Shown one piece after another: positions 1 to 55,298 of a stretch of DNA of 55,298 nucleotides; within the stretch, counting starts at the first letter, position 1; each line of letters starts with the position of its first letter. Both the position numbers and the translations under genes were made by a program. Source of the stretch: a virus; the IMG/VR virus record IMGVR_UViG_3300030107_001856, positions 1 to 55,298 of that record. The stretch is one strand, 5' to 3'. Below the pieces are notes generated by a model. That model was given only the letters and a program-made list of their open reading frames with translations, ran no database searches and was not told where the DNA came from.

Positions 1-93
1 CTGTGGGATGAAGAAACGCAGGGCATATTTGCTGCTATCATCTCATTCTGGTTTGGAAGTCGGGCCTTGCAAAGATCAAGGAGTAGTTCGTAA
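1..93 (+). CDS. C-terminal fragment of GTA-type holin-like protein
   Basis: These 30 codons and the stop match the C-terminus of the complete 153-aa gene at 54437-54898. The truncation is caused by the window edge and is not a biological break. The fragment covers most of the last hydrophobic segment and the Arg/Ser-rich tail. Its TAA overlaps the ATG of the next gene, as in the complete copy. Confidence 0.9.
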   Translation: MWDEETQGIFAAIISFWFGSRALQRSRSSS

Positions 94-371
94 TGACTGT
101 AAAGAAGGGCAAAGAAACATTCTCTGGTTACAATAAACCAAAGAGGACACCTGACCATCCTACTAAATCTCATGCCGTACTAGCTAGGGAGGGTGGTAAG
201 GAGAAGCTCATACGCTTTGGACAACAGGGCGTAAAGACTGCTGGTAAACCTAAGAAGGGTGAGTCAGCTAGACAAAAGGCGCGAAGGAAATCATTTAAGG
301 CTAGACATGGTAAGAATATTGCCAAGGGTAAAATGTCAGCTGCATATTGGGCGAACAAAGTAAAATGGTAG
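93..371 (+). CDS. Small basic protein, DUF6321-like
   Basis: This 92-aa protein is very rich in Lys, Arg and Gly. It holds a KRTPDHPTKSH segment, an IRFGQQGVKTAG segment and a C-terminal KSFKARHGKNIAKGKMSAA block. I recognise the pattern from small proteins common in marine podoviruses and cyanophages (DUF6321, from memory); no function is established. The ATG overlaps the upstream holin-like stop (TAATG), and the stop overlaps the next start, so it is translationally coupled. Its charge would suit nucleic-acid binding or packaging with the genome, which is inference. An identical protein is encoded by the right terminal copy. Confidence 0.75.
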   Translation: MTVKKGKETFSGYNKPKRTPDHPTKSHAVLAREGGKEKLIRFGQQGVKTAGKPKKGESARQKARRKSFKARHGKNIAKGKMSAAYWANKVKW

Positions 372-3300
372 AGCGAACAACAAATCAACAAATGGATGAG
401 TTAATATCTAAGATGTCAGCCGTAAGAGATACGGATGATCCGCTATCTGATGCAGCTACAAATCAACTAGGGGTTTTTAAAGGGGAGCCTAAAGAAGATC
501 TTAGAAAGATAACTAAAGAAACAGATATGTTATTAGACGTAGCAGGTAAAGATGGTTTTATCCACGAACCTGATCAAAAACTAGATTACAAAGATGCTAT
601 GGGTTTGTTATTTCCAATAACTCCTAACGATCCTATATTTGAAGACATTAAAACTATGTTTGAAAAGGAAGAGTACGGATCTGGAGTTCTTATGTCAACT
701 CTTACTGCCCTAGCTATGATACCAGGCTTTGGAACATTGCCAAAAGCAACAGCTAAAAAGATAGCTAGGGATACTGCCGAATCAATAAAACTAAGCGAGA
801 GAGTAGCACCTAGCGTAACAGATTTAGAAGTCATTGACCCTAGTAAACGTCATGGTACTATGAGGCCCCTACCTAATCTTGATTTTGATAGAAACACATT
901 AACAAAAAATAAGCGAAAACCTAAACCAGAAGACCGTAAATTAAATCCATACCCACAATTAGAAACACCATCAAAAACAGGAAGATTTACAGAACAAAAT
1001 ACATATGATCTGCCCATAAGCAACTCAGTCTATGATTACATTGATGGAAATGATAATTATTATTCTAAATTATTTGAGGATATAGACACACAGTTAGGTA
1101 AATCAGCAGATAAAGATGGAAACATAAAGTTAAAAGTATTTGAAAAATGGCTTGAAAAGAATGCCCCGTTAGGTCAGGCAAAATACACTGGCCTACAAAA
1201 TCTTGTAGACAATGCAAAGAAAGAAGGGGTAGAAAAACTTTCTATAGAGAACGATATAAAAACTAGATATATTAATAATGAAATTGTATTTCAGGAAAAA
1301 GTTAGACGTATTGATCCAAATGATAACGCATTTGATGAATATGGAAGACTACAAGATATTCCGCATAATGTAGATGATCCTAAATATTTGTCTTTTAGTG
1401 ATCACAACAATGCTCCTTATACTGGAAGGGGCGGTTCTAATTTTACCACAAATAATATAACAATAGATCCTACTATAAATGATGATTATAATATAGTAAG
1501 TCGCATGGAAAGGCAGAACCCTAATGCTAATTTTGGAGCAATAAACAGAAAAAATAAAGACTATGTTGAAAATGTTCTTTATCCTAATGTAGAACCGCTT
1601 ATAAAAATTAAAAATTACGAAGAGGTAACAGTTGGTGTACCTGCATTACCAAAAGAAACTAAAGTAACATCCTCTCCTATGCCTCGTACTAAAACGGATA
1701 TAGATGCAGAAGAACTATTTAAAGGTACAATTACGTCTAATTATTTGACTAGGCCTGACACATTAAAAACATTTCCAACTAGAAAAGACTATACGCATAG
1801 TCACTATCAAAATGATTTAACTAACTTATTTCATATTAGATATACAAAAAATGCAGATATAGGAGATGGTGTAGATGATACTTTTATCTGGCATGAAGGT
1901 CAATCAGACATAGCACAAAAAAGAAGTCATCCAAAAACAGGAGAACCTGTACCAGTGCAGGTAGATAAAGCAAATCCAAAAACAGGTATAGCAAGAAGTT
2001 TAGAAGGTAGATATAGAGAGGCAGAACTTGCCGATGAATTTTTACAAAAAAGAAGCAAGGCAATAGAAGAAAACAAGCGTAGAGAAGCTAGTATACAAAG
2101 GGGAGAACGAGTAACCCCTACTGTTGGAAAAAGGTTCTTGGATGATAATCCAGATTATTTTACACTTAGGCCTGGTGATAACAGAAAACCTGCATCTGCA
2201 CCAATAATAGACGGCACGATTGCACGTAAAAAAATTGCAAGGCTTCTAGGAAAAGAAACAGATGACATAGAAGCATTAAATGAAGATGAGTCTATTAGTA
2301 GAGTTATTGATAATATTGAAAAATCTGTTAATCCTGCTAAAAACGAAATGTCATTAATAAAGGACATAGATTATTTACACAAAGAACCAACAATAAATTT
2401 AGCACAACCAGCAAATGAAGCTATAAAAACAAAAATTATTCCAGAAATTCCTTTTATAAAAGGAGATGTAATTGATAAAAGTAAAATAGATAATCTTATG
2501 TTTCAAAGAGCTTTAAAACAAGCAATAGATTCAGGACATACTAAATTTGCTTGGCCTACAAGTGAGACTATTAGTAAATTTAGCGGTGGGCGTGATGCAC
2601 CTATAGGCGTTCTTAAAACATATGATGTTGATTTTATTAACATAGCTAAAAAAATATACAATGGTACAAAAAAATCAAACGATCCTTCTTTTGAAGAGTG
2701 GTGGCGTATGGAAGAAAGAGTACGACCTATATCTTTTGAAGGAACATTTAAAATAAAAGAGGATGTCAGTTTACCTGATTTACTAGAAATAGGTGAAAGT
2801 GTAGTAAATGGGTTAGCTATAAAAAAAGAAAATAGAAGTAAGGCTATACAAAGATTAGAAAATGCAATTCCTAAAGAAGTTGTTCCTGAGGCATTAGTAT
2901 CTATCGAAGAAAGAAAACAAGCTATAAATTTTGCAAAATTAGAACTTAACGCTATGCCTGACGGACAACCCATTTTAGATAGAATTTTTCAAATTGAAAA
3001 CTTTATAAAAGAAAACAATTTACCTTCAAATTTTGAAGACGATTTTCTTATAAACATTTTACCTGAAGATTATGAACAAATAATGTCTTACAAAAAATAT
3101 ATAATCAAAAGTATAAATGAGATATATAGAAAACCAGTAGGAGATACTGTAAAAGAATTTAAACCCCATCAACTCCCAGGAGTAAAAGGCAAGGATGGTA
3201 AGCCTGTAATTGTAAATAATTTAATGCCTCACCCAGAAACAAATTCTTCTGTTGGAGATTTAGGAAAAAATTCAAATATACAAAATTATTATGTAATGGA

Positions 3301-3424
3301 AATAACTCCTGAAATGAAAGCTATGTTTTCGCGTCCAATACCTTTTAACAGAGGTGGGATCGTACAAGACAAAATGGATACTCAGATGAATAGTTTGTTT
3401 GGACAGGAACAAATAGAACAATAA
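365..3424 (+). CDS. Large polyvalent-type phage protein, 1019 aa
   Basis: The start chosen is the ATG at 365, which overlaps the previous stop; an in-frame TTG at 347 is less likely. A hydrophobic stretch near residues 105-125 precedes a long hydrophilic body. Residues about 505-518 read DTFIWHEGQSDIAQ. This resembles the E/Q-QSD-WxQ motif that recurs in very large polyvalent phage proteins. A further match is FAWPTSETISKFSGG near residue 728, the place where those proteins carry a W-T-x-GE motif. The family is thought to travel in the virion, but its activity is not established. The N-terminal 30 residues differ from the allele at the right end of the window. Low-complexity, Lys/Asn-rich composition sets it apart from the replication genes. 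Confidence 0.6.
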   Translation: MVERTTNQQMDELISKMSAVRDTDDPLSDAATNQLGVFKGEPKEDLRKITKETDMLLDVAGKDGFIHEPDQKLDYKDAMGLLFPITPNDPIFEDIKTMFEKEEYGSGVLMSTLTALAMIPGFGTLPKATAKKIARDTAESIKLSERVAPSVTDLEVIDPSKRHGTMRPLPNLDFDRNTLTKNKRKPKPEDRKLNPYPQLETPSKTGRFTEQNTYDLPISNSVYDYIDGNDNYYSKLFEDIDTQLGKSADKDGNIKLKVFEKWLEKNAPLGQAKYTGLQNLVDNAKKEGVEKLSIENDIKTRYINNEIVFQEKVRRIDPNDNAFDEYGRLQDIPHNVDDPKYLSFSDHNNAPYTGRGGSNFTTNNITIDPTINDDYNIVSRMERQNPNANFGAINRKNKDYVENVLYPNVEPLIKIKNYEEVTVGVPALPKETKVTSSPMPRTKTDIDAEELFKGTITSNYLTRPDTLKTFPTRKDYTHSHYQNDLTNLFHIRYTKNADIGDGVDDTFIWHEGQSDIAQKRSHPKTGEPVPVQVDKANPKTGIARSLEGRYREAELADEFLQKRSKAIEENKRREASIQRGERVTPTVGKRFLDDNPDYFTLRPGDNRKPASAPIIDGTIARKKIARLLGKETDDIEALNEDESISRVIDNIEKSVNPAKNEMSLIKDIDYLHKEPTINLAQPANEAIKTKIIPEIPFIKGDVIDKSKIDNLMFQRALKQAIDSGHTKFAWPTSETISKFSGGRDAPIGVLKTYDVDFINIAKKIYNGTKKSNDPSFEEWWRMEERVRPISFEGTFKIKEDVSLPDLLEIGESVVNGLAIKKENRSKAIQRLENAIPKEVVPEALVSIEERKQAINFAKLELNAMPDGQPILDRIFQIENFIKENNLPSNFEDDFLINILPEDYEQIMSYKKYIIKSINEIYRKPVGDTVKEFKPHQLPGVKGKDGKPVIVNNLMPHPETNSSVGDLGKNSNIQNYYVMEITPEMKAMFSRPIPFNRGGIVQDKMDTQMNSLFGQEQIEQ

Positions 3425-3431
3425 TATTACT

Positions 3432-3620
3432 ATGGGTTACTACAGATATTATTATATGCAACGGGAGTACTATATGAAAAAGCCTATGTTTGATTCTACA
3501 GGATCATTGATAGAAGACGAGGGTGAAAAAATATTAGTAGAAGATAAGTGGATTAAAGTAAAACCAGTAGACAAAGATAAGTATTTAAAGAGCAAAGAGT
3601 TCTGGAGGAATAGACAATGA
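3432..3620 (+). CDS. Hypothetical protein, 62 aa, Tyr/Lys-rich
   Basis: I do not recognise this protein. Its N-terminus is unusually rich in tyrosine (a YYRYYYMQREYYMKK stretch), followed by an acidic middle and a Lys-rich end. It starts 7 nt after the stop of the 1019-aa protein, and its stop overlaps the ATG of the next small gene, so it lies in the same late operon. No membrane segment or motif is visible. Confidence 0.55.
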   Translation: MGYYRYYYMQREYYMKKPMFDSTGSLIEDEGEKILVEDKWIKVKPVDKDKYLKSKEFWRNRQ

Positions 3621-3784
3621 TTAGCGGAAAAGTATTTTATGGGGGATCTAATGCCGTTGTTAATAAAGAGAATACAATAGTAGAAGAAGGTGATACTATG
3701 GTAGTAGATAATACTGACACTTTAACCATGACTTGTGAATGTGGAGAAAATTTAAAGTGTGAGTGTGAACCTGAAGTAAGTTAG
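3617..3784 (+). CDS. Hypothetical Cys-rich peptide, 55 aa
   Basis: Reading from the ATG overlapping the previous stop gives 55 residues. The N-terminus is Gly/Asn-rich, the middle acidic, and the C-terminus has CECGENLKCECEPE with four cysteines in C-x-C pairs, a spacing that could bind zinc or form disulfides. The call rests on the ATGA-type overlap and on lying in a run of small late genes. No homologue is recognised. Confidence 0.5.
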   Translation: MISGKVFYGGSNAVVNKENTIVEEGDTMVVDNTDTLTMTCECGENLKCECEPEVS

Positions 3785-3839
3785 TGTGGTTGTCACGCAA
3801 ACGTATACTATCAGGATATTTTAAATGGAGAACTAGACT

Positions 3840-3956
3840 ATGCCTATGCACAAAAGTAAAGCAATGAAAAAGAAAAAGATGGCTAAAGGAATGGCTAAAG
3901 GTGGTATGAAGAAGGCCAAAGGTTACGCAAGGGGTGGGGCAGCTAAACGTAGATAA
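3840..3956 (+). CDS. Very basic peptide, 38 aa
   Basis: This 38-residue Lys/Met/Gly-rich peptide runs from MPMHKSKAMKK to a C-terminal GGAAKRR. A GGAG-like sequence lies a few bases upstream of the ATG, and the TAA overlaps the next ATG (TAATG). Peptides of the form KKMAKG-GMKKAK-YARGG are frequent in marine phage late regions. Their role is unknown; nucleic-acid binding is suggested by charge alone. Confidence 0.5.
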   Translation: MPMHKSKAMKKKKMAKGMAKGGMKKAKGYARGGAAKRR

Positions 3957-4633
3957 TGTCCTATCTGATAAGTAATATCCCATACTTTAAATGTTGGGTG
4001 CGTAAGGAATTTACCAGTAATCATCAAGCATATCACGGTGAGTTCCTTCACGCTTTAGCCTTCGCAGTAAACACCATACCTGATAGGTCACTAAGTTTTC
4101 AGGTAGTATTTACAGGGTGTGAAATAGACAGGGAAGATGGCCCTGACGAAAACATTCATGGCGGTGCAATGTGGGCTAGGATGCCGATACAGGCCCTAGT
4201 AGCCGATGTTCCCGTAGAGGAATGGCCCGAACCAATGGATGATCATCTATGTCAGCCTTGGGATTGTGAGTCTAGACATCACAGTGTAGTAGTGATGGAT
4301 AGGGTAAGCTCCTCCCCTTGGTTGTGTAAGATAGATGGTGAGTTTCACACTGGTAAATATATGTTTACTGTGGATTACACTGATCACGAAATAGCAGATG
4401 ATCCAGCGCAACACAAACAGTCCCATGTAATCCAACTACTGGATGCAGGGAGATGGACAGGGAATATAGTAGCACTGCCAAACAATAGGGTAAGAGCAAC
4501 TAGTCCTGCCTTGTGGCGAACAGGAGAGGGTGTGCCTGACTTTGCACCTTCGCAATGGACACACTCAGCAGAATCCCATGAGTCCTATCTAGATCCATCT
4601 GTGACTTTCAATAACCTATACTCAGATAACTAA
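3956..4633 (+). CDS. Conserved marine-phage hypothetical protein, 225 aa
   Basis: This soluble protein has neither a signal peptide nor membrane segments. It starts with an aromatic, basic segment and contains a His/Trp/Pro-rich middle with a CQPWDCESRHHSV segment. It looks like a conserved structural or accessory protein of marine phages, but I cannot place it in a named family. Its ATG overlaps the stop of the 38-aa peptide, and the endolysin follows 9 nt after its stop. Position next to the lysis gene is the only hint to its role. Confidence 0.65.
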   Translation: MSYLISNIPYFKCWVRKEFTSNHQAYHGEFLHALAFAVNTIPDRSLSFQVVFTGCEIDREDGPDENIHGGAMWARMPIQALVADVPVEEWPEPMDDHLCQPWDCESRHHSVVVMDRVSSSPWLCKIDGEFHTGKYMFTVDYTDHEIADDPAQHKQSHVIQLLDAGRWTGNIVALPNNRVRATSPALWRTGEGVPDFAPSQWTHSAESHESYLDPSVTFNNLYSDN

Positions 4634-4642
4634 GGATATACT

Positions 4643-5089
4643 ATGAGGCGTATGACTGATGAAGGTTTAGATTTAATTAAGTTATACGAGGGTTATAGTT
4701 CCTCCCCGTATCTTTGTCCTGCACAACATTGGACTATAGGATACGGGGCTATCTGGGGCATGGATGATACAAGAGTTAAAGAAGATCACCCTGATATAAA
4801 CGAAGATCAGGCAGACTATTTATTAAGAAGAGATGTCAAGAAGTCTGAGATGGCAGTTCTCAGGCATATACGAGTTCCACTAGAGGATGGACAGTTCAAC
4901 GCTCTATGTTCATTCGTATTTAATTTAGGCAGTGGTGCGCTACAAAGCAGCACACTAAGACGTAAGATAAACAGGGGAGACTATATTGGTGCAGCTAACG
5001 AATTTCCAAGGTGGGTATTTGCTGGAGGTAGAAAGTTAAAAGGATTGATAAGAAGGAGAGAACATGAACGCTTGATGTTTATTGGATGA
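4643..5089 (+). CDS. Endolysin, GH24 (T4/P21-type) lysozyme
   Basis: The 148-aa protein cleaves the MurNAc-GlcNAc bond of peptidoglycan at the end of infection. The family signature is clear: E16, then C25 and T31, in YEGY...LCPAQHWTIGYG. That is the E-8aa-(D/C)-5aa-T catalytic pattern with Cys in place of the Asp of T4 lysozyme. The C-terminal half has the FVFNLG and RRREHERLMFIG blocks typical of GH24. There is no N-terminal signal or anchor segment, so export should depend on a holin; holin-like candidates lie at 54437 and 5722. A purine-rich stretch (AAGGA) precedes the ATG. Confidence 0.95.
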   Translation: MRRMTDEGLDLIKLYEGYSSSPYLCPAQHWTIGYGAIWGMDDTRVKEDHPDINEDQADYLLRRDVKKSEMAVLRHIRVPLEDGQFNALCSFVFNLGSGALQSSTLRRKINRGDYIGAANEFPRWVFAGGRKLKGLIRRREHERLMFIG

Positions 5090-5119
5090 ATTACGCAATA
5101 GCATATAAGCACTGGTATC

Positions 5120-5135
5120 CTCCCTAGTAAGGGAG
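5120..5135 (+). other. Small hairpin between endolysin and basic genes
   Basis: CTCCCT, a 4-nt loop and AGGGAG form a perfect 6-bp stem in the 68-nt gap after the endolysin. No T-run follows, so it is unlikely to be an efficient terminator. It may stabilise or process the late mRNA. The downstream gene has its own AGGAG site. Confidence 0.35.
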
Positions 5136-5157
5136 ATAGTATAATTAAGGAGAAGAC

Positions 5158-5346
5158 ATGGCTACTAAAAAGAAAAGTAAAAGTAAAGTAAACGAAGCAG
5201 GTAACTACACTAAACCCACGATGCGTAAGAACCTATTCAATAGAATAAAAGCTGGTGGTAAGGGAGGAAAGCCTGGGCAGTGGTCTGGAAGAAAAGCCCA
5301 AATGTTAGCAAAGCAATATAAAGCAAAAGGTGGAGGATACAAGTAA
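5158..5346 (+). CDS. Basic marine-phage protein, 62 aa
   Basis: This Lys/Gly-rich protein contains the segments GNYTKPTMRKNLF, KAGGKGGKPGQWSGRKAQ and LAKQYKAKGGGYK. I recognise the pattern from many cyanophage and marine podovirus genomes, where it is uncharacterised. A strong AGGAG lies 7 nt before the ATG. The TAA overlaps the next ATG (TAATG). It belongs to a run of three very basic proteins that are probably made together. Confidence 0.7.
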   Translation: MATKKKSKSKVNEAGNYTKPTMRKNLFNRIKAGGKGGKPGQWSGRKAQMLAKQYKAKGGGYK

Positions 5347-5486
5347 TGCCCATGAAAAAGTACAGCCCAAAGCAAAAGAAGTTGGCAAGAGTTGCACCAC
5401 CTAGAAATAAAATAACTGGTGCAGATCTTAAAAGGTTAAGAGGTGGAAAAAAGAATGGCTCTAAAAAAATCACAAAGAAGTCTTAA
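5346..5486 (+). CDS. Basic peptide, 46 aa
   Basis: Starting at the ATG overlapping the previous stop, this peptide carries a KKYSPKQKKLARVAPPRNKITG-like sequence and a Lys-rich tail ending KKITKKS. SPKQKKLA-x-x-APP-x-x-KI-x-x-AD is a pattern I know from small phage proteins of unknown function. It overlaps the next gene, in another frame, by about 30 nt. Confidence 0.55.
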   Translation: MPMKKYSPKQKKLARVAPPRNKITGADLKRLRGGKKNGSKKITKKS

Positions 5487-5709
5487 AAACTGGACTAAAC
5501 AAAAGTGGCGCACAAAATCAGGTAAGCCATCTACTCAAGGCCCAAAGGCTACTGGGGAAAGATACCTACCGTCAGCTGCTATCAAGTCACTTAGTTCTGC
5601 TGAGTATGCAGCTACGTCTAAAGCAAAGCGTAAAGGAACAAAGGCTGGTAAACAACACGTAAAACAGCCTAAGAAGATAGCAAAGAAAACTAGAGGCTAT
5701 CGTAAATAA
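5455..5709 (+). CDS. Basic protein, DUF5872-like
   Basis: With the ATG at 5455 the product is 84 aa; a GTG at 5443 would add four residues. An AGGTGG stretch upstream suits the ATG. Diagnostic segments are SLKNWTKQKWRTKSGKPS, GERYLPSAAIKSL and KQPKKIAKKTRGYRK, which match the DUF5872 pattern from memory. The family is widespread in phages and some large viruses and has no known activity. It is the last of the basic-protein run and precedes the small membrane proteins. Confidence 0.75.
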   Translation: MALKKSQRSLKNWTKQKWRTKSGKPSTQGPKATGERYLPSAAIKSLSSAEYAATSKAKRKGTKAGKQHVKQPKKIAKKTRGYRK

Positions 5710-5721
5710 TGAGGATGAGAC

Positions 5722-5877
5722 ATGGAAGATACGTGGTCAGTTTTAATTTCAGGATGGCCTATAGCGTTTGGGGTTATAAGTTTGATTATAGTACTGGCAA
5801 AGATGCACGGTGAGTTAGAGACACTGAAAGAAAAAGTTAAAGTCTTATTTGAATTGTGGAATAGTAAAGATAAATGA
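5722..5877 (+). CDS. Single-span membrane peptide, 51 aa, holin-like
   Basis: Residues about 7-27 form one hydrophobic segment (WPIAFGVISLIIVLAKM), followed by a charged coiled-coil-like tail (ELETLKEKVKVLFELW). A GGATGAG sequence lies just upstream. Its stop overlaps the start of the next gene. A short single-span protein with a charged cytoplasmic tail close to an endolysin fits a small holin or lysis accessory protein, but nothing beyond topology supports this. Confidence 0.55.
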   Translation: MEDTWSVLISGWPIAFGVISLIIVLAKMHGELETLKEKVKVLFELWNSKDK

Positions 5878-6227
5878 AAGAGCTTACAGATATAAACAGT
5901 ATGTCTATAGAACTTGTAGAGCTAATAACTCCTATGCTAGTTATTATGTTAGCCTTGATACTTACTCTCATGGTCAGAGACTTTGCTACTAACTTTATGA
6001 ACGGAATTAAGTTTAGAATGCACTCTAGTTTTAATGAGGGCGATACGTGTTTGTTAGATGGTGAGCGAGGTATCATAGTCAAGATAGGATTCTATGAGAC
6101 AATAATACAGATACATAATGGCAGAGGTACAGTTTGGCGGTACTTACCCAATGATCGTATAAAATTCTACAAATTAGAGAAAATTATTAAAGATATAGAA
6201 AAAACAACCTCACAGGATGAGGCGTAA
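5874..6227 (+). CDS. Small MscS-like beta-domain membrane protein
   Basis: The 117-aa protein has one strong transmembrane segment (about 14-36) followed by a domain at residues 53-96 that follows the MscS beta-domain pattern: F-x-x-GD, DGERGIIVKIGF, ET-x-I-x-I, and a closing LPNDRI equivalent to the IPN motif of mechanosensitive channels. True MscS channels have at least three spans and a larger cytoplasmic cage, so this is a minimal form. It could assemble in the inner membrane as a pore or modify a host channel; both are inference. It overlaps the previous gene by four bases and is the last gene of the late arm before a hairpin. Confidence 0.6.
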   Translation: MKELTDINSMSIELVELITPMLVIMLALILTLMVRDFATNFMNGIKFRMHSSFNEGDTCLLDGERGIIVKIGFYETIIQIHNGRGTVWRYLPNDRIKFYKLEKIIKDIEKTTSQDEA

Positions 6228-6297
6228 GGGGCTGCAAAGATAGTCTCTGGTAGGTAGTGTCCAGATTATAGTCACTTCTTTTGTAGCCCCCCTTAAA
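6224..6297. terminator. Long hairpin between convergent arms
   Basis: TAAGGGGCTGCAAAGA on the left pairs imperfectly with TCTTTTGTAGCCCCCCTTA on the right around a loop of about 34 nt. The loop can itself form a TCTGG/CCAGA stem. It lies exactly where plus-strand late genes and minus-strand early genes meet. No long T-run follows in either direction, so it may act with factor help or as a 3-prime stability element. Confidence 0.55.
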
Positions 6298-6323
6298 ATG
6301 CCTCACGTTTGATTTGCCTATTT

Positions 6324-6422
6324 TTACAGTAAAATTTCTACTACAAATGCTGATAATAGCATCAATACTGTTATACCTAGTCCAATTATTAATTTAAATA
6401 TAGGATCGTTAGGATCAGGCAT
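6324..6422 (-). CDS. Tiny single-span membrane peptide, 32 aa
   Basis: The reading frame gives MPDPNDPIFK followed by one hydrophobic segment (LIIGLGITVLMLLSAFVV) to the end. It starts 5 nt after the stop of the secreted 106-aa protein and is the last minus-strand gene. The Pro/Asp-rich N-terminus plus single span recalls small phage membrane peptides. Evidence is topology and spacing only. Confidence 0.4.
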   Translation of the reverse strand: MPDPNDPIFKLIIGLGITVLMLLSAFVVEILL

Positions 6423-6427
6423 AGTAT

Positions 6428-6748
6428 TTACCAGCTTTTAGCACCTTCTTTTTTTATTTGCTCACCTGTAAAGCCTGAGTCAACCCAACATAGTAATTGT
6501 GATGCCTCTGGTCTTACGATAGCAGCAGTCCAAGTTCCAGATGTATCATTAAGAAATATAAATGTTACGTGTCCTCTAGCTGATATTCCACGAAATACTA
6601 TTTGTTCTCCGTGTTTTTCTTGAATAGTAATTTTAGCCTCTGCCAAATCTTTACACCCTGTTCGCATGGGTACTTGACTATACGATGTTGAAACATTGAA
6701 TGCAATAATACATAGAGCAACTAAACCTCCGATGAATGTTTTAGTCAT
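6428..6748 (-). CDS. Secreted hypothetical protein, 106 aa
   Basis: An N-terminal signal peptide is clear: MTKTF, a hydrophobic core (GGLVALCIIAFNV), then a small-residue site near STSYSQ. The mature part is about 80 aa with two cysteines (C32 and C87, which could form a disulfide) and a segment GISARGHVTFIFLNDTSGTW. It would act in the periplasm. The ISARGHV-x-x-(F/V)(F/L) pattern is familiar from uncharacterised marine phage proteins. The ATG overlaps the stop of the endonuclease VII-like gene. Confidence 0.65.
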   Translation of the reverse strand: MTKTFIGGLVALCIIAFNVSTSYSQVPMRTGCKDLAEAKITIQEKHGEQIVFRGISARGHVTFIFLNDTSGTWTAAIVRPEASQLLCWVDSGFTGEQIKKEGAKSW

Positions 6749-7179
6749 ATTAAGAATATCCTTTTTAAATGATTTATAAGATAGTCCTTGGCTCTATTTA
6801 ATACTTCTAAATCATCATCAAAACCACCCAAGGCACGATTGCATTTGTGGCACAACCATCCCCTAAATGTTTCTGTATCGTGACAATGATCTAAAACCCA
6901 AGGCCCATTTCTTGTGTTACCTTTGCCTTTTACTTTTTCTGCATCCCCACAACAGATGGGGCAAATGTATCCCTCTTTTGGCATACCATGTTCTTCTCGC
7001 AACCTCTCTCTTACTTTCTGTAATTCATTGTTACAAGCCTTGCATTCAGGTCGTAGAAAGTTAGCACCTGAACTTGGTGAAAATGCAGAGAGGGGTAGAT
7101 ATATATTGCACTTGCAACACACCTTACCCTCACCTGCACCTAGATCCTCATGTTCTATGGGAAATAAATTTAATTGCAT
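6745..7179 (-). CDS. Endonuclease VII-like HNH resolvase
   Basis: The 144-aa protein resembles T4 gp49, which cuts Holliday junctions and branched DNA before packaging. It has an N-terminal zinc-type module with C21, C22, C24, C46 and C49, then C73-x2-C76, the catalytic DHCH at 97-100, G107 and C110-x2-C113 followed by NRALGGF. A start at the ATG at 7179 follows directly on the upstream zinc-ribbon gene. As the genome also has an endonuclease I gene at 9741, it carries two unrelated junction-cleaving enzymes. A homing-type HNH role is possible but there is no intron nearby. Confidence 0.85.
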   Translation of the reverse strand: MQLNLFPIEHEDLGAGEGKVCCKCNIYLPLSAFSPSSGANFLRPECKACNNELQKVRERLREEHGMPKEGYICPICCGDAEKVKGKGNTRNGPWVLDHCHDTETFRGWLCHKCNRALGGFDDDLEVLNRAKDYLINHLKRIFLI

Positions 7180-7184
7180 AGCTA

Positions 7185-7349
7185 TTAATCTTCCTCATTT
7201 TGTGAGCCTGTCCTTGCCTCAACATAAGAACCACACTTTGGACAACTAAGATTAGCTATTATGCCATCGCCTTCTAATCCATAGTCTTCAAAGTCGTGAT
7301 CTCCTCCCCATATTAATTGCTGATCAGGGCCACAAAACCAACAGTTCAT
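7185..7349 (-). CDS. Zinc-ribbon peptide, 54 aa
   Basis: The peptide begins MNCWFCGPDQQLIWGGDHDF and later has LSCPKCGSYVE, giving two C-x2-C knuckles about 30 residues apart. The IWGGDHDFEDYG segment between them is a pattern I know from phage zinc-ribbon peptides found in cyanophages and other marine phages. It likely binds zinc; a DNA or RNA polymerase partner is possible but not shown. It fits within 1 nt of the RMF-like gene upstream and 5 nt of the endonuclease VII-like gene downstream. Confidence 0.65.
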   Translation of the reverse strand: MNCWFCGPDQQLIWGGDHDFEDYGLEGDGIIANLSCPKCGSYVEARTGSQNEED

Positions 7350-7350
7350 A

Positions 7351-7578
7351 TTATGCAACCTTATTTATTCTGTTTAAATTAATAAAGTATTGCCTGTTAT
7401 AACCTCGTTCCCACTCTTTGTGTTCAAGAGATTTTAACCTGTATGGGTTATAACTATTTACTCTAAAGCCCTCTCTTCCTTCAAAGAATGCTTTTTCATT
7501 AAGGTGCTTACGTCTTTTCTTGTGTGTAGACCTGTGTCTGTTAAACACCACATACTCCTCCTGTACCGCTAATCTCAC
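7351..7578 (-). CDS. RMF-like small basic protein, 75 aa
   Basis: The protein is basic and aromatic. Residues about 31-63 have the layout of ribosome modulation factor family proteins: an F-EG-x-x-G stretch, SYNPY, then W-x-x-GY. RMF dimerises 70S ribosomes in stationary phase in enterobacteria; phage members of the family have no shown role. The only ATG overlaps the last 38 nt of the ribonucleotide reductase gene in another frame. No other start is obvious, so the first 15 residues are less sure than the rest. Confidence 0.55.
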   Translation of the reverse strand: MRLAVQEEYVVFNRHRSTHKKRRKHLNEKAFFEGREGFRVNSYNPYRLKSLEHKEWERGYNRQYFINLNRINKVA

Positions 7579-9247
7579 ATATATCGTGAGTCTCTACGTG
7601 TTCGTCAAACTCTTCTCCAAGTTTGTCCACTGCCTCAGAATAAGGAACAGAGGTAAGAGGTTGACCTCCCCTAGATCCATCAGGGTATACTGTAAAGCCC
7701 CTGAGTCTATGAGCATACTTAGCAAGTGTATCTGCGAAGTCGTCTACTACATCTGGGTTATTTAATTTAGTACCCCATGCAGGTAGATTAATTGTTGAGC
7801 TAATAGACATATCAACGTAGTCCTGTACATCTGCCTGAAAGCGCATACGCCGTTTGTAATCTTCTGCTAAATCTAGTGCAGATTCTATGCTCTCAGGATC
7901 TACTCCATAAGTATCTATTAGCTCTTGTGCAGAGGAGTCTACCACGTACTGGTATTTCCATCTGTGTCCTCCCGTAAGATACCTTCTCTTATACGCAACA
8001 GCAAAGATAGGCTCTATCCCACTGGAGCTACCAGCAAGTATACTAATAGAGCCAGTAGGAGCAATAGCACGGTTCGCCACGGGCCTAGATATTGATAGTG
8101 CATCCGCAAATCGTCTAGATACATCATCACTGACTCCTTTGTATATTGCCAACCAACGGTGAAGCTCTCCAGTAACCTCATACTTTTCTCCTTTTTTAAT
8201 TAACCATTCATGTAATCCCATTATACCTAAACCTAATCGCCTATTCTTTTCTCTAACATCATAGACTTTTTGATAAGGTAACTCTGCTCTTAATGTTCCG
8301 CATATTAAAAACTTTGTAGCTAAATCAACAATCTCTGCTAGTTCAGATATGTCTTCAATCCTGCCAAAATTAATACTACCAAGATTGCATACATCACTGT
8401 CATCGCTACTGCACACCTCAGTACAGGCATTACGAAGTGTTTCATTTTCATCCTCCATAAAATTAAAACTAAACCCAGGCTCTCCTGTACGCATAGCTTG
8501 GGCTATGTTTTCCTTAAAGGTATCCCCATATCCTTCGCCATTCCAATAGTTTAGCAACCACTCTGTATCATAGTTAATAGATATGTTTGTCATATCCAAG
8601 GGTGCAGGAAAATTAAAGTCCTGCTCTTTTATTTGCTTTAGTGTAAATCCAGTGTTACCAACTGGCATAGTATCCCAATTTTTTGCGTTAAGAAATGTTG
8701 ATACATCTTTGTGTTTCCAATTAAGAGATGCGTATATGGCAGACCTACGACTACCTCCTTGCATTACCTTTTGGCCTATACTGTTAATCATTTGCATTTT
8801 GGGAATAGGGCCAGATGCCAGACCACCAGACCCACCAAGAACTTTACCTGATTCTCTATACACAGAATAGTCTACCCCGATGCCACCTCCCGTCATCAAG
8901 CAAGACTCCGCTTTCCAACTTAGGTTAGCCCAATCCTCTCGCGTATCTTCCTCTGCTTTTAGTAGAAAACAATTATTATAAAATCTTTTCTTTCGTCCTG
9001 CATAATAAAGATACCTACCTCCAGGAATAAACTTCAACTCATCTATATATTTAGTAAGAGCATCCTGTTCGTCCATAGTCATTAGGTTTTGCTCACCTGC
9101 ACGTAATGAACCGCATACATCTTTTACTAAAGTAGAAGCTAGATCAGACCACGTTTCACACCCATCGTGAGCATACTTATATTTAAATATATCTTCTGAG
9201 AATTTATTTCTAAATTGAGGATTGTTGTTAGATTTAAATGATGACAC
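7541..9247 (-). CDS. nrdJ: Adenosylcobalamin-dependent (class II) ribonucleotide reductase
   Basis: The 568-aa enzyme reduces ribonucleotides to deoxyribonucleotides using a cobalamin-generated radical. Catalytic residues are visible as N273, C275 and E277 (NACTEVC). The redox pair is C93 (NNCF) with C287 (VCNLGS), and the C-terminal shuttle cysteines are C557 and C566 in CEISGTGGVCGV. IAPTGSISILAGSSSGIEP is the phosphate-binding P-T-G-S loop. There is no small-subunit gene nearby, as expected for class II. No separate thioredoxin gene is seen, so host reductants must regenerate it. The host must supply B12. It follows the DUF3310 gene by 1 nt. Confidence 0.93.
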   Translation of the reverse strand: MSSFKSNNNPQFRNKFSEDIFKYKYAHDGCETWSDLASTLVKDVCGSLRAGEQNLMTMDEQDALTKYIDELKFIPGGRYLYYAGRKKRFYNNCFLLKAEEDTREDWANLSWKAESCLMTGGGIGVDYSVYRESGKVLGGSGGLASGPIPKMQMINSIGQKVMQGGSRRSAIYASLNWKHKDVSTFLNAKNWDTMPVGNTGFTLKQIKEQDFNFPAPLDMTNISINYDTEWLLNYWNGEGYGDTFKENIAQAMRTGEPGFSFNFMEDENETLRNACTEVCSSDDSDVCNLGSINFGRIEDISELAEIVDLATKFLICGTLRAELPYQKVYDVREKNRRLGLGIMGLHEWLIKKGEKYEVTGELHRWLAIYKGVSDDVSRRFADALSISRPVANRAIAPTGSISILAGSSSGIEPIFAVAYKRRYLTGGHRWKYQYVVDSSAQELIDTYGVDPESIESALDLAEDYKRRMRFQADVQDYVDMSISSTINLPAWGTKLNNPDVVDDFADTLAKYAHRLRGFTVYPDGSRGGQPLTSVPYSEAVDKLGEEFDEHVETHDICEISGTGGVCGV

Positions 9248-9248
9248 T

Positions 9249-9485
9249 TTATATATTCCTTTCGTTTTCTTCTTCCTCTACACATTCTATTAGTTTATTT
9301 AAATACCATTGTGCCTTCTTTAAATCCTCAGTAGGTTTACCTTTGTAGTCAAACCGCCAAAGATACTTCAGTATGTTGCCTTGCAGGTAATATTTAAAAT
9401 TAGGTAGTAGTGCAGCTTCTATTGCATCTATGCATTCTATCCCACTCTGATTATAATGTGGTGGGTTGTTTACCATGTCCTTCAT
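9249..9485 (-). CDS. DUF3310 (SaV-like) protein
   Basis: The 78-aa protein shows the family pattern: NPPHY near the start, IECIDAIEA, YLQGNILKYLWRFDYKGKP, and a final DLKKAQWYLNKLIE helix. DUF3310 proteins are common in phage replication regions. Some are fused or adjacent to nucleotide kinases, but their biochemical role is unsettled. It lies directly upstream of the ribonucleotide reductase, consistent with a nucleotide-metabolism or replication role. The acidic tail (CVEEEENERNI) is typical. Confidence 0.85.
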   Translation of the reverse strand: MKDMVNNPPHYNQSGIECIDAIEAALLPNFKYYLQGNILKYLWRFDYKGKPTEDLKKAQWYLNKLIECVEEEENERNI

Positions 9486-9502
9486 AGTATGTCCTTGTTG
9501 TA

Positions 9503-9832
9503 TTAGTGTCTAGTTACGGGTGGGAAAGGAAAAGGTATGACGATGCCTTCAGCCTCTTCTTGTTCTTTCATTCTTTCCATGTCTTTAAACTTATCATAGT
9601 ATATATCAAGCAAAACATCTAGTGCAGGTGGCTCAAGAACTGCGACAGCACACATTGCTTTCATTATATCTGTAATGGTATCTATAGCAGAGTCTGATAG
9701 CTCTGACATATCTTCGTGAAGTATGGGTAGTATGTCAAATTCAATTTGTTTTTCTTCGGGTAGCTCTGACTTTACTTTTATTAGTACGCACAGTTCGTTT
9801 GGTTGTAGGTTCATTCGGTTTTTTATTCTCAT
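9503..9832 (-). CDS. Hypothetical protein, 109 aa
   Basis: This acidic helical protein has a Pro-rich end (VIPFPFPPVTRH). I do not recognise a family. An ATG at 9832 gives 109 residues; a second at 9814 (MNLQPNEL) is as good. The gene overlaps the last 92 nt of the endonuclease I gene in a different frame, so part of the N-terminus is constrained by that gene. It sits between endonuclease I and DUF3310 in the early operon. Confidence 0.6.
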   Translation of the reverse strand: MRIKNRMNLQPNELCVLIKVKSELPEEKQIEFDILPILHEDMSELSDSAIDTITDIMKAMCAVAVLEPPALDVLLDIYYDKFKDMERMKEQEEAEGIVIPFPFPPVTRH

Positions 9833-10235
9833 TTTTGCCTCTCTTTTTTTCGTTTATCCATTCTTCAGGTATAAGCTGATCGGCAAATATAAAACCGTAT
9901 TTGTTACACCAATCGGCATACGTAGTTTTACTTCCTTTTCTTAGTTTATTTTTAGAGTTAGAAAATACAAACCTTAAATCTAAATCAGGATATTGTTCTT
10001 TTACTAGTAAGTGTTTTTGTCTATCCTGTACAGTAAATATACCTTTTGTTTCTACTACTATTCCGTTAGGTAACCAAAAGTCTGGCGTATAATTTCTATG
10101 CTTTTCTGGTTGAACAAAGGGTATCTTTTTAATTTCATAGCAGTCTAGTATATTTAAGAAGGCTAGTTGTTCAGATACCCTTTCTTCTAAACCTGATCTA
10201 AAACCATGCGCTAATCTATAATCTAATGCGACCAT
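9741..10235 (-). CDS. Endonuclease I, T7-type Holliday junction resolvase
   Basis: The 164-aa enzyme cleaves branched DNA and in T7 also degrades host DNA. The PD-(D/E)xK core matches T7 gp3: FRSGLEERV with E17/E18, TPDFWLPNGIVVETKG with D52, E62 and K64. The region from 65 to 125 keeps the T7 pattern, including RFVFSN, K-x-RKGSKTTYADWC and the YGF-x-FAD block. The Lys/Arg-rich tail of about 35 residues is longer than in T7. The start overlaps the end of the coiled-coil gene upstream by 20 nt. Confidence 0.92.
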   Translation of the reverse strand: MVALDYRLAHGFRSGLEERVSEQLAFLNILDCYEIKKIPFVQPEKHRNYTPDFWLPNGIVVETKGIFTVQDRQKHLLVKEQYPDLDLRFVFSNSKNKLRKGSKTTYADWCNKYGFIFADQLIPEEWINEKKRGKNENKKPNEPTTKRTVRTNKSKVRATRRKTN

Positions 10236-10479
10236 AGTTTATTGAACCAAGGGGGCGATTATAAACGTACGTTCTTTGTACGTTTCCACCTACTGCATTC
10301 TTATATGATGCTTGGGCTTCTTGTAGGTTTTCCCATGCCTCACGTACTATAGCAGTCTGACGATGTTTTGCTTCATTTCTTAAATCACGTAGCTCGTTAC
10401 TAAGTTCTAAGATACGTTCACTAAGATCATCGTCTGTTAAATCTACATATGGGTTTACATTTTCTTCTTGTGTATTCAT
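10216..10479 (-). CDS. Coiled-coil hypothetical protein, 87 aa
   Basis: Residues about 15-60 are a continuous charged helix with Leu/Ile heptads (LSERILELSNELRDLRNEAK), followed by a short Gly/Tyr/Arg-rich tail. No enzymatic motif is visible. The ATG overlaps the stop of the exonuclease gene by four bases and its end overlaps endonuclease I, so it is translated with both nucleases. A structural or partner role is inference. Confidence 0.6.
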   Translation of the reverse strand: MNTQEENVNPYVDLTDDDLSERILELSNELRDLRNEAKHRQTAIVREAWENLQEAQASYKNAVGGNVQRTYVYNRPLGSINYGRIRL

Positions 10480-11351
10480 GCTGCTTCTCCTTCCATGTTG
10501 TTTAGTTCTGTGTATGCTACCATAGGTTTGCTCTTAGCCTTAGAGAATACTGACTCCCTCTCTTGCATATTAGGCCAACAACTAAATCTATATTTACACC
10601 AAGAACATTCCATACCAAGTTTTCTGTTTCCAGTAATCACTCTGTTAAATGTTTCTGGCTCATCCTCAAAGCATCTTTCAAAGGGTGCATCTGAAACCAA
10701 TGCATCTATCTTCTTCTCTGCTTCTTTTAAAATGCTAGATACTTCTTCTTTAGTATCTGTGCTTTCTATTCTGTTAAGTTCACCAGTAGTTATGTTCATT
10801 GCCCATATACCACCAGCAGGTTTGCCAGTAGCTGAAGCGTATACGTGTAACTGTGTTACGTATCCAAAAGAATCTTTCTCTTTCAATGCATTCCAACTGA
10901 CAAATTTATTTCTAAAAGCAAAGTCTGAAGTAGATTTTATGTCATCAATTCTGCCATCATCAAAAGATAAATCTGCCTCTCCTGTTACTGTATGCTCACC
11001 TATTTTAGTAGTGAGATTTTGAGAAGATTTATATCCTTCTAGATTAGTTTCTTTTATAACGCCCTTTAATACCGCTTCTACTATATCTCCTAATATCATT
11101 CGTAGTAAGAAATTATATGAAAACGCTACTCCTTTTTCCCCTTTCTTTTCCATCTGTAATTGGCACAAGGGCCTACCAAGATTAGATGGTCTTACTTTAA
11201 ATTCTCTTCTATTTGTTGAAGAAGCAAACTGCTTACGTAATGCGTCAGCTACATCATTACATACGGTGGAGATAGTGTCCTCTGTCATGGACACCTCCCC
11301 ATCCATATTCTTTTGAAGCCAACTAATAACCCTCGCTAACTTCAAATCCAT
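10476..11351 (-). CDS. RecB/Cas4-like PD-(D/E)XK exonuclease
   Basis: The 291-aa protein has the nuclease core H-x-x-TGEADLSFDDGRIDDIKST, where the DxK-type motif supplies the metal ligands. Downstream Q-x-x-x-YA matches the family's Q/Y motif. Near the C-terminus, C-x2-C-x5-C (CSWCKYRFSC) resembles the cysteine cluster of Cas4 and AddB nucleases and may hold an Fe-S cluster together with a distant N-terminal Cys. Marine podoviruses carry such a nuclease in the place of T7 gp6, so 5-prime exonuclease action in host DNA breakdown and recombination is likely. It overlaps the upstream gene by one base. Confidence 0.82.
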   Translation of the reverse strand: MDLKLARVISWLQKNMDGEVSMTEDTISTVCNDVADALRKQFASSTNRREFKVRPSNLGRPLCQLQMEKKGEKGVAFSYNFLLRMILGDIVEAVLKGVIKETNLEGYKSSQNLTTKIGEHTVTGEADLSFDDGRIDDIKSTSDFAFRNKFVSWNALKEKDSFGYVTQLHVYASATGKPAGGIWAMNITTGELNRIESTDTKEEVSSILKEAEKKIDALVSDAPFERCFEDEPETFNRVITGNRKLGMECSWCKYRFSCWPNMQERESVFSKAKSKPMVAYTELNNMEGEAA

Positions 11352-12223
11352 TAAGCAGCATCCTCACTAAGATTTATAAAGTCATCATCCCCATCAGATC
11401 CTGCCGAACCACTTGCTGTTGTGTGCTTGTCCATAACCCATTTATTAATCTGAGCTATATGATCGTGAAACTTACCAAAAAGTTCTACAGTATCATCGTC
11501 CATAGGGTAGGAAGTATCATCCGTAACAGATATATCTATATCGTAGTACGTGACACCACCAGATACTTTCTTGCTCTTCATCTGTACTGATCTAGAATTA
11601 GGAAGAACACGTTTCTTTGAAACCATATCTAAGAAAAATTTAGATAGAGTTTTACCAGAGGTCTTACCTGATAGTTCTATTTCTACAGGCAATGTAATCT
11701 CAGTCTTCTTGCCCTCTTCATTGACACCCTTCATAGTTGCTTCGCCATAAAAAATAATCATTAACCTACAAGATCGCAAAAACTCTTGCCTATCTTTGCT
11801 AAGAGACTTCCAATCTTTGATGTACTCAAGGGGTCTACCACACTGGAAGTCACCATCATCAGATGGAGCCTCATCGCGTGGCCCTTTAACTAGTACAGAG
11901 TGTATGTAAGATCCCTGTACCTTGTCACCATCCTTAGTAGTGCGCTCCGCATACGCATCGTACCTTTTGTATCTGTAACGATGTTCATAATAACGAAAAG
12001 TTACTTCCTTCGCGTATACTTTACCTTCATCGCTAGTAACTGAGAAGTATCCAGATGGACATATAATATCTCCGTTGCTATCCTCTAAGTTTTCCCTCTC
12101 TATTCTTAATCTAGCTAGAGAACTAGAGGAGGTAGACTCACCACCTGTTTCACCAAAACTCTTGGCTAACTCTGCCAATACAGCAGACTCCTCCATCTTT
12201 ACTATTTCTTGTGTTTCAGTCAT
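11351..12223 (-). CDS. Putative ssDNA-binding protein, 290 aa
   Basis: The protein has a low-complexity Ser-rich N-terminus, a central beta-rich body of about 190 residues with many aromatic and basic residues (RYYEHRYRYKRYDAY), and a very acidic C-terminal tail ending DDDFINLSEDAA. An acidic tail after an OB-like core is characteristic of phage ssDNA-binding proteins such as T7 gp2.5. The position between polymerase and exonuclease supports it. I cannot confirm the OB fold by eye, so the role is inferred. An AAGGAAAAAG site precedes the ATG. Confidence 0.6.
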   Translation of the reverse strand: MTETQEIVKMEESAVLAELAKSFGETGGESTSSSSLARLRIERENLEDSNGDIICPSGYFSVTSDEGKVYAKEVTFRYYEHRYRYKRYDAYAERTTKDGDKVQGSYIHSVLVKGPRDEAPSDDGDFQCGRPLEYIKDWKSLSKDRQEFLRSCRLMIIFYGEATMKGVNEEGKKTEITLPVEIELSGKTSGKTLSKFFLDMVSKKRVLPNSRSVQMKSKKVSGGVTYYDIDISVTDDTSYPMDDDTVELFGKFHDHIAQINKWVMDKHTTASGSAGSDGDDDFINLSEDAA

Positions 12224-12284
12224 TCTTTTTCCTTTCTTTGTGTAAAGACAAGACCTTCAGTTATACACAAAACAACCCTCTTTG

Positions 12285-14354
12285 TCAAGACATATTAAGC
12301 CAGTTGCTTCCTGTTTTTGTATCAATAGGTAAGGGTACATCCATGTTTATATTGTAGTATAAATGGATACGATCCTTCGTTGAACTGGGAGATAATGTAG
12401 CCTCTATAAGTTGCTCAACCCTATCGACTTCTTCATTTGGGCAATCAAGTAGCACACTGTCATGCACCGTATTTACTATTGTAGTTCTTAATTTATTTTT
12501 TTGTAGCTCCTCTCTTAATGCGACCAGACATAATGGAACAATGTCTGCCGTAGCTAGTGCCTGTACAGGATAGTTCTTTATCTTTGTAGCCCCTGTTGCA
12601 CCCCCTGTCTTAGTTCTTTTAGCATGGGGAAATGCAAACTGCCTACCTGTTGGCAACGTAATACATTTATTCTTAATAGCCTCTGTCTGTAAACTCTGAT
12701 GCCATTTTTTTATACCAGAGTATTTGTCAATGAAGTGTAAGTTGTATGCTTTCTCAGCAGGTGTACCACTCATGGCCCCATACAGTGGAGCAAACGTCCT
12801 ACCCTTGGCCTCTTGTCTAGACGTAGGTTGACCGTTGTTGGTTAAATAGTCTGCTGTATATGTGTGAACATCAAAGCCTGTTTCTATTTCTTGTCTAGCT
12901 GTTTGGTCAGCCGATAGGAATGCAGCTACCCTAAACTCCAGTTGTGCAAAGTCAAACTCAAACAGTGTGCCACCTTCGCCATACCTTGACACGAATGCCT
13001 CTTTAACAGGGAAGGTATTACCCCGTGGCATATTCTGCATATTAGGTGATGATGAAGATAGTCTACCCGTAGCAGTTCGACACTGATTGAAGTCAGCGTA
13101 TAGCATATTACCTATCAGTCTTTTTTTGATACCTTCTACAAACGCAGATAGGTATGTCTCAACAGCACCAAGACGCTCAACCTTTTCCAAGAACTCAATA
13201 GCATCTGAATGTTTGTCGGGGTTTAAAGATCTAAGTTGTTTAGCTAGAACCCGTAGTCTATTTTTATCTGTGCTAAATCCGTTAGCAGTCACCCATGTAC
13301 TATCGGGTGGAAATATCTTTAGACCACCAACATCACCTGTTTCCATATATCTCATACCTGCACCACCGCACTCATGGCAGGTGTGCGCTCTTGAAAAGGG
13401 AGTACCATCTTTTTTTATCTTATGTACTTTACCTGTTCCGTTACACGTTTTACACACAGAAGCTACTGTTTTCATTACCTTTTTACAGCCACTGCGAACA
13501 AGTCTCCTAAATTTATCTGTCTTTATCTTGGGTCTAAACGGACTGTCCAACTGATATGTTATGGCGTGGCTCTTTTTATCCCTTGGAGTATAAGAGAATA
13601 TCATAGAAGATACCTGCTCTGGACTACTAAGATTGATAGGCGTATCACCCATGTAACTGTGTACTAATTCCTGTAGCCTTCTTATTAGATCTTTTTTTTC
13701 CATGCGATAGTTAAACTCAACGTGATCGAGCTTTGCCTCATCTATAGCCAACCCACCATACTCTATCTCAGACAAACACATACACATCCTATTACTTAGA
13801 TTAACTGTAGGCATAAGCGTGGTGTTATCTAGATCTTTTATCTGGGCTAGATACAGATCCCTCGTAGCACGAATGTCTGCTCTACCATACTCCTCTACAA
13901 TCTCCCAAGGCATGGCCTCGTATCCTATACCCTTATCCCAATACTCTTTAGTTATGTCAGATTTTTTATTGGCTAAGTCTCGCCTCTCACAACAAGCACT
14001 AAGAGACATACTCATCCTCTCTCCTCTAGCCAGTATGTATTCACCTATCATAGTATCGTATATGTCACGGTCATACTGGATACCCACTGACCAGAGCCAT
14101 TGCAAGTCATACTTTATATTGTGTCCTATAAGAATGTCAGCATTCTGTATTTTATATTTAACTTCGTTTATACTATGTGTTTCATGTGAAACATCACGAT
14201 GGTAAACAGCCACATAATCTTCTTCACCCGTATCTACATCCAGTATACCAATAGAAACTAATTCATTATTTTTATTGTGGGGCTTGTTATCTATTATGTT
14301 TTCTTTTCTTGTCACACTATTTTCTATATCTACTACTAATCTTTTAATCATCAT
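12285..14354 (-). CDS. Family A DNA polymerase with zinc-type insertion
   Basis: The start is set at the ATG at 14354, behind GCGAGG and overlapping the helicase stop; an upstream ATG at 14372 would add six residues. Residues below are numbered from that upstream ATG. The 3-5 exonuclease has D15/E17, N85-x3-D89 and the YGRAD block at 162-166. Between it and the polymerase, residues 307-336 hold two DnaJ-type knuckles (CKTCNGTG and CHECGGAG). Motif A is D474 in DFAQLEFR, motif B is R519-x3-K523-x3-F527-x3-YG, and motif C is H637-D638. The protein replicates the phage genome. The residue equivalent to E. coli Pol I 762 is Phe. Confidence 0.95.
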   Translation of the reverse strand: MMIKRLVVDIENSVTRKENIIDNKPHNKNNELVSIGILDVDTGEEDYVAVYHRDVSHETHSINEVKYKIQNADILIGHNIKYDLQWLWSVGIQYDRDIYDTMIGEYILARGERMSMSLSACCERRDLANKKSDITKEYWDKGIGYEAMPWEIVEEYGRADIRATRDLYLAQIKDLDNTTLMPTVNLSNRMCMCLSEIEYGGLAIDEAKLDHVEFNYRMEKKDLIRRLQELVHSYMGDTPINLSSPEQVSSMIFSYTPRDKKSHAITYQLDSPFRPKIKTDKFRRLVRSGCKKVMKTVASVCKTCNGTGKVHKIKKDGTPFSRAHTCHECGGAGMRYMETGDVGGLKIFPPDSTWVTANGFSTDKNRLRVLAKQLRSLNPDKHSDAIEFLEKVERLGAVETYLSAFVEGIKKRLIGNMLYADFNQCRTATGRLSSSSPNMQNMPRGNTFPVKEAFVSRYGEGGTLFEFDFAQLEFRVAAFLSADQTARQEIETGFDVHTYTADYLTNNGQPTSRQEAKGRTFAPLYGAMSGTPAEKAYNLHFIDKYSGIKKWHQSLQTEAIKNKCITLPTGRQFAFPHAKRTKTGGATGATKIKNYPVQALATADIVPLCLVALREELQKNKLRTTIVNTVHDSVLLDCPNEEVDRVEQLIEATLSPSSTKDRIHLYYNINMDVPLPIDTKTGSNWLNMS

Positions 14355-15570
14355 ACCTCGCAACTCTTCCATCTAACATTACATTTATTTGTCCATGCCA
14401 ACCGCTAATTTTATTCTTGGCTATATTAAATACTCTGCGTGGATCACCCTCATCTGATCCTTCTATCATAGCGTACTTGCCAATCAGTATCATAAGATCA
14501 GCTTCAGCTGCCTTACCTGTCCTACTGTTTTCCATCATACTCAGGTTAAGATTTACCCTACCCTCTGCATCTGCTGACAATTGGGAGTACCCAAAGATAG
14601 CACACTCATACCTTGTAGCTAGATCCCTAGTGCGTCTGTATATCTCACGTAGCTTTTCATGTTGAGCAGTTATGTGTTTGCTATCAGGTAGTGTTACCTT
14701 GTCTAACATATCTATAACAAGTATGTCTGGCCTATGTTCTTTTAGGTGGGCCTCGATACCATCTATACCATACGACTCCTCTATCCTATCTATAAATAAA
14801 TTATCCTTTTTCCATTCTCCATTGATAAGACTACCGCCACCCCCTAGTAGTTCTTCCTCTGATTTATTTGTGGCTGAACTTAGATACCTCAGTGCTACCC
14901 TATTGGCAGGTTCCTCATTACAGAGTACGTGTACCTTTGCCCCCTGCTCTATCCAGCCATACGGCCCCATCGCAAACGATGCATGGCTAGAAGTCTTTCC
15001 CGTTTCTGGTCTAGAGCCTATCACTATAAAGTGTCCTGCCGATACACCCGACACCCTCTCCGCAAGGGAAGATACATTGAATGCCCATTTAGTTTGCACG
15101 TTCATGGAGTCAATTAATTTTTGTGGATCTAAGTCTATACCTGAGAAGGGGGATGCATCCGTAACAAAGCCAGAGGCATAGTCATCTATTAGTTTAGATA
15201 AACTATCTAGGCTATTCTCATCACCCTCTGTCAGGGCATAGCCTATCTCAGATACTCGCCTACCAATTTCTATACGCCACAGATTATGCATAACATCCTT
15301 GGCTACATCGACAGATATATCCTCCGACTGTTTCATCTTGGCAAAGAGAAGTTTATAGCTATCCTCTTGCGCTTTTGTTAGCGAGTTGTTGTTACTGAAG
15401 AATAGATTTTCTAACTCAGATAAGTTAATTGAAGTATCATACGCATCTTGCGCGGATATGATTGTCTCTACAATTCGTTTAGGTTCTTTCTCAAAAGCAG
15501 TAACGGGTACGCTTCGTCCGATCTGCTCATATATTTCTTTGTTGCATAGTGCCTTGACTAGTTCCAACAT
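14344..15570 (-). CDS. DnaB-like replicative helicase, 408 aa
   Basis: This RecA-fold helicase unwinds DNA at the fork. The N-terminal 150 residues are helical and equivalent to the DnaB N-domain. Walker A is GSRPETGKTS at 185-194, Walker B is ILVIDM at 283-288, and the later QLSADAEGR and MMENSRTGKAAEADLMILI segments correspond to DnaB motifs H3 and H4. The size is close to the T7 gp4 helicase half plus linker. It overlaps the primase by 44 nt and the polymerase start by a few bases, so the three are translationally linked. Confidence 0.9.
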   Translation of the reverse strand: MLELVKALCNKEIYEQIGRSVPVTAFEKEPKRIVETIISAQDAYDTSINLSELENLFFSNNNSLTKAQEDSYKLLFAKMKQSEDISVDVAKDVMHNLWRIEIGRRVSEIGYALTEGDENSLDSLSKLIDDYASGFVTDASPFSGIDLDPQKLIDSMNVQTKWAFNVSSLAERVSGVSAGHFIVIGSRPETGKTSSHASFAMGPYGWIEQGAKVHVLCNEEPANRVALRYLSSATNKSEEELLGGGGSLINGEWKKDNLFIDRIEESYGIDGIEAHLKEHRPDILVIDMLDKVTLPDSKHITAQHEKLREIYRRTRDLATRYECAIFGYSQLSADAEGRVNLNLSMMENSRTGKAAEADLMILIGKYAMIEGSDEGDPRRVFNIAKNKISGWHGQINVMLDGRVARYDD

Positions 15571-16327
15571 TTTGTATTTCCTCTATAGCCATATCTTTAA
15601 TGTCTAGTTCTAATGCAACCACCTTACACTTGTCAACGCCTACGAATATTCTCCTAGACATTTGTATAGCTTTGTCCGTTGCATCCTTATCAAGCGCGAT
15701 AGTTACATTCTGGTATGTATCCCATATCTTATTTAGATTGTTAGTAGATAATGATGTACCTAAAAGGGGCATGGCATCTGTATCTTTTAGATATGTTACT
15801 GCCTTCCATGCCGATATGATATCCTCTACTATAATTAGATTAGGTTTTGATGGGGCATCAAACGGTACAACAATCGCACTGTCAATGTCACTATATCTTT
15901 TCCATTTGGGCTTTCGCCAAACGTCCAATGCCCTACCAATAGCGTCCACATTTTCGCCATATTTCTGGATCATAAACGCCACCCGTCTTTCTAGCGGATC
16001 GTATAGGACAGGGATACTTATATTGTTTATACAATAAGTGTCTAGAAAATCGCTACAAATATTAGCATAAGCCAGATTACTGAGAGTAGTGGTTCTGTCA
16101 TTTTGTATTCCTTTCGTTTTGTTTCGTTGTTGTTGATTAAATCTAATATCTTCTAGTGACATACTTGAATTATGTTTTACTCCACGATAATTACACGAAG
16201 CAGAGTAGCAGTTCCATTTAATTGTATTGCCCTCCCTACTTAAAGTAAAGGTGTTATGGCGGTGGCACTTGGGGCAACTACCCCTTTTGCTTTCGCCAGA
16301 TCGTATGTCATCGAAGTCAATATTCAT
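15527..16327 (-). CDS. DNA primase with zinc site and Toprim domain
   Basis: The 266-aa protein starts with a zinc-binding module (C18, C21, C40, C45) and then a Toprim domain with E168 (IIVEDIISAWKAV) and D213/D215 (IALDKDATDKA). These match the primase half of T7 gp4 and make RNA primers at the fork. Here primase and helicase are separate overlapping genes rather than one fused protein. The SleB-type gene upstream overlaps its ATG by four bases. Confidence 0.88.
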   Translation of the reverse strand: MNIDFDDIRSGESKRGSCPKCHRHNTFTLSREGNTIKWNCYSASCNYRGVKHNSSMSLEDIRFNQQQRNKTKGIQNDRTTTLSNLAYANICSDFLDTYCINNISIPVLYDPLERRVAFMIQKYGENVDAIGRALDVWRKPKWKRYSDIDSAIVVPFDAPSKPNLIIVEDIISAWKAVTYLKDTDAMPLLGTSLSTNNLNKIWDTYQNVTIALDKDATDKAIQMSRRIFVGVDKCKVVALELDIKDMAIEEIQNVGTSQGTMQQRNI

Positions 16328-16758
16328 TTGTAAAATATATGATCCTCTATCTGAAGAAGGTACTGCCTATTCCATTGGGGATCTACATTAATAGAGTGAT
16401 AAAATACTGCCCCTTCAAGTAAAGGTATAGATAAGCCATAGGTATAGTGAACCTCCTCTGCTATACGTATAGCTTTATCCCAGGATCTTTTATCTTTTGG
16501 TACATCAGATAAGCCATCACAGTAGAATGAGAATTGGCAACGATGCTTCACTGGATAGTTTTGTTTCCAGCTATACGTAGGCCCCTCCTTTACCACACCG
16601 CACACAGTGTTAGGCCAACGGCTATCATGGGTACGGTTCAAGACCACTTGCGCGACAGCCATCTGACCTACGGTAGGTTGATCCCTAGCCTCAAAGTATA
16701 TTGCTTGTGCCAGACAGGTTATGGATGCACCGAATGCTAGTACTGTAGCTTCAAGCAT
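16324..16758 (-). CDS. SleB-type cell wall hydrolase
   Basis: The 144-aa protein has a short hydrophobic N-terminus (about 1-20) and then the Hydrolase_2 pattern: AIYFEARDQP with the presumed catalytic E23, VAQVVLNR, WPNTVCGVV, QFSFYCDG, and a late AVFYH with a final W-x-x-QY. The family includes spore-cortex lytic transglycosylases and many phage hydrolases that cut peptidoglycan. The N-terminus could be a weak signal sequence, although it lacks the usual positive charges. It lies in the replication operon, away from the GH24 endolysin, so it may have another timing or role. Confidence 0.85.
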   Translation of the reverse strand: MLEATVLAFGASITCLAQAIYFEARDQPTVGQMAVAQVVLNRTHDSRWPNTVCGVVKEGPTYSWKQNYPVKHRCQFSFYCDGLSDVPKDKRSWDKAIRIAEEVHYTYGLSIPLLEGAVFYHSINVDPQWNRQYLLQIEDHIFYK

Positions 16759-17081
16759 TACCTGTTATCTCCGCTTCCACCTATCTTACCGCGATCCATA
16801 CGGGAGCTTAACTTATCTAAATTAATTTCTACAGCCTCAGTTAGATCTATATCCAGATCGTCAGCAACACGGGCTAGATACCAGAGAACATCACCTATTT
16901 CTTTTTTAAGATCCGTCTTCCGTACCGTACTTATCTTCCCGTTATCATCACGGTAGATCTTTTTAATCTGGTTCATTAGTTCGCCCACCTCACCAGATAA
17001 ACCTAGTGATGGGTAAATAATGTCGTCACTGTATATCTTGGTCTTACGGGTTTCGATTTGATATTTGTTAAAGTCTAACAT
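16758..17081 (-). CDS. mazG: MazG-like nucleotide pyrophosphohydrolase
   Basis: The 107-aa protein contains the all-alpha NTP-PPase signature: E31-V-G-E34 with a following helix, then E61-I-G-D64-VLWYLA. These four acidic residues hold Mg. The family hydrolyses (d)NTPs to monophosphates; in marine phages it is proposed to affect (p)ppGpp or to recycle host nucleotides, which is debated. The ATG at 17081 is preferred because an upstream in-frame ATG at 17138 would extend into the Mom-like gene with an unrelated hydrophobic leader. Confidence 0.88.
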   Translation of the reverse strand: MLDFNKYQIETRKTKIYSDDIIYPSLGLSGEVGELMNQIKKIYRDDNGKISTVRKTDLKKEIGDVLWYLARVADDLDIDLTEAVEINLDKLSSRMDRGKIGGSGDNR

Positions 17082-17085
17082 ATTA

Positions 17086-17691
17086 TTACTCCTGATAAAG
17101 TTTTGGATAATTATCTTCAATAGTATATCGAAGCGCATTACGCAATGTCTTTTTATCTTTCTTTGATCCGATAAAATATACGTAGCGGTGCTTCGCGGAT
17201 CTATTAATTCTGTTTTGTCTATCGCCTAAATGATGACGCGAGTGCTTACCGTCTGCACTTGCCATATCTGTACGGGCTTTTGTTGTGCCAGTGAATAGGA
17301 AATTACAGGCTTGATAAATAATACCAGCATGGTCTTGAGCAGTGTCAGCATAGGACACTACGACCTTGGGCTTCGGTAATAATTTGAGGGAGCGAGACAC
17401 CAAGAACGATGCCTGATTAGGTAGGTTATCTTTCAAGACCAGCCTGTTTAATTCAATTACGTTATGCCTATGCTCTTCGCCACATATGCCCTTACATAAA
17501 AAGGGAGAGGCTGGTGTACCATAAGATACCATGCCGACAAGTTCATCGTAGTGATACAAGCCATAGGCGAAGCTAATGCTAGGCATTCTTTTCGCATAAT
17601 GGATATTGAGTATCCAGTCTTTTGTTGCAGAGTATGGGATTTGAACCACCTCATATTCACTCTGCATTTGGTTTGACCAACCAACAAACAT
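17086..17691 (-). CDS. Mom-like DNA adenine modification protein (GNAT fold)
   Basis: The 201-aa protein matches the pattern of phage Mu Mom: an early IHYAKRMPS block (30-38), a GLY...LVGMVSYGTP segment (44-60), ELNRLVL (80-86), the SYAD motif (113-116) followed by H121, and GIIYQACNFLFTG (123-135). Mom adds a carbamoylmethyl group to adenine in DNA and blocks many restriction enzymes. Family membership seems good; the chemistry here is inferred. An ATG at 17667 is an alternative start. The gene is in the early operon next to mazG, suitable for modifying DNA as it is made. Confidence 0.8.
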   Translation of the reverse strand: MFVGWSNQMQSEYEVVQIPYSATKDWILNIHYAKRMPSISFAYGLYHYDELVGMVSYGTPASPFLCKGICGEEHRHNVIELNRLVLKDNLPNQASFLVSRSLKLLPKPKVVVSYADTAQDHAGIIYQACNFLFTGTTKARTDMASADGKHSRHHLGDRQNRINRSAKHRYVYFIGSKKDKKTLRNALRYTIEDNYPKLYQE

Positions 17692-17754
17692 AACACACCT
17701 CCTATATAAACTCTATTTGCTTTGTCGTTTTACTGAAGTTTTATTGGGTTGTTG

Positions 17755-17943
17755 TTATGCCACGAAGCGGTGGTTTTTTATAACCCCTATTATATACCCT
17801 TTAGGATAAGTACGGAGTATACTATCGTATGCTTTACGGGGGGTTGTCTCATAAGATGGTAGCACTTCTACAGTACCGCCATATTGTTTTTTATAAACTA
17901 CTTTAAAAGGCTGATTAGGAAAACATTTTAGTTTTATACGCAT
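17755..17943 (-). CDS. Hypothetical basic protein, 62 aa
   Basis: This basic protein has two short conserved-looking strands (FKVVYKKQYGG and YIIGVIKNHRFVA) and a helix between them. I do not recognise it. It stands 63 nt upstream of the Mom-like gene in the early operon, with the next upstream gene 87 nt away. No membrane segment or metal site is visible. Confidence 0.5.
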   Translation of the reverse strand: MRIKLKCFPNQPFKVVYKKQYGGTVEVLPSYETTPRKAYDSILRTYPKGYIIGVIKNHRFVA

Positions 17944-18030
17944 GGATTTGTATCCTTACTTGTTTGTTTGTGTTTTAATTAAAGATTGTTATATCACAAT
18001 GTTAGTTGAAAGTCAAATAGTTTTTAGCTA

Positions 18031-18264
18031 CTACTGCCTGACCTTTACCTCTGAGATATCCCATTCTACTGCCTTATAACTAGATTTATACTTGGCCTGT
18101 TTGCCAAGGCTATATACCTTCTTTACATCCAGCCCATGCATATCTGCTATTAGTTGTGCAGTTTGCATAGACCAGTTAGGGTTAGCCTTGGCAGAGTGCC
18201 AGATAAATTCCATGATAGAATTATACTCTAGTTGTTTTTGAAGTTGTTGTTTAGTCAGGCTCAT
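18031..18264 (-). CDS. Hypothetical protein, 77 aa
   Basis: This mainly helical small protein begins MSLTKQQLQKQLEYNSIMEF. Its C-terminus is beta-like and basic, ending VEWDISEVKVRQ. A motif IADMHGLDVKKVYSLGKQ could be a helix-turn-helix-like segment, but this is weak. Its start overlaps the stop of the 18251-18682 gene by 14 nt, linking the two. No function is assigned. Confidence 0.55.
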   Translation of the reverse strand: MSLTKQQLQKQLEYNSIMEFIWHSAKANPNWSMQTAQLIADMHGLDVKKVYSLGKQAKYKSSYKAVEWDISEVKVRQ

Positions 18265-18682
18265 TTGATTTTACTAAACCATCATCAACTAACGCAGACT
18301 TGAGATCATCCATCTGATCCTCACCCCATGCTGATATTTTGACGATAGACCAGTCGGGCCTATTGTGATATTGCTCTTCATTTAATCTTTTAAAGATACC
18401 AATAACATCCCCAGCTTGAGCATACTTTTTAAGACCAGATATACTAATCCGTTTATCGCCCCTAGTCTTAGCCTTATAGCATCGGATACAACTAATGACG
18501 TTATCATAAACATACGGGGGAAAGTACTCGCTCTTAAATGCTATGCCATCCCCATTTGTTAGGATATTATATGTACCCTCGAACAATTTAATAACGCTTT
18601 TGTTTGCGTCTATGATGTGCTTGTCCAACATGGTTTGAGTAACCTTGATCTCAGCGTAGTCTGTATTAAACATAGAAGTCAT
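18251..18682 (-). CDS. Hypothetical early protein, 143 aa
   Basis: The ATG at 18682 (MTSMFNTDYAEIKV) is chosen because an AAGGA site lies about 10 nt upstream; a more upstream ATG would add a 21-residue Lys/Thr-rich leader inside the ArfA-like gene. The product is soluble with a CIRC pair and a YAQAGDVIGIF segment. No family is recognised. It overlaps the ArfA-like gene upstream and the 77-aa gene downstream, as is typical of this operon. Confidence 0.55.
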   Translation of the reverse strand: MTSMFNTDYAEIKVTQTMLDKHIIDANKSVIKLFEGTYNILTNGDGIAFKSEYFPPYVYDNVISCIRCYKAKTRGDKRISISGLKKYAQAGDVIGIFKRLNEEQYHNRPDWSIVKISAWGEDQMDDLKSALVDDGLVKSNEPD

Positions 18683-18839
18683 ATTTGTTTTTCCTTTTTG
18701 TGTTGTTGTTGTTAGTTTGTTTATCTTTAGTTCTATCGTACGCACCTTTACCCTTTTTGGGTTTGACTATCTGTTGACGGGGGCGATTATATGCAACCGC
18801 CCTCGCTACAGGATTGATAGGTTTTATTCTATCTGTCAT
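18666..18839 (-). CDS. ArfA-like small basic peptide, 57 aa
   Basis: The frame reads MTDRIKPINPVARAVAYNR, then a PKKGKGAYDRTKDK segment and an Asn/Lys-rich tail. A hydrophobic short helix followed by KKGKG(S/A)Y is the signature of ArfA, which rescues ribosomes stalled on non-stop mRNA by recruiting release factor 2. Very similar small peptides are common in phages. The ATG lies inside the stop region of the 53-aa gene, and its end overlaps the next start. Similarity covers only a short segment, so this is a suggestion. Confidence 0.5.
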   Translation of the reverse strand: MTDRIKPINPVARAVAYNRPRQQIVKPKKGKGAYDRTKDKQTNNNNTKRKNKYDFYV

Positions 18840-18990
18840 CCGTTGTCAATTGATTAATATAATTGTTTACAAATGCCATGTACTCGGCTGTCTGCATGAT
18901 AAATTTATTTAAATCTCCGGAAAGGTAAAGCTCCCTACCCTCTTCCTCAAATTTTTTTTTACGAAATTCGTAATCACTATAGCTTATCAT
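18829..18990 (-). CDS. Hypothetical early protein, 53 aa
   Basis: This first gene behind the minus-strand promoter has an AGGAG site 12 nt before its ATG. The product starts MISYSDYEFRKKKFEEEGREL and is helical and charged throughout; a segment LNKFIMQTAEYMAFVNNYI could form an amphipathic helix. Its end overlaps the ArfA-like gene by 11 nt. Being first in a strongly promoted early operon suggests a takeover role, which is inference. Confidence 0.5.
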   Translation of the reverse strand: MISYSDYEFRKKKFEEEGRELYLSGDLNKFIMQTAEYMAFVNNYINQLTTDDR

Positions 18991-19027
18991 TTGTTTGTGT
19001 CTCCTAAATAAAAATTAAAGATACCCT

Positions 19028-19056
19028 ACTATAACTAAGCCAGAATAAACTGTCAA
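19028..19056 (-). promoter_or_regulatory. Sigma-70 promoter for the minus-strand early operon
   Basis: Read on the minus strand, TTGACA (19051-19056) and TATAGT (19028-19033) are 17 nt apart, one mismatch from the full consensus. Transcription would start near 19021, about 30 nt before the 53-aa gene. It probably drives the long leftward operon through polymerase and RNR. It faces away from a second promoter only 12 nt away. Confidence 0.85.
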
Positions 19057-19068
19057 GTTTTTTTTTAG

Positions 19069-19097
19069 TTGACAACCTTATTTTTTTTTGCTAAACT
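19069..19097 (+). promoter_or_regulatory. Sigma-70 promoter for the plus-strand GP88-like gene
   Basis: TTGACA (19069-19074) and TAAACT (19092-19097) are separated by 17 nt that include a T9 run. The leader to the ATG at 19225 is about 120 nt and holds two further T-tracts (T12 and T10), which could act in transcript slippage or regulation. Its minus-35 box is almost back to back with that of the leftward promoter. Confidence 0.8.
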
Positions 19098-19224
19098 ACG
19101 TTCACTAATTGGTTGGGGTTAATTACTAAAGCAAGTTAATTTTTTTTTTTTGCGAGGGGTATACATATAAAACATAATATGCGATATTAGTTTTTTTTTT
19201 AATCTTATTAAGGGGCGATACAAA

Positions 19225-19881
19225 ATGCCAATAAGAGATCCTAATAAAATCCATTTTTCTAATATGACGGGCAAGTTGAAGGGACTGCGGGCGATTAGTA
19301 CCAATACAATTACTAATCCATTTTGTATTAAAATGAGTAGTACGAAAAAAGAAAATATAATCTGCGGTAAATGCTATTCGGTGAATATGTTAGAAACCTA
19401 CCGAAAAAATATGCAAGATTGTTTACAGCACAATAGCGACTTATTATCTAATTCAATTATTCAGTTTAGGCATTTACCATTCATTGTTGACGCCTATATC
19501 AGAGTAGACGCGCATGGCGAGTTGATAAACGATATACATCTAATTAACTTGTATAGATTAGCTGACAAAAATCCGCACACTACGTTCGCTATATGGACCA
19601 AAAGAAAAGATATAGTTAACAGTGTAAATAAGACGCGAGAAACGCCCTCTAATGTCATATTGATATTTTCTAATGCTATTATAAATAACGTTAACTACTC
19701 GCCCCCTAAACATTTCCACAAGGTATTTAATAACGTTACAGATAATCATAAGAAAAGAGAACAGAATTGCACGGGTCAAATCTGTATAGAATGCATGGCG
19801 TGTTATAAACACGATAGCGGTATAAACGTTATTATCGAAGCTGAGAAAAAGAATGGTCGCACTATTAAGACTAAACATTAG
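19225..19881 (+). CDS. GP88-like phage protein, 218 aa
   Basis: The pattern is that of the gene product 88 superfamily, known from mycobacteriophages and others: an early NPFCI and CGKCYS cysteine motif, then IRVDAHGELINDIHLINLY, an NPHTTFAIWTKRKDIV segment, PSNVILIFSN, a KVFNN block, and a late NC...ICIECMACY cysteine cluster. The cysteines suggest a metal or Fe-S site. No function is established. It is the only plus-strand gene within the early arm, with its own promoter and terminator. Assignment is from remembered family patterns. Confidence 0.65.
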   Translation: MPIRDPNKIHFSNMTGKLKGLRAISTNTITNPFCIKMSSTKKENIICGKCYSVNMLETYRKNMQDCLQHNSDLLSNSIIQFRHLPFIVDAYIRVDAHGELINDIHLINLYRLADKNPHTTFAIWTKRKDIVNSVNKTRETPSNVILIFSNAIINNVNYSPPKHFHKVFNNVTDNHKKREQNCTGQICIECMACYKHDSGINVIIEAEKKNGRTIKTKH

Positions 19882-19887
19882 GCAATA

Positions 19888-19923
19888 AAAAACCCCCCAA
19901 GCATTACAGCAAGGGGGGTTTAA
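19888..19923. terminator. Bidirectional hairpin terminator
   Basis: AAACCCCCC (19890-19898) pairs with GGGGGGTTT (19913-19921) around a 14-nt loop, flanked by A-rich sequence on the left and T-rich on the right. It sits in the 57-nt gap between the convergent GP88-like and DUF932 genes and can end transcripts from both sides. Confidence 0.9.
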
Positions 19924-19938
19924 TTAGGGCTAGTTAAT

Positions 19939-20898
19939 TTATGCGGCTAGTCTCAAAAATTGCTCACTTCCAACTATTCGCGCTACTTCCCGTTCTCTGG
20001 TATCCAACGTGATAGCAATATTATCTACATTAGCTGAGTTTCTAACGGGGAAATCTACAGCATGAGAACTATACGCCGTTAGGGCTGAGTATAACGCCCA
20101 TACAGTTCGCCCCCTATCGTGTGCTTCGTTCTCCAATTGTTGCATCATCAACTTGACCTTGCGCCCTGCCATTCCGCAATCATTCAAGACCGCTTCCGCT
20201 TGTTCGGGGGTAATAGACTTTTGCGCCCATTGTCTCCACGTATTAACACGGGTTAAAAACTGAGCGCATTGCTCTTCGATAAACCCTGCGAATATGGATG
20301 GAGTAAAACCGCTAGTGTGACGGGCTGATTTCTTATTGTATTCCGCACTAGTGCAACCGTTAGTACACCATAAGTCTTCAGCCCCCGAAAATAAACGAAT
20401 AGATCCGCCACCATTAAATGAATTAGTTAATCCAATCTTAAATAATAACTGGGTTGATGATCCCGATAACTGCCGTATGTCCGCGCCTAGTCCGCTGAAT
20501 AATAAATCAATGCGGGTAAACTGGCCCCCAAAGCTAGAACGCTCAGTCAATTTAATATCGCGCAATGCTTCGCGGGGTAAAGCTGTTTCAGCCCCTTCTT
20601 TAATCATATCATAAAGGGGGGCGTTATCTGCTATCCCGTAAGTAGATCCAACAATGCCTAAATTGCGTCCATTGTCAGTACGTTTCACAAATCGGCCTAA
20701 CGGGTCTTCTTTAAACCTAGTATGGGGGTTATATTCTAGCCCGTATGAATTATCCAAGTATTCCGATCTAACGGCATCATAGACGGGAGATAATACCGCA
20801 TGAAAATCTGTTTTATCAGTCAATGACGGCCATTCAATACCATTTAAAGAAGAATTATTGACTGCGAAATTATTTAAAGTGATTACGTTATTATTCAT
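19939..20898 (-). CDS. DUF932 phage/plasmid-like protein
   Basis: The 319-aa protein has the DUF932 layout: LGIVGSTYGI and PLYDMIKEG in the N-terminal third, RIDLLFSG, LLFKIGLTNSFNGGGSIRLFSGAEDLWCTNGC in the centre, and a helical C-terminus with WALYSALTAYSSH. The family is common on plasmids and phages; some members lie near anti-defence genes, but no activity is proven. The start follows an AGGA site at about -10. It is transcribed leftward, separately from the operon behind the 19.05-kb promoter. Confidence 0.85.
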   Translation of the reverse strand: MNNNVITLNNFAVNNSSLNGIEWPSLTDKTDFHAVLSPVYDAVRSEYLDNSYGLEYNPHTRFKEDPLGRFVKRTDNGRNLGIVGSTYGIADNAPLYDMIKEGAETALPREALRDIKLTERSSFGGQFTRIDLLFSGLGADIRQLSGSSTQLLFKIGLTNSFNGGGSIRLFSGAEDLWCTNGCTSAEYNKKSARHTSGFTPSIFAGFIEEQCAQFLTRVNTWRQWAQKSITPEQAEAVLNDCGMAGRKVKLMMQQLENEAHDRGRTVWALYSALTAYSSHAVDFPVRNSANVDNIAITLDTREREVARIVGSEQFLRLAA

Positions 20899-20915
20899 AG
20901 TTTTGTATCCTATTC

Positions 20916-21002
20916 CTATATATCAGTTAAAAAAGTAACAATTAACAATAGCATAATTAATGCTAATGTATAGACTGAAAAAGATAATAATAATAATCCC
21001 AT
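20916..21002 (-). CDS. Tiny hydrophobic peptide, 28 aa
   Basis: The frame gives MGLLLLSFSVYTLALIMLLLIVTFLTDI, a single membrane span with almost no polar residues. It begins 4 nt after the end of the 63-aa gene and ends 17 nt before the DUF932 start. Spacing and hydrophobicity are the only support; the ribosome binding site is weak. Confidence 0.35.
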   Translation of the reverse strand: MGLLLLSFSVYTLALIMLLLIVTFLTDI

Positions 21003-21006
21003 ACTA

Positions 21007-21198
21007 TCATACTTCAATTATATATGACTGGGTACGGGAATGATTAGTTATCTCAATCTTATTAGATATCCATTTCCTAAGATCAACCCTATACCCTAGA
21101 TATTTAAGAGTAGTATGAACATCCGATCCAGTCGCATTACCACAACAATAGTCGTATATAACGTCTTCAATTGCGGTTTGTATCTTATCGTTTAACAT
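21007..21198 (-). CDS. Hypothetical protein, 63 aa
   Basis: This small soluble protein starts MLNDKIQTAIEDVIYDYCCGN and ends in a beta-like SYIIEV. A double cysteine and a short YRVDLRKWI segment are visible. It is the first leftward gene next to the non-coding region, behind TGGAG at about -8. No family is recognised. Confidence 0.5.
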   Translation of the reverse strand: MLNDKIQTAIEDVIYDYCCGNATGSDVHTTLKYLGYRVDLRKWISNKIEITNHSRTQSYIIEV

Positions 21199-21609
21199 AG
21201 TTTGTATTACTCCATAAGTTATTTAAGATAAGTTAAGATAACGTATTATGTATTTTTAAACAAGCGATTTAAACGCCCGCATTAGAAAAGCGACACTATA
21301 CCCCCCCTAGTATAGGGTATATATCTGTTAAATTAATGGGGTGTATTTATTCAATACGAATACTATTTATTTAAACTTCTTTTTCTTTTTTTTTTATAGC
21401 ACATAGGTTGTTGAAAACCAGCTATTTGCCCAGGCATTAATACTAGGTTGTTTTTGCTGGTTAATTTTATTCTTTTTTTACCCTAGGGGGCAAGGGCCAC
21501 CGCCCCTCCTCCGTACGTTATGTATGAAGTGTGCAACGGATAGGGTAAATACAGTGTCAACCACTTTGTCGCATATTACTAGACCCACACACGGCTCCTA
21601 CAGAAAACG
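21199..21609. other. Non-coding region between divergent arms
   Basis: No credible gene lies here. The left part is very AT-rich with a C7 run and an imperfect palindrome around CTAG (TATACCCCCCCTAGTATAGG). A long T-rich tract is followed by AACCAGC...GCTGGTT (7-bp stem, loop of 37 nt) and another T-run. GGTATATAT occurs twice (about 21317 and here again at 21659, beyond the promoter). The right half is GC-richer with CCTAGGGGGCAAGGG. It probably holds the leftward promoter, and replication could start here; neither is proven. Confidence 0.5.
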
Positions 21610-21638
21610 TTGACATATCGCGGAATATTAAATATAGT
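21610..21638 (+). promoter_or_regulatory. Strong sigma-70 promoter facing late arm
   Basis: TTGACA (21610-21615), 17 nt, TATAGT (21633-21638). Transcription should begin near 21645, giving a leader of about 90 nt before the 98-aa gene. With its one mismatch to consensus it should be recognised by host RNA polymerase without phage help; no phage RNA polymerase gene is present in the window. Confidence 0.85.
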
Positions 21639-21735
21639 ATTACTACTTGCGAGTTAGGGTATATATTTACCCCTCCCTATTCGATAACGAATGTTATAAC
21701 ACATAAAAGGGAGTTCGTCAAGTAAAAAAGGTAAT

Positions 21736-22032
21736 ATGATGAAAAAAAATAACTTGACAAACAAAGACAAATACATACAACTATACTCAGATTCAGGTAA
21801 GTATTTACTAGAACGGTTCTACGCCGTATTAGAGCAGGGGTTTTTAGTTGACCCATTGTCTCTACCAACTAGCGATCAATACTATATCTGGGTAAGATTG
21901 CGAGAGTTGTTTCCATCTCGTAATTTAACATTGGGCGAGGTATGTAGGCTATTGCGTGAAGAGGGTTATACCAATAGTAAGGGCATACTGGAATCTAACG
22001 AGGAAGTAGAGGGGGAAGACCAGCCAACCTAG
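21736..22032 (+). CDS. Hypothetical protein, 98 aa, own promoter and terminator
   Basis: This helical protein contains two conserved-looking blocks, YLLERFYAVLEQGFLVDP and WVRLRELFPSRNLTLGEVCRLLREEGY; the second reads like a DNA-binding winged-helix segment. An AGG site precedes two consecutive ATGs (21736, 21739). It is flanked by a strong promoter and a strong terminator, so it is produced as a short separate transcript ahead of the packaging genes. A regulatory role is plausible but not shown. Confidence 0.65.
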   Translation: MMKKNNLTNKDKYIQLYSDSGKYLLERFYAVLEQGFLVDPLSLPTSDQYYIWVRLRELFPSRNLTLGEVCRLLREEGYTNSKGILESNEEVEGEDQPT

Positions 22033-22089
22033 CTATGCTAATTCTTGCGAGGTTTGTTGTGGTCTAGGTTTGGACAGACGGTAGGGTAC

Positions 22090-22141
22090 GGCAGGGTTGT
22101 TCGTAGTCCTTATTGGTACGAATGCCCTGCCTTTTATTTTT
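22090..22141 (+). terminator. Rho-independent terminator after 98-aa gene
   Basis: GGCAGGG (22090-22096) pairs with CCCTGCC (22125-22131), extended inside by TTCGTA/TACGAA, and is followed by TTTTATTTTT. It should stop most transcripts from the 21.6-kb promoter before the terminase genes, unless read-through or antitermination occurs. Confidence 0.9.
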
Positions 22142-22169
22142 GTACATTACAGAGAAAGATTAGTGCGCT

Positions 22170-23135
22170 ATGACAACACAGGGAAATAAGGGCGATAGGG
22201 CTAGAAAAGTTGGTCGCAATAAAATTAGACAATTGGGCCTCGAACAACAGAGAAAAAATAGAGAAGCTGAGATAGCAAAAATAATAGAACAACTTGAACG
22301 CTATGAGGTATCTGGTATACGAAGAGTGCCTTTTGGAATTAAAAAAAGTAAAGATCAACTACTAAAAGAATTTAAAAATTTAATGGGCATAGATTACAAA
22401 AACTATAGGGGTATAACGCAAAGGTATTCTACAGAAGATAAAGGAACATCCAGATTTGATTTGCGTGGAAGAGGTAGAGGTTCAGAATTAGATGTAGGTA
22501 GAAATATACCTTTAACATCTTCTAAGCAAAAAAATAAAAAGCCCACTCAATTTTTAAATCAGAATAAACAAATAAATAAAGAAGAAAAATTAAAAGATTC
22601 TATTCCACGTAAAAAACCACTTTCTCCACCTATACCAAAACAAAACCCTAGAAGAACACCTAGCTTAGAAGAGACATTAAGAAAAAATCCAAAATTTAAA
22701 AAGGTAATGGATAATCAAATTATACAAAGATTCAACTACCCTGAAGCAGGAGATGACTCTTTTGAAGACGGACCACAAGCACCTAGTATAAAAAAATTAA
22801 AAGAAGCCCCACTATCTGCTCCAGAAGATAGAAACATAATAGAGCAACTCGTAAGTAAACTACTAGGCCGTGATATAAAATTTGAAGACATACCCGATGA
22901 CGATCCAGAATTTGGACAGGGCGAAGGGGGCATAGAATATCCAGCAGGTAGACCCGACTTGCGTATGGGGGGCATGACCGCTAGATCGGGCGCGACAACT
23001 AAATTTAAGAAGCCACTTGGTATGAAGGGTGGTGGTGCTATTTCTAGTGCGGAAAGAAAACGCATTGCCAGAATAGTGCAAGACTACAAACAGAAGAAAG
23101 CTAGAAAATCTAATGGCAAAAGAACTAACAGATAG
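22170..23135 (+). CDS. Hypothetical basic protein upstream of terminase, 321 aa
   Basis: This highly charged, low-complexity protein is rich in Lys, Arg, Pro and Gln. A coiled-coil-like stretch at about 20-45 (KIRQLGLEQQRKNREAEIAK), a Pro-rich centre, and a Gly-rich segment near 265-290 (LRMGGMTARSGATTKFKKPLG) are visible. No enzyme motif is seen. Its end overlaps the terminase small-subunit start by 23 nt, so it belongs to the packaging operon. It may be a packaged or DNA-binding protein; function unknown. Confidence 0.6.
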   Translation: MTTQGNKGDRARKVGRNKIRQLGLEQQRKNREAEIAKIIEQLERYEVSGIRRVPFGIKKSKDQLLKEFKNLMGIDYKNYRGITQRYSTEDKGTSRFDLRGRGRGSELDVGRNIPLTSSKQKNKKPTQFLNQNKQINKEEKLKDSIPRKKPLSPPIPKQNPRRTPSLEETLRKNPKFKKVMDNQIIQRFNYPEAGDDSFEDGPQAPSIKKLKEAPLSAPEDRNIIEQLVSKLLGRDIKFEDIPDDDPEFGQGEGGIEYPAGRPDLRMGGMTARSGATTKFKKPLGMKGGGAISSAERKRIARIVQDYKQKKARKSNGKRTNR

Positions 23136-23517
23136 ACAGAGTACATTCCTAGACTGCTTGTTTGACGATGCCAATGGCAACATACGAACTGCTATGAAGA
23201 TTGCAGGGTATAGCGAAAACACTAAGACTAGCACCGTACTACAGACACTACAGAACGAGATAATAGATAGGACGCAAATGTATCTAGCGTCCAATGGGCC
23301 AATGGCAGCAATGGCAATGACAGGCGTACTAACTGACCCTACCGCTTTAGGTAATCGGGATAGGATATCAGCAGCCCGTGAAATTTTAGATAGAACGGGC
23401 ATAGTTAAAACAGAGAGAATAACAGTACAGGCTGAACCAGCAAGTATGATAATGTTCCCACCAAAGGCAAAGCCAAAGTATGACGAAGATGAGGAAGATG
23501 GAAGAAACACCCACTGA
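23113..23517 (+). CDS. terS: Terminase small subunit
   Basis: The 134-aa protein has the usual layout: LTDRQSTFLDCLFDD, then GNIRTAMKIAGYSENTKTSTVLQ as the helix-turn-helix that binds packaging sites, a middle helix, and NRDRISAAREILDRTGIVKTE as the oligomerisation helix. The acidic C-terminus (YDEDEEDGRNTH) is typical. It lies directly before the large subunit's operon neighbours. Assignment rests on pattern and position. Confidence 0.8.
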   Translation: MAKELTDRQSTFLDCLFDDANGNIRTAMKIAGYSENTKTSTVLQTLQNEIIDRTQMYLASNGPMAAMAMTGVLTDPTALGNRDRISAAREILDRTGIVKTERITVQAEPASMIMFPPKAKPKYDEDEEDGRNTH

Positions 23518-23917
23518 AAACACTTGGAGGCCCGTAGTACGTAAGAGCCGACAGATACCGTTTGGGTATAAGGCTGATTTAAATGACGATACTATACTGT
23601 TGCCTATACAGGAGCAATTAGATGCATTACTTGAGGCTAAAGAGTATTTGAAAACGTGTAGTTATAGGGAGGTTTCTAGATGGTTATCTGCTAAAACGGG
23701 AAGGACTATAACGCATCAGGCACTACACAAATTAATAACAAAAGAAAGAGATAGACAGAATGCAGTCCAATCGTACAGACATTATGCCTCCAAAGCGAAA
23801 GAGTACGCCGAAAAGGAAAAGAGCATCCAAGAAAAAATCCTCTACGCTTCAGTTGAACAAAGAGGTGATAGAATCGACACCAGTTGGGCAGACGGACTCT
23901 TATCCTCCCAAGGTTAA
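23480..23917 (+). CDS. HTH-containing packaging-region protein, 145 aa
   Basis: The protein has PFGYKADLNDDTILLPI, then YLKTCSYREVSRWLSAKTGRTITHQALHKLI, a clear helix-turn-helix of the sort found in phage proteins preceding the large terminase. The C-terminal third is basic and helical. ATGs at 23480, 23489 and 23498 are possible; the last has GAGGAAG in front of it. It overlaps terS at its start and the terL N-terminus by over 130 nt at its end. It may assist DNA recognition in packaging. Confidence 0.65.
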   Translation: MTKMRKMEETPTENTWRPVVRKSRQIPFGYKADLNDDTILLPIQEQLDALLEAKEYLKTCSYREVSRWLSAKTGRTITHQALHKLITKERDRQNAVQSYRHYASKAKEYAEKEKSIQEKILYASVEQRGDRIDTSWADGLLSSQG

Positions 23918-25337
23918 GGAACCTGTAGAGCAAGAACAAGACCCTAATAGAATACAGATAAACAAAGGCCCACAAGAAAGTTTTATAAATGCACCAGAGC
24001 GAGAGGTATTGTATGGTGGTGCTGCGGGGGGAGGTAAAAGTTTTGCGCTATTAATAGACCCACTAAGATACTGTCAGTATCCTGATCATAGCGCACTTAT
24101 ACTTAGGAGAACAAATGACGAACTTAGGGAACTTATTCACAAATCTACTGAATTATATCCGAAGTTTTATCGTGGGGCCAAATGGTCTGAAAGAAAAAGC
24201 CAATGGACTTTCCCTTCGGGTGCGAGAATTTGGCTCACGTACTTGGAACAGGATAAAGACGTATTGCGTTACCAAGGTCAGAGCTTTTCGTACGTGGGTT
24301 TCGATGAGCTTACGCAGTATCCTACATCGTTTCCGTGGGATTATCTCAGGTCGAGATTGAGGTCAACAAACCCTGAGATAGATGTATATATGAGAGCTAC
24401 TACAAACCCAGGAGGGCCAGGACATTCATGGGTTAAGAAGATGTTTATAGATCCATCAACCCCAAACAAATCGTTTTGGGCTAGAGATCCTGAAACAAAG
24501 GAGGTACTAAAGTACCCGAAAGGTCACACTAGAGCAGGAGAGCCATTATTCCAAAGAAGGTTTATACCTGCTAGTTTAAAAGATAATCCATATCTATATA
24601 ACACAGGTGACTATGAAACAATGTTGTTGTCTCTGCCAGAGGTACAAAGAAAACAATTACTATACGGAAGTTGGGATATTGCAGAGGGTGCTGCGTTTAC
24701 AGAGTTTGACAGAAAGACCCACGTAATAGAGCCGTATGACATACCTAGTGGGTGGAGAAAATTTAGGGCGTGTGACTATGGTTATGGTTCTTATTCTGCT
24801 GTTCTTTGGTTTGCTGTTACGCCAGATGATACGTTGGTTGTGTACAGGGAGTTGTACGTAAGAAAAGTTTTAGCAGTAGAGTTGGCTAGAATTATATTGA
24901 ATTTAGAAAGCCAAGATGGTAAAATGGCGTATGGTGTTTTAGACTCCTCTTGTTGGCATAAAAGAGGGGATACAGGCCCTAGTCTAGCGGAGCAAATGAT
25001 ACTAGAGGGTTGTAAGTTTAGGCCATCAGATAGAAGTAGAGGTAGTAGGGTAAGTGGTAAAAACGAAATACACAGACTACTACGTGTAGACGAAGACACT
25101 GACATGGCTGGTATACAGATATTTAATACGTGTACAAATTTAATTGCACAATTACCTATCTTGCCATTAGACAAGAGAAACCCAGAGGATATTGACACAC
25201 ACTCAGAAGACCACCTATACGATGCACTAAGATACGGAATACAATCTAGACCAGTGCCTAGAAATATATTTGATCTAGATCCTTCAACATCAGGCAAAGA
25301 GGCATTTAAACCTGCTGATGCAGTATTTGGATATTAA
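23784..25337 (+). CDS. terL: Terminase large subunit
   Basis: The ATPase and nuclease motor pumps DNA into the procapsid. Counting from the ATG at 23784 (an upstream ATG lies at 23760), Walker A is GGAAGGGKS at 78-86, Walker B is YVGFDE with D174-E175, the coupling motif is ATTNPGG, and the nuclease acids are D331 (ACDYGYG), D387 (VLDSS) and D476/D480 (DHLYDALRY). The first 45 residues are extremely basic and of low complexity, and their DNA is shared with the preceding HTH gene in another frame, so the N-terminus is unusual. The family is the Terminase_6/T4-gp17 type nuclease fold. Confidence 0.95.
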   Translation: MPPKRKSTPKRKRASKKKSSTLQLNKEVIESTPVGQTDSYPPKVKEPVEQEQDPNRIQINKGPQESFINAPEREVLYGGAAGGGKSFALLIDPLRYCQYPDHSALILRRTNDELRELIHKSTELYPKFYRGAKWSERKSQWTFPSGARIWLTYLEQDKDVLRYQGQSFSYVGFDELTQYPTSFPWDYLRSRLRSTNPEIDVYMRATTNPGGPGHSWVKKMFIDPSTPNKSFWARDPETKEVLKYPKGHTRAGEPLFQRRFIPASLKDNPYLYNTGDYETMLLSLPEVQRKQLLYGSWDIAEGAAFTEFDRKTHVIEPYDIPSGWRKFRACDYGYGSYSAVLWFAVTPDDTLVVYRELYVRKVLAVELARIILNLESQDGKMAYGVLDSSCWHKRGDTGPSLAEQMILEGCKFRPSDRSRGSRVSGKNEIHRLLRVDEDTDMAGIQIFNTCTNLIAQLPILPLDKRNPEDIDTHSEDHLYDALRYGIQSRPVPRNIFDLDPSTSGKEAFKPADAVFGY

Positions 25338-25350
25338 GAGAAGGTAAAGA

Positions 25351-27507
25351 ATGACTGACGAAACACAATTTTTAGAAGACAGTACCAGTTCTTATTTAGA
25401 AGATGGTAGTCAAGAAACTGAAGATGCTTCGGGTATAACTGACCACATATACAAATTATTTTCTAGGGCAGAAGATGCAAAGTATCAGGAGGAGTCAAAC
25501 TGGATACGTGCGTACAAAAACTATAGGGGCATATACTCTCCTGATGTACAGTTTACTGAGGCAGAAAAGTCTCGCGTATTTATAAAAGTAACAAAGACAA
25601 AAGTGTTAGCAGCATACAGTCAATTAGTAGATGTATTACTTGCTAACAATGAGTTTCCTCTATCCATTGAGCCAACAACTTTACCAGAGGGCGTTGCAGA
25701 AACTGTAAACTTTGATCCTAACGAACCTAAAGATGTAGATGTTGGTGAGATGCCAAAAGATCTATACGGCTACGAGGGTGACGGTAAAGTTTTACCTGCT
25801 GGTGCTACAGAGTTAAATGAGCTATCAGAAAAACTAGGCCCACTAAAAGATATACTAGAAGATGTAGACATTTTAAAAGAAGGATTTGGCATAACGCAAT
25901 CTGCTGTCAACTTTCATCCTGCAATGGTAGCTGCAAAGATGATGGAGAAGCAGATAAAAGATCAGCTAGAAGAGTCTGACGCTAGTATGCATCTAAGAAA
26001 CACTGCATTTGAGTGCGCTCTGTTTGGTACTGGTGTACTCAAAGGGCCATTTGCTACAACTAAAGAGTATGCAAACTGGAACGATGAGGGAGAATACGAT
26101 CCAACAATTAAGACAGTTCCTAAAGTATCCTATGTTTCTGCTTGGAACTTTTACCCTGACCCTGACGCATCTAACATGGAAGAGTGCGACTACGTAATAG
26201 AGCGTCACAAACTTACCAAGACACAATTAAGAAATCTACGAACCAGACCCTTCTTTAGAGAAGAGGCAATTGCAGAGGCAATAGATATAGGCCAAAACTA
26301 CAACATCAAGTGGTGGGAGTCTAGCCTACTTGATTCTCAAGACGAAGAAAGTTCCCGTGGATATGACACATATAGATACGAGGCCCTAGAATATTGGGGC
26401 GTAATGGACAGAGAGCTTGTAGAAGAATCTGGCATAGAAATACCAGAAGACTATGAAGACGTAAATGAACTACAGGTAAACGTGTGGATATGTAATGGCG
26501 AAGTGCTACGGTTTGTGGTCAATCCATTCCTACCAAAGCGCATACCATACTGCGCTGTTCCGTATGAAGTAAACCCATATGCTTTCTTTGGCATTGGGGT
26601 TGGTGAAAACATGGACGATACACAGACACTAATGAATGGTTTTATGCGTATGGCAGTAGATAATGCAGTCTTGTCAGGTAACTTACTTATAGAGGTTGAT
26701 GAAACAAACCTAACCCCAGGACAGGATCTTACAGTATATCCAGGAAAAGTATTTAGAAGACAGGGGGGTGCGCCTGGACAGGCTATATTTGGCACTAAGT
26801 TTCCTAACGTAAGTAACGAAAATATGCAGTTGTTTGACAAGGCCAGAGTGTTAGCTGACGAGTCAACGGGCATACCATCCTTCTCACATGGGCAGACAGG
26901 TGTTACAGGGGTAGGTAGAACGGCAGCTGGTATCTCTATGTTGATGGGGGCCGCAGCAGGTTCTGTAAAAACGGTTGTCAAAAACTTTGATGACTATATG
27001 CTACGCCCATTAGGTCAGGCTATGTTTGCATTCAATATGCAGTTTAACTACAACAAAGATATAAAAGGTGACCTAGAAGTTAAGGCTAGGGGATTAGAAA
27101 GCCTAATGCAAAATGAGGTAAGATCACAACGCCTCATGTCTTTCTTGCAGATAACTAGTAATCCTGTACTTGCACCGTTTGCTAAGTTTCCTTACATAAT
27201 ACGAGAGATAGCTAAGTCGATGATGCTAGATCCTAACAAAGTTACTAATACTCCAGAAGAAATGTTGAGGCAAACATACTTGATGCAACAACAACAGCAA
27301 GGGCAACCACAACAACAGCAAGGCGAAATGGATATGACAGGTGCAGGTAATGCTAACATAGGTGTAGGAGGAGTACCAGTACCAGGAGAACCACAGTTCT
27401 CAGGTAACCCACAACAAGCACCACAACAAGCACCTCCACAACAACAACAACAACAGATGCAACAACCACCACCTGATGCTGGGTTACCCCCAGGATTATT
27501 ACAATAA
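25351..27507 (+). CDS. Portal protein, 718 aa
   Basis: The portal forms the ring through which DNA enters. Position directly after terL, length, and the segments SNWIRAYKNYRGIY, FIKVTKTKVLAAYSQLVDVL, EYWGVMDRE, YCAVPYEVNPYAFFGIGVGENMDDTQTLMNGFMRMAVDN and GVGRTAAGISMLMGAAAGSVK all fit podovirus portals of the long type. The final 90 residues are low complexity, rich in Gln, Pro and Gly, coded by repeated CAA/CCA codons. Start follows an AGAAGGT site. Confidence 0.88.
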   Translation: MTDETQFLEDSTSSYLEDGSQETEDASGITDHIYKLFSRAEDAKYQEESNWIRAYKNYRGIYSPDVQFTEAEKSRVFIKVTKTKVLAAYSQLVDVLLANNEFPLSIEPTTLPEGVAETVNFDPNEPKDVDVGEMPKDLYGYEGDGKVLPAGATELNELSEKLGPLKDILEDVDILKEGFGITQSAVNFHPAMVAAKMMEKQIKDQLEESDASMHLRNTAFECALFGTGVLKGPFATTKEYANWNDEGEYDPTIKTVPKVSYVSAWNFYPDPDASNMEECDYVIERHKLTKTQLRNLRTRPFFREEAIAEAIDIGQNYNIKWWESSLLDSQDEESSRGYDTYRYEALEYWGVMDRELVEESGIEIPEDYEDVNELQVNVWICNGEVLRFVVNPFLPKRIPYCAVPYEVNPYAFFGIGVGENMDDTQTLMNGFMRMAVDNAVLSGNLLIEVDETNLTPGQDLTVYPGKVFRRQGGAPGQAIFGTKFPNVSNENMQLFDKARVLADESTGIPSFSHGQTGVTGVGRTAAGISMLMGAAAGSVKTVVKNFDDYMLRPLGQAMFAFNMQFNYNKDIKGDLEVKARGLESLMQNEVRSQRLMSFLQITSNPVLAPFAKFPYIIREIAKSMMLDPNKVTNTPEEMLRQTYLMQQQQQGQPQQQQGEMDMTGAGNANIGVGGVPVPGEPQFSGNPQQAPQQAPPQQQQQQMQQPPPDAGLPPGLLQ

Positions 27508-27713
27508 TGGAGTACAAAAAACTACGGGATATAGTTACGCATCCTCGATATGAAGAATTAGAAAAGCACATAAGTTACATGAGAGAAAGGGCTGTTGCTA
27601 ATCTTTCATATGCAGATGCTCCTGTAGAAATACACAGGTATCAAGGCCAGATATCCATATTAGATCAGCTATTAAAGCTAAAGGCTAATGTTATAAATGA
27701 TGGGAAAAAATAA
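27507..27713 (+). CDS. Hypothetical protein, 68 aa
   Basis: This helical protein starts MEYKKLRDIVTHPRYEELEKHI and contains VEIHRYQGQISILDQLLKLK. Small proteins with this pattern often follow the portal gene in marine podoviruses; their role is unknown. The ATG overlaps the portal stop (TAATG) and its end overlaps the next gene, giving translational coupling. Confidence 0.65.
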   Translation: MEYKKLRDIVTHPRYEELEKHISYMRERAVANLSYADAPVEIHRYQGQISILDQLLKLKANVINDGKK

Positions 27714-29118
27714 CATGATGAATGAAGAACCAGAAAACGAAGTACCATTTGGCTCTTTAGAAGAAGAAGTAGCTGACGATATACCTGTTATGTTATCAGA
27801 GGGTGAGTACGTAATACCTGCTGACGTTGTAAGATACTGGGGCCTAAAACACCTTGAAGAAATGCGTATGATGGCAAAGTGTGGTCTTATGTCTATGCAA
27901 CAGGATGGTAGATTACATATGGTAGATGAAGAGGGTGAGCCTGTTGAGACAGATATGCCAGAAGCACCACAGATAGAAGTTGTAGAGATAGATATACAGG
28001 CAATGCAAGATGATATGTCCGAAGAAGACGAAGACGAAGATGATGATGACGATATGGACAGACAAATGGAAATGTTTGAAGATAACGTAATAGAAGTAGA
28101 CTTTGATGGTAAGGATGAGGAAGATATATTAATGTTGAACGGTGGTGGAAGTGTAGGTGGTGATGGGCCAGCAGATGGTCAAGGTGATGATGTAGAGGAC
28201 AAAGATGAAGATGTTGGAACAGGAGATACAGGAACAGGTGGTGTTGGAGATACCGCTACAGAAGCCTCAGAAGCAGGAATAGCAGGTATTGCTGGAACAA
28301 ACCCAATAGGAGGAAGAGGAACTGATGGTATGTCAGATGACACTGCCGAAGACCCTGAAGTAAATCCTGGTAAAGATGCATCTGTAGCAGGGGCTAATGT
28401 TTCTGGAGTAGAAGAAGCAGCAGCAATATCTTCTTTAGTAAATAATATGACTAAAGCAGAAGCATCAAGAGCAAAAGCATATGGTGTTTTTAACACTCCA
28501 GAGTTAGTAGACAAACTAGGGTTAAAATCAAATGAAGATAGAGAAAAAGATATCGATGCCATACAAGAAGCTAGACACGCAAACAATCCTACAAGCAATC
28601 AAATGGATTTAAATGCTCTTACAGAAAAAGGTTTCCAAACAGAAAACCCAGGAGTTGTAGGAGTAACTAACGCATTAGCAGGTACATTAGCTTCAATAAA
28701 CCCTGCAATAGCAGCAACTTTAGCGGTAGGAAATATTGTAAATGCAGCGACAGGAAGAGAAACAATTGCTGGTTTTGGTGTTCCATCCATAGTAGGTGAG
28801 GTTTTTGGATTAGGAGAAACTTCAATAGCACAAGCCATAGGCGAACAACTATCTGGACTTGCACAAGATGTAGTTGATTTTTCTGAAACAGTTCCTGGTA
28901 ATATAGAAGATACAATAGATGCAGGTGTAGAAGCAGGAAAAGAAGTAGGTAGCTCTGATGACGATCAACAAAAAAGACAAACAGAATTACCTGATATGAC
29001 AAAACTTCTTAGCCTTACTACACAGTTACAAGGCATAGACACAAGAGTACCAATTAGAAATAGTTTAATGTCACAGGCTATAAATAATAATAGAGCCTCA
29101 CAACCAGTAACTACATGA
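27697..29118 (+). CDS. Acidic head-region protein, 473 aa
   Basis: An ATG at 27715 may be the true start as it follows the previous stop. The N-terminus has VMLSEGEYVIPADVVRYWGLKHLEEMR and a GLMSM...GRLHMVDEEGE segment, a motif set I recall from T7-like marine phages between portal and scaffold. Residues 105-150 are extremely acidic (poly-Asp/Glu), then come a Gly/Ala/Thr-rich repeat-poor linker and a hydrophobic Ala/Gly stretch near 320-360. It may be a head or ejection component; function is not established. Confidence 0.6.
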   Translation: MMGKNNMMNEEPENEVPFGSLEEEVADDIPVMLSEGEYVIPADVVRYWGLKHLEEMRMMAKCGLMSMQQDGRLHMVDEEGEPVETDMPEAPQIEVVEIDIQAMQDDMSEEDEDEDDDDDMDRQMEMFEDNVIEVDFDGKDEEDILMLNGGGSVGGDGPADGQGDDVEDKDEDVGTGDTGTGGVGDTATEASEAGIAGIAGTNPIGGRGTDGMSDDTAEDPEVNPGKDASVAGANVSGVEEAAAISSLVNNMTKAEASRAKAYGVFNTPELVDKLGLKSNEDREKDIDAIQEARHANNPTSNQMDLNALTEKGFQTENPGVVGVTNALAGTLASINPAIAATLAVGNIVNAATGRETIAGFGVPSIVGEVFGLGETSIAQAIGEQLSGLAQDVVDFSETVPGNIEDTIDAGVEAGKEVGSSDDDQQKRQTELPDMTKLLSLTTQLQGIDTRVPIRNSLMSQAINNNRASQPVTT

Positions 29119-29196
29119 CATTAATTATTACGGGCTACCCGATACCCCTTTCAAGGTGAAAGGCTACTTGAGGCCCCTGATGCTAGGAGAATACTA

Positions 29197-30069
29197 ATGG
29201 CAATCGAAGAACAAATCGAAGATACATCCAACATTAAAGGACACGTTGTAAATACCAAAAGAAAATACAAAAGAGACATAGACGAAGAGACAGAGCTAAA
29301 AAATTTACTGGCTCAACGAGAAGCCTTGACGCAAGAGCAAGAGGAAATAAAAGCAGATGAGGAAGAAAACGAAACCTTAGATGCTGAAGAACTCACGTTT
29401 AAGAAAAGGTATGGTGATCTACGTAGACACAATCAACGTGTACAGGACGAACACAAAAAGCAACTTAAAAAGTTACAGTCTCAAATAAATGACCTGACTA
29501 AAAAATCTGTAAATTTACCTAAGTCAGAAGCAGAGATTTCAGAGTGGTCTAAAAAATATCCAGACGTTGCAAAAATGATGGAGTCAATTGCAATTAAAAA
29601 GTCTGGAGAAATGTCAGATGATCTGCAAAAAGAAATGAAAGAACTACAGGAGATGCGTAAAAATGTAGTTCGTGAGAAAGCAGAGTCTGAATTAAAAACA
29701 TTTCACCCTGACTACGATAACATACGTAAAGACCCTGCCTTCCATGAGTGGGCATCCGTGCAACCAAAATGGGTGCAAGAAGCTCTTTACGAAAATGATA
29801 CAGACGCTTACGGTTGTGCAAAAGCAATTACGCTTTACAAAGCAGAAAGAAAAGCATTTAAAAAAACAAATACACCTACAAATGCAGCAGATAATGTATC
29901 TGTAAAGGGTACTCCTAAAGCAGACACTGGTGCAAATAAAAAAGGTGGGTTTAAAGAATCTGACGTTCAGAAAATGACAGGCAGAGAATATGAAGCAAAT
30001 GAAGAGGCAATTACGGCATCTATACGTAATGGTAGCTTTATTTACGACATTTCTGGTGCAGCAATGTAA
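29197..30069 (+). CDS. Scaffolding protein
   Basis: The protein of 290 aa is charged and mostly helical, with a long coiled-coil from about 40 to 170. It lies between portal region and major capsid protein, where scaffolds of T7/P22-like phages are found. A conserved-looking domain, FHPDYDNIRKDPAFHEWASVQPKWVQEALYEN, at about 170-205 is shared by many phage scaffold proteins. The C-terminus is basic, then has a small globular end suitable for coat binding. It directs procapsid assembly and is not expected in the mature head. Confidence 0.8.
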   Translation: MAIEEQIEDTSNIKGHVVNTKRKYKRDIDEETELKNLLAQREALTQEQEEIKADEEENETLDAEELTFKKRYGDLRRHNQRVQDEHKKQLKKLQSQINDLTKKSVNLPKSEAEISEWSKKYPDVAKMMESIAIKKSGEMSDDLQKEMKELQEMRKNVVREKAESELKTFHPDYDNIRKDPAFHEWASVQPKWVQEALYENDTDAYGCAKAITLYKAERKAFKKTNTPTNAADNVSVKGTPKADTGANKKGGFKESDVQKMTGREYEANEEAITASIRNGSFIYDISGAAM

Positions 30070-30076
30070 TTAAGTG

Positions 30077-30104
30077 TTGACAAAACATTTTAATTAAATA
30101 TAAC
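30077..30104 (+). promoter_or_regulatory. Promoter upstream of major capsid gene
   Basis: TTGACA (30077-30082) is followed after 16 nt by TATAAC (30099-30104), overlapping alternative AT-rich minus-10 boxes such as TATATA further on. It is in the 226-nt gap after the scaffold gene and would give extra capsid mRNA with a leader of about 185 nt, which contains a GGCTACC...GGCCCCT segment and a CCTC/GAGG hairpin. Confidence 0.7.
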
Positions 30105-30295
30105 TATATATCACTTGCATGATATGCCCCTGTTTAAAACAGCTACGTATATAAAAATGCAAAATCATATATATTTATAATAGAAGAAGAAGTAGGTTGG
30201 CTACCATTTTACTAGTTGGCCCCTCACGGTTAGAGGTCACCCACATATAGAAAATGCCCTGTACTTACGTGATATAAGCTATAACGGAGGAATCA

Positions 30296-31354
30296 ATGGC
30301 TTTTAAAACAGCTGCTGGTTACGGAAACCTCCCGAATGGTAACTTTTCACCTGTAATTTACAGTAAAAAAGTTCAGTCGGCTTTTCGTAAAACTAGCATT
30401 GCAGAAGATATCACCAACAGTGATTACTTTGGTGAGATCGCAAACTTCGGTGATACAGTGCGTATCATCAAAGAGCCTGAAATTACCGTTAAAGAGTATG
30501 CCCGTGGAACTCAAGTAACTCCACAGGATCTCGATGACGAAGATTTCACGCTCGTTGTGGACAAAGCAAACTACTTTGCTTTTAAAATAGATGACATCGA
30601 AGAAGCACATTCTCATGTGAACTTTGAGTCAATGGCAAGTGACCGTGCAGGTTACCGCCTAAAAGATCAGTTTGACCAAGAGGTATTAGGTTATCTTTCT
30701 GGCTTCAAACAGTCTGCAATAAACTCTGTTGCAGGTACAGCAAACGATGTTAAATCGGGTACAGATCCAATTGGTACTGTAGGATCAGATGGACTACTAT
30801 CTTCAATGTTACTTACTCATGGTGACTTTGCATCTGGTGGTACTGCTGCTAATTCAGTTGCCATATCTGCATCTAACTCTTCTGCTACTACTACTCCACT
30901 AGCAGTACTTAATCGTATGTCTAGACTTTTAGATCAGCAAAACGTAGACCGTGATGGTCGATGGGTTGTTGTTGATCCAATCTTTGCAGAAGAACTAAAC
31001 GATGAAAACTCTAAATTGCTAAGTAGCGATTTTTCTTCGGGAAATCCAGATATTCTACGTAATGGTAGAATTGTTTCTGGATTGATTCGTGGGTTCAGAG
31101 TTTATATGTCAAACAATCTACCGTCAGTAGGAACGGGTGCTGGAACAATCGCAACAGGTGGTTCTGGTTCTCACTTTGGCGTGATCGTTGCAGGACATGA
31201 CTCTGCTGTTGCTACTGCCTCGCAAGTAGAGAAAGTAGAAACATATCGTGACAACGACAGCTTTGCTGACATTGTTCGCGGTATGCATTTGTATGGACGC
31301 AAGATTCTTCGACCTGAAGCTCTTGTTCGTGCCAAATACAACTTGTACTCATAA
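30296..31354 (+). CDS. Major capsid protein
   Basis: This 352-aa shell protein is recognised by position after the scaffold, size, excellent AGGAGG site and pattern: N-terminal PVIYSKKVQSAFRK, IANFGDTVRI, YFAFKIDDIEEAHSHV, LNRMSRLLDQQNVDRDGRWVVVDP and a C-terminal FADIVRGMHLYGRKILRPEALV. These belong to the P22/T7-type HK97-fold coat group of marine podoviruses. Codon usage shifts slightly towards C-ending codons (for example TTC, AAC) compared with neighbours, as in highly expressed genes. Confidence 0.9.
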   Translation: MAFKTAAGYGNLPNGNFSPVIYSKKVQSAFRKTSIAEDITNSDYFGEIANFGDTVRIIKEPEITVKEYARGTQVTPQDLDDEDFTLVVDKANYFAFKIDDIEEAHSHVNFESMASDRAGYRLKDQFDQEVLGYLSGFKQSAINSVAGTANDVKSGTDPIGTVGSDGLLSSMLLTHGDFASGGTAANSVAISASNSSATTTPLAVLNRMSRLLDQQNVDRDGRWVVVDPIFAEELNDENSKLLSSDFSSGNPDILRNGRIVSGLIRGFRVYMSNNLPSVGTGAGTIATGGSGSHFGVIVAGHDSAVATASQVEKVETYRDNDSFADIVRGMHLYGRKILRPEALVRAKYNLYS

Positions 31355-31367
31355 GGGAGAATAGATC

Positions 31368-31892
31368 ATGGCAACATATGATATGACTAGCTCCGATACA
31401 GTTGGTGTTGGTGCTAATAGCATTGCAGCTTTACCATCAAAATTTGATAGCCACGTAGCATATACTATTGAGGCTACTTTAGATATTGATGATATGGTTC
31501 TAAAAGGATATTCTGGAGCAGATGGAGACATCTTTCAGCTTCTAGAAATTCCAGCAGGAGTCCTAGTTATCAATGCTGGTGCAGAAGTTATGAAGGTTTT
31601 CAATTCTTCTGTGACCGCAGACATAGACTTTGGTGAAGGAGATGATATTGTTGATGGTGCAGACGTAACATCAGCAGGTTTCTGTGCAGCAGGGTCTAAC
31701 GGTCAAACCAATGTTATTGGCACTGGTTCAGCTTCAACTTATACTCAATTTATGGCTTCTACAGACACAATTGATGTTAAGTTAGCAGGAGCAGCACCAA
31801 CAACAGGCAGACTTAGAGTTTACGCCGTTCTCGTTGATTGCAACGAACAGGGCGCGGAACCCGCAGCTGCCGCTAGGGATGCTCTAGCTTAA
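31368..31892 (+). CDS. Probable head decoration protein, 174 aa
   Basis: This Ala/Gly/Thr-rich beta protein starts 13 nt after the capsid gene behind a GGGAG site. Its centre (IFQLLEIPAGVLVINAGAEVMKVF and a later RLRVYAVLVDCNEQG) is typical of small structural proteins in marine phages. No enzymatic motif is seen. Position next to the coat gene and the terminator after it suggest a capsid decoration or stabilisation protein. Confidence 0.65.
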   Translation: MATYDMTSSDTVGVGANSIAALPSKFDSHVAYTIEATLDIDDMVLKGYSGADGDIFQLLEIPAGVLVINAGAEVMKVFNSSVTADIDFGEGDDIVDGADVTSAGFCAAGSNGQTNVIGTGSASTYTQFMASTDTIDVKLAGAAPTTGRLRVYAVLVDCNEQGAEPAAAARDALA

Positions 31893-31899
31893 TTGATTT

Positions 31900-31929
31900 A
31901 GGGGTGGTTCATTAGTTTGGGCTACCCCT
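31900..31929 (+). terminator. Weak hairpin after capsid genes
   Basis: AGGGGT (31900-31905) pairs with ACCCCT (31924-31929), with partial extension by GG/GGC inside, and TTATCTTAATTTT follows. It lies in the 59-nt gap before the tail adaptor gene and could reduce read-through so that capsid mRNA exceeds tail mRNA. Confidence 0.5.
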
Positions 31930-31951
31930 TTATCTTAATTTTGGATATAAT

Positions 31952-32668
31952 ATGGCTACAACTTTTATTACATTAGTTAATGATGCGTTGAGGCGGTTGA
32001 ATGAAGTGGAGCTTACTTCCACAGATTTTGCAACCGCCACTGGCTTTAGGGCATTAGTAAAAGATGCAGTAAATGCGTCTTTGCAAGAAATATCGCAAAA
32101 AGAATTTGAGTTTCCATTTAATCATACTACTGGCTCTCTTACACTTGTAGCAGGTACATCCCAATATACTTTGGCAACAGACTTAAAAGTAGCAGATTGG
32201 GATAGCTTTAGAATAAACTATGACTCTAGTAATAACTATTCTGCTAGAGTGTTAAAGCTACTAAACTATGACTCATATAATAGAAGATATTTTGAAAGAG
32301 ATTCAGAAGCAGATACTGGCGATAGAGATCAGCCTATTTATGTATACAGAACACTAGATACTAAAGCAGGATTTACCCCTATACCTGACGCAGCTTATAG
32401 TGTAAGCTACGATTACTTTGCATATGCAACAGATTTGTCTGCATCTACAGATACAATGACTGTACCAGATGCATTTAAACACGTTGTATTAGACGGTGCG
32501 CTATATCACTGTTTTATATTTAGAGATAACTCTCAACAGGCAGGAATAGCCAAGGCAAAGTTTGACGAAGGCATAGAAAGAATGCGTACCCTTCTTATAA
32601 ACAGATTTGTAGATGTAAGAGATACTCGCGTAAATCGCGTATTGAATGTTCCGCATGGTAATGCGTAA
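31952..32668 (+). CDS. Tail adaptor (gp11/tubular A-like) protein, 238 aa
   Basis: The pattern fits the podovirus protein joining portal to tail: an N-terminal LVNDALRRLNEVEL helix, LQEISQKEFEFPFNH, a central strand region with LKVADWDSF, and a C-terminal VVLDGALYHCFIFRDNSQQAGIAKAKFDEGIERMR helix. Length and position before the nozzle gene match. The stop overlaps the next start (TAATG). Confidence 0.8.
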   Translation: MATTFITLVNDALRRLNEVELTSTDFATATGFRALVKDAVNASLQEISQKEFEFPFNHTTGSLTLVAGTSQYTLATDLKVADWDSFRINYDSSNNYSARVLKLLNYDSYNRRYFERDSEADTGDRDQPIYVYRTLDTKAGFTPIPDAAYSVSYDYFAYATDLSASTDTMTVPDAFKHVVLDGALYHCFIFRDNSQQAGIAKAKFDEGIERMRTLLINRFVDVRDTRVNRVLNVPHGNA

Positions 32669-34779
32669 TGGTGGATGCGCTAAGAGATGTAACCGTAAGT
32701 AGTAGAGGGGGTCTATATACTAATGAGGACGCACTTACATTAGCTACTACTTTCCCTGGCTCTGCATTACGAATGTTGAACATGGAAATATCTCAGTTTG
32801 GTGGATATAGAAGAATTAACGGATATACATCTTATGACTCTAGCTATGGAACTATTTCAGGAGTAGGGCCTGTCTTAGGATTATTTATACTAGAGGATAC
32901 ACCTTACGCCATACGAAGAAACGATGGAGATTTTACAGGATCACTTGGGGCTAACCCTTTTACAACTAGTAGCAGTAGTGCAACAATTACTGTAGCCCAT
33001 ACTAGTCACGGTCTAGCGGTAAGCGACAGAGTTATATTTTCAGGATCTTCTGCTGTAAACGGCATAACGCCAAACGATGTAGAAATGACTGTTGCATCTG
33101 TTGTTGATGCTAATAGTTACACAGTTGCCTTTACATCTAACGCCAGTGGTTCAGGCAGTGGCGGGGGTAGCTCAGTAACATTTAAATACTTTGACGTATC
33201 GGCAGCAAAAACATTTACTTTAGGGTCAAACCCTTTAAGCGTTTCAAATGAGAGTGCAATAATAACCGTTGCTCACACTGCACATGGGTTATCTGTAGGT
33301 AACTTTGTTACTTTATCTGGTAGTGATGCAATAGGTGGCATAACGCCAAACGATGTAGAGATGACAGTTGCTACAGTTCCTGATGCAAATAGTTATACCC
33401 TTACCTTTACATCCGCTGCTACTTCTACAGTTAGTGGTGGAGGTGGGTCTTCAGTAACTGCTAAGTATAGTCAGTACTATACAATATTTAAATATAATAC
33501 AGGTGGTTGGACAAGGGTGCATTCGTTTAGATCGTCAATAGGTGTATCTAAAGTACGTCATTCGTTTAATGATTTAGAAAGTAGTGTGAGTGTAGTTTTA
33601 ACAGACGGGGTAAATTTACCTTGTAAAATTACAGGAACTACATTTAGTACACACACTGCAAACACAGACCCTAAAGACCCTGAAGGTGCAAAAGTATCTG
33701 CGTTGTTTTCTGGTAGAGTGTTCTACGCAGGGTTTCCAACAGGTGCAGGTGCAGGTGGCCCTAGCTTTGTATTATTTACAACGTCTGGTGATGATGATGA
33801 CTTTACTGGATCTGCAAATGTATTGGACATGGGATTTAGCGTTGTAGGTATTGCCCCATTTAGAGATTCTCTGTTTGTGTTTGGGGAAAGAGAGATTAAA
33901 AAAATAGTTGCGGATGCAACCACTGTATTTGCTGTTCAAGATGTAACCACTAATGTAGGATGTATTGCCACAGATAGCATAATAGAATTAGGCGGTGATA
34001 TTTTATTTCTAGCGTCAGATGGTATTCGGCCTATTCAAGGTACGGCAAGAATTGGTGACGTAGAACTACAAACTATTTCTAAACCCATACAACAACTATT
34101 ACAAGGTTTGCCTAGTAGTCACGATTTAGATAACATGACCTCTGTAGTTATAAGAAACAAATCTCAGTTTAGGTATTTTTTTCCCTCTACTAGTACAGCA
34201 GCATCAGATACAGCAGGTATAATAGGGGGCTTACGTTTTGCAGATAGAAGAGTTGGTTGGGAGTTTGGTGAACTATTAGGTATACGTGCGTTTGTAGCAA
34301 CTAGTGGTTTAATAAACAAAGTAGAAACAGTGCTACATGGGGATGGCAATGGTGAAATATTTAAACAGGAGAGTGGTAGTACATTTAACACTGCTGATGT
34401 TACTGCTGTTTACGCATCGCCATTTTTATATTTCGACTCTACCGAAAGACGTAAGATATTTCAACATATTACGTTATTCACCAGACCAGAGGGTGAATCT
34501 ACAATTAACTTGGGTATAGCGTATGATTGGGATGATCCTAATACACCTGACCCAAGCACCTATTCTATAACGACAGCAGGTTCGTTGGCTAGGTACACAA
34601 CTACGGGTAGCACATATGATGCTACATTTAGATATGACGGGTCAACTAGCCCCGTATTAGAAACAAACATTCAAGGATCAGGTAGGGCAATTTCTCTGGT
34701 TATAACATCAACAGGAACCCAAGCACCCTATAGCATTAGTGGGTTTTCCATAACTTATCAGGATGCAGGATACAGATAA
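32668..34779 (+). CDS. Tail nozzle protein, 703 aa
   Basis: The protein starts MVDALRDVTVSSRGGLYTNEDALT and continues with an NMEISQFGGYRRINGY segment, as in nozzle proteins of marine podoviruses (tubular B analogues). Two near-identical inserted modules (about residues 85-165 and 180-265) share SSATITVAHTSHGLAVSDRV and GITPNDVEMTV-like sequences; they are probably duplicated Ig-like domains. The rest resembles a beta-propeller body with KIVADATTVFAVQDVTTNVGC. It is linked by overlapping starts to both neighbours. Confidence 0.8.
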   Translation: MVDALRDVTVSSRGGLYTNEDALTLATTFPGSALRMLNMEISQFGGYRRINGYTSYDSSYGTISGVGPVLGLFILEDTPYAIRRNDGDFTGSLGANPFTTSSSSATITVAHTSHGLAVSDRVIFSGSSAVNGITPNDVEMTVASVVDANSYTVAFTSNASGSGSGGGSSVTFKYFDVSAAKTFTLGSNPLSVSNESAIITVAHTAHGLSVGNFVTLSGSDAIGGITPNDVEMTVATVPDANSYTLTFTSAATSTVSGGGGSSVTAKYSQYYTIFKYNTGGWTRVHSFRSSIGVSKVRHSFNDLESSVSVVLTDGVNLPCKITGTTFSTHTANTDPKDPEGAKVSALFSGRVFYAGFPTGAGAGGPSFVLFTTSGDDDDFTGSANVLDMGFSVVGIAPFRDSLFVFGEREIKKIVADATTVFAVQDVTTNVGCIATDSIIELGGDILFLASDGIRPIQGTARIGDVELQTISKPIQQLLQGLPSSHDLDNMTSVVIRNKSQFRYFFPSTSTAASDTAGIIGGLRFADRRVGWEFGELLGIRAFVATSGLINKVETVLHGDGNGEIFKQESGSTFNTADVTAVYASPFLYFDSTERRKIFQHITLFTRPEGESTINLGIAYDWDDPNTPDPSTYSITTAGSLARYTTTGSTYDATFRYDGSTSPVLETNIQGSGRAISLVITSTGTQAPYSISGFSITYQDAGYR

Positions 34780-37412
34780 TGGCAGGATACACTAGACAAT
34801 CAGCAGCTCAAATTGTTAGTGGTGAGGTTATATCAGCAGCACCACTTAACGCAGAACTAAACCAAGTATTAGCAGCATTTAATAATTCTACAGGCCACTC
34901 GCATGATGGCACAGCAGCAGAAGGCCCACCCATAGATCGTATAGCAGATGCAGACCAGAAGAATGCTGTATTAATAGATACCTCTAACGATCATATTGAG
35001 TTTTACATAGAAGATAGTGGTACTGCTACGCAACAAGTTCATATTGCAGATGGTGCTATACTTCCTACAAATAATAATGATATTGATCTAGGTAGTACAT
35101 CATTAAAGTTTAAAGACATACACTCATCAGGTACAACTAGAATGGAAAATGCTACTGTTGCTGGTACATTAACTGCTACAGGTGCATTTACAGGGTCTAG
35201 TACATTACAAGGAACTACAATAACTGCCACAACTGCATTTGTACCTGATGCATCTGACGGTGCTTCTTTAGGCACTACATCATTAGAGTTTAGTGATCTG
35301 TTCCTTGCTGATGGTGCAGTAATTAATTTAGGTGATGATCAAGACGTTACACTAACTCACGTAGAAAATACAGGTGTTTTACTAAATAGTACTAATCAAC
35401 TACAATTTGGAGATAGCGGTACTTACATACATCAATCTGCTGATGGTGTATTGGACTTAGTAGCAGATACTGAAATAGAAATAAATGCAACAACTGTAGA
35501 TGTAAATGGTGCGGTAGAAATTAGCGGTAACGCAACTGTAGGTGGAACACTTACTTCTACTGGTAAAATTACTGCTGATGCTGGTATTGATATAGATAAC
35601 TTTAACATTGATGGTACAACTATAGCATTATCTTCTGGTGATATGACTGTAGATGCTGCTGGAGATATTATATTAGATGCAGATGGTGCTGATGTATTAC
35701 TAAAAGATGATGGCACACAGTATGGTGCATTAACAAACAACTCAGGTAACTTAATAATTAAATCTGGTTCTACTACCGCTGCTACATTTACTGGAGCTAA
35801 CACTGCATTAGCTGGAACTCTCAGTGCTACTGCAATTAGTGTAGGTGATGGTAACATAACTAACGTAGGTGATATTGCTGTTGACTCTATCTCTGCTGAT
35901 GATACAGATATTAATGTAGCTGTAACAGATAACTCAGCTACTGCATTTACAATTAAACAGGGATCAGATGCTTATCTTATTGTTGATACAGCTAATAGCA
36001 GTGAGTCCGTATCTATCGGTACTGGCGTATCTGGTACTGCTGTAACAATAGGACACGGTACATCTGAAGTAACTATAGGCGATAACTTAACTGTTACAGG
36101 TAATCTTACAGTTAGTGGAACACAGACAGTCGTAGATACTGTTACGATGAATGCTCAAAATGCTGTAGTGTTTGAAGGTTCTACTGCTGATGAGAATGAA
36201 ACTACACTTACCATAATAGATCCTACTGCTGATCGTACAATTAATCTACCTAACCAATCTGGTACAATTCCAGTACTAGCTGCTGTAAGTACAACACAGA
36301 TTACATCTACACCAGAAGAACTAAACATATTAGATGGTGTTACATCAGATGCTTCTGAGTTAAACATACTTGACGGAGCTACAGTTACTGCTACTGAACT
36401 AAACATTATGGATGGTGATACAACAGCTTCAAGTACTACAATAGCAGATGCAGACAGAGTAGTTGTCAATGATGCTGGAACTATGAAGCAAGTTGCAGTT
36501 ACAGACTTAGCTGCATACTTTGATGATGAAATAACTGCAATGCCTAATTTAGTTTCTACTGGTGCATTAGATAGTGGTAGTATAAGCTCTGGATTTGGTG
36601 CAATAGATAATGGCTCATCTAATATCACAACAACAGGCACAGTATCCTTTGGATCACTTACTGATGGTTCTGTAACAATTACAGACATAGCTGATGAAGA
36701 TGACTTTAGTAGTAATAGTGCAACCAAACTAGCTACACAACAAAGCATCAAAGCATATGTAGAAGCTAACAGAGATGTTCAAGGTGTTACTGCTACAGGT
36801 ACAGAAATAAATACAAGCTCTGATGGTGATACTTCAGTAGGCACTACAGCAGTTGCAGGTAGTGATGGTATTGTCACTAACGATGCAGGTACAATGAGAC
36901 AAACATCTGTAGATACATTTGATACATATTTAGCAGCAACCACTAAAACACTTACAAACAAAACGCTTACTGCACCTAAGATAGTTGATGGTGGTTTTAT
37001 TGCTGATGCAAACGGTAATGAAGGTATAGTATTACAGACAGCTAGTTCTGCCGTAAATGCTGTAGAGATAACTAATGCAGCATCAGGTGGATCTGTAGTT
37101 GTTGGAGCTATGGGAGATGATTCTAACATCGACATAGACATTACACCTAAAGGTACTGGTGAAGTAAATATAGCAGCAGGTAATTTAAACTATGGTGGAA
37201 CAGCAGTTACATCTACTGGTGCAGAGATAAATAAACTAGCTGGATACAATGGGTCTGTAACTGAATTGAACTATCTTAAATCATTATATGATACTGATGT
37301 TACCAGTACAGAATATGATTACTTGAGCGGTGTATCAAGTAACATACAAACACAATTAAATTCTAGAGCATCGACAGGTAAGGCTATTGCAATGGCAATG
37401 GTATTTGGCTAA
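34779..37412 (+). CDS. Tail fibre, 877 aa
   Basis: The N-terminus (AAQIVSGEVISAAPLNAELNQVLAAFNNSTGHSHDG) is the tail-attachment domain common in marine podovirus fibres. Then comes a beta-helical region of Ala/Thr/Gly/Asp-rich repeats, including three successive ELNI(L/M)DG-type units near 515-560, a pattern seen in many fibres. The C-terminus (GKAIAMAMVFG) is a short conserved end. It probably forms a trimer and contacts the cell surface. Codons are biased to A/T third positions. Confidence 0.85.
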   Translation: MAGYTRQSAAQIVSGEVISAAPLNAELNQVLAAFNNSTGHSHDGTAAEGPPIDRIADADQKNAVLIDTSNDHIEFYIEDSGTATQQVHIADGAILPTNNNDIDLGSTSLKFKDIHSSGTTRMENATVAGTLTATGAFTGSSTLQGTTITATTAFVPDASDGASLGTTSLEFSDLFLADGAVINLGDDQDVTLTHVENTGVLLNSTNQLQFGDSGTYIHQSADGVLDLVADTEIEINATTVDVNGAVEISGNATVGGTLTSTGKITADAGIDIDNFNIDGTTIALSSGDMTVDAAGDIILDADGADVLLKDDGTQYGALTNNSGNLIIKSGSTTAATFTGANTALAGTLSATAISVGDGNITNVGDIAVDSISADDTDINVAVTDNSATAFTIKQGSDAYLIVDTANSSESVSIGTGVSGTAVTIGHGTSEVTIGDNLTVTGNLTVSGTQTVVDTVTMNAQNAVVFEGSTADENETTLTIIDPTADRTINLPNQSGTIPVLAAVSTTQITSTPEELNILDGVTSDASELNILDGATVTATELNIMDGDTTASSTTIADADRVVVNDAGTMKQVAVTDLAAYFDDEITAMPNLVSTGALDSGSISSGFGAIDNGSSNITTTGTVSFGSLTDGSVTITDIADEDDFSSNSATKLATQQSIKAYVEANRDVQGVTATGTEINTSSDGDTSVGTTAVAGSDGIVTNDAGTMRQTSVDTFDTYLAATTKTLTNKTLTAPKIVDGGFIADANGNEGIVLQTASSAVNAVEITNAASGGSVVVGAMGDDSNIDIDITPKGTGEVNIAAGNLNYGGTAVTSTGAEINKLAGYNGSVTELNYLKSLYDTDVTSTEYDYLSGVSSNIQTQLNSRASTGKAIAMAMVFG

Positions 37413-37425
37413 AAGGAGATAAAAT

Positions 37426-37800
37426 ATGGCAGCACCTAATATTGTCAATGTAGCAACCATTACTGCAAAGACAGCAACCGCATTATTAACAGGAACTTCA
37501 GCAGTCAATGCTGTAAATAATCCTGCATCATCTGGTAAGGTAATGAAAATAAACAGCCTCATTATATCTAACGTAGATGGTACAAACGCAGCTACGGTAA
37601 CTGTAGCAATATATCCAAATGATGATTTAGCAGGAACAGCAGTAGTTATTGCTTCTACTATAGCAGTACCAGCAGATTCATTCGTAGTTATTATAGATAA
37701 AGATCAGGGATTATACTTAGAAGAAGATAAGTCTCTTGGTGTTACTGCAAGTGCAGCTAACGATTTAACATACACAGTTACATACGAAGAACTTTCATAG
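37426..37800 (+). CDS. Small structural protein, 124 aa
   Basis: This Ala/Val/Thr-rich beta-strand protein starts MAAPNIVNVATITAKTATALLTG and ends with a LGVTASAANDLTYTVTYEELS domain. The pattern of a short beta-sandwich with VNAVNNPASSGKVMKINSLIISNVDG is familiar from phage structural genes near fibres. It has an AGGAG site and lies between the fibre and the first repeat protein. It may be a fibre-associated or neck protein. Confidence 0.65.
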   Translation: MAAPNIVNVATITAKTATALLTGTSAVNAVNNPASSGKVMKINSLIISNVDGTNAATVTVAIYPNDDLAGTAVVIASTIAVPADSFVVIIDKDQGLYLEEDKSLGVTASAANDLTYTVTYEELS

Positions 37801-37808
37801 GAACTTAA

Positions 37809-40388
37809 ATGAGATCTGTAGGTGACATAGCTTTAGATGCTGAAGTACGAGCTATTGCTAGTGGTGCAATAACAGATGGTGCGCCAGTTGTTGTAAACTC
37901 TGCTGGTACTGTTAGCGGTATTAGCGGAAGTGCAGCATCAACAGGCACTGCTGTTGTATTTGCAACTGCTAGTACAGGAGCAGCAAGTGCTGCTTTTGAT
38001 AGCAGTAGTAATAAAGTTGTTATAGTTTTTACAGACTCTGGTAATAGTAATTATGGTACAGCAATTGTAGGTGATGTTTCTGGTACATCAATTTCTTTTG
38101 GCTCAGAAGTAGTTTATGAAAGTGGTAATCATTTTTATGAGGATGTTACATTTGATAGTAATAGTAATAGAATTGTAATTGCTTACGCTGACGGAAGTAA
38201 CTCAAATTATGGTACTGCTGTAGTAGGAACGGTTAGTGGGACATCTATCTCTTTTGGAACACCAGTAGTTTTTGAAAGTGCGTATCCAGAAGAAAGTCAA
38301 ATTACTTTTGATAGCAATTCTAATAAAGTTGTAATTGCTTATAGTGATCAGGGAAATAGCGCACACGGTACAGCAATTGTTGGCACTGTTGATCCATCAG
38401 ATAATAGTATTTCTTTTGGTACGGCTGTTGTATTTGAAGCTGCCGATTCAAGAAATTGTGGAATAACTTTTGACAGTAATAGTAACAAAGTAGTTATAGC
38501 ATATAGAGATGCAGGTAATTCTAGCTATGGTACTGCTATCGTAGGAACAGTCAGTGGAACAAGTATCTCATTTGGAACACCTGCTGTTTATGGATCTTAT
38601 ACAGCCCAACACAATAGACCACGTTTTAATAGCAATGATAATACAATAGTTATATCTCATACTAATGCTACAGCTTCAACAGGTTCAGTAATTGTAGGGT
38701 CAGTTAGTGGAACAAGCATTGGTAGCTTTGGAACCGCTGCTAGTTATGAAACTTCAACTCCTAGTGATCCAAGAGCAACTTTTGATACTAGTCGCAATCA
38801 AATAGTTATCGCTTATAGAGATCAAGATGATACAAAAGGTAAATTTATAGTAGGAACTGTAAGCGGTAATTCAGTTACTTTAGCAGACGCTATTATTTAT
38901 GAAGCTGGTGCGCCAAATACTCCTGGAATAACATTTGACAGTAACAGTAATAAGGTAGTTGTAGGATACGCAGATGGTGGAGATAGTAATAAAGGTAAGG
39001 CTGTTGTATTTAATGGAAGTGATTTAAACCTAACCTCAGAAAACTTCATAGGCTTTGCAAACGCAGCATATGCTGATGGACAAAAAGCTACTGTAAAAAC
39101 TACTGGATCGATTGCTAGGAATATACCGCAACAGGCATCTGCTTCTGACGCATTTGGAGATGAAACTGTATTTGAAAGTGCAGATTCTACTTGGATTGCA
39201 AGTACCTTTGATTCTAACAGCAATAAAGTAGTTATAGGATATAGAGATGTTGGAAACTCAAACTATGGTACAGCTATAGTAGCTACTGTAAGTGGTTCAT
39301 CTATAAGTTATGGAACTCCTGTTGTATATAATAGTGCAACAACTACAGAAAATGTACTTACTTTTGATAGTAATAATAATAAAGTTGTAATTGCATATAA
39401 TAATGGTGGTGATTCAGGTCATGGATATGCAATAGTTGGTACGGTATCTGGTACTAGTATTAGTTTTGGTTCTGCTACTGAGTTTGAAAATGCCACTATA
39501 GCCAATCATTCAATTACATTTGATAGTAATGTAAATAGAGTTGTAATATCATTTAAAGATGAAGGAAATAGTAACTATGCTACAGCTATAGTAGGGGCAG
39601 TAAGTGGCACATCTATATCATTTGGTTCTCCTGTTGTATATGAAAGTGCTAATCCAGAGGAACAAGCAATAACATTTGATTCTAATAGTAACAAAGTAGT
39701 TATTGCGTATAGAGATCATGGAAATTCTCAACATGGCACTGCTATTGTTGGCACTGTAGATTCATCAGACAACAGTATTAGTTTTGGTTCAGCAGCGGTA
39801 TTTAATGCAGCACAAACTAAAGTAGGTGGTATTACTTTTGATTCTAATAGTAACAAGGTAGTTATTGTATATAGCGATCTAGGAAATGGTCAAAAAGGTA
39901 CTGCTATTGTAGGTACAGTTTCTGGTACTAGCATTAGTTTTGGTAGTGAATCTGTATTTAAAGATGCTCAAATTGAGATAGAAAGCAGAACTCATGCTAC
40001 CTTTAATAGCGGAATTAATAAAGTAATAATCACTTATATGAGAATTAGTGACGATGGTGCATATTATGCAGGAACAGTGGTAACAGGCACAGTATCAGGT
40101 ACAGATATAACTTTTGAAACACCTGTTGTATTTAATGCTGCAACTTCTTCATATTCAACTCCTATTTATGACAGTAGTAATAATAGAACAGTTATAACGT
40201 ATAGAGATGTTGGAAATAGTAACTACGGCACTGCAATAGTTTTAGTTAATGCTGGAACACCAGAAGACCTTACAATAGGACAACAATATTTCGTACAAAC
40301 AGATGGAACATTAGGTACTAGTGCTGATGATCCATCGGTAATCGCAGGAACTGCAATAGGCACTAGTGATATAATTGTGAAAGGATAA
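37809..40388 (+). CDS. Double seven-repeat adhesin-like protein A, 859 aa
   Basis: Two blocks of seven imperfect repeats of about 45-55 residues (consensus FDSNSNKVVIAYRDxGNSNYGTAIVG followed by TVSGTSISFG) lie at about residues 55-405 and 455-815. They are joined by a hinge, ENFIGFANAAYADGQKATVKT. A conserved N-cap (GAITDGAPVVVNSAGTV) and C-cap (QQYFVQTDGTLGTSADDPS...IIVKG) flank the blocks. Seven repeats with alternating strand pattern fit seven-bladed beta-propellers. It is probably a surface protein that binds host glycans or receptors. Two paralogues follow. Confidence 0.75.
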   Translation: MRSVGDIALDAEVRAIASGAITDGAPVVVNSAGTVSGISGSAASTGTAVVFATASTGAASAAFDSSSNKVVIVFTDSGNSNYGTAIVGDVSGTSISFGSEVVYESGNHFYEDVTFDSNSNRIVIAYADGSNSNYGTAVVGTVSGTSISFGTPVVFESAYPEESQITFDSNSNKVVIAYSDQGNSAHGTAIVGTVDPSDNSISFGTAVVFEAADSRNCGITFDSNSNKVVIAYRDAGNSSYGTAIVGTVSGTSISFGTPAVYGSYTAQHNRPRFNSNDNTIVISHTNATASTGSVIVGSVSGTSIGSFGTAASYETSTPSDPRATFDTSRNQIVIAYRDQDDTKGKFIVGTVSGNSVTLADAIIYEAGAPNTPGITFDSNSNKVVVGYADGGDSNKGKAVVFNGSDLNLTSENFIGFANAAYADGQKATVKTTGSIARNIPQQASASDAFGDETVFESADSTWIASTFDSNSNKVVIGYRDVGNSNYGTAIVATVSGSSISYGTPVVYNSATTTENVLTFDSNNNKVVIAYNNGGDSGHGYAIVGTVSGTSISFGSATEFENATIANHSITFDSNVNRVVISFKDEGNSNYATAIVGAVSGTSISFGSPVVYESANPEEQAITFDSNSNKVVIAYRDHGNSQHGTAIVGTVDSSDNSISFGSAAVFNAAQTKVGGITFDSNSNKVVIVYSDLGNGQKGTAIVGTVSGTSISFGSESVFKDAQIEIESRTHATFNSGINKVIITYMRISDDGAYYAGTVVTGTVSGTDITFETPVVFNAATSSYSTPIYDSSNNRTVITYRDVGNSNYGTAIVLVNAGTPEDLTIGQQYFVQTDGTLGTSADDPSVIAGTAIGTSDIIVKG

Positions 40389-40394
40389 ACACAC

Positions 40395-40652
40395 ATGGCT
40401 AAGACAATCGTAGAGAATGAAACTAAACTAAGTAAATATGTATTCGCTGATGATAAACCAGTGACTATGGGATCTGACATGATCACTGTTGGTAGTGATC
40501 CAGTAGATTTCTATATCGCTGATCTCAACAGTAGCAATGCAACAATGCACGAAGATGTAACTGCACCTGATGGTTGGTCAGGCAATAAGCATTTCTTTGA
40601 TGGAACCAATTGGACTAACAATTCCGATTGGGTAGATCCTAACGCAGAATAA
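40395..40652 (+). CDS. Small structural protein, 85 aa
   Basis: This acidic beta-strand protein (KTIVENETKLSKYVFADDKPVTMG) has a Trp/Asn-rich C-terminus (HFFDGTNWTNNSDW). The KYVF-x-DD-x-x-V-x-(M/L)-x-(S/D) pattern is common in marine phage proteins near fibres. It starts 6 nt after protein A and ends 8 nt before protein B, so all are made from one mRNA. Function unknown; virion association is inferred from place. Confidence 0.6.
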   Translation: MAKTIVENETKLSKYVFADDKPVTMGSDMITVGSDPVDFYIADLNSSNATMHEDVTAPDGWSGNKHFFDGTNWTNNSDWVDPNAE

Positions 40653-40660
40653 GGATTACT

Positions 40661-43315
40661 ATGCGTATCATTGGTAATAATCCACAATTATCTAGGCAGA
40701 CACAAGCAACAGCCTCTGGTGCTATTACTGGAGGTAAGCCTGTAGTTGTGAATACTACTGGTACTGTTACGCAAATTAGTGAAACTACAGAAGCATTAGG
40801 TACTGCTGTAGTTTATGAGTCTGCAAATGCTCAATATGGTTCATCTACATTTGATAGTAACAGTAACAGAGTAGTTACAGTTTATATGGATGACGCTAAC
40901 AGCGATTATGGTACGGCTGTTGTTGGTGCAGTAGATGCATCTGATAACAGTATTTCTTATGGAACACCTGTTGTATTTGTAAGTGGAAGTACTGGAACTA
41001 CTGTTATTAAAGCTACATTTGATAGCAATAGCAATAAAGTAGTTATAGTGTGGTCTGACAGTAGCGACAGTGTTAAAGGAAAAGCGATAGTTGGAACAGT
41101 AGATCCATCTGATAACTCAATTAGTTTTGGTTCTGCAACTACATTTGAAGCTGGTGGTACTTATGAGCCTAATGTTACATTTGATAGTAGTAATAATAAA
41201 GTTGTTATTATTTATAAAGATGCTGGTAACAGTTATTATTTTACCTCCATCGTAGGAACTGTATCAGGTACTTCTATCTCTTTTGGAACTGCTGTAGTAA
41301 TCGTAAGCGCAAATTATAGTTACTTTGCTATTACTTTTGACAGTTCAAATAATAAAGTTGTTGCTGCGTTAAGAGGTGCTAGTAATCATGGTCAGTCTTA
41401 TGTAGGTACTGTAAGTGGAACAGGTATTAGTTGGGGTACTGTAGCTACGTTTCACGAAGTAGCCCCTGCTCATGTTAGCGCAACATTTGATAGTAACTCT
41501 AACAAAACTGTATTTACATATAGGGAAAATATTACGGATGATGGATTTGCAGTTGTAGGCACAGTATCTGGCACAGATATAACTTTTGGAACGCCTGTAG
41601 AGTTTGAAAATGCTGACGTATCTTATACTTCTGCAAGTTTTAATAGTAATGTTAATAAAATTATTCTTGCCTATAGAGATGAGGGAAACTCCAACTATGG
41701 TACATATCTTATAGGAACTGTAAGCGGAACAAGTATTAGTTTTGGATCAGCTGCTGTATTTGAAACTGCCGATTCAGAATATAACTCTGTTGTATTTGAT
41801 AGTAGTACAAATAGATCAGTTATAACTTATAGAGATGGTGGTAACAGCAATTATGGTACTGCAATAGTTTTAAGACCTGCTGTAGCAACAAACATAACAT
41901 CAGAAAACTTCATAGGCTTTGCACAAGATACAGTAGCAACTGGGCAACCTGTTACGATCAATACTAAAGGTGCTATTGTTGATAATATACCACCCACAGC
42001 AGTAGCTGTTCCTACACCTACAAACAGAACAATTATAGAAGAGGTTTCTTCAAATTATCTTTTTAGATCAACAACAATCTCTCTTGGATCAGGAAAATTT
42101 GTAATATTATATACTATATATTTAGGTTCTGGAGAACCTGTAGTGTATTATAAAGTAGGCACTATTGATCAAGCTACCAATACTGTTTCCTATAGCGATA
42201 GAACTTCTACTAACGCTTTTACTGCATATAGTCTATCTGGGATATTAGATACAAATGCTAATAGAATTGTTGTAGCATATGAAAATGCAACAGATGGTAA
42301 AGGTTACGCAGCAGTAGGTACTGTTTCAGGAAACACTATTTCTTTTGGAACTCCTGTTGTTTTTGAAGACGCTGTGGCAAAAGAGATAAATCTTACTTTT
42401 GACTCTACTGCTAATAAAGTAATTATTTCATGGAGAGATCAAAATAATAGCCAGTATGGCACTGCTATTGTAGCAACTGTAGACAATTCTGATAATAGTA
42501 TTTCTTTTGGAACTGCTGTAGTTTATGAAAGTGCCTATACTATTACTTTTCCACCAAATGCTATAACTTATGACAGTAATAGTAACAGAGTTGTTATTGT
42601 ATATAGAGATGTTGGAGACAGTAATAAAGGTAAGGCTATTGTAGGAACTGTATCAGGTACGTCTATTTCTTTTGGAACTGCGGTAGATGTAGATACTGGC
42701 AACCCTACTGATTACCTTACAGCAGTTTTTAATCCCGATGTAAATAAAGTTCTTATTACTTATGATGCAAGTGACAAAAAAGGAAAAAGTAAGATTGGTA
42801 CTGTATCAGGCACAAGCATTAGTCTTACAGGTGTTACTATTTTTAATAATGATACAAACAATGATGGTACTATTTATCAATCTAGTTGTTATGATACAAC
42901 CTCAAATACTCATTTAATAGTTTATAGAGACAATACATTAAGCGGTGACAGTACTAACCATGTATACGGAATAATTGGTACTATGAATGGAGATGGATCT
43001 GCTATCAGTTATGGTACTGAGTTTGCAATCGATCTTAATGCGGTTATTAATCCAGGAGGTAATCAGGATGGTAATGGTTGGAAAACACAATGTATTTATG
43101 ACAGCACAACGGAAAGATTTATAGTTACTTATGATTTTGATGTCTTAAAAAAACTTGCAACTTCTATGGTTATTCCAATAGGAGGAGGACTTAGTATGAC
43201 ACCAGCCCAAACATATTATGTACAGACAGATGGTACATTAAGTCAGACAGCAGATGATCCATCAGTAACAGCAGGAACAGCAGTAGCTGGTTCTACATTG
43301 ATTGTGAAAGGGTAA
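40661..43315 (+). CDS. Double seven-repeat adhesin-like protein B, 884 aa
   Basis: The layout equals that of protein A: N-cap (GAITGGKPVVVNTTGTVTQIS), seven repeats at about 50-405, hinge ENFIGFAQDTVATGQPVTINT at about 414, seven more diverged repeats at about 460-845, and C-cap (QTYYVQTDGTLSQTADDPSVTAG...IVKG). The second block has lost much of the repeat consensus, for instance YDTTSNTHLIVYRDNT and YDSTTERFIVTYDF. Its function is likely binding to the cell surface. Relative to A, repeats differ strongly in sequence but not in number. Confidence 0.75.
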   Translation: MRIIGNNPQLSRQTQATASGAITGGKPVVVNTTGTVTQISETTEALGTAVVYESANAQYGSSTFDSNSNRVVTVYMDDANSDYGTAVVGAVDASDNSISYGTPVVFVSGSTGTTVIKATFDSNSNKVVIVWSDSSDSVKGKAIVGTVDPSDNSISFGSATTFEAGGTYEPNVTFDSSNNKVVIIYKDAGNSYYFTSIVGTVSGTSISFGTAVVIVSANYSYFAITFDSSNNKVVAALRGASNHGQSYVGTVSGTGISWGTVATFHEVAPAHVSATFDSNSNKTVFTYRENITDDGFAVVGTVSGTDITFGTPVEFENADVSYTSASFNSNVNKIILAYRDEGNSNYGTYLIGTVSGTSISFGSAAVFETADSEYNSVVFDSSTNRSVITYRDGGNSNYGTAIVLRPAVATNITSENFIGFAQDTVATGQPVTINTKGAIVDNIPPTAVAVPTPTNRTIIEEVSSNYLFRSTTISLGSGKFVILYTIYLGSGEPVVYYKVGTIDQATNTVSYSDRTSTNAFTAYSLSGILDTNANRIVVAYENATDGKGYAAVGTVSGNTISFGTPVVFEDAVAKEINLTFDSTANKVIISWRDQNNSQYGTAIVATVDNSDNSISFGTAVVYESAYTITFPPNAITYDSNSNRVVIVYRDVGDSNKGKAIVGTVSGTSISFGTAVDVDTGNPTDYLTAVFNPDVNKVLITYDASDKKGKSKIGTVSGTSISLTGVTIFNNDTNNDGTIYQSSCYDTTSNTHLIVYRDNTLSGDSTNHVYGIIGTMNGDGSAISYGTEFAIDLNAVINPGGNQDGNGWKTQCIYDSTTERFIVTYDFDVLKKLATSMVIPIGGGLSMTPAQTYYVQTDGTLSQTADDPSVTAGTAVAGSTLIVKG

Positions 43316-43320
43316 CAGAT

Positions 43321-45087
43321 ATGTCTGGTAGATATAAAGCTGTTCCAACTGGCACAATAGCAAATGGTAAACCTGTATTAGTTAATAGTGCTGGTACTGT
43401 TACGCAAGTTGCACAAACTTCTATATCACAACAGTTTGGTTCAGATGTTCTTTTTAATAGCAGCAATGAATCTTCATATATAACAAATGTATATGACAGT
43501 AGTAATAATAAAGTTGTTACTCTTTATGTAAACCAAGATGGATCAAATGATGGTACAGCTAACGTAGGAACAATAGATACTAGTGACAATAGTATTAGTT
43601 ATGGTTCAGCAGGTGAATATACAACCAATTTTGGTTTCTATAATAGTAGTACATTTGATAGTAATAGTAATAAAGTTGTTCAAGTTTATGCTGATAACGG
43701 TAACTCTAATTATGGTACGGCTGCTGTTGGCACAGTTAGCGGAACAGATATAACTTTTGGTACTCCTGTAGTGTTTGAAAGTGCAGCAATAGGGCATCAT
43801 ACTGCTACAACTTTTGACACCGATAGTAATAAAGTTGTTATTGCATTTAAAGGGACTTCAAATTATGGAAGAGCTATCGTAGGTACAGTTTCTGGAACAG
43901 GTATAAGTTTTGGTTCTGTTGCTAATTTTAACGCAAGTAATACAAACTGGATAGCTTCTACTTTTGATAGCAATAGTAACAAAGTTGTTATTAGTTATAG
44001 AGATGATGGAAACTCTAACTACGGTACAGCTATTGTAGGCACAGTTTCAAGTACTAGTATAAGTTTTGGATCAGAAGTTGTATATAATAGTGCTACTACA
44101 GAAAAACAAGGTGCTGCTTTTGATAGTAATAGTAATAAAGTTGTACTTTTTTATCAGGATCAAGGTAATTCAAATAAAGGCACTGCTATCGTAGGTACGG
44201 TTTCTGGAACAAGTATAAGTTTTGGATCAGAAGCTGTATTTGAAGAAGGTGATACAGAAGAAATTGCAGCAGTTTTTGATACTAGTATCAATAAAATCGT
44301 TGTTGCTTATATAGATAAAGGTGACAGTAATGCAGGTAAAGTAAATGTAGGAACTGTTAGTGGTACGTCTATAAGTTTTGGAACAGCTATTACTTTTGAA
44401 TCTGGATCTACAAGTAATAGTGCTAGAGGAATAGCTTTAGCATATGATGTTAATGCTAACAGAAGTGTAGTTAGTTGGATGGATGGGGGAAACTCTAATC
44501 GAGGAACAACAGCAGTTTATCTAGCACCAAGCACCTCAACTAATTTAACAGCATCTACATCAGAAGGTTATATAGGATTATCTAATGCCTGTTCATTTCA
44601 TGGTGCTACAGAAACATATACAGTAACAGTAGCCTCTGGTGTATTCTACTTAAATGGTTTAGCAAATCCACCAATACAATTACTAAGAGGCCATACATAC
44701 ATATTTGATCAAGCTGATGGTACTAATGATGGTCATCCATTTCATTTTAAAGATACAGGAGGAAGTCAATATACTAGTGGCGTAACTGTTACAGGTACAG
44801 CAGGAACTTCAGGTGCTAAAGTAACTATTGTCGTACCTATAGATGCAACAGAGCCAAGTCAGTATTATTGTACTGTACACGGTAATGGTATGGGTAATGT
44901 AATTACCATAGAAGAAAGTTTTGCAGAGATAGATGTAGTAGGCACAGTAAACAAACATCAATCAGGTCTAACGGCAGGTCAGACATATTATGTACAGACT
45001 GATGGCACATTAGGAACGAGTGCAGATAGTCCTAGTGTAGTAGCTGGTACGGCAATATCTGCAACAGAAATTATAGTAAAAGGATAG
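43321..45087 (+). CDS. Seven-repeat adhesin-like protein C with cupredoxin domain
   Basis: The protein has the N-cap, one block of seven repeats (about 40-400), then a hinge remnant (EGYIGLSNACSFHG) and a cupredoxin-like domain at about 432-534. Finally comes the same C-cap (QTYYVQTDGTLGTSADSPS...IIVKG). The domain has a beta-sandwich pattern with possible type 1 copper ligands: His472 or His475 (GHPFHF), C517, H520 and M524 (YYCTVHGNGMG). In A and B a second repeat block occupies this place. Copper binding is inferred from the ligand pattern. Confidence 0.75.
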   Translation: MSGRYKAVPTGTIANGKPVLVNSAGTVTQVAQTSISQQFGSDVLFNSSNESSYITNVYDSSNNKVVTLYVNQDGSNDGTANVGTIDTSDNSISYGSAGEYTTNFGFYNSSTFDSNSNKVVQVYADNGNSNYGTAAVGTVSGTDITFGTPVVFESAAIGHHTATTFDTDSNKVVIAFKGTSNYGRAIVGTVSGTGISFGSVANFNASNTNWIASTFDSNSNKVVISYRDDGNSNYGTAIVGTVSSTSISFGSEVVYNSATTEKQGAAFDSNSNKVVLFYQDQGNSNKGTAIVGTVSGTSISFGSEAVFEEGDTEEIAAVFDTSINKIVVAYIDKGDSNAGKVNVGTVSGTSISFGTAITFESGSTSNSARGIALAYDVNANRSVVSWMDGGNSNRGTTAVYLAPSTSTNLTASTSEGYIGLSNACSFHGATETYTVTVASGVFYLNGLANPPIQLLRGHTYIFDQADGTNDGHPFHFKDTGGSQYTSGVTVTGTAGTSGAKVTIVVPIDATEPSQYYCTVHGNGMGNVITIEESFAEIDVVGTVNKHQSGLTAGQTYYVQTDGTLGTSADSPSVVAGTAISATEIIVKG

Positions 45088-45093
45088 AGATTA

Positions 45094-45333
45094 ATGATGG
45101 AAGAAATATCGCCAGTAATTTTTTGGAACGTAGTATTAACGCTGGTGATTGCACCTGCTATATGGTGGTTCAGGAATCTTATGGGAGAAGTTAAACGCAT
45201 AGATATACTTCTAAACAGGACTAGAGAAGATTACTCTACTAAGCAAGAGCTACGAGAAGATATGCGTATGGTTACAGAAGCTCTCCATAGGTTAGAGGAT
45301 AAGTTAGATAAAGTATTAGAGAGAGGAAAGTAA
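45094..45333 (+). CDS. Membrane-anchored coiled-coil protein, 79 aa
   Basis: One hydrophobic segment (about 6-25, VIFWNVVLTLVIAPAIWWF) is followed by a charged coiled coil (REDYSTKQELREDMRMVTEALHRLEDKLDKVLE). Topology is that of small phage membrane proteins in structural regions, for instance spanin-like or holin-like factors. An AGAG-type site and the ATG pair at 45094/45097 are in good spacing. It is followed after 1 nt by the next gene. Confidence 0.6.
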   Translation: MMEEISPVIFWNVVLTLVIAPAIWWFRNLMGEVKRIDILLNRTREDYSTKQELREDMRMVTEALHRLEDKLDKVLERGK

Positions 45334-45334
45334 G

Positions 45335-46573
45335 ATGGTATCAACAATTACAGGCCCAGGATCAGAATTTGTAAACTATGCTATAGATAATCCAGATGTT
45401 CAAAATCATGCTTTAGCAGTTGCAGCTGGAACTGGGGCAATTCAAGGCACTCCAGAATTTGCAACTGCATATAGAAAAGCAATGGTGGAACACGCTGTAA
45501 ATTTTGGAGTAACAGAAGGAAGGGATAATGTTGGGCCTCTTGCTTCTCTTGCAGGTAATTCAGAATTTCCTGATGTACTTCCTCCTCCTCCTCCCCCTGC
45601 TCCACCTGCTGATACCAGTACTGATACAGGTGGTACAGGTGGTACAGGTGGTACAGGTGGTACTGGAGGTACTGGAGGAGAGGATACTGGAGATGTAACA
45701 TCTGCAATAACTACAGCTTTAGCCCCTTTACTAGATAGACTTACAGATATAGAAAGCAATCAAACCTCTCTTATGTCTCCTACAGCAGTAGGAACAGCTA
45801 CTCCTGCACCCACACCAGCTACCGCTACTGATTTAGAACCCGTAACAGAAGATATAGGTGATGTACAGGCAGATACTACTGCAATACGTGGCGATATAGG
45901 CACTAGGGCAGAGGGGCAACCTGCAACTCTTATGGGGCAGACTGCTGGATTAGCACAAGGCCAGACAGACATAACGGGGCGTATTGGTACAGCCCCTACT
46001 ACAGATGCTACATTATTTAGTGGTCAGGAAGGATTAGCCCAAGACCTTACTACCGCGCAACAGGGTATAACAGGGGTACAGGCAGGTATTGGCGAGGCTC
46101 CAGTTGACCCTACAACGGGTGATCCTACAACTTTGTTTCAAGGTCAGGCAGGTCTAATGGCTGGACAGACAGGGCTAACAGGTGCTATAAGTGGCGTAGG
46201 GAGTCAGGCTTCAGCCATAGGTAGCGATTTAACTGCATTGACAAATCAATTAACTAACTTTGAGAACCTGTCAAATGCAGATAGGGCAAATCTTCTATCG
46301 ACATTAAATACTCGCGCCACTGAGTTAAAAGACCTAGCAAACACATATGGCCTACAAACAAATAGAATAGCAGAGCAACTTACAGGAGTACCTGCACCAA
46401 CAGGTATGATGGCACAAGCTGCACCAGTAGCAGGATCTTTACCTGCCGTACTAGCTGCTGAGAGAGCGCAAAATACAGCTACCCAAAACATAAACAGGGG
46501 CCTCATGGATGTAGCTGAACAGGGGCAAGTAGGTGCGCTAGGGCCAGTTACTCCAGACCCAAGGGTGGGCTAA
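45335..46573 (+). CDS. Virion-associated protein with Pro and Gly-Thr tracts, 412 aa
   Basis: The N-terminal 70 residues are helical (FATAYRKAMVEHAVNFGVTEG). A Pro run (PPPPPPAPP) and a GGT repeat tract form a flexible linker at about 84-112. The middle (about 165-285) has repeated segments with DIG, GQ and GLA-Q units in a loosely heptad order, typical of fibrous or ejected proteins. No enzyme motif is seen. It is the first of the internal virion protein candidates. Confidence 0.55.
   Translation: MVSTITGPGSEFVNYAIDNPDVQNHALAVAAGTGAIQGTPEFATAYRKAMVEHAVNFGVTEGRDNVGPLASLAGNSEFPDVLPPPPPPAPPADTSTDTGGTGGTGGTGGTGGTGGEDTGDVTSAITTALAPLLDRLTDIESNQTSLMSPTAVGTATPAPTPATATDLEPVTEDIGDVQADTTAIRGDIGTRAEGQPATLMGQTAGLAQGQTDITGRIGTAPTTDATLFSGQEGLAQDLTTAQQGITGVQAGIGEAPVDPTTGDPTTLFQGQAGLMAGQTGLTGAISGVGSQASAIGSDLTALTNQLTNFENLSNADRANLLSTLNTRATELKDLANTYGLQTNRIAEQLTGVPAPTGMMAQAAPVAGSLPAVLAAERAQNTATQNINRGLMDVAEQGQVGALGPVTPDPRVG
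45624..45680 (+). repeat. 9-nt tandem repeat coding for Gly-Gly-Thr
   Basis: A unit ACAGGTGGT is repeated about six times, the last ones with silent A/T and A/G changes. It codes for the GGT tract in the 412-aa virion protein. Such short-unit arrays change length by slippage and always stay in frame here. Confidence 0.85.
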
Positions 46574-46596
46574 GATAAAAAGAAAGAGAAAGTGAT

Positions 46597-48324
46597 ATGG
46601 CAAGACCACAAATATTTGATCCTAGTTTAGGACAAGAGGGTGAATACCGCAACCTAACTGATGCAGAGATACGTGAGGCAGCAGAAGGTTTAGATGCACC
46701 AGAGGGCGATGGACCTACTCCCATAGATCCTGTAGTACCTGAAGGTGGGCCTACGCCTACTACAAATCCTAATCTATTTAACTTTGATGAAGAAGGTAAT
46801 CCAGTTGTTACCACTGATCCTACTACGGGGCAACAGTCATTTCAGATACGTGGCGATTTATTGGGCGGTGAGATAGTAGATCAGCGACTAGGCGATCCAT
46901 CCGTAAACCCTAACGTTACAACTCAACAGTTAGATACTAGGGCAGTTGCTATAAATCAAGGGTTTCAAGGAACACCTACAGACGCGACTACTCAAGCATT
47001 TATACAGGATGCAGCTGGGCAGAGGGGGCTAGTAGATCCGTTTGGTTATCAAAGTTCTAAAGGTGTACAGACAGATATATCGCAAGACCCAAGCGCAAAT
47101 TTACCATCTGGTGCAAGACTGACCCCAGCAATGATAGATCCTAATGCAACAGGAACAAGTATAGATCGGACAGACCCTGCATTTCAAACTAGGGATCTAG
47201 CAGCAGGACAAACACTAGCAGGTGTAACGGACGCACAACAGGTAGATAGAACTACAACTAACTTAACTACTGCACAAACAGTAGCAGATGCGATAGCGCA
47301 ACAAGACATGGAAGCAGAGCAGTTCTTAAATGACATACGTTTAGTAAGAGCGCAACAGGAACAGGTAGACGAAAGATCCACTGTAAAGGGCCAACTAGGT
47401 ATTATAATGGAGGACTTTGCAGGTGACTCCGTACCACCTTGGGCAGCAAACGCAATACAAGGGGCAGAAAGTATACTGGCTCGTAGAGGTATAACGGCAT
47501 CCAGTGGCGTATATCAAGAGATGCTATTAGAGACTGCACTTAAATCAGGACTACCTTTAGCACAAGCAGATGCACAGATATATGCACAGTTTCAACAACA
47601 AAACCTAAGTAACAGGCAACAGGCAGAAATAACAAACGCAGCAAACTTACTAACTGCTGATATAAAAGAGTTAGATATTAGACAACAGACAGCCGTATTA
47701 AATACACAGAATAGAGTACAGAGCCTATTTACTGATGCATCTGAGATAAATGCATCTCGTAAGTTTAACGCAACCAGTCAAAACCAGACAGATCAATTTT
47801 TCAGTAATTTGCAACAGGCAGTAAATTTAAACAACGCCAGTCAACGAACTGCTATATCTCAATTTAACGCAGGTCAGGCAAATGCTATATCACAATTTAA
47901 TGTAAACACTGCTAGGGCAAAAGATGAGTTCTATTCTAGAAATCAATTAGCAATAGCACAAGCAAACGCTGTATTTAGAAGACAAGTAAATACCGCAAAT
48001 ACCGCAGCCATAAATGCAGCAAACCAGTTTAACGCAACTAATATTCTTAATAGATCTAATACTGCGCTAAATAATCTCGTACAGTTGGCTAGAGATGAGG
48101 CTGATTATATTTATCAGTCTGGTCAAAATGATATGCAGAGGCAAAACAATCTAGCCGTAGCTACATTACAGGCAGAGGCATCTGTTAGAGCTAAAAAAGA
48201 AGGCAGTGGTGGCAGTTTCTTGGGTGCAGCGGGTAGTATACTAGGTAAAGTATTTGCAAATATAGCAGGTACTGAGACTGGTGGTAAGGCAATATTAAAT
48301 AAAATTGGATTTAATATTACATAA
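46597..48324 (+). CDS. Internal virion protein, 575 aa
   Basis: The N-terminal third is Pro/Gly/Asp-rich and disordered. From about 250 the protein is helical and Ala/Gln/Asn-rich, with repeated QFNA(G/T)QANAISQFN and NTAxAxNAANQFN units. This is the pattern of ejection proteins of marine podoviruses, where a long helical tract forms part of a channel. The C-terminus ends in a Gly-rich hydrophobic stretch (SGGSFLGAAGSILGKVFANIAG). It probably enters the host with the DNA. Function by pattern and place. Confidence 0.65.
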   Translation: MARPQIFDPSLGQEGEYRNLTDAEIREAAEGLDAPEGDGPTPIDPVVPEGGPTPTTNPNLFNFDEEGNPVVTTDPTTGQQSFQIRGDLLGGEIVDQRLGDPSVNPNVTTQQLDTRAVAINQGFQGTPTDATTQAFIQDAAGQRGLVDPFGYQSSKGVQTDISQDPSANLPSGARLTPAMIDPNATGTSIDRTDPAFQTRDLAAGQTLAGVTDAQQVDRTTTNLTTAQTVADAIAQQDMEAEQFLNDIRLVRAQQEQVDERSTVKGQLGIIMEDFAGDSVPPWAANAIQGAESILARRGITASSGVYQEMLLETALKSGLPLAQADAQIYAQFQQQNLSNRQQAEITNAANLLTADIKELDIRQQTAVLNTQNRVQSLFTDASEINASRKFNATSQNQTDQFFSNLQQAVNLNNASQRTAISQFNAGQANAISQFNVNTARAKDEFYSRNQLAIAQANAVFRRQVNTANTAAINAANQFNATNILNRSNTALNNLVQLARDEADYIYQSGQNDMQRQNNLAVATLQAEASVRAKKEGSGGSFLGAAGSILGKVFANIAGTETGGKAILNKIGFNIT

Positions 48325-48336
48325 GGAGATAATATA

Positions 48337-48537
48337 ATGGTGTTACTAAACCCTTTTAGTAGAGTTCCTACAACAGATATAGGAAAAGCACGTAGTATTC
48401 GTGAAAGAAGAAAAGGTACGTTTATGCCTACTATAGTAAACACAAACGAAACTAACAATCCAGCTAGGATATATCAAGAAGAAATAAGGAAGTTGTTACA
48501 AAGTAATAAACTACCGTCAGACATGGGGAGTGTATAA
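48337..48537 (+). CDS. Hypothetical protein, 66 aa
   Basis: This small basic protein (MVLLNPFSRVPTTDIGKARSIRERRKG) starts behind an AGGAG site and is joined to the next gene by 2 nt. It has no motif I recognise. It lies among internal virion protein genes, so it may be a minor virion protein. Confidence 0.5.
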   Translation: MVLLNPFSRVPTTDIGKARSIRERRKGTFMPTIVNTNETNNPARIYQEEIRKLLQSNKLPSDMGSV

Positions 48538-48539
48538 TT

Positions 48540-49151
48540 ATGGTAATGGAAGATATGGAATTTGAAGAAACATTTGAATCAGCAATACCTGGTCAATCTT
48601 TGGCTAGGAAAGACGCAGAACTAGGGTCTGTTCCTTTTGAAACACCTGCTGACTTCCCTGATCCTGATGAGTTTTATATGTATCTATATGATAAATTGTT
48701 AAATGACGAAACAAATCTTATGAACATGGTAAAACTTCTTGAGATGGAAATTACAGTAGACGCTATCGTAGAGGGCCTTCTGATGAACTCATTTATGATG
48801 GGGCAAATATCTCCTGATACAGGGGTCATCTTAAAAGAGCCTGTTACGGATATGGTGCTTCTAATAGCGCAAGAGGCTGACATAACTCCAGCTAGAAGAG
48901 ATGATGGGGCCGATATGCAAGATCAAGTGCGTATAGAAGAGGTTCTATCTAAATTGTCTGCTGATGCATCAGGGGAAGAAGATATGCCTATGCAAATGGA
49001 AGAAGACGATGACATGGGTGAACCTTCTGGCATGATGGCTCCACCTGATGGCATGGACGATATGATGGCTATGGACGATATGGGCGAAGAGATGCCAGAG
49101 CAAGAAGAAGAAGAAAACGAGCAGCAACAAACAGCTTTAATGATGGGATAA
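48540..49151 (+). CDS. Acidic, Met-rich protein, 203 aa
   Basis: The first 125 residues are a helical domain with hydrophobic stretches (IVEGLLMNSFMMGQIS). The last 65 are extremely acidic and Met-rich (MPMQMEEDDDMGEPSGMMAPP and DDMMAMDDMGEEM). Such acidic-Met tails are often found in phage virion proteins of marine podoviruses. No enzyme motif. It overlaps none of its neighbours but is within 5 nt of the next gene. Confidence 0.55.
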   Translation: MVMEDMEFEETFESAIPGQSLARKDAELGSVPFETPADFPDPDEFYMYLYDKLLNDETNLMNMVKLLEMEITVDAIVEGLLMNSFMMGQISPDTGVILKEPVTDMVLLIAQEADITPARRDDGADMQDQVRIEEVLSKLSADASGEEDMPMQMEEDDDMGEPSGMMAPPDGMDDMMAMDDMGEEMPEQEEEENEQQQTALMMG

Positions 49152-49155
49152 TACA

Positions 49156-50268
49156 ATGGGGTTAATGTCAGGCTTAAAAGAATTTGGTCAAAACTTTGTG
49201 CTTACAGCAGGTGATACAATTGCTGATAACATAAAGAAAAGAGATGAGCAATACAGAAAAGATGTATTAGATCAATACTCTAGTCTAAAAGCAAATATAA
49301 AAAAGAATAAGGCCATTGATGCAAAACTATATAATACTATGCTTAGTGAAGCAAATAGTTTAGTTGGTCTAGCCCCAAACTTGCCAGATGAATATATAGC
49401 TTATGGGTTGTCCAGCAAAGACAACTATAAGCAACTTTTAAAAACACTACAAGAAGATAGTGAAAGGGGTAAGTCAGGATTTTTTATATCTGAGTGGGCA
49501 GCTAAGAATAACATGGAACCATCAGAAATATACAACCCTAGAAAAAGAGATGTATCTCGTATGGTTCGTAGCCTACGATCTCCTACAGTTATGTCTCAAA
49601 AACCTTCAGCAAAAGTAACTCCTGATACAGATGATACATTACAGACATTAGCTGGTCTTATATTTGGTGGAGCTACTGGCTCAGACAAAGTAATGGAAGC
49701 TGCTGAAGCTAAAATAAGTACTAAGGGTAGAGGTGCATTTGGAAAAAGCGATCTTGATTATGCGTACAGTACACCTACTAGGGGTATAAGTTTGCCAAAT
49801 AAAAATGTTTCTTTAAAAAGAATTATGAAAAGTAGAGATAAAGAAATTATGTTATTTAATAAAATACAAAATAAAGATTTAAAAGTAGCACAAGAATTTA
49901 ATATCTTACCACCTACAGCAGGAGAAGGTGTAGGGATAGAGGTAAACAATGAAAAGGCTAGAGCATTACTAGCTCAACGCTCTGGATTAGATAAAAAACT
50001 AGACGCTGTTTACAGGGCATTTGTGGGCAGTAATGATATGGAATTTACTAATAATATTATTAGAAAACAATTTCCTGTTACAGAAAATATGTCCGATGAA
50101 GAAGAAAAAAATATTGAAAAGTTTAGAAAATATTTATCTGTTTACACCCGAAGAAATTTTGCAGAAGAATTAACATCACTTAGGGTTACATTAGAAGATT
50201 ATGCAAAACAAGCAGTTAAGCCTACTGTAGGTTCTAGCAGTCTACTAACCCCACCAAATTCACAATAA
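49156..50268 (+). CDS. Hypothetical virion-region protein, 370 aa
   Basis: The protein begins MGLMSGLKEFGQNFVLTAGDTIAD and continues as a charged, mainly helical Lys/Asn-rich protein. A weak amphipathic start is visible. No domain is recognised. Its place between the acidic-Met protein and the 1386-aa protein suggests another internal virion or ejected component. Codon choice is AT-rich, like the 1019-aa protein at 365. Confidence 0.55.
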   Translation: MGLMSGLKEFGQNFVLTAGDTIADNIKKRDEQYRKDVLDQYSSLKANIKKNKAIDAKLYNTMLSEANSLVGLAPNLPDEYIAYGLSSKDNYKQLLKTLQEDSERGKSGFFISEWAAKNNMEPSEIYNPRKRDVSRMVRSLRSPTVMSQKPSAKVTPDTDDTLQTLAGLIFGGATGSDKVMEAAEAKISTKGRGAFGKSDLDYAYSTPTRGISLPNKNVSLKRIMKSRDKEIMLFNKIQNKDLKVAQEFNILPPTAGEGVGIEVNNEKARALLAQRSGLDKKLDAVYRAFVGSNDMEFTNNIIRKQFPVTENMSDEEEKNIEKFRKYLSVYTRRNFAEELTSLRVTLEDYAKQAVKPTVGSSSLLTPPNSQ

Positions 50269-50279
50269 GGAAAAAATAC

Positions 50280-53200
50280 ATGGTTGAATTAAGCCCTGCT
50301 GACATAGAGCTTCTTAAACAGTTTGATATAGAGAACAAAGAGAGATTACAAGATCCTCTACTTTATACACCAGAAAACATAAGTAAAACAGCGCGAGAAC
50401 AAATAGACGGTAAGACCCCTGAAGAAGAATCAGACGAGGACGTAGGTATTCTTGAAGACGTAGCTCAAGGAACTTTGTACGGATTATCTGAAGGTATTGG
50501 CTCTATGTATGAACTAGGGCAAAGGGCAGGGGATGCAATTGAAGAGGATGTTGTAAATCGTTTCTTTGGAACAGAGTATGATTTTATACAACCCGAAGAG
50601 TATAAGAACACGTTCGATGCACCAAAAACTATGGCAGGTAATTTAGCGTCTGGTGTTAGTCAATTTGGTATAGGAATGATACCTGCTTTTCGTATATTGA
50701 AATTTGGGGGGGGCGTAGCCAAAATGGTAGGCAACTGGGCATCTATGTCTAAAACCCTTACTAAAGGTACAACTAACTTACTAAACTCACAATTAGGAAA
50801 GAGGGCAGTGTCAGTTGCAAAAGGTAAATCTGCTAAAATAGGTGCAGCTGCTGCTGTAGCTGAACAACTTACGTTTGATCCGTATGACCCTAGACTTGGT
50901 GATTTAGCAGCTAGTACTGAAGTACCTATAGTAAAAGATATTGGAGAGTTGCTAAAAGTAAATAAAGATAATCCTGAAATAGTAGAGCGTCTTAAAATGG
51001 CAGCAGAGGGTTTTGGAATAGGTGTAGTTGTAGAAAAAGGCATAGCAGGTGTTACGTTTTTAGGAAGAACAGTTGCATCTAGAGTAGGCAAAAAAACTAA
51101 ATCAGGAAAAATGACAATAGACGACTTAGAAAAATTGTCTACACAAGCAAACCTGCCTAATCAAAAAGATGAAATATTAAATGCTTCTGGTAAATTAAGA
51201 ATAAAAGAAACTTTAGAAAAGAAAGGATATGATTTAGAGTATATAAATAAATATATAGGTTCTATAAATTTAAATAGAATAAACTCATCTCAATGGGAAG
51301 TATACAATCTAATAAATGAAACGGGCAATGCGCTTAAAAGAAAAGCAAAAGAGGCAGGAGAAGAGTGGCCCCCTACAAAAGGTAATAAAAAATCATTAGA
51401 AGAAGCTGCCTCCTTATTAAATCACGATAACGTAGACACTATGCAAAATGTGCTTCTAGAAAACGATTCTCTACTGAAAATAGTTACAGACGGTGACGGG
51501 GCTATACAACTAGGTGCAGGATTAGAGGGGGCAACATCGTATGCGTTAGCTGCAAGACAGATGCTTCTAGATACCGTAGACGTTACATTTGATTTAGCTA
51601 AACAAATAAAAGAAGCAAAAGAAGCAGGTGTGCCAACCACAGATTTAAAAGCTGCGTATGTACAACAACTATTTTCTTTTGAAACTATGCAATCTACCGT
51701 AAACAATATTGCTAACGAGTCAGGTAGATTGATGCAATCTTTCAACGTAAACATAGGTAATACAGCAAAAGCTAGATTTTTATCAGAAATGCTAGAGACA
51801 GCAGGTAAAGATATTGATGAGCTTATAGAAGGGATGACCCGTAACGACATACGAAGCGTAGAGGACAGAATAAAAACATTTAAAAATATGCAGGAAGAAG
51901 GAGGGCCTTTATCTAAAATAAAAAGCGCAATAGGAGAGTATTGGTATAATTCTATTCTGTCTGCTCCTGACACCAATGTTGTTAATACGTTTGGTAACTT
52001 AGGTGTACAACTGGCTAGAACAGCAATAGAAGGAAGTATAGGTGCAACCCGTGGACACTTACGTTTAATGGGATCTAGAGTTACAGGATCAGATATAGAT
52101 CCTTCTACTGTTATGACATTTGGAGATGTTTGGAACAGAATAAAAGGTATGTCTACAGGTAAATTTAGTGGTGGTGAAAAAGCTAAGGTAGGTGCAACTA
52201 TAGACATTTTATCTAAAAGAGGATATAGGCATCCTGTTGTACTAGATGCAATGATATTAAATGTCCAAAGAGGTATGTACAAAGTAAATGGTAAAGTATC
52301 TACTGACTTTGAAGAAGTAGTAAAAAATTACGAAGGGGGTTATCAAGCCTTATATAATGAAAATAAAGATAAGATACTACATGATTATGGAGCATCTGTA
52401 TCTAATATGGGCAAAACAGTAAAACTATTTAAAGAAACTTTTAGAACAGAAGTAGCACCAGATCCTAGATATAGTAGATATGAAATAGGTGAGGCTGCAA
52501 GTAATAGGGCTATACCTACAGTTGTGGGTAGATTTGTTAGATTTCCTACAACCACCATGTCTGCATTTGATACTATGTTTAAATCCATAGCAGATAATGC
52601 TGCTTTATATGAAATTGCATACAAACAAGTAAGAGCTATGAAATATGAAATAGAAAAAAATGGTGGTAGCTACAATATGCAATTAAAAGATGACTATTCA
52701 AAAGTAACAGATAAAAATTTAACGCCACAGACTAGAGCAGTAAAGGTTACTTGGGATGAAAAAAGATTTACATTCCCAGGAATGACAGACAAAGATGACC
52801 CGTTGAATTTGTCAGCATCTGAAATGGTAGAGTATCTTGTGCAAAATCCTACAAAAAGAATGTTAGATGATGCAGAACAGGAAATGTTAGAGGCTACTTT
52901 CCAACAACAAAACTGGGCAACAAAAGCAGGTGAGTCTTTTCGTAGGACATTAAATAAAAGTGGTATAGGTCTAGGAACAGCCCTTATGCCTTTTGTTCGT
53001 ACACCTTTGAATTTACTTGCATATACTTTGGAAAGAACACCTGCTGGTCTATTAAGTAAAGAAGCAATTGATAATAGGGCAGCACTAAAAAGGCTATCTA
53101 AAGTTGATAGAAGCACATTAACAAAAACAGAAGAACGTAGATACAGAGAGTTGCTAAGAAGAGAAGATGCAATAAAAGATAGAAGAATAAATAAACAAAT

Positions 53201-54440
53201 AACTGGTATGACATACCTAACAGGTGCGTATTTTGCAGCACAAACAGGTATGATTACTGGAGGTGGCCCTACTGATTTTACAGAGCGTAAGAGATTAATG
53301 GAATCAGGGTGGAGGCCATACTCTTATGTTATAGATGGCAAATACTATCCAATATCTAGACTAGACCCCTTTTCACAAATTGCAGGTCTTGCAGCAGACT
53401 TTCAATTTATAACAAATGAATTGGCACAAGCAGAACTAACACCTGCTGCAAGAAGAAATGGATACGTGTACGCAAAGTTTGTTTTTACAAAAATGGGTCT
53501 AAACATTATTAACATGATCTCTGACAAAACATACTTAAAAAGTATGGGTGAAATAATGAGTACTTTATACTCTCCTAGAAGAGAAGATCAAGATGCATTT
53601 GATACCGCTATAGCTGCGGTAGCAAAGACAGGCGGTAGTGTATTAGGTGGAGCAGTACCTAACATAGTATCTCGTATGGGAGAAGCATTTGCAGAAGTAA
53701 ATCCTGATGGTACTAAAAAAAGTAATTTCTTTTATGATCCTATAATACAGGATGCATATATAGATATGGATGCATTGCGTTTGTTTGTAATAAAAGCAAC
53801 CTCTAAGATTCCTGGAGTAAGAGAGTATATAGGTGAGGCTGATGAAGATTTAAAATTTTATCCTAGAATAACTGAGTTTGGTTCTACCCTAGATAGAGAA
53901 AGAAGTGCCTCTATATTAGCTGGAACAGAACCTGCCGAAAGATCTGTTATGTCTACTATATTAGGTGATACTTTTATATCAAGACCAGGGCATAGGGAGG
54001 ATACAGCAGACTTATCTGCTACATTAGCATCTCTGCGTATAAAACCAAAAATAACAAAGACTACTATGAAACTTCCTGGGTCTAATAAAACAATGAAAAT
54101 ACATCCACTTGTTTACTACAACCTATCTAAGAAAGAAGGTATTGCATATAGACAAGGGCTAGAGGAGTTATTTGACAGTAGAGTATATAAAAATCTTTTG
54201 AAAGAAGCAAATGATAACCCTAGTAGAAAAGAGGCGGTAGATAACATAAGAAGAGATCTGATAGAAAAAGTAAAATCTACGGTGGTAGCACAGTACAGGG
54301 CAGAACTGTATAATCCTGACGTACTAGAATTTATGGGTGTTACTGATAAAGAAATATTTAATGCTATTGCTGAAGAAAGAACAGTATTGGAAAAACAATA
54401 CTTTCTTAAACAAGCTGAGATGGAAAGGCTACTAAGATGA
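50280..54440 (+). CDS. Large internal virion (DNA ejection) protein, 1386 aa
   Basis: The largest gene of the window. It has an acidic N-terminus, then a hydrophobic Gly/Ala-rich region at about 60-190 (GNLASGVSQFGIGMIPAFRI and later GAAAAVAEQLTF) suited to membrane passage. Next is a long helical body with GLEGATSYALAARQMLLDTVDVTFDLAKQIKEAKEAG, and a further hydrophobic stretch near 980-1000 (TGMTYLTGAYFAAQTGMITGG). Size, place at the end of the structural genes and this mix fit the gp16-type ejection proteins of podoviruses. No transglycosylase motif can be seen. It overlaps the holin-like gene by 4 nt. Confidence 0.75.
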   Translation: MVELSPADIELLKQFDIENKERLQDPLLYTPENISKTAREQIDGKTPEEESDEDVGILEDVAQGTLYGLSEGIGSMYELGQRAGDAIEEDVVNRFFGTEYDFIQPEEYKNTFDAPKTMAGNLASGVSQFGIGMIPAFRILKFGGGVAKMVGNWASMSKTLTKGTTNLLNSQLGKRAVSVAKGKSAKIGAAAAVAEQLTFDPYDPRLGDLAASTEVPIVKDIGELLKVNKDNPEIVERLKMAAEGFGIGVVVEKGIAGVTFLGRTVASRVGKKTKSGKMTIDDLEKLSTQANLPNQKDEILNASGKLRIKETLEKKGYDLEYINKYIGSINLNRINSSQWEVYNLINETGNALKRKAKEAGEEWPPTKGNKKSLEEAASLLNHDNVDTMQNVLLENDSLLKIVTDGDGAIQLGAGLEGATSYALAARQMLLDTVDVTFDLAKQIKEAKEAGVPTTDLKAAYVQQLFSFETMQSTVNNIANESGRLMQSFNVNIGNTAKARFLSEMLETAGKDIDELIEGMTRNDIRSVEDRIKTFKNMQEEGGPLSKIKSAIGEYWYNSILSAPDTNVVNTFGNLGVQLARTAIEGSIGATRGHLRLMGSRVTGSDIDPSTVMTFGDVWNRIKGMSTGKFSGGEKAKVGATIDILSKRGYRHPVVLDAMILNVQRGMYKVNGKVSTDFEEVVKNYEGGYQALYNENKDKILHDYGASVSNMGKTVKLFKETFRTEVAPDPRYSRYEIGEAASNRAIPTVVGRFVRFPTTTMSAFDTMFKSIADNAALYEIAYKQVRAMKYEIEKNGGSYNMQLKDDYSKVTDKNLTPQTRAVKVTWDEKRFTFPGMTDKDDPLNLSASEMVEYLVQNPTKRMLDDAEQEMLEATFQQQNWATKAGESFRRTLNKSGIGLGTALMPFVRTPLNLLAYTLERTPAGLLSKEAIDNRAALKRLSKVDRSTLTKTEERRYRELLRREDAIKDRRINKQITGMTYLTGAYFAAQTGMITGGGPTDFTERKRLMESGWRPYSYVIDGKYYPISRLDPFSQIAGLAADFQFITNELAQAELTPAARRNGYVYAKFVFTKMGLNIINMISDKTYLKSMGEIMSTLYSPRREDQDAFDTAIAAVAKTGGSVLGGAVPNIVSRMGEAFAEVNPDGTKKSNFFYDPIIQDAYIDMDALRLFVIKATSKIPGVREYIGEADEDLKFYPRITEFGSTLDRERSASILAGTEPAERSVMSTILGDTFISRPGHREDTADLSATLASLRIKPKITKTTMKLPGSNKTMKIHPLVYYNLSKKEGIAYRQGLEELFDSRVYKNLLKEANDNPSRKEAVDNIRRDLIEKVKSTVVAQYRAELYNPDVLEFMGVTDKEIFNAIAEERTVLEKQYFLKQAEMERLLR

Positions 54441-54898
54441 TTACAATATTAGGATCATTAATTGGCTTTGCAGGATCTGCGCTACCAAAAGCCTTCGATA
54501 TGTTCTCTGATTGGCAGGACAGAAAGCATGAACTAGCCATGATGGATCGCCAGATAGAGGCATCTAAGCTACAACACGTACAGAAGATAGAGGCCCTTAA
54601 CATAGAAGCTGACATAAGCGAGAGCAAGGCTTTGTACAAACACGATCAGTCTATGAAGTCAACGGGCTTCATGGCAGGACTGAGAGCCAGTGTAAGGCCA
54701 GTTATAACATACCTGTTCTTCACATTGTTTGCAGTTATTAAAGGCACTGCGCTATACGGACTAATATATACGGATGGCGTTGTATGGGAGATGGCTATCC
54801 AGACACTGTGGGATGAAGAAACGCAGGGCATATTTGCTGCTATCATCTCATTCTGGTTTGGAAGTAGGGCCTTACAAAGATCAAGGAGTAGTTCGTAA
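54437..54898 (+). CDS. GTA-type 3-TM holin-like protein, 153 aa
   Basis: Layout: a short N-terminal hydrophobic segment (ITILGSLIGFAGSALP), an amphipathic charged helix (WQDRKHELAMMDRQIEASKLQ...), and two membrane spans near 90-110 (PVITYLFFTLFAVIKGTALYGLIY) and 130-145 (GIFAAIISFWFGSRAL). This is the pattern of the GTA_holin_3TM family, which releases gene transfer agents in alphaproteobacteria. It may form the lesion for the GH24 endolysin. The gene is joined by overlapping start and stop to the ejection protein and to the 92-aa basic protein. Confidence 0.75.
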   Translation: MITILGSLIGFAGSALPKAFDMFSDWQDRKHELAMMDRQIEASKLQHVQKIEALNIEADISESKALYKHDQSMKSTGFMAGLRASVRPVITYLFFTLFAVIKGTALYGLIYTDGVVWEMAIQTLWDEETQGIFAAIISFWFGSRALQRSRSSS

Positions 54899-55176
54899 TG
54901 ACTGTGAAGAAGGGCAAAGAAACATTTTCTGGTTACAATAAACCAAAGAGGACACCTGACCATCCCACTAAATCCCATGCCGTACTAGCTAGGGAGGGCG
55001 GTAAAGAGAAGCTCATACGCTTTGGACAACAGGGCGTAAAGACTGCTGGTAAACCTAAGAAGGGTGAGTCAGCTAGACAAAAGGCACGAAGGAAATCATT
55101 TAAGGCTAGACATGGTAAGAATATTGCCAAGGGTAAAATGTCAGCTGCATACTGGGCGAACAAAGTAAAATGGTAG
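54898..55176 (+). CDS. Small basic protein, DUF6321-like, second copy
   Basis: The encoded 92 residues are the same as those at 93-371, while several codons differ silently, for example early Lys and Ser codons. On a circular map this and the left copy are the same locus. Its start overlaps the holin-like stop and its end overlaps the start of the truncated polyvalent-type gene. Confidence 0.75.
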   Translation: MTVKKGKETFSGYNKPKRTPDHPTKSHAVLAREGGKEKLIRFGQQGVKTAGKPKKGESARQKARRKSFKARHGKNIAKGKMSAAYWANKVKW

Positions 55177-55298
55177 AGCAAACAACAAATCAACAAATGG
55201 AAGAAGTGCTTAACGTAACGGGAGATGATCCGCTATCTGATGCAGCTACAAATCAACTAGGGGTTTTTAAAGGGGAGCCTAAAGAAGATCTTAGAAAG
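55170..55298 (+). CDS. 5-prime fragment of polyvalent-type protein, variant allele
   Basis: The reading frame is cut by the window edge after 43 codons. The start MVEQTTNQQMEEVLNVTGDDPL aligns with MVERTTNQQMDEL... of the left copy but lacks five residues and differs in about ten; after DDPLSDAATNQ both agree again. It is a second allele of the same gene, not a pseudogene. Confidence 0.85.
   Translation, partial: MVEQTTNQQMEEVLNVTGDDPLSDAATNQLGVFKGEPKEDLRK

Follow-up and report, generated by a model that had tools for sequence, protein, structure and literature searches.

The window, the whole stretch of DNA analysed here, is a marine bacterial virus record of 55,298 nucleotides (IMGVR_UViG_3300030107_001856) whose genes are ordered as in Puniceispirillum phage HMO-2011: terminase, portal, P22-like coat protein, tail hub, long tail fibre, the three proteins that we call A, B and C, and internal virion proteins. 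The portal is 65% identical to those of HMO-2011 and Roseobacter phages and, judged by its portal, coat protein family and gene order, the source virus is an HMO-2011-type podovirus, a kind of phage described as abundant in the ocean. The tail-hub-like structural protein (32668-34779), kin to phrog_3287 and phrog_5107, is a virion gene that co-occurs with the A/B/C trio. The long tail fibre gene upstream of A (34779-37412) is the counterpart of HMO-2011 gp43, and the N-terminus MAGYTRQS is common to both. These genes, the trio and a small gene within it are all encoded on the + strand.

Protein A occupies slot 1 (37809-40388, 859 aa), begins with the N-terminal tag MRSVGDIALDAEVRA and combines two predicted seven-bladed propellers, A1 (37935-39024) and A2 (39147-40257), in one carrier domain. 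Protein B, in slot 2 (40661-43315, 884 aa), has the tag MRIIGNNPQLSRQTQ and likewise two propellers, B1 (40790-41885) and B2 (42026-43174), while protein C, in slot 3 (43321-45087, 588 aa), has one propeller (43432-44533) and a putative cupredoxin-like insert in its carrier domain (44590-44960). Block limits were taken from a profile of the repeat unit, with AlphaFold2 as a further source for C. A preliminary description of this DNA had placed three genes in a row after the fibre, at 37809-44520. The location and the start hold, and the genes are neighbours; a gene of 85 aa (40395-40652) separates A from B, and C stops at 45087, position 44520 being roughly where its propeller ends. The share of the genome given in that description, about 7 kb or 13 percent, agrees with our measurement (about 7.3 kb of 55,298 bases, or 13 percent). 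Directly 3' of C lies a protein of 412 aa (45335-46573) that is Gly/Thr- and Pro-rich, with coiled-coil-like repeats; a family search with it returned no match.

The repeat unit in A, B and C is about 52 residues long. Counted with the profile, which was made from the window's own units, A contains 7+7 units (each 39-72 bits) and C contains seven (41-71 bits). Block 1 of B has seven units, and block 2 has five clear ones with a very weak one on either side (0.3 and -0.5 bits); these two we accepted because their position and predicted strands support them. The 33 clear units score 38-72 bits, far above chance given that the best spurious match among 150 shuffled protein copies reached 12.8 bits. 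The count of 7+7, 7+7 and 7 made at first reading is therefore correct, with the first and last units of B2 degenerate. Mutual identity among the five blocks is 39-56%.

The same number recurs in relatives, for which we examined 164 distinct proteins from 79 related virus loci. By automated count, about 180 complete blocks consist of exactly seven units; nearly all exceptions are missed weak units, recognizable from spacing gaps of about 103 or about 193 residues, or a misread block edge, and one very divergent protein (locus L030) was uncountable by this method. These proteins carry one or two blocks each, and their length varies mainly by entire seven-unit blocks. A 2353-aa protein at locus L091 has four blocks of seven. 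The proposal of a constant seven is thus extended to the relatives, and a variable repeat number, which the preliminary description had named as evidence to the contrary, was not seen.

Other architectures were observed as well. The 2353-aa protein (L091:2607-9665) has a cupredoxin-like start, and each of its four blocks lies in its own carrier; its contig, binned as marine Euryarchaeota, is likely a viral or misbinned phage contig. Three single-propeller proteins of 739-750 aa (L057:161-2410, L022:3901-6117 and L041:4472-6709) carry an additional insert, about 260 residues long. The one in L057 lies inside the carrier, holds a different kind of stretch (DGSKMYLAGQDTDYIYQYS) and may be another sort of propeller.

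Structure prediction supports the reading of these blocks as closed seven-bladed beta-propellers, with seven four-stranded units per domain, rather than the open arrays that had been set against them. The AlphaFold2 model of C, based on 83 natural sequences, is a closed seven-bladed propeller with pLDDT mostly 94-98 over the propeller, and the model of B (38 sequences) contains two, with less confidence for the second. In a Foldseek search of the PDB, the top matches were seven-bladed PLL-family lectins, most of whose entries had a TM-score, by target length, of 0.75-0.79, as did CIA1. A whole-chain search with B retrieved large eukaryotic two-propeller proteins at low TM and was uninformative beyond the presence of two propellers; B2 was superposed on solved propellers through these two-propeller matches of whole B only. 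A further feature comes from the consensus of 83 relatives, in which an outer D strand (GSxxVFES) precedes unit 1 and none follows unit 7, so that the beginning of the domain would supply the missing strand of the last blade, a signature of a closed ring. We infer that the N- and C-terminal strands combine in one blade in this way. An open solenoid was rejected on the predicted fold, the fixed unit number and this closure signature. Sequence searches of the propellers against Pfam, NCBI phage records and the PDB gave no useful match, and the Pfam and PDB searches included none to solved or curated receptor-binding families; weak single-repeat matches to Agenet, CUB and WDR35 were judged to be chance or generic.

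Whole propellers have been traded from one gene slot to another and among viruses whose capsids are unrelated, at 91-98% DNA identity. For instance, block 2 of slot 2 in L001 corresponds to block 2 of slot 1 in L002 (97% protein and 91% DNA identity), and block 2 of slot 1 in L004 corresponds to block 2 of slot 2 in L009 (94% and 91%). Similarly, the slot 1 propeller of L014 is found in slot 2 of L062 (98% and 92%), and that of L019 in slot 3 of L020 (92% and 93%). A 91% propeller is common to L006, which has the window-type capsid, and L032, in which no capsid of that type is detectable and whose record may be a fragment. In the close relative L003, exactly A2 is absent (window 39125-40268). 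At a DNA identity of at least 85%, all 24 internal alignment ends, which are not all independent events, fall outside units 1-6; with looser cut-offs, 1-3 of about 50-65 ends, again not all independent, fall inside them. These alignments show breakpoints at propeller edges, with whole propellers exchanged rather than single blades. The modularity suggested at first reading proves stronger than the sequence alone could tell, with entire propellers moving from gene to gene and from virus to virus.

The three slots differ in their N-terminal tags. In the 35 loci where all three genes are complete, the tag, taken as the first 34 residues, has a mean identity of 50-55% within a slot and 41-45% between slots; the propellers carry no slot signal, with 44-46% identity within and between slots. 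The carrier domain runs from an N-terminal part through the propeller and a linker (ENFIGFA...G) to a C-terminal part (LTAGQxYFVQTDGTL...IVKG). The second propeller, where there is one, occupies a second carrier loop, and the insert of C occupies a third place. This insert matches PHROG 30742, a tail fiber family (E=1.4e-12), and tblastn matched 63 phage records, most of which are cyanophages and match along the insert; cyanophages and pelagiphages share this stretch in their tail fibre proteins. The putative name cupredoxin-like is taken from its His/Cys motif only (HPFHF...YCTVHGNGMG); the insert is poorly modelled because a single relative in the alignment has it.

The 85-aa gene is a regular companion of the propeller genes. 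A homologue lies beside them at about 60 related loci, and in 28 of the 35 three-gene loci it follows the first propeller gene; it is also present in L091 and L092, two contigs binned as marine Euryarchaeota. Searches of PHROG and Pfam with this protein gave no match. Its homologue in Lentibacter phage ICBM2 is gp48, annotated there as a chaperone of tail assembly or as a tail fiber protein, and the 85-aa protein is a candidate chaperone or adaptor.

Variation is unevenly distributed over the propeller. Across 537 units, per-position entropy is highest in the crossover from D to A and in the loop from B to C. By the topology of a propeller both lie on one face; on the opposite face, the turn from C to D is nearly fixed. 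Pooled dN/dS is 0.38 for the variable face, against about 0.15 at other positions, values that are descriptive since the face classes were set with the entropy known. Strong positive selection on the variable face was not seen, dN/dS staying below 1 even there. A diversity-generating retroelement was rejected: the variation is not restricted to one short stretch, and a PHROG scan of the 20 larger ORFs found no reverse transcriptase.

On the virion, the gene neighbourhood favours the tail as the place of these proteins. Two unrelated capsid types occur among trio-bearing records: of 22 such records, 6 have the window-type coat protein and two others a Mu gpT-like coat, with a different terminase in the one where it was read. 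The phrog_3287 family is present in 18 of the 22, at low similarity in the window's lineage; its kinship to a head-closure or tail protein family and its gene place point to a tail hub. Within the tail fibre module the trio stands beside the long fibre gene, on its 3' side, and HMO-2011 and CRP-1 carry other tail genes at the same place. The trio tracks one hub family rather than a capsid type and sits among tail genes; the propeller proteins would be part of the virion and probably attached to the tail.

The same co-occurrence weighs against the alternative that the propeller proteins decorate the capsid, where a cement-type carrier on the head would display the propellers, for example to hold the phage to particles, mucus or glycans before infection. 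This idea draws on the carrier, which was searched, in natural sequences with the propeller removed, against the cement families PF09956 and PF22758. Of 29 such carriers, 17 match Phage_cement_2 (best E 2.2e-4), 10 match Phage_cement (best E 1.4e-6) and 9 a minor capsid family as well, many matches to the cement families lying under the curated cut-offs. Intact proteins in 6 of 11 records match Phage_cement_2 at 15-23 bits, against a cut-off of 24 bits, the window scoring 15.3 bits. Yet none of the intact natural proteins in the window and the 11 records passes that cut-off, the window's own carrier (of the first member) falls below both curated cement cut-offs, and a profile comparison of the carrier with the E217 gp24 cement family found nothing. 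A partly hand-idealised carrier sequence that scored 25.1 bits, over the cut-off, was discarded in favour of the natural ones. The carrier seems to resemble phage cement families weakly, which we treat as a lead only; with the trio accompanying unrelated capsid types but one tail-hub family, and located among tail genes, capsid decoration is unlikely.

Attachment to the tail fits the explanation that we consider probable, namely that A, B and C are exchangeable receptor- or glycan-binding adhesin heads on a short-tailed HMO-2011-type marine phage. The slot-specific N-terminal tag probably docks each protein, and a small beta-rich carrier split by insertions would hold one or two closed seven-bladed propellers in its loops. 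Variable rim loops on one face, from strand D to A and from B to C, would bind host surface molecules, most likely glycans, with the opposite propeller face conserved. Glycans are suggested because the closest folds are lectins and because the propeller of phage phi11 has one as its suggested target (PMC4901313); the propeller fold is common, so that the fold by itself is no proof of binding, and host receptor or glycan binding is proposed by analogy. Recombination among the three slots and from virus to virus, in which an entire propeller is replaced, would be the main source of change, and since only complete rings would fold, the number would stay at seven. A more specific version, which we offer tentatively and at slightly under even chances, is a combinatorial adhesin system with three docking slots, one or two propellers in each, and a pool common to lineages with unrelated capsids, in which recognition would be altered by changing the hand of propellers and not by loop mutation.

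Two other roles for the propellers can be weighed against the same observations. They could be structural tail spacers without a binding role, comparable to the seven-bladed domain of the SU10 nozzle, and propellers do occur in nozzle proteins of T7 and SU10 (PMC9509320). Such spacers are hard to reconcile with a block number and propeller identity that vary freely among close relatives while the hub is kept, with one variable propeller face, and with a separate hub-like protein already present in the phage, so that we regard this role as very improbable. The least probable role is catalysis, for example as glycan-degrading tail enzymes. The fold matches do include sialidases, propeller enzymes with six blades, but the TM-scores of those in the list (0.35-0.58) are far below those of the seven-bladed lectins, no enzyme family was matched in Pfam, and the variable positions lie in face loops. 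Moreover, every blade repeats the strongly conserved D6, K11, D18 and SGTS turn, a pattern that fits a structural role and not a single active site.

If the propellers are indeed exchangeable adhesin heads, a family with almost no annotated relatives gains a fold and a likely role. Well-delimited, stable modules in a shared pool would make host recognition testable block by block, and such a pool would explain the fast evolution of a repeat protein at an unchanging repeat number.

The best fold match, the PLL, PHL and BP39L lectins, also has seven blades of four strands; these lectins are 11-14% identical in sequence to the propellers described here and are single soluble proteins, not phage parts. 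PLL lectins have conserved sugar-binding tryptophans in sites between blades (PMC12203525). Such tryptophans are missing here, with a mean of 0.7 Trp per propeller and none in 94 of 174 propellers, and no PLL lectin was matched by sequence in the PDB. Among phages, gp131C of Pseudomonas phage phiKZ (PDB 4GBF) is a seven-bladed propeller at the baseplate periphery with a suggested receptor-binding function (PMC4901313). Compared by description, it is the C-terminal domain of one protein, whereas five propellers in three slots are found here, which have no sequence match to it. We know of no evidence of propeller exchange for gp131C. In gp45, the receptor-binding protein of Staphylococcus phage phi11, an N-terminal strand joins the last blade and closes the ring (PMC4901313), as we propose for these blocks, again in a phage receptor-binding protein; unlike them, gp45 has five blades, forms a trimer with a coiled-coil stem and serves a phage of a Gram-positive host. 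A further counterpart is gp49 of Lentibacter phage vB_LenP_ICBM2, which together with gp48 belongs to the tail fibre module (PMC6775973). At about 30% identity it has the same carrier and, counted by eye, seven units, but ICBM2 belongs to another family, Zobellviridae, and has one propeller protein where the window has three. In T4-like and other phages, recombination exchanges the host-recognition parts of tail fibres and leaves the attachment end conserved. The system described here differs from such modular exchange in that what changes place is a closed ring whose blade number is fixed, interchangeable among three slots of one virus.
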